From Marinobacter sp. AC-23 (GTDB taxonomy: Bacteria > Pseudomonadota > Gammaproteobacteria > Pseudomonadales > Oleiphilaceae), in contig NZ_MBPP01000034.1 in assembly GCF_001858325.1 (NCBI RefSeq), positions 62,001 to 126,000 of the forward strand: a DNA stretch of 64,000 nucleotides, read 5' to 3'. How positions within the stretch are numbered: position 1 is the stretch's first letter; every line of letters starts with the position of its first letter. The notes below the pieces were generated by a model. That model saw only the letters and a program-made list of their open reading frames with translations, was not told where the DNA came from and ran no database searches. Positions 1 to 64,000 of this stretch are shown in pieces. Made by a program: the position numbers and the translations under genes.

Positions 1-589
1 TCGGGAAATCCCACCGTTTAAGAATTGCAGCACCGATTCTTGGGTGCAGTTCGTCAATGACGTTGTCCAGCATGATGCTGCTGATCTGCACGTCTTCGTC
101 TTCCACGTAGCGCAAAATGGGCAGCACGCCGATCAGGTGAACCAAGCCCGCCAAGGTCGCCTGGTCCGGCTTCAGTTTAGTGTAATGCTGGGCCAATACG
201 TGGCAAACGCCCGCTACTTCGGTACTGGTCTGCCAGGTTGCGCGCAGGCGTTTGTCGATCATCTCAGAGGTTGCCTGGAACATCTGCTGCATGGCCAGGC
301 CCATGGCCAGGTTGCTGGTGTAGACCATTCCTAGCCGGCTTACCGCCATGTTCAGATTCTCTATCGCGCGGTTGCCCCGAAAAAGTGGGCTGTTGCAGAC
401 ACGGATGATGCGAGCAGAGAGTGCTGTGTCATTGCTAATGACCTTAACCAGATCACCAATGGCAGAGTCTTCTGACTCGGCGATCTCGCGCACCTGAAGT
501 GCCGCTTCGGGCAAAGTTGGGAGTACCAGCTTGTCGTTTTCAATAGCGGCGGTGAGGTCCGCTTTGATGGTTTCAGAAATATTCGACAT
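1..589 (-). CDS. HDOD domain signalling protein (partial, C-terminus outside window)
   Basis: The minus-strand frame starts at an ATG at 589 and runs off the left edge, giving about 196 residues. It reads as an HDOD domain: LPTLPEAALQVREIAE near residues 23-38, then SNDTALSARIIRVCNSPLF and a later LAGLVHLIGVLP. HDOD domains are catalytically dead relatives of HD phosphohydrolases and usually act as protein-interaction or signalling modules. It lies downstream of ygfZ on the same strand but has a 118-base gap with a promoter-like sequence of its own. Anything fused C-terminally would be outside the window. This is the first of three HDOD proteins here. Confidence 0.85.
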   Translation of the reverse strand, partial: MSNISETIKADLTAAIENDKLVLPTLPEAALQVREIAESEDSAIGDLVKVISNDTALSARIIRVCNSPLFRGNRAIENLNMAVSRLGMVYTSNLAMGLAMQQMFQATSEMIDKRLRATWQTSTEVAGVCHVLAQHYTKLKPDQATLAGLVHLIGVLPILRYVEDEDVQISSIMLDNVIDELHPRIGAAILKRWDFP

Positions 590-673
590 GGTTTGGCAAG
601 GGTCCGCTTGTCAGATCGGGCGGTCCGTCATGCTAGTGAGCGGACAACCCGAGGATCAAAATTGTGAACTCTA

Positions 674-706
674 TTTATAGCAAAATTTTGCGGGCTTTCC
701 TGTCAA
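674..706 (-). promoter_or_regulatory. Candidate sigma-70 promoter for the HDOD gene
   Basis: On the minus strand TTGACA (701-706) is followed by TATAAA (674-679) preceded by TGC, an extended -10. The 21-base spacer is longer than the ideal 17, so this is only a candidate. It sits in the gap between ygfZ and the HDOD start. Confidence 0.3.
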
Positions 707-707
707 C

Positions 708-1718
708 TTATGTATCCTTTGGTGCTGCGCCTTCTCTCTCGGTAACCGTGTATGGCAGCGGCCGCTGCTCCAACACTGCATCTGGCTGGCCGTCTGCCAA
801 CAGCTTGCCGCTGACAGCGTTGTGCCGGATAACCGCAAGCAATTCGCAAGAACCGTCATTGAAACCCACTGCGTTTACGACTTCGCCCACGGAACGCTCA
901 CCCGCCATGATGGAGGTTCCAGGTGCGGGTATGGAGTTAGCCTCTGCAACGTGAAAGCGGAACAGGCTCTTTTTGAGCTGCCCAAGAAAGTGCATGCGGG
1001 CGATCACTTCCTGGCCGGTGTAGCAGCCTTTCTTGAAATGCACGCCGCCCAGATGTTGCAAGTTAAGCATTTGCGGTACATAGGATTCGCTGGTCGTCGT
1101 GGTCAGCATGGGAACACCCGCCGCAATTTCGGAGGCCTGCCAGTCTGCAAGCGTCTTCTCTGGGATGTTGTCCAGTTCCAGATCGATTGCGCTGGTTTGC
1201 CACAGCTCAAAGCGGGGCAGCCCCTCGCCTGTATTTTCTGTTCGGATCAGGAACCCTGATTCCAGCGCCAGCGTATCTCCCGGGGATGTCAGGTTGTTGA
1301 AGCCTTCTCCAGAAAGGCTCGACGCAGCCTCATTGCCCAGCAGCCCAATGATTTGACCGTCGGTCTGTGTCTCCATGGAGGTGCCACGAAAGAGCATCAT
1401 GTATTTGCGCAGGTGAGCTGTGATCGACTCTGCCAGTTCAGTGGGCAGGTCCAGCAGTATGTCCTCTCCATCCCGGACCAAACGAGTCAGGCAGTAAGCC
1501 CGGCCTTTGGGCGTAGCACCCGTGGCGCGGGGTGATGTGCCGATTTTTACGTCATCAAGATTTTGGCTTAACTGGCCCTGCAGGAATTTGTCCGTACCTG
1601 AGCCAGAAATGCGAACCAAAACGCGGTTGGTCAGCAGAACGCGGCCAGAAACCGGGGAGGGGAGCTCGGCTGATGCGTAAACAGGCGGGGCTGAAGCAGC
1701 TGTATCTGTACCAGTCAT
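708..1718 (-). CDS. ygfZ: YgfZ/GcvT-like folate-binding Fe-S cluster assembly protein
   Basis: 336 residues. The family signature KGCYTGQEV lies at residues 230-238 and is followed by IARMHFLGQLKK, which identifies YgfZ. YgfZ is a GcvT fold protein that binds tetrahydrofolate and supports biogenesis or repair of some iron-sulfur enzymes; the Cys of the signature (residue 232) is the functional residue in the E. coli protein. The gene follows nadB-sdhE-ygfX on the same strand, the same neighbourhood as in Pseudomonas. Both NadA of the NAD pathway and succinate dehydrogenase are Fe-S proteins, so the grouping makes sense. No damage is seen. Confidence 0.93.
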   Translation of the reverse strand: MTGTDTAASAPPVYASAELPSPVSGRVLLTNRVLVRISGSGTDKFLQGQLSQNLDDVKIGTSPRATGATPKGRAYCLTRLVRDGEDILLDLPTELAESITAHLRKYMMLFRGTSMETQTDGQIIGLLGNEAASSLSGEGFNNLTSPGDTLALESGFLIRTENTGEGLPRFELWQTSAIDLELDNIPEKTLADWQASEIAAGVPMLTTTTSESYVPQMLNLQHLGGVHFKKGCYTGQEVIARMHFLGQLKKSLFRFHVAEANSIPAPGTSIMAGERSVGEVVNAVGFNDGSCELLAVIRHNAVSGKLLADGQPDAVLEQRPLPYTVTEREGAAPKDT

Positions 1719-1751
1719 GGGGAACTCCGGGCAAAAATACTATTCAAAGGA

Positions 1752-2240
1752 TTACTGAGTGCGACCCAACCGGAGCCACATTCTCAGACGACGAAACTGA
1801 TCTTCCGGAACATTACCGGCAATTCGTGTGCCGGAGAGTAACACAACCGGGTATGAAGCAGATCTGGTGGCTATCGGGCGCAGTTTCAAGAGTACAACTT
1901 TGGAACTGATACGGCTCGACGGGCAGGCGGTAACAGCGAGAGTTTGTCCGCTACCAAGGCGTGCATAGAGGGTGTTCTGATCCTGGCATAGCCCCAGAAC
2001 GGCCGACTGGCCCGCCAGTAGCCCATTGAGCCGGTACTGGAATATGGCACCCGCGAAGGTCAGTGGGGCGAGTGCGAACATCCAGTGTTTTTCAGATGCC
2101 CCGGTAATCAGCACAAACGCGCTGGCAACCAGCCATGGAGCGGCTGCCAGGCAACCCGCTGCAGTACAGCGCGTTAATGTTAGGTCAATCTGGTTGGACA
2201 CGGGCGAGGATAATGTCAACGATGCGCTGGAGATCTGCAT
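1752..2240 (-). CDS. ygfX: YgfX-like (CptA) membrane protein
   Basis: Up to 162 residues with two adjacent hydrophobic segments near residues 29-65, followed by a soluble tail. This is the shape of YgfX/CptA, a small inner-membrane protein encoded next to sdhE. In E. coli it was proposed as a toxin affecting FtsZ/MreB, but its true role is unsettled. The ATG at 2240 overlaps sdhE by 56 bases; an in-frame GTG at 2201 would give a 17-base overlap and a more typical N-terminus, so the start is uncertain. Identification rests on position, size and topology more than on a motif. Confidence 0.68.
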
Positions 2241-2475
2241 CGTCGGGGCGGCTGCGCTGCATGAACCACTCGAAAATGTCTGTATCCTCGCAGATCAGCA
2301 GCTTTTCGTAGCGTTCCTGGTCTGCTTTGTCCAAATCCCGATAGGCTTCTTCCAAAAACGGAATCAGCAGGACATCCAATTCCAGCATGCCACGGCGGCT
2401 GTGCCACCAGAGGCGGTTGAAATCCGAGTTGTCCGCAGGGGGCTGGGTGTCTTGCATAGTTGCTCTCTTGGTCAT
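2185..2475 (-). CDS. sdhE: SdhE, FAD assembly factor for succinate dehydrogenase
   Basis: 96 residues of the Sdh5/DUF339 family. The diagnostic RGMLELD motif (RGxxE, residues 28-34) and the helical run EEAYRDL...[17 protein letters not shown] are present. SdhE promotes covalent attachment of FAD to SdhA. The start at 2475 has an AAAGGGA sequence just upstream; an in-frame ATG at 2457 is a possible alternative. It begins five bases after the nadB stop, so the two are almost certainly co-transcribed, and ygfX follows with overlap. NadB is itself a FAD enzyme of the same superfamily as SdhA. Confidence 0.93.
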
Positions 2476-2480
2476 TCCCT

Positions 2481-4106
2481 TTACGGCGAAGGGGTTCTGT
2501 AGGTTGTTGGTATCAGTACAGTATCACGGGCCTCGTGTAGCAGTCCCGGATAATCCAGTGTGTAGTGCAGGCCACGGCTTTCCTTGCGTTGCAAAGCGGC
2601 GCAGATAATCAGGTCGGACACGGTGACCAGATTCCTGAGTTCCAGGAGGTCGTTGGTTACCCGGTAGTTGCTGTAAAACTCGCCGATTTCCTGGGACAGA
2701 AGGTCCACTCTGTGCTTTGCCCGCTGAAGGCGCTTCGTGGTGCGCACGATGCCTACGTAATCCCACATGAAGTGGCGTAATTCGTCCCAGTTGTGAGAAA
2801 TCACGACGTCTTCATCAGAGTCCCGTACCTGGCTTTCGTCCCATGCCGGGGCCTCGGGCGGGGGCGGAATGTCTGCTTCCCTGCGTGTGATGTCGGCGGC
2901 AGCGGCCCGGCCATAGACCAGGCACTCCAGTAGCGAGTTGCTCGCCATGCGGTTGGCGCCATGAAGCCCGGTAAACCCGGCTTCCCCGACCACGTAAAGC
3001 TGATTGATGTCGGTTCGTGCCCGCTTATCGCTGACAATACCGCCACAGGTATAGTGCGCCGCTGGCACGACAGGAATCGGTTCGCGAGTAATGTCGATGC
3101 CAAACTCGAGGCATTTCTCGTAAATGGTGGGGAAATGATGCCGGATGAAATCCTCCGGTTTATGGCTTATGTCCAGATACAGGTGGTCTGCCCCCAGCCG
3201 TTTCATCTCATGGTCAATGGCTCGGGCCACTATATCCCGTGGCGCCAGCTCGCCTCGCTTGTCGAACCGATCCATAAAGCGGGAGCCGTCCGGCAGTTTC
3301 AATAATCCACCTTCGCCCCGAACCGCTTCAGTAATCAGGAATGACTTGGCGTGGGGGTGGTACAGGCAGGTCGGGTGGAACTGGTTAAATTCCATGTTGG
3401 CCACGCGGCAGCCTGCACGCCAGGCCATGGCAATACCGTCCCCGGATGCACCGTCGGGGTTGGTGGTATATCGGTACGCCTTGGACGCGCCACCGGTTGC
3501 AATCACGGTGAAGCGCGCTCGAAAAAGCTCCACATGGTTATCTTCAAGGTTCAGTATGTAAGCGCCAACGCAGCGATTGCCCGGAAGGGCCAGCTTGCGA
3601 TTGGTAATCAGATCCACTGCAACACGTCCGGATCTAAGCTCGATGTTGGGTCGGGCCTGGGCCTGAGCTGTTAAGGTTGTAGAGACAGCATGCCCGGTGG
3701 CATCGGCGGCGTGAATAATACGCCGGTGGCTGTGGCCGCCTTCACGGGTAAGGTGTAGTTGAGCATCTGTGTCCCGGGTAAAATCAACCCCGATATCGAT
3801 GAGCCACTCAATGCTTGTTTTGCTGTGATCCACTGTGAAGCGCACGGCCTCTTCGTTGCACAGGCCTCCGCCTGCTGAGAGGGTATCCTGCACATGGTTT
3901 TCGGTGGAATCCTGGTCGTCCAGAACCGCGGCTATGCCGCCCTGGGCCCAGAGTGTCGCGCCGCTGCTGATGTCAGCCTTGCTGACAACGCATACTTTTA
4001 AGTGCTCTGGCAGGTTGAGCGCAACGGTCAGGCCGGCGGCGCCGCTGCCAATAATAAGAACATCGTATTCATAGGGCTGTGGCATCGGTTCGTTATCGCA
4101 GGCCAT
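2481..4106 (-). CDS. nadB: L-aspartate oxidase
   Basis: 541 residues. It oxidises aspartate to iminoaspartate in the first step of de novo NAD synthesis. The FAD-binding GSGAAG is at residues 20-25, the substrate-region [17 protein letters not shown] is near 125-141, and a C-terminal FAD segment [19 protein letters not shown] is near 369-387, followed by the helical succinate-dehydrogenase-type C-terminus. A second ATG at 4085 is an alternative start; neither has a clear ribosome site. It is divergent from the sigma-E operon, the same arrangement as nadB-algU in Pseudomonas aeruginosa, and leads the nadB-sdhE-ygfX-ygfZ set. Confidence 0.96.
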
Positions 4107-4122
4107 AATGTAGACGTGTATT

Positions 4123-4149
4123 GAACTAAACTTTACGCTTGCTGTCTAT
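4123..4149 (+). promoter_or_regulatory. Candidate sigma-E (AlgU)-type promoter upstream of rpoE
   Basis: GAACTA at 4123-4128, a 16-base spacer, then TCTAT at 4145-4149. This is a close match to the sigma-E/AlgU consensus GAACTT-N16/17-TCTGA. It lies about 70 bases upstream of the preferred rpoE start in the nadB-rpoE divergent gap. Autoregulation of rpoE/algU from such a promoter is well established in enterobacteria and Pseudomonas. Confidence 0.55.
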
Positions 4150-4218
4150 TTGGCCTGACGGATGACTAGCCAAGTAGGCAAGGTTGTCCTTTTCATAAAC
4201 GGGCGCCGGACAGAGAGC

Positions 4219-4902
4219 ATGAATCATCAGAAACTCGTATCGGCCGAAAAACTGGCCATGAAACCGGAGAGCACCGGCGCAGCGACCATGGCCCCTAATG
4301 ACCAAAAACAGGCTGAGCAGCCAGATCGCCAGACCGACCTGCAACTTGTTCGCAAAGTCCGGAACGGAGATCGTGCAGCTTTTGATTTGCTGGTAGTTAA
4401 ATACCAGTCAAGGGTGGCCTCTATTATCAGCCGATATGTTTACGACAGCCAGGAAGTGATGGATCTTGCCCAGGAAGCGTTTATCAAAGCGTACCGTGCC
4501 ATTGACCGCTTTCGTGGCGACAGCGCCTTTTATACCTGGCTTTACCGCATTGCGGTGAACACCGCGAAAAACCATCTTGAGTCCCGTAGCCGAAGGCCCC
4601 AGGGTAGTGCCGATTCTGCCGAGGCGGAGAATTTTGATGACGGGCGACGGTTACGTGACATCGCCTCGCCGGAGCGCCTGCTTCAGCGTGATCAGCTGCA
4701 GAAAGAGCTGAACAATGCCATTGCAAGTCTGCCAGAGGAACTGCGGTCGGCGTTCCTGCTACGAGAGTATGACGGGCTCAGTTATGAAGATATTGCGCGG
4801 ATATTAGAGTGTCCTATTGGGACCGTGCGCTCGCGTATTTTCCGGGCCAGGGATGCTGTTGATCGGCACCTGGGACCCTTGCTAAACCATTCTGTGACGT
4901 AA
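4219..4902 (+). CDS. rpoE: RNA polymerase sigma factor RpoE / AlgU (sigma-E)
   Basis: An ECF sigma factor with region 2 (VMDLAQEAFIKAYRAIDRF, including FYTWLYRIAVNTAKNHL) and region 4 (LSYEDIARILECPIGTVRSR). It directs transcription of envelope-stress genes. I prefer the ATG at 4219, but the homologous part begins only around DRQTDLQLVRK, so internal ATGs at 4258 or 4288, or an upstream in-frame start at 4162, are possible. The N-terminal extension of 25-45 residues is unusual against the roughly 190-residue family. It is followed by its anti-sigma genes and preceded by a sigma-E-like promoter, which suggests autoregulation. Confidence 0.95.
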   Translation: MNHQKLVSAEKLAMKPESTGAATMAPNDQKQAEQPDRQTDLQLVRKVRNGDRAAFDLLVVKYQSRVASIISRYVYDSQEVMDLAQEAFIKAYRAIDRFRGDSAFYTWLYRIAVNTAKNHLESRSRRPQGSADSAEAENFDDGRRLRDIASPERLLQRDQLQKELNNAIASLPEELRSAFLLREYDGLSYEDIARILECPIGTVRSRIFRARDAVDRHLGPLLNHSVT

Positions 4903-4917
4903 TTGAAGGTGCATCCT

Positions 4918-5490
4918 ATGGATGATCGTCTCCGAGAAACACTGTCTGCCATGATGGACGATGAAGCCGACGAACTTTCAGTTCGGCGATTGTTGTCCCA
5001 TGAGGATCAAGCCGATGTGCGCGCCCAGTGGCAGCGTTGGCAGGGGGTGCATGATTTGATGCACCGAGGCCACTCACCGGCTGAGAGTGTGGATGTAAGT
5101 GTCGCCGTACGCGAGGCCCTGGATGGCCGTGCCAGGTCGCGGGCCCCAGTTGTGTCGCAGCACCGTGAGGAGCCGCGACGATGGCAGTGGTCAGCCGCAG
5201 TGGCAATGGTTGCCGCAGCTTTACTGGTTGGCTTTGGGGCAGGCGCGGGCTGGGAGTCCGGCGAGATCTCTCCTGATGAACTGGCATCGGTGCCTGTAAC
5301 CGAGGCGCCTGAAATTGAACTGACAGATAGTGATTTGCCGGTTCAGGAAGTTGCTTTACAGGGGCTTGACGAGAAACAGAGGGAGTACATGAACCGCTAT
5401 CTTCTAGAGCACGCTCAGCACAACAGTGTGGGTGTGGGGCAGGGCTCAGTGAGCTATGCCCGTCTTGTCAGTGCTAGTGGCAGCTACTGA
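4918..5490 (+). CDS. mucA: Anti-sigma-E factor RseA / MucA
   Basis: 190 residues from the ATG at 4918, preceded by GAAGGTG. The N-terminal cytosolic domain begins DDRLRETLSAMMDDEADELSV, the typical RseA/MucA sigma-binding start. A single membrane span (WSAAVAMVAAALLVGFGAG) lies near residues 93-111, followed by a periplasmic domain. It holds sigma-E at the membrane until it is cut by regulated proteolysis (DegS/AlgW, then RseP). It starts 15 bases after the rpoE stop, so the two are co-transcribed. The periplasmic tail ends VSYARLVSASGSY, not in a DegS-type C-terminus, as expected for the substrate. Confidence 0.92.
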   Translation: MDDRLRETLSAMMDDEADELSVRRLLSHEDQADVRAQWQRWQGVHDLMHRGHSPAESVDVSVAVREALDGRARSRAPVVSQHREEPRRWQWSAAVAMVAAALLVGFGAGAGWESGEISPDELASVPVTEAPEIELTDSDLPVQEVALQGLDEKQREYMNRYLLEHAQHNSVGVGQGSVSYARLVSASGSY

Positions 5491-5511
5491 TTGACCGTAT
5501 TAAAGGTGACC

Positions 5512-6555
5512 ATGAAAAAAGCCGGTACTTACAGCTTGCGCCTGATTAACTGGTCATTGCCCGCGCTTCTGGCGCTTATATTGGCTATGGCCACGCCAGC
5601 CTATGGTGTTACGGAAGAAAAAACAGCAGCCTACTGGCTCGAGCGCCTGGGGCCCGCTCTTAATATGACGACCTATCGGGGTGTGTTCGTATACGCCAGG
5701 GGCTCCAGTGTTCACTCCATGCAAATAGCCCATCGTTATCACAAAGGAGTCGTGGAGGAGCGTCTGGTTTTACAGGACGGCGCCAGCGGTGAGATTGTTC
5801 GGCGCGGCATGAATGTGGTCTGCGTGCTGCCGGAGCAAGGCAAGATGCAGCTGGAACAGATCATCCCTTCTGGCCCTTTTGCAGAGGCGCTTGCCAGCCA
5901 GCTTGTTCCGGTTAGCCGGTGGTATCGTGCTGAATTGCAAGGCGAGGGCCGTATCGCCGGCTATGATGTGGTGATTGTTGCACTGACGGCTAAAGACCAG
6001 CATAGATACAGTCATCGCTTGTGGCTGGAGAAATCTACCGGGCTTTTGGTGAAAAGCCACGTTCGAGCAGCCGGTGGCGAGGTGCTGGAGCATTTTCAGT
6101 TTACCAACCTTGAGATCACTGACGCTATTCCTGACAACGAATTTGAAATTCGCTCTGAGGGTCGTGAAATTTCCCGCACACTGAACGGGGAGGGAGCTCA
6201 GGCTGATTCTCAGAACGGATTTTCCAGCGCATCGCGTAAGCAGGGCTGGCACCTTGGCTGGCGCCCGGACGGGTTTGAGCCGGCCGCAGCACCAAGCTCT
6301 GGTAAGGGGCAGGCTGTTGCATTTTCAGATGGGTTGGCGGCATTCTCAGTGTTTGTTGAGCCTGCCGGTACCGTGCATATGCCCACGGGTGCTTCCCGCA
6401 TAGGAGCAACAACCATTTATATGCGCCATATGCAGAGCGAAAATAATGCATTTCTGGTGACGGTTGTGGGTGAGTTACCACCGGCATCTGCTCGCCAGGT
6501 GGCCGACTCAGTGCAAATTGACGAAGCCTTTGTGCTGGGTGCGAGCGATCAATGA
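5512..6555 (+). CDS. mucB: Sigma-E regulatory protein RseB / MucB
   Basis: 347 residues from the ATG at 5512, which has AAAGGTG upstream. A signal peptide (hydrophobic SLPALLALILAMATPAYG) is followed by the lipoprotein-carrier-like MucB/RseB fold, starting AAYWLERLGPALNMTTYRGVF, and a smaller C-terminal domain. RseB binds the periplasmic part of RseA/MucA, shields it from DegS-type cleavage and senses mislocalised lipopolysaccharide or lipoproteins. It follows mucA by 21 bases and overlaps rseC by four, consistent with one operon. Length and domain order are normal. Confidence 0.94.
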   Translation: MKKAGTYSLRLINWSLPALLALILAMATPAYGVTEEKTAAYWLERLGPALNMTTYRGVFVYARGSSVHSMQIAHRYHKGVVEERLVLQDGASGEIVRRGMNVVCVLPEQGKMQLEQIIPSGPFAEALASQLVPVSRWYRAELQGEGRIAGYDVVIVALTAKDQHRYSHRLWLEKSTGLLVKSHVRAAGGEVLEHFQFTNLEITDAIPDNEFEIRSEGREISRTLNGEGAQADSQNGFSSASRKQGWHLGWRPDGFEPAAAPSSGKGQAVAFSDGLAAFSVFVEPAGTVHMPTGASRIGATTIYMRHMQSENNAFLVTVVGELPPASARQVADSVQIDEAFVLGASDQ

Positions 6556-7019
6556 TTACGGAGTCTGGAAAAGTTGTTGCCGTTACCGACGAGCATGCCT
6601 GGGTACAGACCATTCGCACCAGTGCTTGCCAGAGTTGTGCAGCACGTAATGGCTGCGGACAAAAGGTATTGGCCTCGGCAACTGGAGGCCGGGCTAATCA
6701 GGTGCGTGTCGTTAATTCTGTGAATGCGTGTGTTGGCGAAGAAGTGACACTTGGTATTGATGAAAGCGCGCTCCTTGGCGCCTCATTGCTTGTGTATGCG
6801 CTTCCGTTATTGCTTTTGGTGACGGCCAGTATGATTGGGCATCATCTGTCCGGAGGCAATGATTTCGCAGCTATCTTGGGCGCTGCGGCCGGTCTTGCAT
6901 TGGGCTTTTTGATAAGTCGACAGTTACAACGCCGGAATGCCGGCAGTTATGAACCCAGGCTGCTCCGGGTGAACCGCATCCCAGCTGGAATGGTCGCTCA
7001 TCCCGACTCGCTAACCTGA
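6552..7019 (+). CDS. rseC: RseC / MucC family membrane protein
   Basis: 155 residues. A cysteine cluster CQSCAARNGCG at about residues 26-36 (Cys-x2-Cys-x5-Cys) precedes two membrane spans: LLGASLLVYALPLLLLVTA, and a second at ILGAAAGLALGFLIS. This is the RseC/MucC layout. RseC works with the Rsx complex in reducing SoxR and has a modest positive effect on sigma-E. The ATG overlaps the mucB stop (ATGA). It completes the rpoE-mucA-mucB-rseC-mucD order found in Pseudomonas. Confidence 0.9.
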   Translation: MITESGKVVAVTDEHAWVQTIRTSACQSCAARNGCGQKVLASATGGRANQVRVVNSVNACVGEEVTLGIDESALLGASLLVYALPLLLLVTASMIGHHLSGGNDFAAILGAAAGLALGFLISRQLQRRNAGSYEPRLLRVNRIPAGMVAHPDSLT

Positions 7020-7046
7020 CATATCTGACATATAGGGGATTCTGAC

Positions 7047-8531
7047 ATGCGAAAAGCCACAACTGCAGTTAGCCGGTTTTCCCCGGCACCGCTCGGCCAG
7101 AGGGTGCTGGGTTCATTGATACCGACGCTGCTCGCTATCGTGCTTGTGGGTTGGAGCCAAACAGGTTTTGCGGATGGTTTGCCAGATTTTACCGAGCTGG
7201 TTGAGGAAAACGCCGACGCTGTCGTTAACATAAGCACCACTAGCACAGCGAGCGCCCCTACTGCTGCCAATAAGCGTTTTCGCGGCTTGCCCTTTGATGA
7301 GGGGCAGCTCGACCAGCTGCCAGAGTTTTTCCAAGATTTCTTTCGCGGACCTCAGTCACCCTTTGGCGGCGGGCCGAGTGAGCCCCGGCCGAGCCGCTCC
7401 ATGGGGTCAGGGTTTATTGTCTCTGCGGATGGCTATGTGTTGACCAATAATCACGTGGTTGAAGGTGCCGATGAGATCATTGTTCGGCTAAATGACCGTC
7501 GTGAGCTGCCGGCAACGCTGGTTGGCACGGACCCCCGTTCAGATATGGCTGTTTTGAAAATCGAGAATGGGGACGACCTGCCCGTAGTGAAAACAGGGAG
7601 CTCTAAAAACCTGAAAGTTGGTGAGTGGGTGTTTGCCATAGGCTCGCCCTTTGGTTTTGATTATACGGTTACAGCCGGCATAGTTAGTGCGCTGGGTCGC
7701 TCGCTCCCATCGGAAAACTACGTGCCGTTTATCCAGACCGATGTGGCCATCAACCCGGGTAACTCCGGTGGCCCGCTGTTCAATCTGGACGGTGAAGTTA
7801 TAGGTATTAACTCACAAATCTACACCCGTTCAGGGGGGTTCATGGGGGTTTCTTTTGCTATCCCCATTGACGATGCCATGAGCGTATTCCGCCAGATTCG
7901 TGACAAAGGTGTGGTTTCCCGCGGCTGGTTGGGCGTGCTGATTCAAGAAGTAAACCGCGACCTGGCGGAGTCGTTCGGCCTTAAACGCCCGCGGGGCGCG
8001 TTGATTGCAGAAGTGATGGATGGCTCGCCAGCCGAAGCCGGCGGCTTGCAGCCTGGTGACATCGTTCTTGAGTATGACGGTGACGACATTCAGCTTTCGT
8101 CGGATCTTCCTCCTATGGTGGGGCGCACCCCGATAGGTGATACAGCCCGCCTTATGGTTCTTCGTAGTGGAAAGGAGATCACACTGGATGTGGAAATCGG
8201 TCAACTGCCGGATGAGCGTGGTGCTCAGCAAGCTGCCCCTGCTGAAAGTGGGTCATCCGCCTCGCCCCTGGGGTTGACGGTTGAGCCTTTGCCGTCGGAT
8301 CTGGCTGATTCTATTGGTGTGTCGGAGGGCGTCGTCGTGCTGAGTGTTAATCGAGGGCCTGCTTATGATGCGGGTGTTCGTGCCCGGGATGTGATTACCG
8401 AAATCAACAGAAAAGCGGTATCGTCGGTTGAGGACTTTCAAAAAGCGGTCGCGGCCTTACCAGAAGGGCGGGCTGTGTCTGTTCGCGTTGTGCGCCAGGG
8501 GCGGGCAATCTATCTGGTAATGAAACCCTGA
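7047..8531 (+). CDS. mucD: Periplasmic serine protease MucD / DegP family
   Basis: 494 residues: signal peptide (hydrophobic near 24-40), trypsin-like domain with catalytic His136 (NNHVVEG), Asp166 (DPRSDMAVLKI) and Ser240 (NPGNSGGP), then two PDZ domains (from about 280, and from about 400 to the end). It degrades or refolds damaged envelope proteins and, in Pseudomonas, dampens sigma-E activation. It is the last gene of the operon and is followed by a strong terminator. Length and the full catalytic triad match the DegQ/MucD family. Confidence 0.96.
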   Translation: MRKATTAVSRFSPAPLGQRVLGSLIPTLLAIVLVGWSQTGFADGLPDFTELVEENADAVVNISTTSTASAPTAANKRFRGLPFDEGQLDQLPEFFQDFFRGPQSPFGGGPSEPRPSRSMGSGFIVSADGYVLTNNHVVEGADEIIVRLNDRRELPATLVGTDPRSDMAVLKIENGDDLPVVKTGSSKNLKVGEWVFAIGSPFGFDYTVTAGIVSALGRSLPSENYVPFIQTDVAINPGNSGGPLFNLDGEVIGINSQIYTRSGGFMGVSFAIPIDDAMSVFRQIRDKGVVSRGWLGVLIQEVNRDLAESFGLKRPRGALIAEVMDGSPAEAGGLQPGDIVLEYDGDDIQLSSDLPPMVGRTPIGDTARLMVLRSGKEITLDVEIGQLPDERGAQQAAPAESGSSASPLGLTVEPLPSDLADSIGVSEGVVVLSVNRGPAYDAGVRARDVITEINRKAVSSVEDFQKAVAALPEGRAVSVRVVRQGRAIYLVMKP

Positions 8532-8566
8532 TAGCGTGAGCTTGAATGCTCAACATATTATTGTAG

Positions 8567-8614
8567 AAAGCCTCCAGGCCTGATGTTTAAAACGACAGTC
8601 CTGGGGGCTTTTTT
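8567..8614 (+). terminator. Rho-independent terminator after mucD
   Basis: An AAAGCCTCCAGG arm and its near-complement CCTGGGGGCTTT enclose an 18-base loop and end in a run of six T (8609-8614). It closes the sigma-E operon 36 bases after the mucD stop. Confidence 0.85.
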
Positions 8615-8670
8615 GCTATACTGTCCAGCGTCAATAATAACAGCGGCCACGGAATGGACCAGGTCAGATT

Positions 8671-11393
8671 ATGAACAAGAAGGATCTCCCTCTCCTGCAA
8701 CTTCTCAAACCCCGTAATGCGTGGGTTGCCTGGCTCCTTCTGGTCGTGGCGATCGCCGTAACCGTGGTGTCTTGGCAGTTTTCAATTCGGTTGGTAGAGG
8801 ATCGCACCGAGGCCCGGTTTCGAACCCAGTCGCTGCAGTTAAAAACCGCCATTGAGGAGCGCTTGCTCAACTATGAGCAGGTTCTGGCGGGCAGTGCCGG
8901 CCTTTTTGCGGTCGCCGGGGAAGTTTCACGTGAGCAATGGCGTGAATACGTTCACAAGGTTGATATAAACCGCTATTACCCGGGTATACAGGGTATAGGG
9001 TATGTTGAGCGTATTGAAGTGCGGGGCATGGCCGATCACATTGCGTCGGTGCGTGCTGAGGGGGTGTACAAATATCTGGTTAAGCCGCTGGGGGCTGGGC
9101 CTTACTACTACCCCATGGTGTACCTGGAGCCTGGAACCGAAAGCAACCGGAAGGCGCTGGGCTACGACGCCTTTAGTGATCCCGTTCACCGCAAAGCCAT
9201 GGAGCAGTCGCGGGATAATGCCATTCCCACGGTAACGGCCAAAGTCGTTCTGGTACAGGAGGAACTGGAGGAAGGGCAGGCCAGCTTCCTGATGTATTAC
9301 CCGGTTTATCAGGGTGGGGAGGTACCTGAAATACGGCTGAGCGCCGTATGATGCTGGCAGGATTTGTGTTCAGCGCCTTCCGTATGAACAACCTTCTTGA
9401 TGGCATCATTGGCCTGATTTCGCCATTTCTAGATGTTCGTATCTACGACAATGGCGTGGTGGCTCGCGAAAACCTCATGTACGGCTCAAATCTGGGCTCA
9501 TTGGACAATGAGTTCAGCTTTGATATGAGCCAGACCGTAAGTCACGGCGGTCGGGACTGGCTGCTGCAAACCCGTTCCACTCCGGCTTTCGACTACCTTG
9601 CTTCTGATCCGCGCCCATCGATCGTTCTGGGCAGTGGGGTGGCTATCAGCCTGCTGCTGTTCATCGTAGCGCTGGTGCTGATTCGCTCACGCCTGATGGC
9701 GCAGATCAGTGAGGGGCGTTATCGCGCCATTACGGAGGGAGCAGCCAATGTAACCCTGGTTATGGATGAGGCGGGCGTGCCCCTTTATGCCAGCCCTTCC
9801 TGTTTTGATATTCTCGGGTTTGATCCTGAGGAGGTGCAGGCGCTTGCATTGGAAAGCCTTGTGCATGAGGACGACTGGCCCCAGCTGGCGAAAGGTTTTG
9901 ATGATGCCATTGTGGCGCCGGGCAAGCAGATGGCAGTTATTCGGGCACGCATTCGCGATGCCGCAGACAACTGGCGGGACATGGAAGGTACCTATACAGC
10001 TATGCTCGCGGTACCCGGGGTTGACGGTGTGGTGCTCAGCCTGCGGGACCTTACTCAGCTCAAAGCAGCTCAATCTGAATTGCACCGACTGGCTTTTTAC
10101 GATCCTCTTACGGGGCTTGCCAACCGTCAGCTGTTCCGTGATCGCCTCAATAATGTGGTGCGTCGGAGCCGAAGAAGTGGTGAGCCTGCGGCCCTCATGT
10201 TCCTTGATCTCGACGGTTTCAAGCGCATTAACGATACTCTTGGTCACGATGCTGGCGATGAGCTTTTGCGCCAAGTGGCGCATTGGCTGGAGGGTTGTGT
10301 GCGTGAAGAGGATTCTGTGGCCCGGCTTGGCGGTGATGAGTTTGTTGTGTTGCTGTCGCAAATCAGTGGCGCAGATGCCGCCGGCAAAGTTGCGGAAACC
10401 ATTCTGCGCAGGCTTTGTCAGCGGATTCGCCTGAGCGATCATGAAGTCGGTATTACCGTAAGTATTGGTATAACCATGATTCCCCATGACAGTGAAGACC
10501 CCGGCGCCCTAATGAAGTTTGCAGACTTGGCCATGTATCGAGCCAAAGAAATGGGCCGGAATACCTATCAGTTCTTTACCCCGGCCATGAATATCAAAGC
10601 CGCTCGCAGGCTACTGCAGCAAGAGGAGCTGGCGAGTGCTCTGGATGAGGAGCGTTTTGTTCTGCATTATCAGCCCAAGGTAGATTTGATCAGTGAGCGG
10701 GTTATTGGTGTTGAGGCTTTTCTGCGCTGGCATCATCCTGAAAAAGGTTTGGTTTCAGCGCAGCAGTTCATTGGCCTGGCGGAAGAAACCGGGCTGATTG
10801 TGCGCTTGGGAGAAATGGCATTACGCCAGGCTTGTATTCAGGTTCAGGCACTGGAACGGGCAGGTTTTGAGGCGTTGAAGATGGCGGTCAACCTGTCGGT
10901 GAGGCAGATCATAGATTCGCGTTTTCTTGATATGGTTCGACAGGTCATTACCGAAACCGGTGTTTCGCCTGAGAAGTTGGAACTGGAAATGCCCGTGGAG
11001 CTATTGAATGAAGACCCACGTATGTTGCGCGAACTTCTTGTGTCACTCAACGATCTGGGCGTTTGCCTGATTTTGGATGATTTTGGCGCGGGTTCTTGCT
11101 CTTTGGTTGCGTTGCAGCAGCTTCCTCTCGATGTAATAAAAATTGATCACCGCTTTATCCGCGATATTCCGTACAATGTTAGCGCAACCGATGTGGCGTC
11201 TGCGGTGATTGCGTTGGCGCAAAAACTGCATCTTACGGTTGTGGCTGAGGGTGTAGAAACCCCGCAGCAACTGAGCTTCCTGAGGTCGGCGGGGTGTACC
11301 CAGTGCCAAGGCAATTTGTTTAGCTACCCGCTGGACGAAGATGCGTTGATCGGGTTCCTGATTCGGCAGTATGAACGGCCGTTGATTTCCTGA
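8671..11393 (+). CDS. CHASE-PAS-GGDEF-EAL c-di-GMP signalling protein (frameshifted)
   Basis: The gene is split into two frames: 8671 to about 9330, and from there to 11393. Restoring one A in the AAA at 9329-9331 joins them into 907 residues. Order: membrane span (about 17-36), periplasmic CHASE sensor ending LAGFVFSAFRMNNLL, second span (SGVAISLLLFIVALVLI), PAS, GGDEF, EAL. The GGDEF motif (RLGGDEF) and its inhibitory RxxD (REED) are intact, so diguanylate cyclase activity is expected. The EAL half is degenerate: EAF replaces EAL, and the usual E-I-T-E becomes E-M-P-V, losing a metal-binding Glu. It separates mucD from lepA, which are adjacent in Pseudomonas. Confidence 0.85.
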
Positions 11394-11499
11394 TCATGGC
11401 AATGGCGGCCGGTAACCGGTAAAATCACGCCGGCCCCGGATCTTGGTAGTGGCCTTTCCGGGCTCAATCCTTTGTATTTTTTATGAGTATTCATTGTCT

Positions 11500-13302
11500 G
11501 TGACTGAACTGAGCCGAATCCGTAACTTCTCCATTATTGCCCACATTGACCACGGAAAATCCACCATTGCAGATCGGTTTATCCAGATTTGCGGGGGGCT
11601 AACCAAACGGGAAATGGCCGAACAGGTTTTGGACTCCATGGATCTGGAGCGGGAACGGGGTATCACCATTAAAGCCCAGTGCGTTACGCTGAATTACACG
11701 GCGCGGGACGGCCACGAATATAAGTTGAACTTCATCGACACGCCTGGGCATGTGGATTTCTCCTATGAGGTGTCACGGTCCTTGTATGCCTGTGAAGGCG
11801 CGCTGCTGGTTGTAGATGCCGGCCAGGGCGTGGAAGCCCAGTCTGTTGCGAACTGCTACACCGCCATCGAGCAGGGCCTGGAAGTCGTACCGGTTTTGAA
11901 CAAGATGGACTTGCCTCAGGCTGAGCCGGAGCGAGTTGCAGCCGAGATAGAGGACATCATCGGTATTGATGCCTCAAATGCGGTGCGCTGCTCTGCCAAA
12001 AGCGGCATGGGCGTTGAGGATGTGCTGGAAGACCTTATCAAAAAAGTTCCGCCACCCCAGGGTGATCGTGCCGCCCCGCTGCAGGCATTGATCATTGATT
12101 CCTGGTTCGATAACTATTTGGGTGTTGTATCTCTTGTTCGGGTTACTCAGGGGATTCTGAAAAAAGGCGAAAAAATTGTTATCAAGTCGACCGGTAAGGC
12201 TTGGAATGCCGACAAAGTAGGGATTTTCAACCCCAAGCCACACGACACCGATATACTGGAAGCTGGTGATGTGGGCTTTGTTGTTGCCGGTATTAAAGAT
12301 ATTCACGGTGCGCCTGTGGGTGACACCATCGTGCATCACAAGTTTGCCGAAGCCACGCCCATGCTACCGGGCTTCAAAAAGGTTCAGCCGCAGGTGTATG
12401 CCGGTCTGTTCCCGGTGAGTGCTGACGACTACAACGACTTTCGGGATGCGCTGGAAAAGCTCACCCTGAATGATGCCTCACTGTTTTACGAGCCTGAGAG
12501 TTCCGATGCTCTGGGCTTTGGCTTCCGCTGTGGTTTCCTTGGCATGCTGCACATGGAGATCATTCAGGAGCGGCTGGAGCGTGAATACGATATTGATCTG
12601 ATTACCACCGCACCTACGGTTATTTACGAGGTGTTGAATAAAAAAGGCGAGACGCTCTCGGTAGACAGCCCCTCTAAGCTGCCCGATATTGGGTCAATTG
12701 AGGAAATGCGCGAACCTATCGTTGAGGCAAATATTTTAGTGCCCCAGGAGCATCTGGGTAACGTTATTGCGCTTTGTGAACAAAAACGAGGCGTTCAGAA
12801 AAACATGCACTTTATGACCAGTCAGGTGCAGTTGACCTATGAGCTGCCGATGGCAGAAGTAGTGTTGGATTTCTTTGACCGAATCAAATCTGCCAGCCGC
12901 GGATTTGCGTCGCTGGACTACCACTTTATTCGTTTCCAGCCGGCAAACCTTGTGCGTTTGGATGTGCTTATTAACGGCGAGCGAGTGGACGCTCTGGCGT
13001 TGATTGTTCACAAGGATCAGTCGCACTACAAAGGGCGTCAGCTTATCGAGAAAATGAAAGAGCTGATTCCCAGGCAGATGTTTGATATCGCAATCCAGGC
13101 CACCATCGGCAACCAGGTTGTCTCGAGGGTCACGGTAAAAGCGTTACGCAAAAACGTAACGGCAAAGTGTTACGGCGGCGACGTCAGCCGGAAGAAAAAG
13201 CTGCTCCAGAAGCAGAAGGACGGCAAAAAACGCATGAAGCAGCTGGGTAATGTTGAGGTGCCTCAGGAAGCGTTCCTTGCCGTATTGAAAGTCGATAATT
13301 AA
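11500..13302 (+). CDS. lepA: Elongation factor 4 (LepA)
   Basis: A translational GTPase that back-translocates or helps assemble ribosomes. G1 is AHIDHGKS, G3 is DTPGHVDF and G4 is NKMD; the C-terminus has the LepA-specific basic tail ([20 protein letters not shown]). I chose the GTG at 11500 because homologues begin [14 protein letters not shown]; an in-frame start at 11443 would add 19 unlikely residues. Length from GTG is 600 residues, normal for LepA. It leads the lepA-lepB-DUF4845-rnc-era-recO-pdxJ run. Confidence 0.97.
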
Positions 13303-13313
13303 AAGGCACCTTG

Positions 13314-14093
13314 ATGGATATTGATTTTCCGCTGATTCTGGTGGTTTTGACCTTTGCGTCAGGGCTGATCTGGTTGGCAGATATACTGTTTTGGCGTAAG
13401 TGCCGTCTTGCAGCGACTCCGGCGGATGTTTCCGATGATGGAGACGAGCCCAAAGAGCCCTACCTGGTTGATCTTAGCCGTTCGTTTTTCCCGGTACTGG
13501 TGGTGGTGTTAATCCTCAGGTCGTTTCTGGTGGAACCTTTCCAGATACCCTCGGGCTCTATGTTGCCGACGCTGGAAGTTGGTGACTTTATACTGGTCAA
13601 CAAATATGCCTATGGGCTGCGCTTGCCAGTTGTTGGAACCAAGGTTCTGGACATTGGGGATCCGGCCCGGGGTGACGTGATGGTATTCCGCTACCCCAAA
13701 GATGGCGAAACCAACTACATCAAGCGCGTGATAGGCCTTCCGGGCGACACGGTACGCTACGACAACAAGCAGCTGTTCATTAATGATCAATTGGTTGAGA
13801 GTGAGTTTGTTGTGCGCCTGCCGCCGGTGGAAGTGCGCAAAGAAGACCTGGGCGCGGTGGAGCACGATATTTTCCTCACCATGGGACGCTCAGGTGCTGC
13901 CGGTGAGGGCGAATGGAAAATCCCCGAAGGCGAGTATTTTATGATGGGTGACAACCGTGACAACAGTAACGATAGCCGATACTGGGGCACGGTTCCGGAT
14001 GAGTTGATTGTTGGCAGGGCGTTTGCGATCTGGATGCATTGGGAATCTTTCACCAGCTTGCCATCCTTTAAGCGTGTTGGCGGTATTGAGTAA
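13314..14093 (+). CDS. lepB: Signal peptidase I
   Basis: 259 residues from the ATG at 13314. It cleaves signal peptides of exported proteins at the periplasmic face of the inner membrane. An N-terminal span (about 5-25) and a second span (FFPVLVVVLILRSF, about 58-71) precede the catalytic Ser in PSGSM (about residue 82) and the catalytic Lys in YIKRVIGLPGD (about 137). The C-terminal GDNRDNSNDSRYWG box is intact. It starts 11 bases after the lepA stop. Confidence 0.97.
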   Translation: MDIDFPLILVVLTFASGLIWLADILFWRKCRLAATPADVSDDGDEPKEPYLVDLSRSFFPVLVVVLILRSFLVEPFQIPSGSMLPTLEVGDFILVNKYAYGLRLPVVGTKVLDIGDPARGDVMVFRYPKDGETNYIKRVIGLPGDTVRYDNKQLFINDQLVESEFVVRLPPVEVRKEDLGAVEHDIFLTMGRSGAAGEGEWKIPEGEYFMMGDNRDNSNDSRYWGTVPDELIVGRAFAIWMHWESFTSLPSFKRVGGIE

Positions 14094-14120
14094 TTCTGAC
14101 TATTTTGGAGTTCAGTTGTA

Positions 14121-14510
14121 ATGAAGAAAAATAATCTCTCTGCCATGGGCCGCCAACGTGGCGCATCTGCGCTTGTTATCCTGATCATGGTGTTATTTTT
14201 CGGCAGTTTGCTCTCCCTGGCCATCAAGGTTGGGCCTGCGTACATGGATGACCTTACGATTCAGGAGGCCCTTGAGAGCCTGGATGGTACAGAGGGGTTG
14301 TCGCAAATGGGGCCGGCGCAAGTTCGCACATTGATCAATAAGCGCCTGAGCGTTAATAATATTCGCGGCTTTGACGCCAAGGATATTACGGTGGAGAAAG
14401 ACGGCGGGATTGTGGTGGTCAATGTGGATTACGAAGTTCGTAATAACCTTATCCGTAACATGGACACTGTGGTTCATTTTCAACACAGATATGAGATGAA
14501 GGGCAAGTGA
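14121..14510 (+). CDS. DUF4845 single-span membrane protein
   Basis: 129 residues with one N-terminal membrane span ([21 protein letters not shown], near 17-37) and a small periplasmic domain. DUF4845 proteins are regularly encoded between lepB and rnc in Pseudomonas and relatives, and their function is not known. The start of the protein ([16 protein letters not shown]) resembles a pilin-like N-terminus, but I see no clear prepilin peptidase site. The stop overlaps the GTG start of rnc. Confidence 0.8.
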
Positions 14511-15196
14511 GCTCACAGCCGGATCTAGATCAGTTACAGCGGCGCATTGGCTATCAGTTTAAGTCGCCAGAGCGTCTGATGCTGGCGCTTACACATCGCA
14601 GTTATGGCAACCAGAATAATGAGCGGTTGGAGTTTCTCGGCGATTCTATAGTGAACATGGTTATCGCAGAATACTTGTTCCTGAGCTTCGACAAAGCCCG
14701 GGAAGGGCATTTGAGCCGTTTACGTGCTCGAATGGTGAAAGGCGTAACCCTGGCTGAGATTGGCCGGGAGTTCGAATTAGGGAATTATTTGCGGCTGGGC
14801 TCCGGCGAGCTGAAAAGCGGTGGTTATCGCCGAGAGTCTATTCTTGCTGATGCGGTGGAGTCTGTTATTGGGGCCATTTATCTCGACAGTGATTTTTACA
14901 CATGTCGGGAGCAAGTGTTGCGCTGGTTCGAACACCGGTTAACACAGCTCGACCTTCAGGATACCCAGAAAGACCCCAAGACCCGCTTGCAGGAGTATCT
15001 GCAATCGCGGCAATTCCCCTTGCCAAGGTACGATGTTATTTCTGTGGATGGAGAAGCTCATAACCAAACATTTCATGTGTCCTGTGTGTTGCAGTCGCTG
15101 GATCGCAAAACCAGTGGCGTTGGCAGTAGCCGCCGCGTAGCGGAGCAGGAGGCTGCCCGTAGCGCGCTGAAACAACTCGGCGTGGAGACACCCTGA
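14507..15196 (+). CDS. rnc: Ribonuclease III
   Basis: 229 residues with a GTG start at 14507 that overlaps the preceding stop. The RNase III signature [12 protein letters not shown] lies near residues 40-51 and the C-terminal double-stranded RNA binding domain covers about 157-225. It processes rRNA precursors and double-stranded RNA. The GTG start and overlap suggest translational coupling. The stop overlaps the era start (ATGA), as in most Gammaproteobacteria. Confidence 0.97.
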
Positions 15197-16113
15197 TGAA
15201 CGATATTACCCGTCCGGAGAACCCCGACAGCCGTTGTGGCTTTGTGGCCATTGTTGGTCGCCCCAATGTAGGCAAGTCGACGCTTCTGAACCATATTCTG
15301 GGCCAGAAGCTGAGCATTACATCCCGCAAACCACAAACCACGCGCCATAAAGTGCTGGGAATTAAAACTGTGGGCCTTGTGCAGGCGGTTTATGTGGATA
15401 CACCTGGGATGCACGTGGAAGAGCCCAGAGCTCTGAATCGTTACATGAACAAAGCAGCTACTTCGGCGCTCTCTGGCGTGGATGTGGTGGTATTCGTGGT
15501 AGACCAACTCGCTTGGACCACTGCCGACGAGATGGTACTGGAAAAACTCAGCAAGCTGTCGTGCCCGGTTATTTTGGCCGTGAACAAAGTGGATCGAATT
15601 GAAAAGCGGGAAAACTTGCTGCCGCATCTGGACATGCTTTCCAGAAAGCGCGAGTTTGCGGAAATCATTCCTATGTCAGCGCTGAAGGAGACCAACCTGG
15701 AACCGCTAGAAGAAGCAGTTGGTCGCTTTTTACCGGAGAGTGTCCATTTCTATCCCGATGATCAGATAACCGATCGGAGCGAACGCTTTATGGCTTCGGA
15801 AATGGTGCGTGAGAAAATCACCCGCCAACTCGGGGCTGAGCTGCCTTATTCTGTTGCGGTAGAAATTGAAGAGTTTAAACGCGACGGTAAGACGCTGCAC
15901 ATTTCGGCGCTGATCCTTGTGGAACGCGAGGGCCAGAAAAAAATCATGATCGGTGACAAAGGCGATAGGCTACGAAGTATCGGTCAGGATGCCCGAGCCG
16001 ATATGGAGCGCATGTTTGACAGCAAGGTTATGCTGCGGCTTTGGGTGAAAGTGAAGCGTGGCTGGGCAGACAGTGAGCGTGCGCTGAAAAGCTTGGGCAT
16101 GAACGACCTCTGA
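15196..16113 (+). CDS. era: GTPase Era
   Basis: 305 residues. G1 [10 protein letters not shown]3 DTPGM, G4 NKVD, then a C-terminal KH domain ([22 protein letters not shown]). Era binds the 3' end of 16S rRNA and is needed for small-subunit assembly. It sits between rnc and recO in the conserved operon. No anomalies. Confidence 0.97.
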
Positions 16114-16120
16114 GGCCACT

Positions 16121-16867
16121 ATGCCCCCTGAAGCCTCTATGAGAGGAGCGCAGGAGCAAGAGCCTGCTTATGTGATTCACCGCCGGCCCTGGCGAGAGAC
16201 CAGCCTGATGGTTGATCTGTTTACCCTCAATCATGGCCGCATATCCGTGGTTGCCCGCGGGGCCAGCCGTAACAAAAGCTCTCTGAAGGCACAGCTTCAG
16301 CCCTTTCAGCCTTTATTGTTGGGCTGGGTGGGGCGTAGCGATCTGAAAACCCTAACCCAAGTAGATGTGTGCGATGGCCCGGCGTTGCATCGCACCGTGT
16401 CCCTGTACAGCGGCTTGTACCTGAATGAGCTGGTGCAGCGGGTATTGCCGCAAGCAGATCCTCACCCCACACTATTTGCCGCTTATATTGAAGCCCTTGC
16501 GCTGCTTGCAGAAACGTCAGATGTAGAGCCGGTATTGCGAAAGTTTGAGCAGTCGTTCGCTGCGGGCCTGGGCTACGATTTTGCATGGGATCTGGCTACA
16601 GATACCGGCCAGGCCGTCTGTGCCACTCGGACCTATTGCTACGACCCTGAACAGGGTATTGTCACCGCAACCTCTGCTGGTGTGCGGTTGCAAAACCTGC
16701 CGGGCGAGGCGCTTCTGGCCCTCGCCGGTGGCGATTTTGAAACGGTTGCAAGCCGCCGGGTGGCGAAGCGGGTTATGCGCGTACTCACAGATTACCTGCT
16801 GCAGGGGCGTCCATTGAACAGTCGCAGTCTTTTCACTCACAAAAGGGGAGAACGACATGAATCCTAG
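16121..16867 (+). CDS. recO: DNA repair protein RecO
   Basis: 248 residues. The N-terminal OB fold ([20 protein letters not shown], then [10 protein letters not shown]) is followed by the helical RecO C-domain. RecO helps load RecA onto SSB-coated single strands in the RecFOR pathway. Start at 16121; an ATG at 16139 is possible. The stop overlaps the pdxJ start by 11 bases, so the genes are probably coupled. Confidence 0.95.
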
Positions 16868-17596
16868 AGTTTTGCTTGGCGTCAACATCGATCATATTGC
16901 CACTTTACGAGAGGCTCGGGGCACGCGTTATCCCGACCCGGTACAAGCTGCCCTGATGGCGGAAGAGGCAGGTGCAGACGGCATTACGATTCACCCGAGG
17001 GAAGATCGGCGCCATATTCAGGACCGTGATGTGTTGCTGCTCAAGGACGTGCTGCAAACCAAAATGAATCTCGAAATGGCGGTTACCGACGCCATGCTGG
17101 AGTTTGCCGAAAAGGTTAAGCCTGAGTGTGTGTGCCTGGTTCCGGAAAAGCGCGAAGAGTTAACTACGGAAGGTGGCCTGGATGTTGAAGGCCAGGAAGA
17201 ACGTGTGGCGAATGCTTGTGAGCGCCTTGCCAAATTAGGCGCAGAGGTGTCCCTCTTTATCGATCCGAATCGCGCGCAGATTGATGCAGCTGCGCGCTGT
17301 GGCGCTCCGGTTATCGAGCTGCATACAGGTGAGTATGCGGAGGCCGTGGGTGCCCAAGCCCAAGATGTGGCGTTTAATGCGCTGGCAGATGCAGTGACTT
17401 ACGCCCGCAAAAAAGGCTGATCGTGAACGCAGGCCATGGCCTGAATTATCACAACACTGAGCGAATTGCTGCGATTCCTGGCATCAACGAGCTCAACATT
17501 GGTCACGCGATTATCGCCAGGGCTGTGTTCTGTGGTTTAAAAGAGGCCGTCCGGGATATGAGTGCCATTCTTGATCGGGCTCGTGGCCGAGCCTGA
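16857..17596 (+). CDS. pdxJ: Pyridoxine 5'-phosphate synthase (frameshifted)
   Basis: It condenses 3-amino-1-phosphoacetone with deoxyxylulose phosphate in vitamin B6 synthesis. The N-terminus [18 protein letters not shown] is typical. The frame stops early at 17418-17420, but the conserved C-terminus ([20 protein letters not shown]) follows directly in another frame and ends at 17596. Restoring one C next to 17417 gives [12 protein letters not shown] and a 246-residue protein, the family length. The early stop is therefore more likely a base dropout than real loss. Last gene of the lepA run. Confidence 0.93.
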
Positions 17597-17624
17597 GCTG
17601 TATGGGGGCAGTGTAGACGCGCCC

Positions 17625-20520
<2,896 letters not shown>

Positions 20521-20722
20521 TTAACGCCGCCTGCAGGGGCGGGTTGCGTCCTTGTAATGGTAGCTCATGCTGGCGCAGATGATTTTCGTATGAGTGCCGA
20601 CTGAGCTAGAAAATACATGATCTATATAGCCCCCAGTCATGGTTTTAGCGAGAAGCTGTATTGGGCGACCGAGGCCATAAGGCGTATCATGCCAACGCAA
20701 AAGTGTACCACAGGGTTCTCAT

Positions 20723-21616
20723 ATGCATTTTCCTACAATTGAAGATTATGTCGGGCATACGCCTTTGGTTAGGTTGCAGCGCCTTCCGGGCGATACCAGT
20801 AATGTAATTCTGGCAAAGCTGGAGGGCAATAACCCCGCCGGTTCTGTAAAAGATCGGCCCGCCATGGGGATGATTCAGGAGGCTGAACGCCGCGGCGAAA
20901 TCCGCCCTGGCGATACGCTGATTGAGGCAACCAGTGGCAATACCGGTATTGCGTTGGCCATGGCTGCGGCCATTAAAGGTTATCGCATGGTGCTCATTAT
21001 GCCGGCCAATATGAGCGAAGAGCGTCGGGCCTCCATGCGCGCGTTCGGGGCGGAAATTATTACTGTCAGTCAAGAAGAGGGCATCGAAGTGGCACGGGAC
21101 ATGGCCCTGAAAATGGAGGCAGACGGCAAGGGCAAGGTACTTGATCAGTTTAGTAACCAGGACAATCCGCTATCGCACTACAGAACCACGGGCCCGGAAA
21201 TCTGGGAGCAAACCAAAGGGCGGGTAACCCACTTTGTAAGCTCGATGGGAACTACGGGGACTATCATGGGTGTGTCCCGGTATCTTAAGGAGCGTAATCC
21301 CGATATCAATATCATTGGCTTGCAGCCAAAAGAAGGTGCCTCTATACCGGGTATCCGCCGCTGGCCGGAAGCCTACCTTCCCAGAATCTACGATGCGACA
21401 CGTGTGGATCAGGTGCTCGATATCGGTCAGCAAGAAGCCGAGAACACGATGCGCGCTCTGGCAGAGCAGGAAGGGATTTTCTGTGGCGTGTCATCCGGAG
21501 GTTCCATTGCAGCGGCACTTCGGCTCTCTGCGCAGGTTGAAAACGCTATTATCGTAGCCATTATTTGTGATCGTGGCGACCGCTATTTATCCACTGGCGT
21601 ATTTCCCAGCGCCTAA
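20723..21616 (+). CDS. cysM: Cysteine synthase B
   Basis: 297 residues, PLP-dependent O-acetylserine sulfhydrylase. The PLP lysine lies in GSVKDRPA (about residues 39-46), with TSGNTG (about 68-73) for phosphate and substrate binding, and SSGGS near the C-terminus. The [17 protein letters not shown] segment fits CysM over CysK. The 223-base gap to the divergent gacS holds its promoter; I see no clear motif in it. Confidence 0.95.
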
Positions 21617-21642
21617 ATCTGACGACACCAAGAGAACAGACT

Positions 21643-22992
21643 ATGAGCAGACGACGCAGGAAGGTACTTCCTACGGAACCCGTGCGCTGTGATGTGGAAA
21701 GACTTAGCCATGATGGCCGCGGCATCGCTCATCAGGATGGCAAGGTCCAGTTTGTGGATGGCGCCTTGCCGGGTGAAACAGTGATGGCCAAGGTGGTGTC
21801 CACCCGAAGCAAGTTTGATGAACTGCGTACGCTTGAGGTTTTGGAGTCTGCGCCTGATCGCCAGAAGCCACCGTGTGAGTTTGCCGATCTATGTGGCGGA
21901 TGCAGTCTTCAGCACATGAGCAGTGACGCGCAAATCCGCTTTAAGGAAAACACGCTGCGCGAACAGTTTGCGCATTTTGGTGGCATAGAACCTGAGGAGT
22001 GGATTGCCCCTCTGCGCCCGGACAGCAACTTGGGGTACCGCCGCAAAGCACGCATGGGCGTGCGCTATGTTAAAGCCCGGGAATCGGTGTTGGTAGGCTT
22101 TCGGGAGAAGCGCAACAGCTTTCTTACGGATATTGATCGTTGTGTAGTGCTGGATCCTCGCATCGGTGAGCGCATCGTTCCGCTGCGCGAACTGTTGCAT
22201 AGCATGGATGCCTATGCCCGCATTCCCCAGGTTGAAGTTGCCTGTGGCGACGATACTGCAGCGATGGTTTTCCGCAACATGGACGGCCTGAGTAGTAGCG
22301 ACCGAGAAAAACTGATTGCCTTTGGCCAGGCCCACGAACTGCATATTTATCTGCAGCCAAAGGGGCCGGATACGGTTCACCGTATCTGGCCGGAATCGTC
22401 TGGCCGGGATGATGAGCGCCTTAGTTATCGGCTTGATGCATTCGATCTCACCATGAAATTTCATCCCATGGACTTTACGCAAGTCAATGCAGACATTAAC
22501 AAGGTCATGGTAAACAGGGCGGTGGATTGGCTGGATATACAGCCAAATGAGCGAGTTCTCGATCTGTTTTGCGGGCTGGGAAACTTTACGCTGCCTCTTG
22601 CGCGTAAGGGTGGCCAGGTTATTGGCGTGGAAGGCGATGATGCTATGGTTGTCCGGGGGCGGGAAAATGCGGAATTGAACGGGCTGACGAATGTTGCGTT
22701 CCATGGCGCGGATCTGCACGGTGACTTTACCGGCCAGAGTTGGGCGCAAGAGGGCTTTGATAAAATTCTTATTGACCCGCCGCGCTCCGGTGCGGAGGAA
22801 ATCTGCAAATACCTGACCGCGTTCGATGCAAAGAGCATTGTGTATGTCTCCTGCAATCCCGCCACTCTGGCCCGGGATGCCGGCGTGATGGCTCGTAACG
22901 GCTATCGGTTGGTGCGCGCCGGTGTGATGGATATGTTCCCTCATACCACGCATGTGGAGTCTATTGCGCTGTTTGAGCGCGACTCTCACTGA
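21643..22992 (+). CDS. rlmD: 23S rRNA (uracil-1939-C5)-methyltransferase RlmD
   Basis: 449 residues. An N-terminal TRAM domain (about 10-65), a 4Fe-4S site with [10 protein letters not shown] (about 79-88) and a further Cys later in the chain, and a class I methyltransferase domain with [18 protein letters not shown] and the catalytic Cys in [11 protein letters not shown]. These are the RlmD (RumA) signatures. Placed between cysM and relA as in Pseudomonas. Confidence 0.95.
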
Positions 22993-23050
22993 ATGTTGTA
23001 GTGGGCAGCAAGGGATTGCTGCGTGAATCACCAGGAATTTCAAAACAGAT

Positions 23051-25291
23051 ATGGTAAAAGTTCGCGAAGACTACGCAGTGAATGGCGACGGCCAGATCGA
23101 CATCGAGTGCTGGGTACAGCACATTGCCGCGCAGACTCATCTGGATGATGTGGAACAATTTCGCCGGGCCTGTGAAAAATCCGCAGAAATCGATTTGCAG
23201 GCTTTCCGTGAAGACCGTTTGTGGGCGCCCGGCTCCAGTAGCTTTCGTATTGGCATTGAGATGGCTCAGGTGCTGGTTGAATTGCGACTGGATCAAGCCA
23301 GCCTCGTTGCTGCGATTCTCTATCGAGCTGTTCGGGAAGAGCGGGTTACCCTCGAGTCCATACGTAAGGAATTCGGTGACGAGATAGCCGGGCTGATAAA
23401 CGGCGTGCAGCAGATGGCGGCCATCTCATCCATACATCATCCCCTTAAAGGCAATGTGCTCGGCCAGAGCGAAGGCCAGCTGGACAACGTCCGTAAAATG
23501 CTGGTTACCATGGTCGATGATGTCCGGGTTGCCTTAATAAAGCTTGCTGAGCGAACCTGCGCCATTCGTGGTGTGAAGACTGCGCCTGAAGAAAAACGCA
23601 TGCGCGTGGCCCGGGAAGTGTTCGATATTTATGCGCCACTGGCCCATCGCTTGGGTATAGGGCACATCAAGTGGGAGCTGGAAGATCTCTCGTTCCGTTA
23701 CTTGCACGAAACCGCGTACAAAAAAATTGCCAAGCTCCTGGATGAAAAGCGCCTCGACCGGGAAGGCTATATCCGTCGTGTTATCGCGACGCTGCAAGCG
23801 GAGCTGAAAACCTCCGGAATTGAAGCCGAACTTTCTGGCCGCGCCAAGCATATCTACAGCATTTGGCGGAAGATGCGCATAAAGGGCATAGATTTCTCCC
23901 AGGTATACGACATAAGGGCCGTGCGCGTTCTGGTGCCGGAAGTGCGGGATTGTTACGCCGCCCTGGGGATTGTGCATACGCTCTGGCGTCACATTCCCAA
24001 TGAGTTTGATGATTACGTTGCCAACCCCAAGGAGAACGGTTACCAGTCCCTGCACACAGCTGTGATTGGGCCAGACGGCAAGGTCATGGAAGTCCAAATC
24101 CGTACCCATGGCATGCACGAAGATGCGGAGCTGGGCGTGTGCGCGCATTGGCTCTACAAAGGCACCGACAAAAGCAATAAATCGTCTGGCTATGATGCCA
24201 AAATCAACTGGTTGCGCCAGGTGCTGGAGTGGCAGGAGGAGTTGGGTGACCTCTCCGGGCTGGCGGATCATCTTAAATCCGATATCGTTTCGGACAGGAT
24301 CTATGTTTTCACGCCCGATGGGCATGTTGTTGATTTGGCGCAAGGGGCTACGCCGGTTGATTTTGCCTATCGGGTTCACACTGAGATCGGCCACACTTGC
24401 CGTGGCGCGCGGGTGAATAGCCGGATTGTTCCCCTGACCTACCCGTTAAAGACGGGGGAGCAGGTATCCATTCTTACCTCCAAAAATAACCCGGCACCTA
24501 GCAGGGACTGGCTAAACCCCAGCCTTGGCTATATTCATACATCCCGCGCCCGGGCTAAGGTCACTCACTGGTTTAAACAACAGAATCGCGAGCGAAACGT
24601 AACGGATGGCCGTGCCATCATTGATGACGAATTCCGGCGCCTGTCGCTGCACGATGTGGATTTGGGCGATCTTGCGGTAAAAGTGAATTATCACAGTGCC
24701 GAAGATATGTTTGCCGCAGTGGGTGCGGGCGACCTGCGCCCTGCACATGTGGCCAACGTCGCCCAGCAAATGCTCGAGCCAAAGTCCGAGCAGCTTGATT
24801 TGAAGCTGACGGCCCAGCGGCGTAAGCCGTACGATACGGAATCGGACATCCAGATAGCGGGTGTGGGCAAGCTGAAGACCCAGGTAGCCAAGTGCTGCAA
24901 ACCACTGCCAGGTGATGCCATTGGCGGGTATATTACGGTTGGGCGGGGTGTAACCGTTCATCGCCAGGATTGCTTTACGTACCTCAATCTGCAGGAGGTG
25001 GAACCAAACCGAATCATTGAGGTGAGTTGGGGCGGTCAGCAGGCGTCTGTTTATCCGGTGGACATCGAAATTGAGGCCTATGACAGGTCGGGGCTGTTGC
25101 GGGATATCACACAGGTGCTGTCGTCGTCAAAGAGCGATGTTCTGTCACTTCATACGGTGACTAATCGTGATGACAACACTGCAACCATGATCGTTACGGT
25201 GGAGATTTCCAGTCTGGAACAGTTGGCGCGGTTGCTGGCACAGGTTCGCAACCTTCCTAATGTTATCGACGTCAGGCGCAAGCGCTCATGA
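23051..25291 (+). CDS. relA: GTP pyrophosphokinase RelA
   Basis: 746 residues. The N-terminal HD-like domain lacks the HD metal ligands (AAILYRAVREERVT where SpoT has an HD pair), so hydrolase activity is absent as in RelA. The synthetase domain has YDIRAVRVLV and the substrate loop ENGYQSLHTAV; then TGS (about 410-470, VFTPDGHVVDLAQGATPVDFA), a zinc-finger region with CCKPLPGD, and a C-terminal ACT domain (EAYDRSGLLRDIT). It makes (p)ppGpp in response to uncharged tRNA at the ribosome. It overlaps mazG by four bases. Confidence 0.97.
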   Translation: MVKVREDYAVNGDGQIDIECWVQHIAAQTHLDDVEQFRRACEKSAEIDLQAFREDRLWAPGSSSFRIGIEMAQVLVELRLDQASLVAAILYRAVREERVTLESIRKEFGDEIAGLINGVQQMAAISSIHHPLKGNVLGQSEGQLDNVRKMLVTMVDDVRVALIKLAERTCAIRGVKTAPEEKRMRVAREVFDIYAPLAHRLGIGHIKWELEDLSFRYLHETAYKKIAKLLDEKRLDREGYIRRVIATLQAELKTSGIEAELSGRAKHIYSIWRKMRIKGIDFSQVYDIRAVRVLVPEVRDCYAALGIVHTLWRHIPNEFDDYVANPKENGYQSLHTAVIGPDGKVMEVQIRTHGMHEDAELGVCAHWLYKGTDKSNKSSGYDAKINWLRQVLEWQEELGDLSGLADHLKSDIVSDRIYVFTPDGHVVDLAQGATPVDFAYRVHTEIGHTCRGARVNSRIVPLTYPLKTGEQVSILTSKNNPAPSRDWLNPSLGYIHTSRARAKVTHWFKQQNRERNVTDGRAIIDDEFRRLSLHDVDLGDLAVKVNYHSAEDMFAAVGAGDLRPAHVANVAQQMLEPKSEQLDLKLTAQRRKPYDTESDIQIAGVGKLKTQVAKCCKPLPGDAIGGYITVGRGVTVHRQDCFTYLNLQEVEPNRIIEVSWGGQQASVYPVDIEIEAYDRSGLLRDITQVLSSSKSDVLSLHTVTNRDDNTATMIVTVEISSLEQLARLLAQVRNLPNVIDVRRKRS

Positions 25292-26145
25292 ACTACTCTA
25301 TTGACGATCTGAAAGTACTGATGGCCCGGCTGCGAGACCCGGAAACAGGCTGCCCGTGGGATACCAGGCAAACGTTCAAAAGCGTTGTTCCGCACACTCT
25401 GGAAGAGGCCCACGAAGTGGCGGATGCCATTGAGCGTGAGGACTATGACAACCTGGAGGATGAACTGGGCGACCTGTTGTTTCAGGTGATTTTCTACGCC
25501 CAGATAGGTGCAGAAGAAGGCCGTTTCAGTCTTGATACCGTGGTTGACAAACTGGTGCGCAAGCTTGTGCGTCGCCACCCACATGTGTTTCCCGAAGGTA
25601 CGCTGGAAAGCCGTATCGATCCGGATAATCGGCCCAATGAAGCCTGGATCAAAGAAAGCTGGGAGCGTATCAAAGCAGAGGAGCGGGCTCAAAAACACGT
25701 GGAAAATTCACAGACCGCAGCGACGCCAAGCCGGTTGGATGGCATCGCCCGAGCTCTGCCGGCGATGGTGCGTGCGGAAAAACTGCAGAAACGGGCTTCA
25801 AGGCACGGTTTTGATTGGCCCGATATAGAGCCGGTATTCGATAAGCTCCATGAAGAAATCGACGAGCTGAAGGAGGCCTGGCAGGCCGCCCAGTCCGGGC
25901 AGGGTGGTCACGATGCCGTTGAAGACGAGTTGGGTGACTTGCTGTTCGTTTGCGTGAACCTCGGCCGCTTCATGAAAGTGAATCCAGAGCAGGCGGTTGG
26001 GCGCACCAACCACAAGTTTGAGGCGCGCTTCCGGGCCATTGAGCAGGCTCTTGAGCGCGAAGGTCGCTCTTTTGACGACGAGACTCTCGAGGCACTCGAT
26101 GAGATCTGGCAATCGGTTAAGGGTGTGGAAAAGAAAAGCGGGTAG
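25288..26145 (+). CDS. mazG: Nucleoside triphosphate pyrophosphohydrolase MazG
   Basis: 285 residues with two MazG repeats: the first with EEAHEVADAIEREDYDNLED, the second with EEIDELKEAW and VEDELGDLLF. It hydrolyses NTPs to NMPs. Translation probably couples to relA, whose stop it overlaps. In E. coli MazG modulates ppGpp effects, so co-transcription with relA makes sense. Length is slightly above the E. coli protein (263). Confidence 0.96.
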   Translation: MNYSIDDLKVLMARLRDPETGCPWDTRQTFKSVVPHTLEEAHEVADAIEREDYDNLEDELGDLLFQVIFYAQIGAEEGRFSLDTVVDKLVRKLVRRHPHVFPEGTLESRIDPDNRPNEAWIKESWERIKAEERAQKHVENSQTAATPSRLDGIARALPAMVRAEKLQKRASRHGFDWPDIEPVFDKLHEEIDELKEAWQAAQSGQGGHDAVEDELGDLLFVCVNLGRFMKVNPEQAVGRTNHKFEARFRAIEQALEREGRSFDDETLEALDEIWQSVKGVEKKSG

Positions 26146-26269
26146 CGTGAGTAGGTACAATCCGTTACCAAATGCCGAGGTTTTCACTCCTGAGCTTCGT
26201 CTACACTTGCTGAAGCATGGGCGCTTTTTGTGCGCTGTGGCCACCAACAGAACGCAGGAGTCAGGCTCG

Positions 26270-26614
26270 ATGAAAATCAAAGATCTGGTCAGTTACTGGG
26301 ACACGCACGCAAGAGGTAGGCTTACCCAGGATGCTTGCTCTATAGCTTTGTCTGACCAGCATCACTGGCAGCTTGAAGAGCTGTCGGCCATGTACCCCCT
26401 GAAATCGTCACAGGACCTGATGCGCGACCTGATTTCCGCAGCACTGGACGAGATAGAAACCGAGTTCCCCTACGTTCAGGGCGCACAGGTAGTCGCCTAC
26501 GATGAGGACGGCTTTGAAATATATGAAGACAAGGGGCTTACTCCGGAGTTCGTGCACCTTAGTCAAAAACATATCAAGCGCTTGAAGGCCCACCAGCCCG
26601 AAGCTGTAACCTGA
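26270..26614 (+). CDS. Small acidic protein of unknown function (paralogue A)
   Basis: 114 residues from the ATG at 26270, chosen because AGGAG lies at 26256-26260. It starts MKIKDLVSYWDTHA and contains an amphipathic LEELSAMYPLKSSQDLMRDLISAALDEIE, followed by an acidic tail. The first 64 residues align with the convergent gene at 26646-26879 (MK-DL--W, LTxD, LPLxD-like, LAxLYPxxS--D-L-D-xxAALD). I do not recognise a family with a known role. The helix pattern resembles a small oligomerisation or ribbon-helix-helix-like unit, which is only a guess. Confidence 0.7.
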   Translation: MKIKDLVSYWDTHARGRLTQDACSIALSDQHHWQLEELSAMYPLKSSQDLMRDLISAALDEIETEFPYVQGAQVVAYDEDGFEIYEDKGLTPEFVHLSQKHIKRLKAHQPEAVT

Positions 26615-26627
26615 TTGCGTATCATCA

Positions 26628-26656
26628 GGTAAGAGCCTGAGGCCCTTACCCGTTTT
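26628..26656 (+). terminator. Hairpin terminator between the two convergent small genes
   Basis: GGTAAGAGCC (26628-26637) and GGCCCTTACC (26641-26650) pair with one mismatch around a three-base loop and are followed by CGTTTT. It follows the plus-strand gene and overlaps the 3' end of the minus-strand one. Confidence 0.6.
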
Positions 26657-26879
26657 GCTTATCCAGCTTTTCTTTTAGCAGGCCCTGACTGGCCAGGTCG
26701 TCCAGTGCAGCGGCAACCATGTCGTTAAGAATGTCGCTTTCGCTGCGGTCAGGGTAAAGTTCGGCCAACGCAGCTACTCTGGCTGCGTCCTCCAGAGGGA
26801 GCCTCAGGTTGTAGTCGTGAGTGAGCTCTGCGGGCTCTTTCTGTTGCGTCCAGTGCTTGGGCAGATCTGTGACTTTCAT
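26646..26879 (-). CDS. Small protein of unknown function (paralogue B)
   Basis: 77 residues, starting MKVTDLPKHWTQQKEPAELT, with AALAELYPDRSESDILNDMV and AAALDDLASQGLL. It is clearly related to the N-terminal part of the convergent protein at 26270-26614 but lacks its acidic C-terminal extension. A GGAGCC sequence stands just upstream of the ATG. It is divergent from ppc. Function unknown. Confidence 0.72.
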   Translation of the reverse strand: MKVTDLPKHWTQQKEPAELTHDYNLRLPLEDAARVAALAELYPDRSESDILNDMVAAALDDLASQGLLKEKLDKQNG

Positions 26880-26995
26880 GGTGGCTCCTATTCAGTTGCG
26901 GGCGCTGTTGCGGCTTTAAACGCCAATAGACTTTTCCGATGGTTCCTTAGTATCGTTAGTTTACTTTGTCTTCGTCAATTCATAAGGGCGCCAAT

Positions 26996-29641
26996 GTGAC
27001 CAAGCTACACCCTGATCTCCGTGAAAATGTCCGCATGTTGGGCGAATTGCTGGGCCAGAGCATCCAGCGCCACCCCGGGCAAGACTGTTTTGACCGAATT
27101 GAGGAAATCCGGGCTGCCGCCAAATCTGACCGTCGGCAGGAGAGCGGCTCCGGCCAACGCCTGGTCAGTCTTCTCGGCAAATTGAGCGATGACGAGCTGC
27201 TGCCTGTCACCAGAGCGTTTAATCAGTTTCTCAACCTTGCCAACCTGGCTGAGCAATACCACGGCATTCGCCGCAAGCGGGATCATCATTCGGATCTCAC
27301 GGTTGAGTCGCTGTCGGATGTATTCGGTCGCCTGAAAACCAGCGGCGTTAGTGCCGAAGCGCTGCATCAGTGTGTGGCAGGTATGCGAGTGGAGTTCGTG
27401 CTAACGGCACACCCCACCGAAGTGGCACGCCGCACACTGATCATGAAATACGATGAAATGTCGGATTGTCTGGCCAGCTTGGACCACACCGACCTATTGC
27501 CGGCTGAAAGAGACGCGATTATAGAGCGCTTGTCCCGGCTTGTTGCAGAAGCCTGGCATACGGATGAGATCCGCCATGAGCGCCCCACCGCGGTCGATGA
27601 AGCCAAGTGGGGATTTGCGGTTATCGAAAACAGCCTTTGGCAGGCGTTGCCTCGATTCCTTGATGATCTTGATACATCGCTTCAGGAAGCAACGGGGAAA
27701 GGGCTTCCTTTGCAGGCTTCACCTGTGCGCATTGCGTCCTGGATGGGCGGCGACCGTGACGGCAACCCGAACGTCACCCATCAGGTGACGCGAAAGGTCT
27801 TCCTGCTGGGGCGTTGGATGGCGGCGGATCTGTTTCTCCGTGATATCCAGTCGCTAAGGGCGGAGCTCTCCATGTGGCAAGCCAGCGATGAGCTGCGCGG
27901 TCTTGCGGGCGACTCTCGGGAACCATACCGTCATGTACTGGCGGAGCTGCGGGATCGACTTATCAAAACCCGGGACTGGGCTGAAGCCTGCGTGAATGGT
28001 GAGCCTGCCGATACCAAGGGCATTCTTTTTGAAAACGAAGACCTGACGGCTCCGCTTGAGCTCTGCTATCGCTCAATGGTGGAGTGCGGACTTGAGTATA
28101 TTGCCAAGGGCGCATTGCTGGATACCATCCGCCGGGCCCATACCTTTGGCTTGCCCCTTATTCGCCTCGACATCCGTCAGGAAGCGACTCGCCACGCGGA
28201 AGCGGTGGCCGAAATGGTGGAGTACCTTGGTTTGGGCGATTACCTTTCCTGGCCTGAAAAAGACCGTCAGGCCTTTCTGGTGCGAGAGCTCCAGGGGCGT
28301 CGCCCATTGGTTCCCAGGAATTGGGAGCCTTCCGAGCTGGTGCGTGAGGTACTGGACACCTGCGAGGTGGTCGCGCAACAAACGCCAGAAGCTCTGGGTT
28401 CCTACGTTATCTCGATGGCCAGCAAGCCGTCTGACGTGCTGAGCGTCATCCTGCTTCTTCGTGAATCGGGCATGAAATTCCCCATGCGGGTTGTGCCTTT
28501 GTTTGAAACACTCGACGACCTGCGCGGCGCGCCTGAGAGTATGGCCGCCTTGTACGAGGTGGACTGGTATCGGGATTATTGCCAGGGGCGCCAGGAAGTC
28601 ATGATTGGCTACTCGGATTCGTCCAAGGATGCCGGCCAGCTTATGGCAGCTTGGGCACAGTATCAGGCACAGGAAAAGCTCACTAAGGTGGCCAGCCAGT
28701 ATGGTGTGCACCTGACCCTGTTTCATGGTCGTGGCGGCACCGTTGGCCGTGGCGGCGGCCCGGCTAACAGGGCAATTCTCTCCCAGCCTCCTGGTTCGGT
28801 AAACGGCAGTTTCCGTATCACCGAACAGGGCGAGATGATCCGGTTCAAGTTTGGTTTGCCTCAGCTGGCGGTGCAAAGCCTGACGCTATACACCACAGCG
28901 GTCATTGAGGCGACTCTGGCACCACCCCCTGAGCCTGAAGATAACTGGCGTGACACCATGGATTGGTTGACAGAGCGCTCGCTCAAAGCTTATCGGGAAG
29001 TGATTCGGGAAAACCCCGACTTTGTACCCTATTTTCGCCAGGTGACTCCCGAGCAGGCGCTGGGAAAACTGGCGTTGGGCAGCCGGCCTGCACGGCGCAA
29101 AGCCAGTGGTGGTGTGGAAAGTCTGAGGGCCATTCCGTGGATTTTTGCCTGGACTCAAATGCGGCTGATGTTGCCCAGTTGGCTGGGCAGTGATGTGGCG
29201 CTGGAAGATGCCGCCAAAGAGGGGCGCTTGCCGATCTTGCGTGAGATGATGCACGGCTGGCCGTTCTTCCGCACTTATGTAGATATGCTCGAAATGGTTC
29301 TGGCAAAAGCGGATCTGCGCATCGCCAGCTATTATGAAAAGACTCTGCTGGACGACGACAAGCTCCGAACACTGGGGGCCAGCTTGGGCGCCCGCCTTGA
29401 AGGCTGCGTTCAGCGCCTGCTGGAGCTCAAGGAACAGAGTAAGTTGCTGGAGGGTGAGCCCGTGTTTGCTCACTCCATGCGTGTGCGCAACCCCTACACA
29501 GATCCTTTGCATTACCTCCAGGCGGAATTACTGAAGCGTGACCGGGAAAGTGAAGGTAAGGGCGAGGTGCCGGAGCTGGTAGAGCGCGCGCTTAAGGTTA
29601 CAATGGCGGGAATTTCCGCCGGTATGCGTAACACAGGTTAA
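26996..29641 (+). CDS. ppc: Phosphoenolpyruvate carboxylase
   Basis: 881 residues from the GTG at 26996 (MTKLHPDLRENVRML), preferred over an upstream in-frame TTG at 26966. It carboxylates PEP to oxaloacetate to refill the TCA cycle. The catalytic His is in LTAHPTE (about residue 139), followed by MGGDRDGNP, GYSDSSKDAG and the glycine loop FHGRGGTVGRGGGP. The C-terminus MRNTG is the invariant family end. Monocistronic by context. Confidence 0.97.
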   Translation: MTKLHPDLRENVRMLGELLGQSIQRHPGQDCFDRIEEIRAAAKSDRRQESGSGQRLVSLLGKLSDDELLPVTRAFNQFLNLANLAEQYHGIRRKRDHHSDLTVESLSDVFGRLKTSGVSAEALHQCVAGMRVEFVLTAHPTEVARRTLIMKYDEMSDCLASLDHTDLLPAERDAIIERLSRLVAEAWHTDEIRHERPTAVDEAKWGFAVIENSLWQALPRFLDDLDTSLQEATGKGLPLQASPVRIASWMGGDRDGNPNVTHQVTRKVFLLGRWMAADLFLRDIQSLRAELSMWQASDELRGLAGDSREPYRHVLAELRDRLIKTRDWAEACVNGEPADTKGILFENEDLTAPLELCYRSMVECGLEYIAKGALLDTIRRAHTFGLPLIRLDIRQEATRHAEAVAEMVEYLGLGDYLSWPEKDRQAFLVRELQGRRPLVPRNWEPSELVREVLDTCEVVAQQTPEALGSYVISMASKPSDVLSVILLLRESGMKFPMRVVPLFETLDDLRGAPESMAALYEVDWYRDYCQGRQEVMIGYSDSSKDAGQLMAAWAQYQAQEKLTKVASQYGVHLTLFHGRGGTVGRGGGPANRAILSQPPGSVNGSFRITEQGEMIRFKFGLPQLAVQSLTLYTTAVIEATLAPPPEPEDNWRDTMDWLTERSLKAYREVIRENPDFVPYFRQVTPEQALGKLALGSRPARRKASGGVESLRAIPWIFAWTQMRLMLPSWLGSDVALEDAAKEGRLPILREMMHGWPFFRTYVDMLEMVLAKADLRIASYYEKTLLDDDKLRTLGASLGARLEGCVQRLLELKEQSKLLEGEPVFAHSMRVRNPYTDPLHYLQAELLKRDRESEGKGEVPELVERALKVTMAGISAGMRNTG

Positions 29642-29685
29642 AGCCACCGGGTACAGGTTTAGGGGAGGCTCGATCCATCCCCACC

Positions 29686-31080
29686 ATGGATAACAGGAGT
29701 ATTCTTGTGGCTCTCGCAGTGCGACTGGAGCGGTTTTTAAATCAACAAGGTATAGCTTACAAAGAGCTGCCGATAACCAAGGCTGCCAGCCTGGATGAAG
29801 CCGTGTCTGCTTTGGGGCAGCCTCGGGGTGATGTTATCAAGGCAACCCTGCTGATTGATATCAGTGGCATTTTGATGGTGGTTCAGAGATACGACAGCAC
29901 CCTTGACACAGAGGCACTCCTGCAAATGACGGGCCGCCACCTTCAGCCTCTCACCGAACGCCAGGCCGTGCGGTTGTTCGGTGATTGTGACCCTGGGTTT
30001 ACGCCGCCCATCGGTAATGCCTACGATATGTCCGTGTTACTGGATGATGATGTTACGCAGGCCGAGCGTGTGTTGTTTTCCAGTGGCACAAACCACTCAT
30101 TCATAGAAATGAATGGCAGCTCTTTGCGCTTGGCAATGTCCGGTTCCCGGGAGGGGCATTTGGCCATTCGCGGTTCCGGTAATAATGTAGTACGAGACGC
30201 GCTGACGCTGGCAGATGTAGCCAGTAAACTGAAAAAGCTGTACCGGTTGCCGCCCATGCCAGCATTGGCTTTGCGTATTCTGCGGTTAACCTCAAACACC
30301 GAGGCCACAGCCCGTGAGCTTGGAGAGCTCATAGAGTTTGACCCCAGCCTTACGGCGCAGGTTATGCGCTATGCTCGCTCGGCCCTATTCAATTACCCGG
30401 GCCAAATCAACTCTGTTCAAGAAGCGGTAACCCGAGTGCTGGGTTTTGATCGCGTAGCCCATATTGCTTTGGGCATTGCTTCGGTTCGGGCGTTCGATGT
30501 ACCCAAGGCAGGCATGTTGGGTATGGATAACTTCTGGCGGCATTCATTGTATTGTGCTTTTGTTTGCCAGCGTTTGGCGCCTCGTTGTGGTGCAGACAAA
30601 GGCTTAGCGTATCTTTGCGGTCTGTTGCACAACTTTGGTTTGTTGTTGGTAGGCCATTTGTTCCCGGCAGAGTTCAAAGAGCTCAACCGGCTGCGGGAAG
30701 CCAATCCCGAAACCAGTATGCAATCGCTTGAGCAGCAGGTGTTCGGGCAGGGCGGTGAGCAGGAAATTCTTGCGGTAGGCCATGGCGCCATTGGCGGCAT
30801 CCTGCACCGGTTATGGGAGTTGCCTGACCCTGTTATTAAAGCAGCAGGCGTGCACCAGTACCCGGGTTATCAGGGAGAGCATGAGAACTACGTAATGATG
30901 GTTCAGTTGGCTAACGCGCTACTGAAAGGGCGGGGTATTGGTGATGAATTTAATTCCGATAATATTCCCGCATTGCTGCACGGATTAAAGTTGGAGCCTG
31001 CTATCGTGGATGAATTGTTGTCTGAAATCGATCAGGTTGCACCGGAGCTGGATGCTCTGGCTTCGTCCTTGATCACCTAA
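29686..31080 (+). CDS. YbaK-like domain fused to an HDOD domain
   Basis: 464 residues. The first 150 or so (LERFLNQQGIAYKELPITKA ... GDVIKATLLIDISGILMVVQ) look like the YbaK/aminoacyl-tRNA-deacylase fold. The rest, from about 185, is an HDOD domain (LPPMPALALRILRL, EFDPSLTAQVMRYARSALFNY, YLCGLLHNFGLLLVGH). YbaK domains hydrolyse mischarged tRNAs; HDOD domains are signalling modules. I infer a protein that senses aminoacyl-tRNA-like ligands, with no catalytic role shown. An in-frame GTG at 29707 is an alternative start. It stands alone between ppc and adk. Confidence 0.8.
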   Translation: MDNRSILVALAVRLERFLNQQGIAYKELPITKAASLDEAVSALGQPRGDVIKATLLIDISGILMVVQRYDSTLDTEALLQMTGRHLQPLTERQAVRLFGDCDPGFTPPIGNAYDMSVLLDDDVTQAERVLFSSGTNHSFIEMNGSSLRLAMSGSREGHLAIRGSGNNVVRDALTLADVASKLKKLYRLPPMPALALRILRLTSNTEATARELGELIEFDPSLTAQVMRYARSALFNYPGQINSVQEAVTRVLGFDRVAHIALGIASVRAFDVPKAGMLGMDNFWRHSLYCAFVCQRLAPRCGADKGLAYLCGLLHNFGLLLVGHLFPAEFKELNRLREANPETSMQSLEQQVFGQGGEQEILAVGHGAIGGILHRLWELPDPVIKAAGVHQYPGYQGEHENYVMMVQLANALLKGRGIGDEFNSDNIPALLHGLKLEPAIVDELLSEIDQVAPELDALASSLIT

Positions 31081-31233
31081 CGGCGCTGCCTCCGGTTTCG
31101 GTTACATATCTGTTTTCTGAAGATGATACGGAGGTCGACTTTCTCTGAGGTGTCTGACTTCGTATAATGCGCCATCGCCGATTTCGGCTACTATCTCTTC
31201 CAGAGTGAGAGGTTGTTGCAAAGGCATAGGTTT

Positions 31234-31263
31234 TTGCCACAGCTTTTTAAATTAAACGATAAT
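31234..31263 (+). promoter_or_regulatory. Candidate sigma-70 promoter of adk
   Basis: TTGCCA (31234-31239), an 18-base AT-rich spacer, and GATAAT (31258-31263), 23 bases before the adk ATG. Another TATAAT at 31163-31168 lacks a convincing -35. Confidence 0.45.
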
Positions 31264-31265
31264 GA

Positions 31266-31940
<675 letters not shown>

Positions 31941-31973
31941 CTCACCTATGTTCTACCGAGGCCATTCACGCCT

Positions 31974-32672
31974 GTGAAACTATTGGCACTGGACACCTCT
32001 TCCGAAGGCTGCTCGGCAGCCCTTTTTGTTGATGGCGATGTTATCGAGAAGTTTGAGATTGCCCCAAGAGGGCATACTCGCCTGCTAATGCCGATGGTTC
32101 GTGAGTTGTTGGCGGAGCAAGGGCTTAGGCCAAACGACCTGGATGCGCTAGCTTTTGCCTGCGGCCCAGGGTCTTTTACCGGAGTACGCATCGCCACGGG
32201 TGTGATTCAGGGGCTGGCGTGGGGGCTTAGTCTTCCGGTCGTTCCTGTTTCTTCGCTGGAAGCCGTTGCCTTCGGCGCTATTGAAGCTATGCAGGTAAGC
32301 GAGGGTGGAGGTATTGCTGTCGCCTTTGATGCCCGCATGAGCGAACTATATTGGGGTTGCTTTCGAAACCGTTCAGGTCTTCCCGAGTTGCAAGGCGAAG
32401 AGCGAGTTTGCCCGCCCTCCAATGTTGTTTTGGAAGCCGACATTACGCGCTGGGATGGCGCCGGCCGGGGTTGGGCCTTTCGGGCAGATATGCCTGAAGA
32501 GGTATCAAGCAAAATCAACTCAGTGGACGAAACCCTTATTCCGCGCGCAAGTTGGGTTGCACGCTTGGCGGCTGTAAAGTTCGATAACGGCCTGGCAGTG
32601 CCCGCAGAGCAGGCGCAACCGGTATACATTCGCGACGAAGTTGCCTGGAAGAAGCTGCCAGGCCGCAGCTAA
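31974..32672 (+). CDS. tsaB: tRNA threonylcarbamoyladenosine biosynthesis protein TsaB
   Basis: 232 residues with a GTG start at 31974. ASKHA-fold start LLALDTSSEGCSAALF, then ACGPGSFTGVRIATG, the TsaB signature. TsaB partners TsaD and TsaE in making the t6A modification on ANN-decoding tRNAs. It follows adk by 33 bases. Confidence 0.95.
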   Translation: MKLLALDTSSEGCSAALFVDGDVIEKFEIAPRGHTRLLMPMVRELLAEQGLRPNDLDALAFACGPGSFTGVRIATGVIQGLAWGLSLPVVPVSSLEAVAFGAIEAMQVSEGGGIAVAFDARMSELYWGCFRNRSGLPELQGEERVCPPSNVVLEADITRWDGAGRGWAFRADMPEEVSSKINSVDETLIPRASWVARLAAVKFDNGLAVPAEQAQPVYIRDEVAWKKLPGRS

Positions 32673-32720
32673 TTTACGCCGTTCCTTTCCTATAAGATCC
32701 GTGGTTGATAGTCTGATCTG

Positions 32721-33560
32721 ATGTCGCGCTCCAAAGCTTCGAACACTCCCTCAGAAAATCACGTTTTTCCGCTGGCTGTTGCCAGAAGCCCTCTTGGTGA
32801 TGAGCATCAGGCTCAGGCGCTCAGTTCAGAGCTTTCCTTGCCATATCTGGGCGTTGTGCAACCAAAAGATGTACGGCGCGCCAGTGTTTTTCTGTTTTTG
32901 GATGAAAATGGATTGGGTCTTCAGGTTGCCGGAAAGGGCGCTCCGGGCCCGGTAAGGGCCGAGTTTGTAACAGGGAAGATGGGATACCGTCGTGAGCATG
33001 GTGGAGGCTCAGGCCAGCTTGTGGCCCGCGCCGTGGGCTTACAGAAAACAAAGACTGGCTTGCACGTTGTGGACGCAACGGCGGGGCTAGGCCAAGACGC
33101 CTTCGTGCTTGCCAGCCTTGGTTGTGACGTAAGTTTGTTTGAGCGCAACCCTGTGATTCATGCCCTGTTGGCGGACGGGCTGGCTCGGGCAGCATTGAAT
33201 GTGGATTGTGCGCCAGTGGTTGCACGCATGACGTTACACGCGGGTAGCAGTATTGACTGGCTGGCTAATGCAGCCGAGAGGGGCGAAGTCGCTGACGTGG
33301 TTTATCTTGACCCTATGTTTCCCCACAGCGACAAATCTGCGTTGGTAAAGAAAGAAATGCAGGTTTTTAGAACCATCGTGGGGGACGATGACGATTCAGA
33401 AGCGCTACTTAGGGCAGCGCTCGCTGCAGCTAAGTATCGGGTTTCCGTAAAGCGCCCCCGAAAAGCGCCGGCGATCAGCGGCCCGGAGCCAGGCACTCGC
33501 ATAGAAGGCAAAAGCAGCCGCTACGATATCTATCCCATCCGCGCACTCCCCCCGCGCTAG
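32721..33560 (+). CDS. rsmJ: 16S rRNA (guanine-1516-N2)-methyltransferase RsmJ
   Basis: 279 residues. SAM-binding [19 protein letters not shown] (about 113-131), FERNP, and [20 protein letters not shown], the YhiQ/RsmJ signature. The N-terminal 60 residues are longer than needed, and a later start is possible. Follows tsaB and is convergent with plsB. Confidence 0.92.
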
Positions 33561-33597
33561 GCTAGCTGTCGCCTCCGCGGGCTTTATTGTGCCCAGG

Positions 33598-36065
33598 TTA
33601 GATACCCAGCATCGTTACTTGCTGGATAGCTTGGCGTTTCTCCACGCTTAATACCAGCCGCGCATCGTCGGCCACCTCATCCAGCCCCTCGTCATAACAG
33701 AGCAGGTCGTTTTCATCGGTAGTAAGAACACCGTTTTTCTGCATGTTGGCGATGAAGTTTCGGAACAGTGTCTTATCAAAAAACTCGGGTGCATTCAGCC
33801 CGAACAATATAGACATGCGCTCCGCCAGTAGGGTGCTCTGTTCTTCAAGTTCTGCTGCGGTGATCTTGGCTGAGCCATACTTGCGCAGTATGCCCAGAGC
33901 AATGTGATAGCGCTCTACGGTTTGGATGATGAACCGGGACAGCACTCTCAGGCGCAGCATGGCATCGGTGCCGTCTTCAGGGCGGGCGATTCGCTCGTTA
34001 TCCAAAGCAACCAGCAAGCCCTGATCTACCAGAACATCAATCCACTGGTTGATGACCGCCTCCACTTCGTCTGGTTGGTACTTCAGGAACAGTTCCGATT
34101 GAATGTAGGGGTACGCTACGCTGGCAAGATAAACAATTCTATCTCGGGCGAGAGAGCTTTTGTTCTCGAACAGGCTGGCCACAAGCGCGGGCAGTGCGAA
34201 AAGGTGCTGAATGTTATTCCGGTAGTAAGTCATCAGGGTGGCATTGCTGCCTTCCAGGCCGATGATATCCCCCAGTTTTTGGGGTTGGCGCGAAATCAGC
34301 CCATGGACTCGCAGTAGACCACCCAATCTTTGCCGTTGCCCTCCGGTAAGGTCACGGTATCGGCGTAAGGGAAAACTTTCAGAAGATCTGCATACTGATC
34401 CGCAAGGCGAATAAGCTGGCCCTCATCCATAGCCAGTCTTTCGGTGCCAAGCAATACCGTTGCGATCATGCCAATAGGGTTAACCGCTACAGCCGCATTG
34501 ATGCTAGAGGCAACCTTCAGAGACAGTTTGGAAACCGCCTCGTTAAGCCAGGCGGGGCGATACTCCGAATCGTAAGCCTCATCGCGCCAAGTGTCTCGGA
34601 CATCGTCCAGCACTTCAGACAGGTGTATGGCCTCGCCAAAATTAACTGAAACCTTGCCAAAGGAACTACTGAGTTTTCGGGCAGTTTTAGCAAGACCGAA
34701 CACGCTTTCTTTCTGTTTTTTCTTGCCCCTGAGTTCCCCGAGGTAAGAACGCCCTTCCATGACCTTTTCGTACCCAATGTACACAGGAACAAAGACGATC
34801 GGCTTGCGATGATTACGCAAAAAACTGCGCACTGTCATGGCGAGCATGCCCGGGCGGGGCTGAAGCATTCGCCCGGTGCGGCTACGGCCACCTTCCACAA
34901 AGTATTCTACCGAGTAGCCGCGGGAAAACATGACATGCATGTATTCATTGAAAACCGTTGCATACAGCGGATTGTCTCGGAAGCTACGGCGCATGAAAAA
35001 AGCACCGCCCCGGCGCAGGATGGGCCCTACAACCGGCATGTTCAGGTTGATACCCGCTGCAATGTGCGGCGGCATAAGACCGTTTTTGTACAGTACGTAG
35101 GACAACAAAAGATAGTCTACATGGGAGCGGTGGCAGGGCACGTAGATTACTGCGTTGTTCTGTGCTGTTTCCTTGGCTACTTTAATGTTGTTAACGGCAA
35201 TGCCTTTGTAGATGCGGTTCCAAAGCCAGGCGAGCAGCACCTCAAAAATACGGATGGTGACGATGGACATGCTGGCGGCAATTTCATCAGCGTATTTATA
35301 GGCTTGGGCCCGTACTTTCTCTGGCGCGAGGTCTTCTTTGGCTGCGGTTTCTCGAATGGCCTCTTTTACTGCCTGGGTTCGTAAGAGGCCCTCTACAAGC
35401 GTTCTTCTGTGTGACAGATCCGGGCCTAAAACGGCTTGCCGCACCTTGCGGAAGTGGGTGCGCAGAATACGGGCAAGTTTGCGATTGGCGCGCTCCTCAC
35501 TATGACGATACTCGTCGACAACCTGCTTCAGGGAGAGCGGCTTGTTGAATTGCACATAGGTATTGCGACCGTGTACCAGAATAATCAGGAACTTCTGCAG
35601 CCGGCCTGCGACAGACCAGGTGTCTGACAGCAACAGCTTGACCAGCGACTTTTCTTTGTCGGGAGAGCGGCCCCAAAATAGAGACACTGGAACAATCTGG
35701 ACATCTTGCTCAGGGTTTTCGAGGCCGTAACGCACTAATGCCTGAAACTCGGTGGTGGGAACGGGTGCCTGGCGTTTACGGAACGACCTGCCAATGCGAC
35801 GGTACAGAAAAAAGAATGAGTGTGAAGGGCCGTTCTTAACGGGAAGCGATGTGGTTGCACCTGGCAATTGGGCCCGTATTACTTCCTGTTCAAGCACCAG
35901 ACGACTGGACAGCGAACTGTACTGCAGCACGTAACACACAGGTTTTTCGGAGGACAACCCCAGTGCGTCAACGCTATTCCCGCTGACATCTGTCCGGATC
36001 CATAAAAACAAAATTTTCCGGAAAAAGGTCAGAATCAGGCTTCGAATACCCTGGTAAAGACGCAT
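33598..36065 (-). CDS. plsB: Glycerol-3-phosphate acyltransferase (frameshifted)
   Basis: It acylates glycerol-3-phosphate in the first step of phospholipid synthesis at the inner membrane. The first frame (36065 to 34296) carries the catalytic HRSHVD (CHRSHVDYLLLSY) and FFMRRSFRDNPLY, and FVEGGRSRTGR. It breaks at 34300-34302, where a run of C has three bases; a fourth restores MGLISRQPQKLGDII and reading continues to 33598. The repaired protein has 822 residues, the usual PlsB length. PlsB is normally essential unless PlsX/PlsY replaces it, so a sequence error is likely. Confidence 0.94.
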
Positions 36066-36203
36066 AAAGTGTCGCTCCGATGAAAACAGGCGCCAAGTTT
36101 ACTTGGTTGAGTGAGAGCCGGAAAGCTGCTGCTGCATTCTTGATGCTCCCAGCTCTGTGATACATTCGGGTCTGGCCCGTTTATCACTCAGGTGCAATGG
36201 CAC

Positions 36204-37031
36204 ATGGCAACATCAACAATTCAGTGGAGTCCCGGCTGGACAACCAAGGCACCCGAACAAGGAGACCTTGTGCTGGCGCTGTCTGGTTCTGGTGTTTTCA
36301 AGCCCGATGATGGTTGGTTGCAGCCACTGGAAAGCATACCTGAAAATGCTAGAAATGCTGGCTTTGTATCCTTGGGAAGCGCCGGTGGCCGCCCGGTTTT
36401 CGTGACGGAGGTGCCGGAATCGTTGAGTGCCGGCCATAATGTTGTTCCGCTGCGGGACGCACTGATGACGATCAGTGATGTGCCAGCGGCCATGCTCAGC
36501 ACCGGGTTTCAGGTGTGGCAGTGGTTTCGGGATCATCAATACTGCGGTCGCTGCGGTGGCAGCACGGGTTTTCATCGGCTAGAGCGGGCAAAGTGGTGCA
36601 GTCACTGCAACATTCCCTGGTATCCGCGTCTTGCCCCGTGCGTGATTGTGGTGATACGCAAACAGGATCGTTATCTTCTGGCAAAGTCGTCTCGCGTTAA
36701 ACGCCAGTTTTACAGCCTGGTTGCGGGCTTTGTGGAGCCCGGAGAGAGTCTGGAAGCCGCAGTTGCCCGTGAGGTGAAAGAAGAGACCGGCCTGGATGTT
36801 ACCAACATTCAATATCGGGCCTCAGAGCCTTGGCCGTTTCCGCACCAGTTGATGGCGGGTTTTTTCGCGGATTATGCCGGAGGCGAGCTGGTACTTCAGG
36901 AAGATGAATTGGCGGACGCTGGCTGGTTTTTACCCGGGAATAGGCCACCAGTGCCTCCTGACACCACCATTTCCGGGCGTCTGATTCGCGATATGGAAAA
37001 ACTGATCGCCGGTGGAGTTATTGAACCTTGA
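36204..37031 (+). CDS. nudC: NAD+ diphosphatase / NAD-capped RNA hydrolase NudC
   Basis: 275 residues from the ATG at 36204 (a GTG at 36192 is also in frame). A four-cysteine zinc ribbon (CGRCGG ... WCSHC) near 112-135 precedes a Nudix domain with the box GFVEPGESLEAAVAREVKEE and the family SQPWPFPxS-like SEPWPFPHQLM. It removes NAD caps from RNA and hydrolyses NAD(H). The stop overlaps the murI start. Confidence 0.94.
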   Translation: MATSTIQWSPGWTTKAPEQGDLVLALSGSGVFKPDDGWLQPLESIPENARNAGFVSLGSAGGRPVFVTEVPESLSAGHNVVPLRDALMTISDVPAAMLSTGFQVWQWFRDHQYCGRCGGSTGFHRLERAKWCSHCNIPWYPRLAPCVIVVIRKQDRYLLAKSSRVKRQFYSLVAGFVEPGESLEAAVAREVKEETGLDVTNIQYRASEPWPFPHQLMAGFFADYAGGELVLQEDELADAGWFLPGNRPPVPPDTTISGRLIRDMEKLIAGGVIEP

Positions 37032-37860
37032 GTGAGAGAAGATCTCCCCGGATTCTGATTTTTGACTCCGGCGTTGGTGGGCTTAGCATTGCGGCTTGTG
37101 TTCATAAAAAGCTACCGCAGCTTCGATTGTATATCTTGCCGATAACGCCGCCTTTCCCTACGGCGGCCAGCCCGAATCGGTGGTGGTTGAGCGCTGTTGT
37201 ACGCTCATTGCAAAGGCGCTCGAACAATACCCTTGCGATGCTATTGTTGTTGCTTGCAACACCGCCAGCACGGTTGCCCTGCCGCACTTACGGGCAATAA
37301 CAGGTGTGCCTGTGGTTGGGGTGGTGCCGGCGGTGAAACCGGCCGCAGCACAAACTCTTAATAAGCGCATAGGCCTTCTGGCGACGCCAGCAACGGTGCG
37401 CCGGCCTTACCTCGATGAACTAATCCGGGAGTTTGCACCCGGTTGCCAGGTTGAGCGAGTGGGCCACCCCGGGCTTGTTCAGTGGGCAGAGGATTTGGTT
37501 CGTGGAGTGGCCGTGCCTCAAGACGAGCTTGATAATGCAGTTGCGGGGTTGCGTGACGCCGGAGTTGATACCGTGGTTCTTGGGTGTACTCACTACCCGC
37601 TTTTACTGGATAGCCTCAGACAAAGCCTGCCGGAGGTAAAGTTCTGGGTGGATTCGGGGGACGCTATTGCCCGTCGTGTCGCGTGGCTTTTGGCGCAAGT
37701 TGATAGGCTTGACGACGCGCTTGAGTACAAAGGCCCCCCAAATGCGCCCGTGGTTGCCGCTCTTTTCTCAGGTGGTGTCCCCGGGGGTGTTGCTAGCTAT
37801 ATGGCGGGCTTGGGCCTGCAGCCAAAGACGGTTACTGGGAGCTGGCCCGTAAAATCATAG
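37028..37860 (+). CDS. murI: Glutamate racemase (frameshifted)
   Basis: It supplies D-glutamate for peptidoglycan. The TTG start at 37028 overlaps the nudC stop. The N-terminus ILIFDSGVGGLSI is intact, but the frame shifts at 37137-37139; restoring one G gives ILADNAAFPYGGQPE and continues to VVACNTAS (first catalytic Cys) and LGCTHYPLL (second Cys). The repaired length is 277 residues, the family norm. MurI is usually essential, so the break is almost surely not biological. The last six bases overlap the convergent DUF2156 gene. Confidence 0.94.
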
Positions 37861-38862
37861 CACCTGGGTAAGTTTGAACATGGCAAGAAACTCCAAGGCC
37901 GGTATGCTCCGTTTATGGCAGCAGTAGGTTTTGAAGTTGTCACCCCGGAACCGTGATTTGGTAAACTCCAACCCCTTGAAGTTATAGATGAAACTCCCCC
38001 TGTTGTAGAGACCGTGCAAGATTCGCTTTAGAAGCCGACTTTCCTGATGTTCCGTGGTGGCATCAAGGGACAGCGGGATAAGCCCCAAATCCAGGTAAGG
38101 AACGCCCTCGGCTTTGAAAGCGTCCATCGCATGCGCCATCAGGGTATAAAAAATGCCCTGCTTGAAGTCTGCGTTTGCGCGGGAAATGTTAGGCACGTAG
38201 CTGATGATTTCATTGTTGCGATAAATCGGGTCGAAATAGATAAACCCAACAGCCTTACCATCCTGATAAGCGTAGAAATGGCGCTCGTTCTCCCGGTAAT
38301 CCATCTCCATAGGACGAATCAGGAAGCGTATCTCATTGCTTTTGCATTTGCGGGTTCGAATCCAGGCTTCTGAAATTTCGCGGGTATGGTCGTCGCTGAA
38401 GCGTTCTTGCACGGTAATTCCGCTTTTTTCCGCCTGATTCAGTGCGGTGCGCAGAATCTGTTTTTTCTTGCCGCTGAGGGACCATTTGCCCAGGTCGATT
38501 CGTGATTCACTGCCAAACTGTGTTCCATACAGGCCGAAACGCAAGTGTAAAAAGTCGACAACAGGCTTGGAAACCTGAACGTAGGAGGCATTGGGAAAGC
38601 GTTTTTGGAAGCGTTCAAGAATCGCTCCGAAGTTTTCCGGTGCACACACCGGGTCGGAAAGAACAATGGTGGTGCCCCACTTTCGCATATAGGCCACATA
38701 ACCCACACCCGGCATATCGAAATACTGCATGTCTGGCTGCAGGGTGGAGAAGGATTGGGAGTGGCCGCCAAACCTCTTCAGATAACCCACCCGCTCACTG
38801 AAGGTAAATGCAGCGCCTTCAAGTTCTGGGGCCTGGTCGAGTACAAGGATCTGATCTGACAT
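37855..38862 (-). CDS. DUF2156 / phosphatidylglycerol lysyltransferase C-terminal-like protein
   Basis: 335 residues of the GNAT-like fold seen in the C-terminal half of MprF (DUF2156). Supporting stretches are LKRFGGHSQSFSTLQ, GKKKQILRTALNQAEKSG and IISYVPNISRANADFKQGI, then YLDLGLIPLS. It lacks the multi-span flippase of MprF, so it is cytosolic or membrane-associated. MprF-type domains transfer an amino acid from aminoacyl-tRNA to a lipid; whether this one does is unknown. It follows the methyltransferase gene by 39 bases. Confidence 0.75.
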   Translation of the reverse strand: MSDQILVLDQAPELEGAAFTFSERVGYLKRFGGHSQSFSTLQPDMQYFDMPGVGYVAYMRKWGTTIVLSDPVCAPENFGAILERFQKRFPNASYVQVSKPVVDFLHLRFGLYGTQFGSESRIDLGKWSLSGKKKQILRTALNQAEKSGITVQERFSDDHTREISEAWIRTRKCKSNEIRFLIRPMEMDYRENERHFYAYQDGKAVGFIYFDPIYRNNEIISYVPNISRANADFKQGIFYTLMAHAMDAFKAEGVPYLDLGLIPLSLDATTEHQESRLLKRILHGLYNRGSFIYNFKGLEFTKSRFRGDNFKTYCCHKRSIPALEFLAMFKLTQVL

Positions 38863-38901
38863 TGTATGTTTCCCCGGTTATTTTATCTTGCAGGCGGTCG
38901 A

Positions 38902-39555
38902 TTACGCTTGCTTGCGGCCGAGAATTGACCAATAGCAGTCCATGTTCATCAGCTTGAAGTGCTTTTTCTCTGTAACCTCAAGGCCCAGGCGCCGCATGTG
39001 CTCCGGGTAGTTGTAGATTTTGTGGAAGGCGTTGTTGGCAAATAGCCAGAAGGTGAAAACGGCCATATACCAGTACAACTTTTTGAACATGCGCGAGAAC
39101 ACATTGCCGGTTGGGTAGCAAAAATCACCCACTACAACGCGTGCGTCTGCTTTGCCCAGTTGGATCAGGTGTTCCAGAACCTTCACCATCATGGTTTCGT
39201 CAAATACATTGAGAAAAAAGTTGGCGACGACCATGTCGTATTGGCCGGCCTCATCCACTTTCATGATGTCGCTATGAATGCGGCGAATGGTCAGGTGGGG
39301 TGCTTCGCTTTCCTGAGCTTCGCCGAACTTTCGCAGCATGGTTTCTGACAGGTCAACAACGGTTACGTCTGCTCCCAGTTCCGCTGCGCGTATGGCGTCC
39401 CTGCCATGGCCAACACCGGCAAAGAGGATCCGGTCGCCGGGTTTTACTGTCTCCACATCCAGCATGGCGGTTTTACAGCGATGGATATTTTTGCCGCTGT
39501 AGAGGTTGCTGAGGAAATCGTATACCGGGCCTATGTAGCGGTACTTGTCGCGCAT
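38902..39555 (-). CDS. Class I SAM-dependent methyltransferase, possibly lipid-acting
   Basis: 217 residues from the ATG at 39555 (a GTG at 39561 is also in frame). The SAM site ILFAGVGHGRDAIRAAELGA (about 44-63) and VVDLSETML follow a UbiE/PmtA-like N-terminus YDFLSNLYSGKNI. A hydrophobic WYMAVFTFWLFAN near residues 166-178 suggests membrane contact. The pair with a DUF2156 gene points to a phospholipid or lipid-linked substrate, which is inference only. Confidence 0.78.
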   Translation of the reverse strand: MRDKYRYIGPVYDFLSNLYSGKNIHRCKTAMLDVETVKPGDRILFAGVGHGRDAIRAAELGADVTVVDLSETMLRKFGEAQESEAPHLTIRRIHSDIMKVDEAGQYDMVVANFFLNVFDETMMVKVLEHLIQLGKADARVVVGDFCYPTGNVFSRMFKKLYWYMAVFTFWLFANNAFHKIYNYPEHMRRLGLEVTEKKHFKLMNMDCYWSILGRKQA

Positions 39556-39802
39556 GATCACTGCTGCCTGTTCTTGTTAACTGGGATACTGGCACCGTTA
39601 TTGTCATTTTTGCCCTAACGACATGTTCAGGCGTTTTGGTGGCCAATGTCTTGTGTATTTGAGCTTAGTGAACAGGGTAGGGAAATTATGTGCAGCAATG
39701 CGCATTTCGAGATACACAAGTTAACGCAAAATAATACTTTGCAAACAAGGTCAAGGTTTTGACTAGGAATGTCAGACAATAATAAGGTGTATGCAGTCAG
39801 AA

Positions 39803-42003
39803 TTAGCCAGACACGACCATTTCGATCTTCGGCTGTGCCAGTAATTTACTGATTTCCGCAGCGGGCTGTGCCGCTCCGTAGTAAAAGCCCTGAACTTGAT
39901 GGCAGCCAAGCGTACGTAAGTACTCAAGTTGTTTACTTGTTTCTACGCCTTCAGCAACAATATCCAGCTTCAGTCCGTGAGCCATGGCCACAATGGCGTT
40001 AACAATGCAGGCGTCGTCTAAGCCACTACGAATGGCGTTCACGAAGGATTGATCCACCTTCAACGTGTGGATGGGCAGCCTGTGCAAGTAGTTGAGGGAT
40101 GAGTAGCCGGTACCAAAATCATCGATGGCGATACGCACATTCATGTCTGCCAGTTCGCGCAGCTTTTGGCTGATCTGTTCAAGATCGTTCATGATCACGT
40201 TTTCGGTAATCTCGATCTCCAGATTGCCGGGAGGGAACCTATTAGAGTTAACCCGCTCCATGAGGGTTTCCACAAAACGGGGGTGCTCTACCTCGATAGG
40301 CGAGAGGTTTACGGCCAAACGCAGGCTCTGGTGGCCAGAGCGAATCCAGTGGCCAACATCTCGGCAAGCCTTGTCCAGAACCTGTTCGCTAAGTTGGCCA
40401 ATAAGTTTGGTTTCTTCCGCCAGGCCCAAAAAATCCCGGGGGTAGAGCAAGCCACGTTCAGGGTGCTGCCAGCGCACCAGAGCTTCGAGCCCCATAATTC
40501 GGTTCGTATGTACGCAAACCTGGGGTTGGTAGAATACCCGCAGTTCATCTCGCGCAAGCGCCAGGCGCAGATCCCGTTCGAGCTGCAGGCGATGTGTGCT
40601 GTCGATGCTCATGCTCTCTGAGAAAAAACGATAGCTGTCTTTCCCCCGGGCCTTAACGTGATACATGGCGATATCGGCATTTTGAATCAGCTGATCCATG
40701 CTGTTTCCAGCCTCTGGATAAATGGCAATGCCGATACTGACGCCCACGAACACTTCATGTTCACCAAGTTTGAAGGGTGCTTTGAGCGTATGGATGAGCT
40801 TTCTGGCGATCTGGCTGGCGTCTTCCTGGCCATGAATTGATGGCAGTAGCAGGGTGAATTCGTCACCACCGAAGCGTGACAAGGTGTCGCCCTTGCGCAG
40901 GCAACTCTCCAGGCGCTGGGTTACGGCTTGCAGTAGCCGGTCGCCCATGGCGTGGCCAAGGGTGTCGTTAATGATCTTGAAGCGGTCCAGATCAAGAAAC
41001 ATCACCGCAAGCTTCTGGTTTGAGCGGCGTGCATGGGTAATGGCCAGTTCCAGGCGGTCTTTGAACAGGCGCGGTTAGGCAGGCGTGTAAGCAGGTCGTG
41101 ATAGGCCTGAAAGTTAATAAATGCTTCGGCCTCTTTGCGCTCGGTTACGTCTCGAGCAGTTCCGTAGTAGCTGGCATTCTGGCCGCTGCCTCCGCCCCGA
41201 GTGTAGCTGCTGTGTGTCCAGTTCTGGGGGTCAATGGGAAACGCAGTTATTTCAAAATGCCGCGTTGCCTGTCGGCTGCCGCGTGTTTTAAGGCGAATCT
41301 CTATGGTGCGGGGGTTGTCTGCGCTAACGTCGGGTGCATTGAGTGCGTAGATACCCTTGGTTACATCACGGTCGTCCAGAATATGCCGGAAGTGCCGTTC
41401 ACAGAGTTCAGCTGGTTTGTAGCCCAGAAGGCTTTCTACTTTGCTGTTAATAAAGCAGAAGCGGCCATGTGCATCAAGCATGAAAACGATGTCAGGCGAG
41501 CTGTTTACAATATAACGATGTAGGGCTTCAGATTTTTCCAAGCGCCCCTGTATATCTTCATGGGCTTTGAGGAGCGATTGTTTGCCGACAACGTTTTTAA
41601 CGGTTGCAACGAGTTCTTCCGGATCAAATGGTTTGCGGATGTAGTCCAGAGCGCCGCGCCGAAGAGCACGGCTGACCGATGTAAATGAACTTTCTCCGCT
41701 GATTACCACGGTGCCGCACTCAGGCTGCTGGTTCGCAAGATGAGCCATAACCGCAAAACCATCGACTTCTGGCATGCGCAAGTCAAGCAGGGCAAGGTCG
41801 AAGCGCAAGGTGTCGATCAAGTCACATGCGTGTTTTCCGCCGTGTGCCTCGGTGACATGGTAACCGTAGCTGAGCAGCAATGTGGCCAGTGCACTTACCA
41901 AGCGAGGCTCGTCATCCACGACCAGAATGCGTGGCGCCATCCCTTGCGATAGACGTCTGTTGCGCTCTTCAGTTGCCATCGGCCTGCACTCGTTCTTTTT
42001 CAT
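39803..42003 (-). CDS. Response regulator with REC-PAS-GGDEF-EAL domains (frameshifted)
   Basis: 733 residues once one C is restored at 41068-41069 (minus-strand GCCTGTTC becomes GCCCTGTTC). Order: REC (ILVVDDEP, DLALLDLRMPEVDG with the phospho-Asp, and YIRKPF), PAS, GGDEF, EAL. GGDEF (RFGGDEF) carries an I-site RKGD five residues upstream, and EAL has EALVRW, EITEN, DDFGTGYSS and EGVET, so both cyclase and phosphodiesterase sites look complete. Its ATG overlaps the stop of the histidine kinase gene (TGATG), so the two are coupled. It is probably the kinase's output, changing c-di-GMP. Confidence 0.9.
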
Positions 42004-43985
42004 CAGTCAGATTCGGAATTTTCACGGTTGGTCGCCGGCAGCAAGACCCGGAAGGTGGTGCCGTCCTGCCCTGTGCGGCAAGCGATGATGCCCTCCATGT
42101 CATCAACCAGCTGTTTCATAATGCTCAGACCCAAACCGCTGTGGCCTTCCCCCTTTGTGGTTTTCCCCGGCGTAAACAGGGCTTCCCGTACCGTATCGGG
42201 TATGCCTTCGCCAGTATCGGTTACTTCAACCTCTACCCAGTTGCGGCGGTCTTGCCACACTGGGGCTGAAGTCTTAATTATAACAGTGCCTCCGGTTTCA
42301 GGCAGGCTTTCAACAGCGTTTCTGATCAGGTTAATCAGAATCTGGCGGACAGCGGGTGCACCGGCAATAACAAACGTCGGATCAAAACACGTTAACACGT
42401 TTAAATGCAGGTTGTTGCCACTGAAAAGGCTGTCTTCAAGCATCCGGGCAAGGCTTTGTATTTCTGCGTTAAGGTCAGCCACTCCCTCGTCTGTATCGCC
42501 GGTTGTCTCGTGATTGATTTGCAGTAGCAGATTGCCTGCGCGATCCAGTTCTTCTCGCACAACATCCAGCTCCTCCTGAACGCCCGGGTCTTCTAGCCGA
42601 TTTCTGAGCTGGTGGATGTATTGGCGGATGATTGTCAGCGGGTTACTGATTTCATGCACCTGCCTGCGTACCTGCTCCAGAACGACCTGATGCTCAAAGG
42701 CAGTCTCGCCTGTTACGCTCTCCAGGGATGTGCGCTTTTCTTGAAGAACACCTGAAAGTTGATGAGTAAAAAGGAGTACCAGATCTGTGGTTGCACCGGG
42801 CGTATTGCCATCGGTTCCTAGCACAAAAACACCGAGGACGCTGTCACCCGTTATCACCGGGATAGCGACCAACGACGGTGTTCTCAGTAGTGATAAAAGC
42901 TGGCGGTCGAGTATGTTTGGCGTGCGCCCGCTAAGACTGACAAGTGTTCGAGAGGCGAAAGCCTCCGTTAGCACACTGCCGCCGGGTTGTGCGCTTACCG
43001 TCAGGTTCGGGTGCTGCCCTGTGGTACCAGAAAGCAAAACAAGGCTGTCATCGTCGTACCCGAAACACAACGCAGGCAACCCGGTAATAAGGGTTAGGCT
43101 AATAACGGTTTCGGCAAGAATGGCGCCACTCTTACCGGCCAGATCAACAAAGCCGATGGCTTGCTGGGCGATGGCGTGACGTAAGGCGATCTGGCGGAGT
43201 TGTTGAGAGGCGGGCTCAGCGTTATAGCTGTTAATGAGCGGGATACCCAAAGACTCCGCCATTGTGGACACGTCCTGACTGATCCGCCGGTTGATCTCCC
43301 GGACCAGTTCTTCGCTGAGCCCGAACAAAGTGCCCGCAGCAGCAATGCCGGCGGCATCAGACAAGGCCAGGCGAGTGGCGAGACTGATGATCTTAACCAG
43401 GTGCCCGGCGTCCCGCAACTCTGAGGGTAATGCCAGCTGATAGCGCATGGCATCTGCAGCCAATGGCCCCATTCCCCAGGATGTAACGAGTTCGGCTGCG
43501 ATGTCTGCCTGCCGATCCATATACTGTTGCCCGGTTTCGATATCTGGCATTTTAATGGCAATCAGCTCTCCGATGTTATGGAGCATGCCCAACATAAATG
43601 CTTCGTCAACTTCTGGGTAACGCGTAAGGGTAGCCAGAGCCCGTGCGGTCATAGCAGTCGTCAGGGCGTGTCGCCAAAAATCCCGTAACTGTTGCCAGGC
43701 ACCGCCACTCAGCTCAAAAAGGATTTGTCGCAGTGCGGCGGTGAGTATCAGCGTTTTAAAACGCCGGGTTCCAAGGCGCATTAAGGCTTGATCGATTGAC
43801 CGAATTCCGGGGGTAGGGCCATAAAGGGAAGAGTTCGCCAATGCCAGAATCCGAACCACGAGAGCCGTGTCTGACGCGACGATTTCACTGATTACGCGGT
43901 AGTGTTCATCTCTACGGCAGGCCTCAAGAGCGCGCAGGGTAACTTCCGGAAGACTCGGGAGCTGAAGATCCGGAACTGTATTCAT
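42003..43985 (-). CDS. HDOD-sensor histidine kinase
   Basis: 660 residues. An HDOD domain fills the first 250 or so (LPSLPEVTLRALEACRR, SDTALVVRILALANSSLYG, FMLGMLHNIGELIAIK), a GAF-like region follows (about 265-420), then HisKA with the H-box VHEISNPLTIIRQY and HATPase (NLIRNAVESLPE, DTGEGIPD, GLGLSIMKQ). HDOD in place of a periplasmic sensor makes it cytosolic, with no membrane span. It overlaps the REC-PAS-GGDEF-EAL gene by one base. Its input is unknown. Confidence 0.88.
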   Translation of the reverse strand: MNTVPDLQLPSLPEVTLRALEACRRDEHYRVISEIVASDTALVVRILALANSSLYGPTPGIRSIDQALMRLGTRRFKTLILTAALRQILFELSGGAWQQLRDFWRHALTTAMTARALATLTRYPEVDEAFMLGMLHNIGELIAIKMPDIETGQQYMDRQADIAAELVTSWGMGPLAADAMRYQLALPSELRDAGHLVKIISLATRLALSDAAGIAAAGTLFGLSEELVREINRRISQDVSTMAESLGIPLINSYNAEPASQQLRQIALRHAIAQQAIGFVDLAGKSGAILAETVISLTLITGLPALCFGYDDDSLVLLSGTTGQHPNLTVSAQPGGSVLTEAFASRTLVSLSGRTPNILDRQLLSLLRTPSLVAIPVITGDSVLGVFVLGTDGNTPGATTDLVLLFTHQLSGVLQEKRTSLESVTGETAFEHQVVLEQVRRQVHEISNPLTIIRQYIHQLRNRLEDPGVQEELDVVREELDRAGNLLLQINHETTGDTDEGVADLNAEIQSLARMLEDSLFSGNNLHLNVLTCFDPTFVIAGAPAVRQILINLIRNAVESLPETGGTVIIKTSAPVWQDRRNWVEVEVTDTGEGIPDTVREALFTPGKTTKGEGHSGLGLSIMKQLVDDMEGIIACRTGQDGTTFRVLLPATNRENSESD

Positions 43986-44038
43986 AGGCTTGCCTGCCGC
44001 ACTCTGAGATCGATTTGTGATTTTTTGTTCATTTATTG

Positions 44039-44064
44039 ATTGTCAAAGATCGAGCTTAGACAAT
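44039..44064. promoter_or_regulatory. Inverted repeat in the divergent kinase/ATPase gap
   Basis: ATTGTC (44039-44044) and GACAAT (44059-44064) form six-base arms with a 14-base spacer in the 203-base AT-rich gap between the two divergent genes. It could be an operator, but the arms are short. Confidence 0.25.
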
Positions 44065-44188
44065 AAACCTCAGATATCAAAGCGTTTTGTTCTTTTTTTG
44101 ATCAGCGTATTCACGGCAGGTTGATATGTGTACAATTTTTACATACCAGCATGCCGTTTGTTGTTGCCAGGATGTAGGGTCGGTTGTT

Positions 44189-45501
44189 ATGAGTGCTCAG
44201 AAATCTCGTACGCACAAGGTGAACCCACCCAGAACCATCGCTGTAACTGGCGGCAAGGGCGGTGTTGGAAAAACATCTGTAGCCTTAACCTGGCACTCAC
44301 GCTGGCCCGACAACAAAAGCGTGTGTTGCTGCTGGATGGCGATACAGATCTTGCTAACGTCAGCATCATGCTGGGCCTTTATCCTGAGCGAACACTAGCC
44401 AATGTAGTTGCTGCTGAATGCCGCCTTGAGGATATTCTTCTGGAAGTGGATTACGGCCTGCATATTTTGCCTGGTGCTTCTGGTGTCCAAGAGTGTATGA
44501 GCATGGAGCCTGAGGAGAGTTTTCGTATCCTGCGCGCTCTTTCAGCACTGGAAAGACGCTATGATTACGTTATAACGGATACCGCCGCGGGCCTTCAGCC
44601 TACAGGCTTACACATGATTGCAGCGGCGGAGCTGGCGTGTGTGGTTGTGACTCCGGATCCTGCCTCACTGACAGACGCTTTTTCCCTGATCAAGGTATTG
44701 AAGCGCCGTGGGTACCGGAGAACACCCAGTGTGCTGATCAACATGGCGCAAGGTGCCAGCCAGGCCCGCTCGGTATTTCAACGTCTTGATTCAGCTGCGC
44801 GGCGACATCTGCAGTGTTCTCTGCATTATATGGGGGGAATATGGCGTGATGAGACCCTGCGTCAGTCGGTATTAAACCAAAGGCCTGTTGCTCTCTTACC
44901 CGTGTCTGATCCGTCCTGCCGGCAGTTCACCACCCTGGCTGACATGCTTAATGTGCGCTTGGCGCAACTGCCTGTTCGCAAAGCTGGCATAGCCGCCTAC
45001 TGGCACTCAGTTTCGAAGCGCCAGCCAGCCCGCGCGCAGAAAGCAGACGCCGCAGTAAGTCCTCGTGAGCGCTGTCTTCAGGCAGTTGGCGAACTGGAAC
45101 TGGTGCTCGGGAGTTCAGATGAGAGCGCCATGCTGCGCTACGTTGCTTTTATGCGCCTGTTTGCGCTGTTGGGGCGCACGCTCGACAACGACACCGTAGA
45201 AATTATACAGACCGGGCTTAGCGCCATCGCTTGGGAAAACCTGAGCCAGGAACAGCGCAAGCACCTGGCAGCGCATCTCAGACATCTAGCTGGCGAAATC
45301 GCACCCACTGATCTATCTCCCGGTGATACCACTGAAGGTATGCAGAATTTGCCGCAGACTGTGCTCCCCGAGCCTTTTTATGACCGCATCAGTTTTGGTG
45401 ATCAGGCAAGCCTGGTTCGAGTCTTGAAAGAACAGCCTTCTGATATTTCTCTGAGCCAGATACTCCGGGCGTTGGCGGATGAGAAAGATAACGACGCTTG
45501 A
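44189..45501 (+). CDS. FlhG/MinD-like ParA-family ATPase with C-terminal extension (frameshifted)
   Basis: The start at 44189 (MSAQKSRTHKV) reads through the deviant Walker motif GGKGGVGKT and then breaks at 44280-44282. Restoring one A gives GKTSVSLNLALTLARQQKR and a 437-residue protein. It continues DGDTDLANVSIMLGL, YDYVITDTAAGL and VVVTPDPASLTDAFSLIKVL, which match FlhG/FleN closely. FlhG is about 270 residues; here a further 165 residues follow with no family I recognise. No flagellar gene is nearby, so a role in positioning or counting something else is possible. Confidence 0.8.
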
Positions 45502-45611
45502 GCGCGTGTGTTGAGGGGGAGTACAAACATGCCGGTTAACCCGTCATTTTATCGGTGGTGTTTGTAGAGTAGCGTTTTGTGCTGACATTGTTGTGCGAGT
45601 TTTGGTGATAA

Positions 45612-45653
45612 CCTTGCACTTTGTCACCGCCCTACCACAAAGATTGTGCAAGG
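45612..45653. promoter_or_regulatory. Long inverted repeat just upstream of the fatty acyl-CoA reductase
   Basis: CCTTGCAC (45612-45619) plus TTTGT (45620-45624) is mirrored by ACAAA (45637-45641), a GATT insert, and GTGCAAGG (45646-45653). The outer eight-base arms are perfect. It ends about 25 bases before the Shine-Dalgarno and 40 before the ATG, so it could be a repressor site or an mRNA hairpin. Confidence 0.5.
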
Positions 45654-45692
45654 ATCGGTTACTGCTGGCATCCAAGAAAAGGAGTTTTCACC

Positions 45693-47240
45693 ATGGCAAA
45701 GCAAACAGAGGGGGCTGGAGTGTCTTCATCAAAGGTACTTGAGCAGCTTCGAGGCAAGCACGTTCTGGTTACGGGCACCACGGGGTTTCTTGGAAAAGTT
45801 GTTCTGGAAAAACTGATTCGTGCAGTACCGGACATCGGCGGTATACACCTGCTAATACGGGGCAATAAACGACACTCAGATGCCCGTGGCCGCTTTCTCA
45901 ATGAAATTGCCACCTCGTCAGTGTTTGATCGGTTGCGCCAAGAGAACGGCGAGGCGTTTGAGACTTTTCTGGAGGAGCGACTGCATTGTGTCACCGGAGA
46001 GGTAACACAACCTGATTTTGGCTTGCAGCCTGACGCATTTCGAAAACTTGCAGGCGACATCGACGCCGTTATTAATTCCGCCGCCAGCGTTAATTTTCGT
46101 GAAGAGCTTGATAAAGCCTTATCCATCAATACCCAGTGTCTGCAAAATATTGCCAGGCTTGCTCACCAAAACCCAACTCTCGTGGTTGTTCAGGTTTCAA
46201 CCTGTTATGTAAACGGAATGAATTCTGGTCAGATTACAGAATCGGTAATCAAGCCTGCTGGTGAAGATATCCCCCGCAGCCCCTCCGGGTTTTACGAAAT
46301 TGAAGAGCTGATTCGAGTGCTTAACGACATCATTGCAGATGTGCGCTCACGCTATTCCGGTAAAATATTGCAACGCAAGCTTGTGGATCTGGGTATCCGT
46401 GAGGCAAACCGTTACGGCTGGAGTGATACCTACACTTTTACTAAATGGCTGGGTGAGCAGTTGCTAATGAAGGCTCTGGAGGGGCGAGCGCTCACCATTT
46501 TGCGCCCGTCTATTATTGAAAGCGCTTTGGAAGAGCCCGCGCCTGGCTGGATTGAAGGCGTGAAAGTGGCGGATGCGATTATTCTTGCTTACGCGAGGGA
46601 AAAAGTAACCTTATTCCCCGGCAAGCGTTCCGGTATTATTGATGTCATTCCTGTCGACCTGGTTGCGAACTCCATTATTCTCGCGGCTGCTGAGGCACTG
46701 GGTGAACCCCCACGGCCTCGGATTTACCAGTGCTGCAGCGGCAGCTCGAATCCGGTGTCACTGGGTGATTTCATTGATCACCTGATGGCAGAGGCCAAAA
46801 CCAATTATGCCGCCTACGAGAACCTGTTTTATCGCCGGCCAGTCAAACCCTTTATTGCAGTGAACCGCTCTTTGTTTGATGCCTTGGTGAGTGGTGCCCG
46901 CATTCCGCTCAGTCTGACTCGCAGCATGATGCGCCTGGTGGGTATGTTGGGGCAGGGTGGCGAGCTCAAGATATTGCAAAACCTTGATACCACGCGTTCA
47001 CTCGCAACCGTTTTTGGCTTTTACACAGCACCGGATTACATTTTCCGCAATGACGACCTGCTGGCCCTGGCTTCGCGCATGGGAGAGGTCGACAAAGCTC
47101 TGTTTCCAGTGGACGCCCGCCAGATTGACTGGGCGGTGTATCTGCGCAAGATTCATCTTGCCGGCCTCAACCGCTACGCGCTCAAAGCAAGGAAAGCGCA
47201 GCGCCCTCGCACCTCTCGGATTCGCAAGCAAGCGGCGTGA
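45693..47240 (+). CDS. Fatty acyl-CoA reductase (alcohol-forming, wax-ester pathway)
   Basis: 515 residues from the ATG at 45693, with AAGGAG nine bases upstream. The NADPH-binding GTTGFLGK and the active-site YTFTK (in YGWSDTYTFTKWLGEQ) mark the FAR family, which reduces acyl-CoA or acyl-ACP to fatty alcohol. From recall, the whole protein closely resembles the Marinobacter enzyme of about 513 residues, including ILRPSIIESALEEPAPGWIE and FGFYTAPDYIFRND. Fatty alcohol is esterified to wax by a WS/DGAT enzyme not in this window. acs follows on the same strand. Confidence 0.93.
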   Translation: MAKQTEGAGVSSSKVLEQLRGKHVLVTGTTGFLGKVVLEKLIRAVPDIGGIHLLIRGNKRHSDARGRFLNEIATSSVFDRLRQENGEAFETFLEERLHCVTGEVTQPDFGLQPDAFRKLAGDIDAVINSAASVNFREELDKALSINTQCLQNIARLAHQNPTLVVVQVSTCYVNGMNSGQITESVIKPAGEDIPRSPSGFYEIEELIRVLNDIIADVRSRYSGKILQRKLVDLGIREANRYGWSDTYTFTKWLGEQLLMKALEGRALTILRPSIIESALEEPAPGWIEGVKVADAIILAYAREKVTLFPGKRSGIIDVIPVDLVANSIILAAAEALGEPPRPRIYQCCSGSSNPVSLGDFIDHLMAEAKTNYAAYENLFYRRPVKPFIAVNRSLFDALVSGARIPLSLTRSMMRLVGMLGQGGELKILQNLDTTRSLATVFGFYTAPDYIFRNDDLLALASRMGEVDKALFPVDARQIDWAVYLRKIHLAGLNRYALKARKAQRPRTSRIRKQAA

Positions 47241-47247
47241 TCATACC

Positions 47248-47272
47248 GGGCCCCGTTTGTCGGGGCTGGTTT
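47248..47272 (+). terminator. Hairpin after the fatty acyl-CoA reductase
   Basis: GCCCCG (47250-47255), a five-base loop, and CGGGGC (47261-47266), followed by TGGTTT. It is a GC-rich stem with only a short T stretch, so a moderate terminator. The remaining 240 bases before acs should hold the acs promoter; I see no clear one. Confidence 0.5.
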
Positions 47273-47519
47273 ACCTCTCGCGCAGAGCGAACTATGCTTT
47301 TTGTTGAAGCCCAAGCTCCTGGCAAATTGCCGTTGATTTTTTGTAGGTTATTGACCTTCTTACGCTAAAAGTTCAGGCGCATTAGGACGTTAGTCTAATT
47401 CATTGTGTGGTGGCACACATGTTGAACTACAGCTATGTGCCTGCAGGGCCTGCATGCCCTATCGCTCTGAATTAGCAAAAACCGATAATGACAACAAACT
47501 CTGATCAAAGGGGAGCACT

Positions 47520-49468
47520 ATGACTGATAAACACCTTTATCCGGTAAGCCCAGGCGTGGCCAAACGGGCCTTGCTGAACCGAGAACAGTATGACGAAATG
47601 TACCGTCGATCAGTCGAAGATCCAGGCGCCTTCTGGGGCGAGCATGGTAAGCGCCTTGAGTGGATTAAGCCTTACTCGAAGGTTAAAAATACCACGTTCG
47701 ATTACAGTAATGTTTCCATTAAATGGTTTGAAGATGGGCAGCTAAATGCGTCTGCCAACTGCCTTGATCGTCACCTGGAAACTCGAGGCGACCAGGCGGC
47801 TATTATTTTTGAAGGCGATGACCCCTCTGATTCCCGTCATGTTTCCTATCGGGAACTGCATACGGAAACCAGTAAGTTTGCCAACGTTCTTAAAGGCTTA
47901 GGCGTTAAGAAAGGGGACGTTGTCACCATCTATATGCCAATGATCGTCGAAACCGCGGTGGCGATGTTGGCCTGTGCGCGTATTGGTGCGATCCACTCTG
48001 TTGTATTTGGCGGCTTCTCACCAGAAGCGCTGGGTGCTCGAGTTGCCAATGGCAAATCACGCTTCGTTATTACCTCTGATGAGGGCTTACGCGGTGGCCG
48101 TGCGGTTCCACTGAAAAAGAATGTGAATGCGGCGCTTAAGAACGAAAGCGGTACGAACGTCGAGAAAGTGATCGTTGTCAGCCGTACGGGGAATAAAGAC
48201 GTGCCCTGGGTTGACGGGCGCGATGAGCGCTATGAAGACCTGATGGCAACGGCCTCTGCCGATTGCCCGCCAGAGCCAATGAATGCAGAAGATCCCTTGT
48301 TTATGCTTTATACCTCAGGCTCGACAGGAGCGCCTAAAGGGGTTCTGCACACAACCGGCGGGTACATGGTTTTCGCCTCCATGACTCACGAGTATGTGTT
48401 CGATTACCACGATGGCGACATTTATTGGTGTACGGCAGACTTCGGCTGGGTAACGGGTCACAGCTACATCTTATATGGCCCTTTGTGTAACGGGGCTACC
48501 TCTGTGTTGTTTGAAGGTGTGCCGAATTATCCCGACAGCTCCCGCATGGGCCAGATTGTCGACAAGCACCAGGTGAATATCCTTTACACGGCGCCTACCG
48601 CTATCCGGGCACTGATGGCCGAGGGCGAAGCTTGCATGCAAGGAACAACCCGTAAGAGCCTAAAACTGCTGGGCTCGGTGGGTGAGCCCATAAACCCGGA
48701 AGCCTGGGAGTGGTACTACCGTGTTGTTGGAAACAGTGAATGCCCGATTGTAGATACCTGGTGGCAGACAGAAACCGGTGGTATTTTGATTTCGCCACTA
48801 CCCGGTGCGGTTGACCTGAAGCCGGGTTCTGCAACGGTGCCTTTCTTTGGTGTTAAGCCTGGGTTGGTAGATAGCGAAGGCAATCTGCAGGAAGGCAAAG
48901 CTGACGGAAACCTTGTTATTCTGGACAGCTGGCCTGGGCAGATGCGCACGATCTATGGCGATCACGAGCGCTTTATTCAGACCTATTTCAGCGCCTACAA
49001 GGGTATGTATTTTACTGGCGACGGTGCTCGCCGTGACGAAGACGGTGATTACTGGATTACAGGGCGGGTTGATGACGTGCTCAATATATCTGGGCACCGC
49101 CTGGGTACGGCTGAAGTTGAAAGCGCATTGGTGCTCATGACAAGGTGGCCGAAGCCGCCGTTGTTGGCTTCCCCCATGACATTAAAGGCCAGGGACTGTA
49201 CGTCTATGTGACTTTGATGCAAGGCGAAGAGCCTTCTGATGAGCTAAAGAAAGAGCTGGTACAGTGGGTTCGTAAAGAAATCGGCCCAATTGCCTCTCCG
49301 GATGTTATCCAGTGGGCGCCTGGCCTGCCCAAGACACGATCAGGCAAGATTATGCGCCGGATTTTGCGTAAGATTGCTGCCAATGAGCACGACCAGTTGG
49401 GAGACACCTCTACGCTAGCAGATCCTAGTGTAGTAGATGAGCTCATTGACAGTCGTGAGTTTAAATAA
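47520..49468 (+). CDS. acs: Acetate-CoA ligase (acetyl-CoA synthetase, frameshifted)
   Basis: It activates acetate via acetyl-AMP. The AMP-binding [11 protein letters not shown] and [15 protein letters not shown] are intact, as is the C-terminal [13 protein letters not shown] with the regulatory lysine. The frame shifts near 49133; restoring one G gives [17 protein letters not shown] and reading continues to 49468. The repaired length is 649 residues, as in other Acs proteins. A LuxR-type regulator of the acs-control kind follows at once. Confidence 0.95.
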
Positions 49469-49508
49469 GGCCTGGAAGCCGGCCGCAAACCTGTGAGGAC
49501 TTGGCTTA

Positions 49509-50174
49509 ATGACACAAACAATTATCGTCGCTGATGATCATCCGCTGTTTCGGGCCGCCCTGAAACAGGCGGTCAATCAAGCGGTACCTGATGCACAAAC
49601 CGTAGAAGTTGATAGCATCAAGGCACTCCAAGCGTCGGTAGATTCGCACCCGGATGCAGATCTGGTTTTGCTCGATCTCAATATGCCGGGTGCCCACGGT
49701 TTCTCCGGGCTGGTTTTCATGCGTGGGCAGTACCCCGGGTTGCCAGTGGTGGTTGTGTCAGGCTCTGAAGAACTGCAGGTAATGCGGCGCTCGATTGATT
49801 ATGGGGCGTCTGGCTTTATTCCAAAGTCGGCGCCACTGCCTACCATTACTGAAGCAATTTGCAGGATTCTTGAAGGCGATGTCTGGCTGCCTGAGGGTGT
49901 TGCAGACAAGCTTGAGCGAATGCATTCAGATACCACCGACTTCTCTGAGAAGTTGGCATCACTCACGCCACAGCAGTTCCGAGTGTTGGGTATGCTGGCA
50001 GAAGGGCTTCTTAACAAGCAGATTGCTTACGATCTGGATGTGTCCGAAGCCACCATCAAGGCACACATTACAGCGGTGTTTCGTAAGCTTGGCGTTCGTA
50101 ACCGAACCCAAGCGGTCATTGCCATACAGCAGATGGAAATTGATCCTTCGAAGCAGTCCTTGTCTGGAAGTTGA
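49509..50174 (+). CDS. LuxR-family response regulator (CrbR/ErdR-like)
   Basis: 221 residues. REC domain (ADDHPLFRAAL, phospho-Asp in VLLDLNMPG, about residue 58) and a C-terminal LuxR helix-turn-helix (LTPQQFRVLGMLAEGLLNKQ, IAYDLDVSEATIKAHITAVF). Its place next to acs fits CrbR/ErdR, which activates acs and ethanol/acetate genes in Vibrio and Pseudomonas with the kinase CrbS. No kinase is next to it here. Confidence 0.85.
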   Translation: MTQTIIVADDHPLFRAALKQAVNQAVPDAQTVEVDSIKALQASVDSHPDADLVLLDLNMPGAHGFSGLVFMRGQYPGLPVVVVSGSEELQVMRRSIDYGASGFIPKSAPLPTITEAICRILEGDVWLPEGVADKLERMHSDTTDFSEKLASLTPQQFRVLGMLAEGLLNKQIAYDLDVSEATIKAHITAVFRKLGVRNRTQAVIAIQQMEIDPSKQSLSGS

Positions 50175-50194
50175 AAATCAGATTTTCGGACGAC

Positions 50195-50224
50195 AAAAAC
50201 GGGAACCTGTGAGTTCCCGTTTTT
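50195..50224. terminator. Bidirectional terminator between the LuxR regulator and the dehydrogenase
   Basis: AAAAACGGGAAC (50195-50206) pairs with GTTCCCGTTTTT, with A and T tracts on both sides, so it can work for both convergent genes. Confidence 0.88.
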
Positions 50225-50233
50225 GTTGGACTG

Positions 50234-51217
50234 TTAACTGCTTCCAGCGTACCCAAGCTCCTTGTTGACTGGGTTAAACAACTCTTCGCCGCTATGCCAG
50301 CGGTCAAAGTTTTCAAGAAACTGATCAGTGAGCGCGCGTTTCCATCCGATAAAATCGCCGGCCATGTGTGCGGTCATGATGACGTTTTCCATGTCCCAAA
50401 GCGGGTGGTCTTCCGGTAGCGGCTCTTCCTCAAACACATCTAGCCCAGCGCCAGCAATTTCGCCTGCCTTCAGGGCAGCAATCAGATCATTGGTTTTAAC
50501 AACCGGGCCGCGACCAATATTGATCAGGCGGGCGGTGCTTTTCATGGCTTTGAATGCCTTCTCGTCAAACAACCCTTCGGTTTGTGGCGTCAATGGCGCG
50601 GCAATAACGACATAGTCGGCATGGCCCAGCTGGTCATACAGTTCGTTGTTCCCATGAACGGCGACAAAATCGGGGTCGTCGGTGCGAGCGGTTCTGGCGA
50701 TGCCGTGGGGCTGCATGCCGGCCGCAGCTACCAACCGGCCAATCTGTCGACCAATGGACCCTGCGCCCACCACCAGAACCCGTTTGCCTTCGGCCCTTTC
50801 TGTATCCCGGTGTTTCCACTGGTGCTTCATTTGCAAGCGGATAGACCCCGGAAAATCCTTGGCAAACATCAAAATGGTGCACAGCACGTATTCAGCGATG
50901 GTTCGGTCGAATATCCCTCTGGCGTTGGTGACCACAACATCACCTTCTGTAAGAGCGGGGAACATGAGTGCGTCTACCCCCGCACTGGTGGCGTGTATCC
51001 ATTTCAGCTTGTCCGCACAGCCCCAGGCCGCCTCAAGCGCCTCGGTACGAAAATCCGTCACCATCATCACATCCGTCCCCGGCAAAGTGCTGCGCAGGGT
51101 TGCCTCGTCACTGGCAAAGCGCACTTCGGCGCGCGCCCTTAGCGATTCCATCCCCGGTGGTTCCTGCTCTCCGGGTGCAGTGAGAACGGTTACAACAGGC
51201 TTGCTGTGCTGAGACAT
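50234..51217 (-). CDS. D-2-hydroxyacid dehydrogenase family protein
   Basis: 327 residues. Rossmann GAGSIG (about 150-155), the arginine in NIGRGPVV, the glutamate in FEEEPLPEDHPLW and the histidine in TAHMAG form the Arg-Glu-His set of NAD(P)-dependent 2-hydroxyacid dehydrogenases. The substrate is not evident: glyoxylate/hydroxypyruvate reductase-type activity is the common annotation for such sequences. It is divergent from the aminotransferase, across a 265-base gap. Confidence 0.88.
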   Translation of the reverse strand: MSQHSKPVVTVLTAPGEQEPPGMESLRARAEVRFASDEATLRSTLPGTDVMMVTDFRTEALEAAWGCADKLKWIHATSAGVDALMFPALTEGDVVVTNARGIFDRTIAEYVLCTILMFAKDFPGSIRLQMKHQWKHRDTERAEGKRVLVVGAGSIGRQIGRLVAAAGMQPHGIARTARTDDPDFVAVHGNNELYDQLGHADYVVIAAPLTPQTEGLFDEKAFKAMKSTARLINIGRGPVVKTNDLIAALKAGEIAGAGLDVFEEEPLPEDHPLWDMENVIMTAHMAGDFIGWKRALTDQFLENFDRWHSGEELFNPVNKELGYAGSS

Positions 51218-51366
51218 TGAACCTCCGCCTGATCAAATGGCTGGTTATGGTGAGTGGTTTTTGTGGGCCGTTCATGTCCGCTGAAAGACCCTGAGGAGAG
51301 TCTGGTAGGCAGATGCCATCCGGTCAACCCAGACTCGATTTTAGGGTTTTAATAGCTGTTTTTTTG

Positions 51367-51386
51367 GGTGGGTACTTGTACCTACC
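51367..51386. promoter_or_regulatory. 20-base near-perfect palindrome upstream of the aminotransferase
   Basis: GGTGGGTAC (51367-51375), two T, then GTACCTACC (51378-51386). Eight of nine arm positions match. It lies about 97 bases upstream of the aminotransferase start, a typical operator distance. Confidence 0.4.
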
Positions 51387-51482
51387 TTATGTTTGTTGGC
51401 TTTACCTTGTGTGCCTAGATTTTACTGGCTAACCTGCAATGGGGTTAGTTTTGCCCCACCGTTCCCGTTGCAGGAGATTGTT

Positions 51483-52709
51483 ATGGCGAATGCTGCCAAC
51501 AGAGACACCGGCCAGGATAAACCGCGGAAGGTGAAGTACCGGAAAACCAAGGCCAGTTGGAACCCAGCCATGCAGGCCGTTCCGGTGCCGGGTATTCGGC
51601 GTATGGTTAACATGGCAGCTACCATGAAGGATGTTATTCATCTTTCGATCGGCCAGCCGGATCTGCCAACACCCAAGCATATTATCGATGCTTATGTTGA
51701 CGCTCTCCACGCAGGGCAGACTGGCTATACTATGGATGCCGGGCTTCCTGAGTTGCTGGTAGCGCTGCGGGATTACTACAGTAAGCGGTACAATCGCAAG
51801 CTCACCAGAGATAATATTCTGGTCACCAGCGGCGCGACAGAGGCCATGTACCTGGCCATCTCGGCTACAGCGGCGCCTGGCCGGCAGTTCATTGTAACGG
51901 ATCCCTCTTTCCTGCTATATGCGCCGTTGATCCGCATGAACGGAGGTGAGGTTAAATTTGTGCCGACCCGGGCGGATAACGACCATCAGCTTGATCCTGA
52001 TGAAGTCATCCGGGCTATGGGGTCGCGAACCTTTGCCTTGATACTTAATAATCCGAATAACCCGACCGGAGCGGTTTATCCTCGCAGCACTGTGGAAACC
52101 ATTCTGGAAGAGTGTGCCTATCGAGGCATACAGGTGTATGCCGATGAGGTGTATGACCATTTGATTTTTGATGACGATGACTTCGCCAGTGTCCTGAACT
52201 GCTCCATGGATCTGGACAACATTATGTGCATCAGTAGCTTCTCGAAAACCTACAGTATGGCGGGGCTGCGTATAGGTTGGGTAATTGCCAGCCAGGCGGC
52301 CATCAAATCCCTTCGTCGCTACCACATGTTTACTACGTCAGTGGCTAATACGCCGTCTCAATTTGCGGGTGTCGCAGCGTTGACCGGGGACCAGCAGTGC
52401 GTAAAAGATATGCTGGGCATTTACAAGGAGCGCCGGGACAAAGTCGTGGAGCTGATTGATCAGACCCCATACATGACTGGGTATAAGCCGGGTGGTGCGT
52501 TCTTTGCATTCCCGGACCTGCCGCCCCATGTAGATGGGTCGGATTTGGCGCTTCGTATGCTCAAAGAGACCGGGGTATGCTTAGTGCCAGGCGACGCGTT
52601 CGGTGAACACTGCACCAACGCCGTTCGTATCAGCTTCTCGACCACCTGTGAGAACCTTGAAGCTGCGTTTGATCGCATCATCCCATGGATGGCGAAACAA
52701 TCGTTCTGA
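51483..52709 (+). CDS. Class I/II pyridoxal-phosphate aminotransferase
   Basis: 408 residues from the ATG at 51483, with CAGGAG upstream; an in-frame start at 51393 would add 30 unrelated residues. The PLP lysine is in SSFSKTYSMAGLRIGW (about residue 260), with NNPNNPTG and YADEVYDHL in the fold-type I core. It resembles the aspartate/aromatic aminotransferase group; the amino donor is not certain. It is followed by a small zinc-type protein. Confidence 0.9.
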   Translation: MANAANRDTGQDKPRKVKYRKTKASWNPAMQAVPVPGIRRMVNMAATMKDVIHLSIGQPDLPTPKHIIDAYVDALHAGQTGYTMDAGLPELLVALRDYYSKRYNRKLTRDNILVTSGATEAMYLAISATAAPGRQFIVTDPSFLLYAPLIRMNGGEVKFVPTRADNDHQLDPDEVIRAMGSRTFALILNNPNNPTGAVYPRSTVETILEECAYRGIQVYADEVYDHLIFDDDDFASVLNCSMDLDNIMCISSFSKTYSMAGLRIGWVIASQAAIKSLRRYHMFTTSVANTPSQFAGVAALTGDQQCVKDMLGIYKERRDKVVELIDQTPYMTGYKPGGAFFAFPDLPPHVDGSDLALRMLKETGVCLVPGDAFGEHCTNAVRISFSTTCENLEAAFDRIIPWMAKQSF

Positions 52710-52718
52710 GGAGGGGCT

Positions 52719-52910
52719 ATGTCGGCTCTGGATTCTGTGCTTATCCAGTGCCCGTACTGCTGGGAGGCGCTGGATATCAGCGTCGACCCTTCGGTAGCGG
52801 AGCAGGAGTATGTTGAAGATTGCCAGGTATGCTGTCAGCCCATTCTATTGCGGGTTGTTTTCGATGATAATCTTACCCCTCACGTAGAGGCCCGGGCCGA
52901 AAACGAGTAA
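52719..52910 (+). CDS. CPXCG-type cysteine-rich protein
   Basis: 63 residues with CPYC (residues 11-14) and CQVCC (about 35-39), a four-cysteine pattern that probably binds zinc, and an acidic C-terminus. This small family is widespread in Gammaproteobacteria and has no assigned role. GAGGAG stands nine bases upstream of the ATG. Ten bases follow the aminotransferase stop, so they are co-transcribed. Confidence 0.85.
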   Translation: MSALDSVLIQCPYCWEALDISVDPSVAEQEYVEDCQVCCQPILLRVVFDDNLTPHVEARAENE

Positions 52911-53003
52911 GCGGCCCGGATTCTCACCAATTATTAACCCGCCGGTCTTGTTCCGTCTGCTGTGCTGCCGCAGGATGGGTGCTTAATCCATGGAGAGTAA
53001 ACG

Positions 53004-53573
53004 ATGAATAAACTACACCTTGGTAGCCTTTGGGGCATGGTGTTATTGGCGCTTGCTTTGACCAGTGGTTGCGCCAGCTTTTCTCCTTATTCTATTTCTG
53101 AAGGGCAGCTGGAAAGCCACTTGCAGGATGCGGTTCGCGATTACGACCGCACACAGCTGAAGAGTGGGTCACCACTCAGCCTCCGTCTCGATGACGCAGA
53201 TATTTCCCTTGGGCCGGACGGCCGTGATGTTGCAGTGATCGATCTGAAGGGCCAGGTGGCACTTAACGTACTGATGGCAAAACTGCCGGTTGATATTGCG
53301 TTAAAAGTTGAAGGGGCTCCGGTTTACGACAGCAAGGAAAAAGCTATCTTTATTCGCCGGGTAAAGTTGTTGGAAAGTAGCGTCGATTCCAGCTTCTTTA
53401 AGGGCGATCTTGGGCCGATTACGAACCAGGTGATGGGGGTTGTGGCCCAGATGCTGGAAACCATACCCGTTTATCGCCTGGATGAAGCAGATCCGGCCCA
53501 GCGCTTGTTTGGCATAATACCGGCCGATATTCGGGTGGCCCCTGGCCGCATTGAATTTGTAATGGCTGATTGA
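53004..53573 (+). CDS. DUF1439 lipoprotein
   Basis: 189 residues with a signal peptide and lipobox LTSGC (Cys at about 23), followed by a domain like YceB of E. coli (DUF1439), with IDLKGQVALNVLMAKLPVDI in the middle. Outer-membrane or periplasmic lipoprotein of unknown function; the fold resembles lipid-binding proteins. AGAGTAAACG precedes the ATG. Confidence 0.85.
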   Translation: MNKLHLGSLWGMVLLALALTSGCASFSPYSISEGQLESHLQDAVRDYDRTQLKSGSPLSLRLDDADISLGPDGRDVAVIDLKGQVALNVLMAKLPVDIALKVEGAPVYDSKEKAIFIRRVKLLESSVDSSFFKGDLGPITNQVMGVVAQMLETIPVYRLDEADPAQRLFGIIPADIRVAPGRIEFVMAD

Positions 53574-53591
53574 TAAGCCCGTGTGAACAAG

Positions 53592-53620
53592 GCAGAGCCG
53601 GAAAGGCTTTCTGGCTCTGC
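53592..53620. terminator. Hairpin between the DUF1439 gene and the dehydrogenase
   Basis: GCAGAGCCGGAAAG and CTTTCTGGCTCTGC pair over nearly their full length with one G-T wobble. There is no T run, so termination is uncertain, but it sits between two convergent genes. Confidence 0.55.
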
Positions 53621-53632
53621 TGCTCCTGCTTC

Positions 53633-54799
53633 TTAGGCTAACAGGCGTTGGCAGATAGTTTTGCCAATCTCTTGTGTTCCTCGCCGCGCGCCGGCATTTT
53701 CTGCCAGATCTGCAGCCACCGCATCAAACAATTCCTTGCCTGCTGCTGCCATCACCGGGTCTTTTCTGCCTAGCCACTCCAACATGCGAGCTGCAGTAAA
53801 CAGCATGGCTGTTGGATCAGCCAGGCCCTTGCCGGCGATGTCCGGAGCACTGCCATGGGTTGGCTCGAACATGGAGGGCATGTTGGGATCTGTCGGGTTC
53901 AGGTTGCAGGAAGGGGCAACACCCATTCCGCCAGACAGTACCGCAGCCAGATCCGTAAGAATATCCCCTTGCAGGTTACTGGCAACCACCACATCGAATG
54001 CCCAGGGGCTTTGTACAAACTTCATGCATGCTGCATCCACCAGCTCGTGGTGGGTGGCCACATCCGGAAACTCTTTGCTGATTTCCTCGAACGCCTCGGT
54101 GTACATATCACCCCAGTAACGCAGGGCGTTGCGCTTGGTGATCAGGCATACCTGGCTTTCACAGGTGCGGCCATCCCGGCTGCCATCAAGGGTACGGAAC
54201 TGGCGGGTACGGCCTTCGTTCGCGCGCTCCACCGCCCGGGTTCGGGCCTGCTCAAAGCCGTAGCGAATAATGCGATTGGTCGCCTTGCGGGTAAACACCT
54301 CCATCTGAGTCGCAACTTCATCCTCGGTTCCTTTGCGCAGACGACCCCCTTGGCTCACATATTCACCTTCGGAGTTTTCCCGGATTACCAGCATGTCTAT
54401 ATCTTTTGCACGTTCATCGGCGAGATACTGACGGGCACCGGGTAACAGGCGGGCAGGGCGCTCGCACACCCACTGATCGAAGCCTTTACGCATATCCAGC
54501 AACGGCGCCAGTGAGACACTGTCGGTTAAAAGATAACGGTTGGGGTCGTCCAAAGGGCCTGGGTCGCCGAGGGCGCCTAGCAGAATTGCATCATAAGCTT
54601 TGAGCTGCTCCAGGGCATCACTGGGCATGGATTCACCATGCTCCTGGTGCCATGCGTGTGACGGCCATGGGAAGTGGCTCCATTCAAGGCTCAGGCTGTG
54701 TTTGGTGCGTAGGGTTTCCAGGCAGCGTATGGCTTCCCCCACGACTTCTGGGCCAATGCCGTCGCCCGGGGTCACTGCAATGCGGGTAGTTTGGTCCAT
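53633..54799 (-). CDS. Isocitrate/isopropylmalate dehydrogenase family protein
   Basis: 388 residues from the ATG at 54799, chosen for AAAGGAG upstream; an upstream in-frame start at 55006 would add 69 unlikely residues and overlap the divergent gene. It begins TRIAVTPGDGIGPEVVGEA and has VVASNLQGDILTDLAAVL (metal ligands) and EPTHGSAPDIAGKG. The sequence MLVIRENSEGEYVSQGGRL is closer to tartrate/malate-type decarboxylating dehydrogenases than to LeuB. The exact substrate is not determinable. Confidence 0.87.
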   Translation of the reverse strand: MDQTTRIAVTPGDGIGPEVVGEAIRCLETLRTKHSLSLEWSHFPWPSHAWHQEHGESMPSDALEQLKAYDAILLGALGDPGPLDDPNRYLLTDSVSLAPLLDMRKGFDQWVCERPARLLPGARQYLADERAKDIDMLVIRENSEGEYVSQGGRLRKGTEDEVATQMEVFTRKATNRIIRYGFEQARTRAVERANEGRTRQFRTLDGSRDGRTCESQVCLITKRNALRYWGDMYTEAFEEISKEFPDVATHHELVDAACMKFVQSPWAFDVVVASNLQGDILTDLAAVLSGGMGVAPSCNLNPTDPNMPSMFEPTHGSAPDIAGKGLADPTAMLFTAARMLEWLGRKDPVMAAAGKELFDAVAADLAENAGARRGTQEIGKTICQRLLA

Positions 54800-54903
54800 T
54801 CTGGAGACTCCTTTAGTTGAAAGGCTGTTACGAGTGATAAAGCCCAGTGTAGTTGCGTGACTAGCGGATGCCAGCGTTTGACAGACTTTTACAGCAAGTC
54901 GTT

Positions 54904-54931
54904 TTACCACCAGGCTGTTCGCGACTATAGT
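54904..54931 (+). promoter_or_regulatory. Candidate promoter for the EAL gene
   Basis: TTACCA (54904-54909), a 16-base spacer and TATAGT (54926-54931). A separate TTGACA at 54878-54883 has no good -10 at the right distance. This is a weak candidate. Confidence 0.28.
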
Positions 54932-54993
54932 GGCGCGGAAATAAGCTTTTACATACCTTGCCACTATGTCCGGTTTAAAGCAGAGGAGGTAAC

Positions 54994-55758
54994 GTGATCG
55001 ATCCAAAAATCCTGTTTGATGAGTCTCATTGCGAGCAGTGCGCCTGTGGGGAAGGCTTGGACTTTTCTTTTACGTTTGCGTTTCAGCCTATCGTCGACGT
55101 TATCAATAAAACCGTATATGCCTACGAAGCTTTGGTAAGGGGGCCTGAGGGTGAGGGTGCCCCGAGCATTCTCGGTAAGGTAACTGAGCAGAATCGCTAT
55201 GCTTTTGACCAGATTTGCCGGGTGAAGGCAGTCAAGCTGGCGTCTCGACTTGGTATGAGTACGCGGCTGAGCATTAATTTCATGCCCAACGCTGTGTACA
55301 AGGCAGAATACTGCATTCGCACTACGCTGGCGGCAGCTAAAACTTACAATTTCGATACCAGCAAGATTATATTCGAACTGACGGAAGGAGAAGACCTGAC
55401 ATCGGTTGAACATCTTGTTGCCATTATCGATGCCTACCAGGAAATGGGGTTCAGTACTGCGATCGATGATTTTGGCGCGGGTTACTCCCGTTACAACATT
55501 ATGATGGCCAGCCCTCCCGATTTGCTTAAACTGGATATGACGCTCGTGCGTAACATTCATCAGGAACCGAACAAGCAGGCTGTGGTAGCAGGCATTATCA
55601 CCATGATGAAACAATTGGGCGGTGCGATTGTGGCCGAGGGTGTGGAAACCGAGGAAGAATATTACTGGTTGCGCTCCCAGGGTATCACTCTGTACCAAGG
55701 CTATCTGTTTGCCAGACCAGGGTTCGAGTGTTTGCCAGAGCCGTATTATCCTGCCTGA
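54994..55758 (+). CDS. Stand-alone EAL-domain c-di-GMP phosphodiesterase
   Basis: 254 residues with a GTG start. The EAL domain is complete: YEALVRG, N in INFMPNAVY, FELTEGE, DDFGAGYSR, LKLD and EGVETEEE, so hydrolysis of c-di-GMP is likely. Upstream of it the N-terminus has CEQCACG (residues 13-19), a CxxCxC cluster that could bind a metal or act as a redox switch; this is inference. No GGDEF, REC or membrane segment is present. It starts 194 bases from the divergent dehydrogenase. Confidence 0.9.
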   Translation: MIDPKILFDESHCEQCACGEGLDFSFTFAFQPIVDVINKTVYAYEALVRGPEGEGAPSILGKVTEQNRYAFDQICRVKAVKLASRLGMSTRLSINFMPNAVYKAEYCIRTTLAAAKTYNFDTSKIIFELTEGEDLTSVEHLVAIIDAYQEMGFSTAIDDFGAGYSRYNIMMASPPDLLKLDMTLVRNIHQEPNKQAVVAGIITMMKQLGGAIVAEGVETEEEYYWLRSQGITLYQGYLFARPGFECLPEPYYPA

Positions 55759-55788
55759 CGTGATCTCTAACTTACAGGAAATCTGATT

Positions 55789-56145
55789 GTGCTTTACCGT
55801 CTTCTTACTGTTATCGGTGGTCTTGTATTCGTTGCAGCGCTCTTCGCGCTGGTATGGTTTTTTTGCAAGAAATTCCTGGAACACCACGGTGTTACTGACA
55901 GTGTCTCAGACCGCACCACCGAACTTGCCACTTGGACATTTGCGGGCATCAGTGTTGGGCTGGTGTTTGCGGTGGTCGGTGCGTTTATACTTGGCCCTTG
56001 GGCGTTTTACCGCACCCTGCGCAGCCACGACGTTGCTATTTCCGACGGTGCGGCCATCTGGTGGGGGTTCGGTATAGTGGTCGCTTCGCTTGGCATTACG
56101 GCCGTCTGCTTTTTCGGTTTTCTCATGGCCGTGGGGGCTTACTGA
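55789..56145 (+). CDS. Small three-span membrane protein of unknown function
   Basis: 118 residues with a GTG start at 55789, preceded by AGGAAA. Three hydrophobic segments: LLTVIGGLVFVAALFALVWF (5-24), the middle one near 48-70, and IVVASLGITAVCFFGFLMAV near 96-115. I do not recognise the family. It follows the EAL gene by 30 bases and may be co-transcribed; its 3' end overlaps the LysR gene by seven bases. Confidence 0.65.
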   Translation: MLYRLLTVIGGLVFVAALFALVWFFCKKFLEHHGVTDSVSDRTTELATWTFAGISVGLVFAVVGAFILGPWAFYRTLRSHDVAISDGAAIWWGFGIVVASLGITAVCFFGFLMAVGAY

Positions 56146-57032
56146 ATAGCATTGAGCTGTTCTCGAAACCATATCAGCGCCGGCTCCTGACCGTAAGCTT
56201 TGTGCCAGTATAGATGCACGTCGAGTGAGGGCAGATCCACAGGTGGGTTCATTATGGTAATGCTGGCCCGCTCCGAAATGATTCTGGCGTAGGTTTCCGG
56301 CATGGTCAGCAAAAGGTCGGTCGCTTCCACGACTCGGCAGGCCGCGTAGTAATGCTGACAACGCAGGCGAATGCTGCGTTGAACCCCGAGCCTCGACAGC
56401 TCAAAATCTTCAATCCCCGGGCCCTCTGTGCGTGAGGAAACCAGCACGTGACGGGCTGAAAGATAACGCTCCATATCCAATGTCTGTGCTGTCAACGGAT
56501 GACCTTCCCGCGCCAGAACCACAAGTCTGTCCTGCCTTAAAAGCTCATGAGACGTTTGGCTGCTGACCGGCAGCAGAACATCAACAGCGAAGTCCAACTT
56601 GCCAGCTGCCAGCTGTGTTTCCATGTCACGTCGGGGAATGCGTTTGCTGACGATCTCCAGCTCCGGGTAGGGATCCAGCCGTTGCATAAGCTGCGGTAGG
56701 AAGGTGGACTCCAGAACATCTCGCAGGCCTAGTGAATAGGTTTTACGCTGGTTCGCTGGATCAAAAGCATGAAATTGATTGACTGCACCCTGGATTTGGG
56801 TGAGCCCGGGTTTCATGGATTCAAGGAAGCGGCGGGCCAGAGGGGTCGGCACCATTTGGTTACCCTGGCGGGTGAACAACGGATCGTCAAAATGATCCCG
56901 CAAGCGTGACAGGGAATGGCTGACCGCGGGTTGGGTCAGGTGCAATGCTTTTGCTGCGCGGGTAAGGCTGCCTTCCCGGAATATGGTGTCAAACACATGT
57001 AGGAGGTTGAGATCCAGGCGAGTCCCGGCCAT
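56139..57032 (-). CDS. LysR-family transcriptional regulator
   Basis: 297 residues. The N-terminal winged helix-turn-helix LNLLHVFDTIFREGSLTRAA ... TQPAVSHSLSRLRDHFDDPLF is typical, followed by an effector-binding domain. It is divergent from the acyl-CoA dehydrogenase operon with a 163-base gap that holds a T-N11-A site, so it probably controls that operon. The inducer is unknown. Confidence 0.93.
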   Translation of the reverse strand: MAGTRLDLNLLHVFDTIFREGSLTRAAKALHLTQPAVSHSLSRLRDHFDDPLFTRQGNQMVPTPLARRFLESMKPGLTQIQGAVNQFHAFDPANQRKTYSLGLRDVLESTFLPQLMQRLDPYPELEIVSKRIPRRDMETQLAAGKLDFAVDVLLPVSSQTSHELLRQDRLVVLAREGHPLTAQTLDMERYLSARHVLVSSRTEGPGIEDFELSRLGVQRSIRLRCQHYYAACRVVEATDLLLTMPETYARIISERASITIMNPPVDLPSLDVHLYWHKAYGQEPALIWFREQLNAIQ

Positions 57033-57136
57033 AGTCAGTAAGCTCTCGTTGAATAAGTAATGTTAATAGTAAACGATAAGAATAATTCAGTCGCGTAATA
57101 GTGGGTGCAACTTTAGACTGATTCAATCGTGCGTAT

Positions 57137-57155
57137 ATTCATCGCACCATCGAAT
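57137..57155. promoter_or_regulatory. Candidate LysR operator (T-N11-A)
   Basis: ATTC (57137-57140), eleven bases, GAAT (57152-57155): a perfect four-base inverted repeat around the LysR box T-N11-A. It sits about 40 bases upstream of the acyl-CoA dehydrogenase start and in the divergent gap. Confidence 0.5.
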
Positions 57156-57195
57156 AGTCAAATCATCGTTGTAAAATTTCTGAGAGGGTTCGGCA

Positions 57196-58407
57196 ATGGA
57201 TTTCAGTATCTCCGAGAAAGGTGAGGATTATCTTGAGCGTGTAAAAGCGTTTATGGCGGAAGAAATTTTCCCGGTTGAAGCTCGGTATCATAGAGAGTTG
57301 GCGTCTCTTGAAAACCGCTGGGTTGTGCTGCCAATCATCAAGGAGTTGAAGGAAAAAGCCAAAGCCCAAGGTCTCTGGAACATGTTCTTCCCGGATGAAA
57401 AGCACGGCTGTGGCTTGCTCAACTCCGATTACGCGCTGATTGCTGAAGAAACCGGCCGCAGCTTTATTGCGCCTGAGATCTTTAACTGCAATGCCCCAGA
57501 CACCGGCAATATGGAAGTGCTGATCCACTACGGCTCTGAGGAACAGAAGGCCGAATGGCTGCCGCGTTTGCTCAGTGGCGAAGTCCGTTCTGCGTTCTGC
57601 ATGACTGAGCCGGCTGTAGCGTCCTCTGATGCAACTACCATGGAAGCAACGGCGGTGGTTGAAGGTGACGAAGTGGTGCTGAATGGCCGTAAGTGGTGGA
57701 GTACCGGAGTTGGGCACCCTGATTGCAAGGTCGCTATCTTTATGGGGTTGTCCGATCCGGGTGCCGATAAACATCGTCGTCACTCCATGGTTTTGGTTCC
57801 GCTGGATACGCCGGGTGTTAAAATCGAACGTATGCTTCCAGTGTTTGGTGAGTACGATGAGCCATACGGACATGGTGAAGTGTCGTTCGAGAATGTGCGT
57901 CTGCCCAAGAGTGCCTTTATTGCAGGCGCGGGTCGCGGTTTTGAGGTTGCTCAGGGGCGCTTGGGACCTGGCCGCGTACACCACTGCATGCGAGCTATCG
58001 GTGCAGCCGAGCGAACACTTGAGCTTCTGATTAAGCGGGCAACAAGCCGTGAGGCGTTTGGTCGCCCGCTGGCTAAGCTTGGGGGTAATCCAGATATCAT
58101 TGCCAATGCCCGCATGTCGATTGAGCAGGCGCGTCTGCTGACTCTGAAATGCGCTTGGGCTTTGGATACCAAAGGCATTGCCGGTGCGATTCAGGAAGTC
58201 GCCATGATCAAGGCGTTGATTCCCAATATGCTGCAAACCATTGTGGACCAGGCAATTCAGATTCACGGCGGCGCCGGCGTGAGCGATGATGACTTCCCGC
58301 TTACTCAGTTGTTTGCCTATGCTCGGGTATTGCGGCTGGCGGATGGGCCAGATGAGGTACACCGGGCGACCGTAGCTCGCATCGAGTTGCGTAAATACAA
58401 AAACTGA
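57196..58407 (+). CDS. Acyl-CoA dehydrogenase family protein (ACAD10/11-like)
   Basis: 403 residues. FAD flavoenzyme fold: AFCMTEPAVASSDATTM in the middle and IQIHGGAGVSDDFPL at the C-terminus. AGAGGGT precedes the ATG. It is encoded with a kinase-like (APH) protein, which matches human ACAD10/11 and LvaC/LvaA of Pseudomonas, where the dehydrogenase-like enzyme acts on a phosphorylated hydroxyacyl-CoA. First gene of the operon; overlaps the next by one base. Confidence 0.9.
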   Translation: MDFSISEKGEDYLERVKAFMAEEIFPVEARYHRELASLENRWVVLPIIKELKEKAKAQGLWNMFFPDEKHGCGLLNSDYALIAEETGRSFIAPEIFNCNAPDTGNMEVLIHYGSEEQKAEWLPRLLSGEVRSAFCMTEPAVASSDATTMEATAVVEGDEVVLNGRKWWSTGVGHPDCKVAIFMGLSDPGADKHRRHSMVLVPLDTPGVKIERMLPVFGEYDEPYGHGEVSFENVRLPKSAFIAGAGRGFEVAQGRLGPGRVHHCMRAIGAAERTLELLIKRATSREAFGRPLAKLGGNPDIIANARMSIEQARLLTLKCAWALDTKGIAGAIQEVAMIKALIPNMLQTIVDQAIQIHGGAGVSDDDFPLTQLFAYARVLRLADGPDEVHRATVARIELRKYKN

Positions 58408-59240
58408 TGGAAAACACTATGACACAAAGAGTATTCGTAACAGGCGGCGCAAGCGGCCTTGGCCGGGCCATTGCGCTACGTTATGCCAGAGAAGGCGCAA
58501 AAGTCTGTATCGGTGACATTAATCCCGAGCAGGGCGTGGGCGTTGAGCAGGAAATTAAAAATGCTGGTGGCGAAGGCTATTTTGTGGAGTGCGACGTCCG
58601 ACGACTTACCGATCTGGAAAAGATCTGTGCGGATCTCACGCAAAAGTGGGGCGGTGTGGATGTGGTCGTTAACAATGCCGGCGTAGCGTCTGCCGGGTCG
58701 ATTGAAGATACCACCATGGCCGATTGGGAATGGATACTTGATATCAACGTGCTGGGGGTGGTGCGGGGCTGTAAGGCGTTTACGCCACAGTTCAAGAAAC
58801 AGGGCTCTGGTACGTTTGTGAATATCGCATCTATGGCGGGCCTGATGCTGGCGCCGCTTATGGACAGCTACAATGTGTCCAAGGCGGGTGTTATTGCCTT
58901 GTCGGAGACCTTGAGTCAGGAACTGCGAGGTGATGGCATTCATGTCAGCTGTGTCTGCCCTGCGTTTTTCCAGACCAATCTCACTCAAAGCATGCGTTCG
59001 GATATTCCTGGTGTTCAACAGAATGTGAACAAGCTAATGAAGCGCTCGACTATTTCTGCAGATCACGTGGCAGAGGACATAGTGCGCTCGGTAAAAAACA
59101 AGGATTTCTGGGTGTTGCCTCATGTGAAGGAACGCCGTCTGTGGATATTCAAGCGTTATGCGCCCTGGGCCTTTGACCGGCTGATGTACAGGGAGAGCAA
59201 GCGTTGGATGAACAAAATGGGCGGTAAAGCCAAAGCCTGA
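58407..59240 (+). CDS. Short-chain dehydrogenase/reductase
   Basis: 277 residues from 58407, overlapping the preceding stop (TGATG); the ATG at 58419 is also possible. Cofactor loop TGGASGLGRA, NNAGVAS and catalytic YNVSK are complete. The C-terminus is about 25 residues longer than a minimal SDR, with basic KRYAPWAFDRLMYRESKRW. It probably oxidises or reduces a hydroxyacyl or ketoacyl intermediate in this operon. Confidence 0.9.
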   Translation: MENTMTQRVFVTGGASGLGRAIALRYAREGAKVCIGDINPEQGVGVEQEIKNAGGEGYFVECDVRRLTDLEKICADLTQKWGGVDVVVNNAGVASAGSIEDTTMADWEWILDINVLGVVRGCKAFTPQFKKQGSGTFVNIASMAGLMLAPLMDSYNVSKAGVIALSETLSQELRGDGIHVSCVCPAFFQTNLTQSMRSDIPGVQQNVNKLMKRSTISADHVAEDIVRSVKNKDFWVLPHVKERRLWIFKRYAPWAFDRLMYRESKRWMNKMGGKAKA

Positions 59241-59270
59241 ATTGACCAGGAAAACAAAGGAGAGCCCTGA

Positions 59271-60334
59271 ATGACCCAGATTGATCAGGCCGTAGATATC
59301 CGCGAAGGTGAGGAACTGGATCTTTCCGCCATCGACCGGTTTATGAAGAGTGCGATCCCGGAGTTGGCTGGTGAGCCGGTTATCCGGCAATACCCGGGTG
59401 GCGCTTCCAACCTGACTTATCAGGTGGACTACGGCGACCGTTCGTATGTATTGCGCCGTCCACCCTTGGGCAAATCGCCAAGTCTGCTCACGACATGCTG
59501 CGCGAAGCGAAGGTGATGCAGGCGCTGAAGCCGGTCTATCCCTGTGTGCCCGAGATCATCGCCATTTGCGACGATCATGATGTGTTGGGGTGCGATTTTT
59601 ATGTGATGGAGCGAATGAAAGGCATCATCCTGCGCCAGGATTTCCCTAATGATCTGGAATTGAGTGAAGCCGATACACGCAAGCTGTGCCTGAGCGTGAT
59701 TGATAAAATGGTGGATCTGCATCGCGTTGACGCCAAAGCTGCTGGCCTTGATGCGCTGGGCAAGGGCGAAGGTTACGTTCAGCGCCAGATTGGCGGTTGG
59801 AGTGATCGCTTTCGCAAGGCCCGAACAGACGACGTTGGCGATTTTGAGGCGGTGATGTCCTGGTTGAATGACAAGATGCCAAAGGATATTGCCCAGGTTG
59901 TTATTCACAACGACTTTCGCTTTGACAACGTGGTGCTGAACCCGGACAACCCTTTTGAAGTAATCGGGGTGTTGGATTGGGAAATGGCAACGATTGGTGA
60001 TCCGCTGATGGATCTCGGTAACACACTTGCCTACTGGATTGAGGCAGGTGACGAAGACGCATTCCAGATGCTGCGTCGTCAGCCTACGCATCGCCCCGGT
60101 ATGCTTACCCGCAAGGAAGTGGTGGCTTACTACATGGAGAAGTCCGGCTTTCGGGCGGATAACTTCGATTTTTATGAGATCTACGGACTGTTCCGGTTAG
60201 CTGTGATCGTGCAACAGATCTATTACCGCTTCTATCACGGCCAAACCAACGACAAGCGCTTCGCAGCGTTCGGTCATGCGGCGAACTATCTTGAGAATCG
60301 CTGTAAGCGTTTGATCTCGAAGAGTTCTCTTTAA
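59271..60334 (+). CDS. Phosphotransferase (APH) family protein (frameshifted)
   Basis: 354 residues once one A is restored in AAA at 59472-59474; this gives PPLGKIAKSAHDMLREAKVM. It is an APH-like kinase fold with the catalytic loop VIHNDFRFDNVVLNPD (H-x-D-x4-N) and GVLDWEMATIGDPLMDLG with the metal-binding Asp. This subfamily is fused to acyl-CoA dehydrogenase in human ACAD10/11 and stands alone as LvaA, which phosphorylates 4-hydroxyacyl-CoA. A GGAG ribosome site precedes the ATG. Confidence 0.9.
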
Positions 60335-61022
60335 TGGCTACTGTGTACCTTGTGCGCCATGGCCAGGCCAGCTTTGGTAAGGAAAACTACGATCAACTCT
60401 CACGCAGAGGTTGGGAGCAGGGTAAGGTTCTTGGTCGTTGGATGATTGACAAAATAAAGCCGGCGGCGATTTTTGGCGGCGATTTGCAGCGCCACCGGGA
60501 GACTGTTGAAGCCATCGCGACGGGTTACGGTGCGCAGTTGCCAGATATGCAAGTGGCGCCTGGCTTCAACGAATTTGATCATATATCCATCGTTAACCGT
60601 TACCGACCCGAGTGGAGCGATCGGCAGGTTATGGCGAAAGATCTTGCGGCTTTTCCAAAACCCGCCGCAGCCTTTCAGAACGCCTTTGTCGAAGCGATGC
60701 GACGGTGGGCATCCGGGAACTATGACGCGGAGTACGACGAGACCTGGGCGGATTTCAAAATCCGGGTTCTGGCAGCCTTTGACGAAATGATCGAGTACGC
60801 AGGCGGTGGGGATGTTCTGGTGTCCACCTCTGGCGGGCCTATCGCGGTTATGTGCCAGCACCTTTTGGGCCTGGACGACGAGAAGGCATTAGGCTGAACG
60901 AAGTCATCGCCAATACCAGCGTTACGCGAGTGCTTTATTCCACTGGCCGTCGAAGCCTGTCTGTTTTCAATAATTACAGCCACCTGGAAGCGGAAGACCC
61001 CGCCCTGGTGACGTTCCGATAA
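60334..61022 (+). CDS. Histidine phosphatase family protein (frameshifted)
   Basis: 229 residues after restoring one C at 60892-60894 (ALGLNEVIANTS), continuing to a stop at 61020-61022. It starts with the phosphohistidine motif VRHGQASFG. The second catalytic histidine of the family (usually SHGG) is replaced by Ser in VSTSGGPIAVM, so classic mutase or phosphatase chemistry may be altered. It overlaps the kinase-like gene by one base. Confidence 0.88.
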
Positions 61023-61039
61023 CGAATTGAGGTGAACGA

Positions 61040-61810
61040 ATGAGCAAGAAAGACCTGTTTGATCTGACCGGAAAGATCGCCCTGATAACCGGCGCCAGCC
61101 GTGGTATTGGCGAGAGCATTGCTCGTACGCTGGCGGATTACGGCGCTCACGTGATTGTGACCAGCCGTAAAATTGACGGTTGTGAAGCAGTGGCCAGCAG
61201 TATTCGCGAGGCCGGCGGCAGCGCCGAGGCCTACGCCTGCCATATCGGCGAAATGGAGCAGATCGAGGCTATTTGGACTCATATCGAAGAACAGCACGGC
61301 AAGCTGGATATTCTGGTTAATAATGCCGCAGCCAACCCGTATTTCGGCCCGATTGAAGACACGGATTTGGGTGCCTTCCATAAAACCGTGGATGTGAACA
61401 TTCGTGGCTACTTCTTCATGTGTGCCCGTGGTGCCCAGCTTATGAAGAAAAACGGCGGAGGTTCAATCGTAAACGTGGCCTCTGTCAACGGTGTGAACCC
61501 AGGCCACTACCAGGGGATTTACTCGATTACCAAAGCTGCGGTTATCTCCATGACCAAATCTTTCGCCATGGAGCTGGGCCAGCAGAACATTCGGGTGAAT
61601 GCTTTGTTACCTGGCCTGACAGACACGAAATTTGCCAGCGCTTTGACTTCGAATGAGGCCATCAAGAAGCAGGCTATGGCGCACATTCCCATGAAGCGTG
61701 TGGCCGATCCCAGCGAAATGGCAGGCACGGTGCTGTACCTGGCATCGGGTGCGTCCAGTTACACCACGGGTGCCTGCATTAATGCAGACGGTGGTTACCT
61801 TACGATCTGA
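61040..61810 (+). CDS. Short-chain dehydrogenase/reductase
   Basis: 256 residues. TGASRGIGE, NNAAANP and catalytic YSITK are present. It ends NADGGYLTI, typical of the classical SDR C-terminus. Starts 17 bases after the phosphatase gene with GAGGTGAACG before the ATG, so it is the last gene of the same operon. Role probably in 3-hydroxyacyl oxidation, which is inference. Confidence 0.9.
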   Translation: MSKKDLFDLTGKIALITGASRGIGESIARTLADYGAHVIVTSRKIDGCEAVASSIREAGGSAEAYACHIGEMEQIEAIWTHIEEQHGKLDILVNNAAANPYFGPIEDTDLGAFHKTVDVNIRGYFFMCARGAQLMKKNGGGSIVNVASVNGVNPGHYQGIYSITKAAVISMTKSFAMELGQQNIRVNALLPGLTDTKFASALTSNEAIKKQAMAHIPMKRVADPSEMAGTVLYLASGASSYTTGACINADGGYLTI

Positions 61811-61875
61811 TTATTCGTAAGCTCGCAATGCGACCTCGGAGCCTGGTTTACAGGTGAGGGCTTTGAAGTCGTCGC

Positions 61876-62718
61876 TTAGGTCCGATGCTCGGTGGGCCAG
61901 GTGGTCAAGGTGAGAGGCTGGCTCGCCTGTAATAGTTCGTAAATCAACCTAGCCATGGCCTCCGTGCTTTTGTTCATCATCTCCGCATGGGCATTGCCCC
62001 TGGCAGCTTCCGGGCTTTTGACCAGTTCGGTGATTGCGTCGTCGAAACCCGGCTTGTTGCGGTTTTCGAGGGCGTCCAGCAGGGCGTTTTGCCAGTTTTT
62101 ACGGCCCTCTAGCCAGATTCTGGTCTGGCCTGCACGATTATCTGACCAGTCGCTGATGCTGCTTTGCTGACTACTGTTCAGGTTCCCTAACCAGTGCTCC
62201 GCGCGCTCCATTGTCCGTTCTGCCCGCGCCTCTGCAATCGCTTCGGCGTCGCCCACCAGAAATTCCTCTTCCCGTTCCCTGTGTTGTTCATCCATGTTGC
62301 CGGCCAATTCGCGCACTTGTTCGTCGCTTAGACTGGAAAGAAGATTAACGGCGACGGGTGTTATTTGCTGAACTAAGGGCGGGAAGAACGCGAGCAATTG
62401 GCTTTGAAGATTGTTGACTTCGGCCGGGCCGGGCTTGCCTGAAGCTAAATCGTTCTGGAAACGGGTCAGCCATGCCCTATAGCGCGGCAACTCGGTGCTA
62501 CAGTGCCATTGCTTCAGGTTATTAATATCATCATTCAATTGCTGCTCTTGTGGTGGCGTGAGCGTAACCAGGTCTTCAACCCACCAGACAATGCCCCAGT
62601 CGGCGTAACGGTACGCTAGCCGGGTTGAGCTGCACCCAGTAACAAACAGAATTGTTGCAAGCAAGAGCGCCCCGGCTCGCGCGCTGTGTAATTTGGACAA
62701 ATATCCGCACTGATCCAT
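61876..62718 (-). CDS. DUF6279 lipoprotein
   Basis: 280 residues with a signal peptide and lipobox VTGC (Cys at about 29), followed by a helical domain (RLAYRYADWGIVWWVEDLV, then LTPPQEQQLNDDINNL) as in the family DUF6279 of Gammaproteobacteria. Function unknown. It is convergent with the SDR and followed by no clear terminator. Confidence 0.82.
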   Translation of the reverse strand: MDQCGYLSKLHSARAGALLLATILFVTGCSSTRLAYRYADWGIVWWVEDLVTLTPPQEQQLNDDINNLKQWHCSTELPRYRAWLTRFQNDLASGKPGPAEVNNLQSQLLAFFPPLVQQITPVAVNLLSSLSDEQVRELAGNMDEQHREREEEFLVGDAEAIAEARAERTMERAEHWLGNLNSSQQSSISDWSDNRAGQTRIWLEGRKNWQNALLDALENRNKPGFDDAITELVKSPEAARGNAHAEMMNKSTEAMARLIYELLQASQPLTLTTWPTEHRT

Positions 62719-62804
62719 AGGATGCCTGACTTGCTAACAAAGCCTATCAAAAAAGGTTACAAGCTCATTATAATCCTGCCCCAGCTGAGCCCGGGGCAGT
62801 TGAT

Positions 62805-64000
62805 CTATTGGATAGATGTTTTGGAGGTGCTTGGTTCTGCCCGTGAAAGCGCAGTACCGGTAGGCGGACGGAAGTGGAGGGAATATAGAATTCGATCAAG
62901 AACGGCCTGGCCATTCCACGCCGGGTCGTTGTTCACCATGCCCACTACTGCCCAAGTTGTGTTGTTTTCATCCCGCGTAAAGCCTGCAATAGACCGCACA
63001 TTTTCCAGGTAACCGGTTTTAATGCGGCCTTCGCCATCCATACCTGTATTGCGCAAGCGGCGCGCCATGGTTCCGTCCATGGCGATAATGGGCATGGAAG
63101 CCATAAGATCTGAGGAGTAGGGGCTGTTCCAGGCGTGTTGTAGAATTTTTGTACCTTGTCTGGCGGTAATTCTGCCGTGGCGAGTTAGGCCTGCGCCATT
63201 GTCGATCACCATTCCTGCAGTATCGACGCCTTTATTCTCGAGCCAATCATAAATAACGCGTATGCCGGCAACTCGGTCGTCGTCTTCGTTGTCTAGCCGG
63301 TTTTGAGCGCCTATGGTCAGCAATAGCTGCCGGGCCATCACGTTGCTGCTCCACTTGTTGATGTCTCGCACCATGGTGACCAAATCTGGCGATGTGGTTT
63401 TCATAACCAACCGCGCGTTTTTCGGGGTCAGCCCTGTTTGGTTTCCACCGGACACGATGATGCCCATTTCTCCAAGTAGAGAGCGGATCATTGAAGCGCT
63501 GTATTGCTCGTGGGGCAGTAAGGACAAGTAAGTGGTGGTGCGGCACCCCTGTGGCAGTTCGCCCGTTACCCGTACAGTCACTTTCCCGCCTTCTTGAATG
63601 ACCGGTACCCAATCAAAATTGCGGCGCGACGGGCAGGGCCCGTCAGCCACTGCGGTTACCCGGTTGTCGATAACAACTTCGCTCAGAGCTGGCGTGCTCC
63701 AGGCTTGGGTGCCGCGCTCATCAGCCCGAATCTGGAAATGCACGAGGTTGAGGTTGGTCAGGTAGGCAGACGGCTCAACCAGAAATGGCGCGTGTGGGTT
63801 ATTACCATTGTCTGCAAATACTGGAAAGCCGCCATCAATTTCAAAGTAGCTGCCATCGAGTACCAGGTTGCCATCGATGCGGTTAATCCCCATGTCACGG
63901 AGTTCCCGCAGGGTTATCCAGAGTCGTTCAAAGGTGAGCTTGGGGTCACCACCAAAGCGCACATAGAGATTGCCGTTGAGGGTATCGCCGACCATTTTTC
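62805..64000 (-). CDS. dacB: D-alanyl-D-alanine carboxypeptidase/endopeptidase PBP4 (partial)
   Basis: The C-terminal 398 or so residues of DacB; the N-terminus with signal peptide and the SxxK motif lie beyond the right edge. Seen are SSNVMARQL (SxN motif) and KTGYL (KTG motif), and the PBP4-specific DGNLVLDGSYFE. It trims and cleaves peptidoglycan cross-links in the periplasm. The stop at 62805 is in frame. Confidence 0.93.
   Translation of the reverse strand, partial: KMVGDTLNGNLYVRFGGDPKLTFERLWITLRELRDMGINRIDGNLVLDGSYFEIDGGFPVFADNGNNPHAPFLVEPSAYLTNLNLVHFQIRADERGTQAWSTPALSEVVIDNRVTAVADGPCPSRRNFDWVPVIQEGGKVTVRVTGELPQGCRTTTYLSLLPHEQYSASMIRSLLGEMGIIVSGGNQTGLTPKNARLVMKTTSPDLVTMVRDINKWSSNVMARQLLLTIGAQNRLDNEDDDRVAGIRVIYDWLENKGVDTAGMVIDNGAGLTRHGRITARQGTKILQHAWNSPYSSDLMASMPIIAMDGTMARRLRNTGMDGEGRIKTGYLENVRSIAGFTRDENNTTWAVVGMVNNDPAWNGQAVLDRILYSLHFRPPTGTALSRAEPSTSKTSIQ

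Follow-up and report, generated by a model that had tools for sequence, protein, structure and literature searches.

In Pho promoters generally, the -10 element lies about 10 nt past the second repeat of the Pho box, the spacing known from E. coli, and the established rules for extended -10 elements are those by which the motif TGTGCAAnnAT is read below. The Pho box has been described with an AT-rich spacer of 4 bp (PMC4563254), and sigma54-dependent promoters with the -24/-12 consensus TGGCACG-N4-TTGC (PMC3224663). In Marinobacter, the build-up of wax esters under nitrogen limitation has been described (PMC6308636), and the gene name farA follows the work on strain CP1 in the same source; a primer used there to delete farA in CP1 matches several of the loci compared below at their ribosome-binding region. 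Among the literature matches listed (titles and starts of abstracts), none concerned regulators of farA, and none combined Marinobacter fatty acyl-CoA reductase with RpoN; the matches for Marinobacter wax esters and PhoB concerned archaea and plants only, those for wax esters and phosphate limitation Rhodococcus only, and those for Marinobacter PhoB and Pho box Halomonas only.

We analyzed the farA upstream region in a window of Marinobacter sp. AC-23 (the whole stretch of 64,000 nucleotides under study) and compared it across the genus (Table 1). The original prediction had named the gene a wax-ester reductase, and Pfam bore out its identity as a fatty acyl-CoA/aldehyde reductase. The palindrome predicted just before it is exact: the two 8-bp arms are 100% complementary at a spacing of 26 nt, TTTGT (45620-45624) pairs with ACAAA (45637-45641) as the five-base extra match, leaving GATT unpaired, and 39 nt separate the end of the right arm from the ATG at 45693. 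Judged as an inverted repeat, it stands out only slightly. Perfect 8-bp inverted pairs with a spacing of 3-40 number 35 in the window versus 34-60 in eight first-order Markov sequences, and a 191-nt gap of farA-upstream composition is expected to hold 0.12 such pairs (probability of at least one, 0.08), two being observed. The second perfect 8-bp inverted repeat in this gap, TACAAACA/TGTTTGTA at 45522-45529 / 45559-45566, encloses a CCGTCATTT segment which is also present in several relatives.

Table 1. Coordinates of features in and around the farA upstream region (positions of the window)
Feature	Position	Strand	Basis or remark
MinD/ParA-like ATPase gene, upstream of farA	44128..45501	+	Pfam AAA_31 above cut-off
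farA promoter block, genus consensus TTTGTnTCGTAACTTTGCAGTnTGTCACCGCnCTGTCACnnnnnnTGTGCAAnnATTGAnC	45600..45660	+	alignment of 55 blocks; model match 45600-45658, 51 bits
Weak GG-N10-GC sigma54-like match TGGTGATAACCTTGCA	45603..45618	+	8 consensus matches; overlaps left arm
Left palindrome arm CCTTGCAC	45612-45619	+	within conserved TTTGCWG segment
First Pho half-site TTGTCAC	45621..45627	+	block alignment; pstS/phoB-trained matrix
Second Pho half-site, degraded: CTACCAC (CTGTCAY in most relatives)	45632..45638	+	block alignment
Proposed extended -10 TGTGCAAGGAT	45645..45655	+	TG 45647-45648, hexamer AAGGAT 45650-45655; putative role
Right palindrome arm GTGCAAGG	45646-45653	+	inside proposed extended -10
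Shine-Dalgarno-like AAGGAG	45679..45684	+	sequence; conserved in 15 group members
farA-type fatty acyl-CoA/aldehyde reductase gene	45693..47240	+	Pfam NAD_binding_4 + Sterile above cut-off

What is conserved before farA is a longer block in which the arms are embedded. We took farA as present at E<=1e-50, which holds for 111 of the 124 genus genomes, and compared the upstream DNA of 110 of them, leaving out G066 (gene interrupted); paralogues at 52% identity in G056 and G115 stand outside this comparison. A block pattern was found in 92 of the 110 upstreams, a count which, like the other block counts, is neither one of independent cases nor a probability, because genomes of one genus are related. 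The consensus was derived from 55 thinned sequences, and a sequence-only model, R1, was trained on the same 55 blocks; its matches were placed at farA by coordinates and compared by eye. At E<=0.01, R1 gave one match per genome in 105 of the 111 farA-bearing genomes and none in G011, G016, G047, G063, G115 and G122, G047 being a member of the window's group in which the block is only weakly matched. Among the 18 loci missed by the pattern, R1 found no block in L108-L111 and recovered it in the other 14, of which L044 and L089 gave weak matches. In the window's genome the match at farA (E 3.9e-13) is the single strong one, the other reaching 14 bits (E 0.13); a decayed second copy considered at 45589-45597 was unsupported (-0.5 bits). 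A family-wide search with stricter filters and 33 candidates scored per genome matched 107 of 163 genomes, in 2 of 16 genera. Beyond the farA genomes, these matches comprise only G067 and, weakly, G161 from another genus (E 0.003), which we took as chance; no FAR is among the ORFs listed nearby. G067, a genome without farA, carries a weak copy of the block (L117, G067:C70:107245-107285) downstream of the same MinD/ParA-like gene, which suggests that farA was lost there.

Within the block, the TGTCA and TGTG positions hold 1.4-2.0 bits of information, against 0.02-0.47 bits at positions 16-30 after TGTG, and TGTCAC of the first half-site holds 1.5-1.9 bits per position (85 distinct blocks). None of these 85 blocks departs from TGTG, from A at place 7 or from AT at places 10-11, the search pattern having demanded TGTG and the A but left the AT free. 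Strong conservation also marks the upstream half of the block (45600-45620), which reads TTTGTnnCGTAAYTTTGC across the genus and is not known to match any site.

The core of the block consists of two TGTCAY repeats 11 bp apart followed by TGTGCAAnnAT, and the Pho-box arrangement of two 7-bp direct repeats with a 4-bp spacer (11-bp period) is found genus-wide. We built a Pho matrix from 31 sites of the genus (29 from pstS, two from phoB; 18 distinct), leaving out L132, which did not fit the pattern. Over both strands, the farA block was the top position in all 92 pattern-filtered upstreams, and 88 of the 92 exceeded 13.0, the highest score of any shuffled upstream; the median was 18.1 against a training range of 17.6-21.8, and the minimum of -20.2 probably comes from a row where an indel displaces the fixed offset. 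Without the filter, 101 of 110 upstreams have a plus-strand site above 13 (positions there unchecked), compared with none of 108 control stretches from upstream gene bodies (best 11.7); one of the 110 has such a site on the minus strand, and eight have none (L002, which is the window, L008, L009, L017, L044, L060, L110 and L111). A strict Pho pattern occurs exactly in 53 of the 110 upstreams and never in shuffles, and genus-wide in 266 sites in 124 genomes versus 42 for a reversed control. The 150 sites listed comprise 28 at farA and 28 at pstS by coordinates, 26 with the pstS linker and 68 others.

Eight strict sites in three genomes lie before pstS (3), Wzi-like genes (2), hemB-ppk in a relative (1), an ABC sugar-binding protein gene (1) and farA (1), the products HemB, Ppk, Wzi and ABC sugar-binding protein being what we take them to be from translated ORFs. 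The pstS site reads TGTAACAAAGYTGTCAY in most of 30 loci, with TAGTCT- or TATTGT-like hexamers 10 nt on, and the phoB site TGTCATATASTTGTAAC, with TGTAAT 10 nt on (two genomes); at farA, AAnnAT (AAGGAT in the window) follows the second half-site after 11 nt, unlike the 10 nt of pstS and phoB. The Wzi-like gene is preceded by a strict Pho-like site, TGTCACTTGCTTGTCAC (L122 1501, G000:C35:36148-36164, and L166), which both G036 and the window's genome carry and which has a -10-like hexamer, TAAAAT, also 11 nt on. PhoB itself is encoded in the window's genome (TIGR02154, 360.4 bits; curated cut-off 296.2). The 4-bp spacer is CGCN, and hence GC-rich, at farA but AAAG at pstS, so the AT-rich spacer of the described Pho box is absent; because of this GC-rich linker and the 11-nt gap, we name the element Pho-box-like and not a classical Pho box.

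The window's own copy is a degraded one. Its Pho site scores 10.6 versus the farA median of 18.1, with only the first repeat intact; five window positions, the site itself included, reach an equal score, and sites with its 2 mismatches in 14 fixed places number 7 in 64 kb versus 6 expected. Taken alone it would be unremarkable, and the argument for it comes from orthology (51 bits with R1). With its second half-site degraded, this strain may keep only weak phosphate control, or none. A simple sigma70 promoter scan gave no promoter, and the terminator-like sites in the same scan amounted to one, which is chance level.

Downstream of the block, most of the genus carries TGGCCCGCAATATGCA or close variants. 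A strict sigma54 pattern (GG-N10-GC within TGGCNYG-N5-TGCW) was found in 79 of 110 farA upstreams (shuffles: mean 0.45, maximum 3); a looser score of at least 9 was reached in 84 of 110, yet shuffles average 11.8. The window's group (19 members) was defined by the absence of this element, and none of the 19 has the strict pattern within 400 nt upstream of farA or at least 10 sigma54 consensus matches. Outside the group the strict element is present in 79 of 91 upstreams and absent in 12, so there must be other losses or variants. In the upstream-gene tree (94 of 110 rows, 18 of 19 group members; midpoint root; L044 unplaced), a single branch (support 100/99) separates the group from all other rows, those outside it that lack the element being labelled with the others; since the group is nested among lineages mostly having the element, its loss at the base of the group is the simplest reading. 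The sigma54-like match that overlaps the left arm in the window is probably a chance, non-functional one; outside the group the place reads TTTGTnnCGTAA, mostly without GG.

In 97 of 110 loci, farA comes after the C-terminus of the MinD/ParA-like gene; in the window, no NCBIfam model matches this gene above cut-off, and its P-loop, GGKGGVGKT, lies in another frame (44126-44398 vs 44128-45501), a split that amounts to a frameshift, whether genuine or introduced by sequencing. On the other side of farA, an acyl-CoA synthetase-like gene seems to be spread over two overlapping frames (47520-49211 and 49145-49468 in the ORF list), apparently another frameshift. A wax regulon shared with other wax genes was considered and rejected: none of nine WS/DGAT upstreams (G000, G036) has a sigma54 score of at least 9, and there is one weak Pho-like match among them (2 mismatches, L179), the survey having left out the acrB-type reductase and the pieces L183, L186 and L187. 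These pieces (G000:C26:24858-25674) make up a WS/DGAT-type gene of the window's genome in three parts, one with an internal stop, which is apparently broken or misread.

The original prediction had proposed footprinting of FAR upstreams as its own check, and this went against the palindrome: both perfect arms are present in 2 of 110 upstreams, those of the window and L017 (1420-1461, G009:C43). Among the 92 pattern-aligned blocks, a set to which L017 does not belong, all eight pairs form in 1, seven in 9, six in 29 and five in 32. The left arm owes its full complementarity in the window to the C at 45619, a position occupied by G in most relatives (among 15 aligned group members, 13 have G, one has A and the window alone has C); L017, outside these 15, also has C at the matching position. 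The two loci are not sister lineages in the upstream-gene tree, and the inner five-base match is absent in L017. L017 resembles the window in lacking the sigma54 element and in that its second Pho half-site is degraded, in its case to CTGATTC.

An RNA structure at the palindrome fared no better. RNAalifold predicted zero pairs in the farA block alignment, the pairing in 55 sequences was no higher than in shuffles (the observed value was reached by 81 to 481 of 500, depending on which of five measures was used), columns 22 and 50, innermost in the 8-bp stem, paired in 7 of 54 sequences, and the single-strand fold had a z of -0.92 and lacked the arm helix. Rfam gave no match at gathering score within the window. 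The named structure does pair 72.7% of cells versus 39-59% for slid versions, an excess to be expected because its source is a member of this set and because TTTGC and GCAA are conserved. The right arm falls within the proposed -10 region and the left arm within the conserved TTTGCWG segment; on this view the palindrome is a by-product, and it is probably not a functional unit of the farA upstream.

Judging from sequence, we think it likely (probability about 0.7) that farA is served by a PhoB-type sigma70 promoter, accompanied elsewhere in the genus by a tandem sigma54 promoter which could carry nitrogen control. Under phosphate shortage, phosphorylated PhoB would bind the TGTCAY repeats, which would stand in for a -35 element, and would recruit sigma70 polymerase to the extended -10 TGTGCAAnnAT, with transcription predicted to start near 45661-45663, downstream of both palindrome arms. 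In other lineages the sigma54-like -24/-12 element may act as a second, nitrogen-linked promoter which the window's group does without, and in the window strain the degraded half-site may have left PhoB control weak or lost. The suspicion of a regulator at this place was right in one respect: the site does hold a conserved regulatory element, though the palindrome itself is not that element. Nitrogen control would fit the sigma54-like element of other species but not the window's group, whose element resembles a Pho promoter. More tentatively, wax storage might be wired to two nutrient alarms at farA, phosphate through the PhoB-type sigma70 and nitrogen through the tandem sigma54 promoter; the nitrogen arm would then have been given up by the window's group, with the phosphate arm now being lost as well in this strain.

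Three rival explanations were weighed. The block might be read not by PhoB but by another regulator of the OmpR/PhoB family with the same repeat pattern; the GC-rich linker, the 11-nt gap and the occurrence of the full 61-position block once per genome would agree with this, but the farA half-sites score like those of pstS and phoB, and we consider it unlikely. Somewhat less likely still, the block could be an activator site at which a sigma54 enhancer-binding protein, bound to the repeats, drives the downstream -24/-12 element. Besides the high frequency of the strict element over shuffles, the spacing speaks for such an arrangement: among 65 loci having both block pattern and strict element, the distance from the first repeat is 53-55 bp in 56, although it is 46, 52, 74, 87 or 89 in the other nine. 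The block, however, persists in the window's group, where the element is missing in all 19 (in G047 the block is only weak), the repeats match the boxes of pstS and phoB, and TGTGCAAnnAT would be left without explanation.

A dyad operator or RNA hairpin regulating farA, perhaps newly gained in the window strain and L017, is very improbable and was largely rejected, given the rarity of the intact arms and the missing RNAalifold structure. L017 is the exception: it and the window both combine perfect arms with a degraded second half-site, a counterpoint to the Pho reading, and the dyad could have replaced Pho control in these two. The nine further blocks with seven pairs, the conserved TTTGC and GCAA of the arms and the excess over slid versions point the same way, but the paired percentage was reached by 81 of 500 shuffles, the single-strand fold does without the arm helix, and L017 lacks the inner match.

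If the PhoB-type reading is true, phosphate limitation should also induce farA, the DNA elements to mutate at its promoter are now named, and the palindrome is accounted for as a by-product; if wax storage does answer to two alarms, the lineages form a natural series for dissecting the nutrient control of wax esters. Compared with known systems, the relatives' TGGCCCGCAATATGCA and its variants before farA resemble a sigma54 -24/-12 promoter but mostly have ATGC, not TTGC, in the -12 part, and the window's group is without them. With the Pho boxes of pstS and phoB, the farA block shares two TGTCAY-type 7-mers at an 11-bp period, a putative -10-like element 10-11 nt downstream and recognition by the same matrix; it differs from them in its GC-rich linker, in AAnnAT with an upstream TG, in an extra conserved upstream half, in preceding a lipid gene and not a phosphate gene, and, in the window, in its degraded copy.
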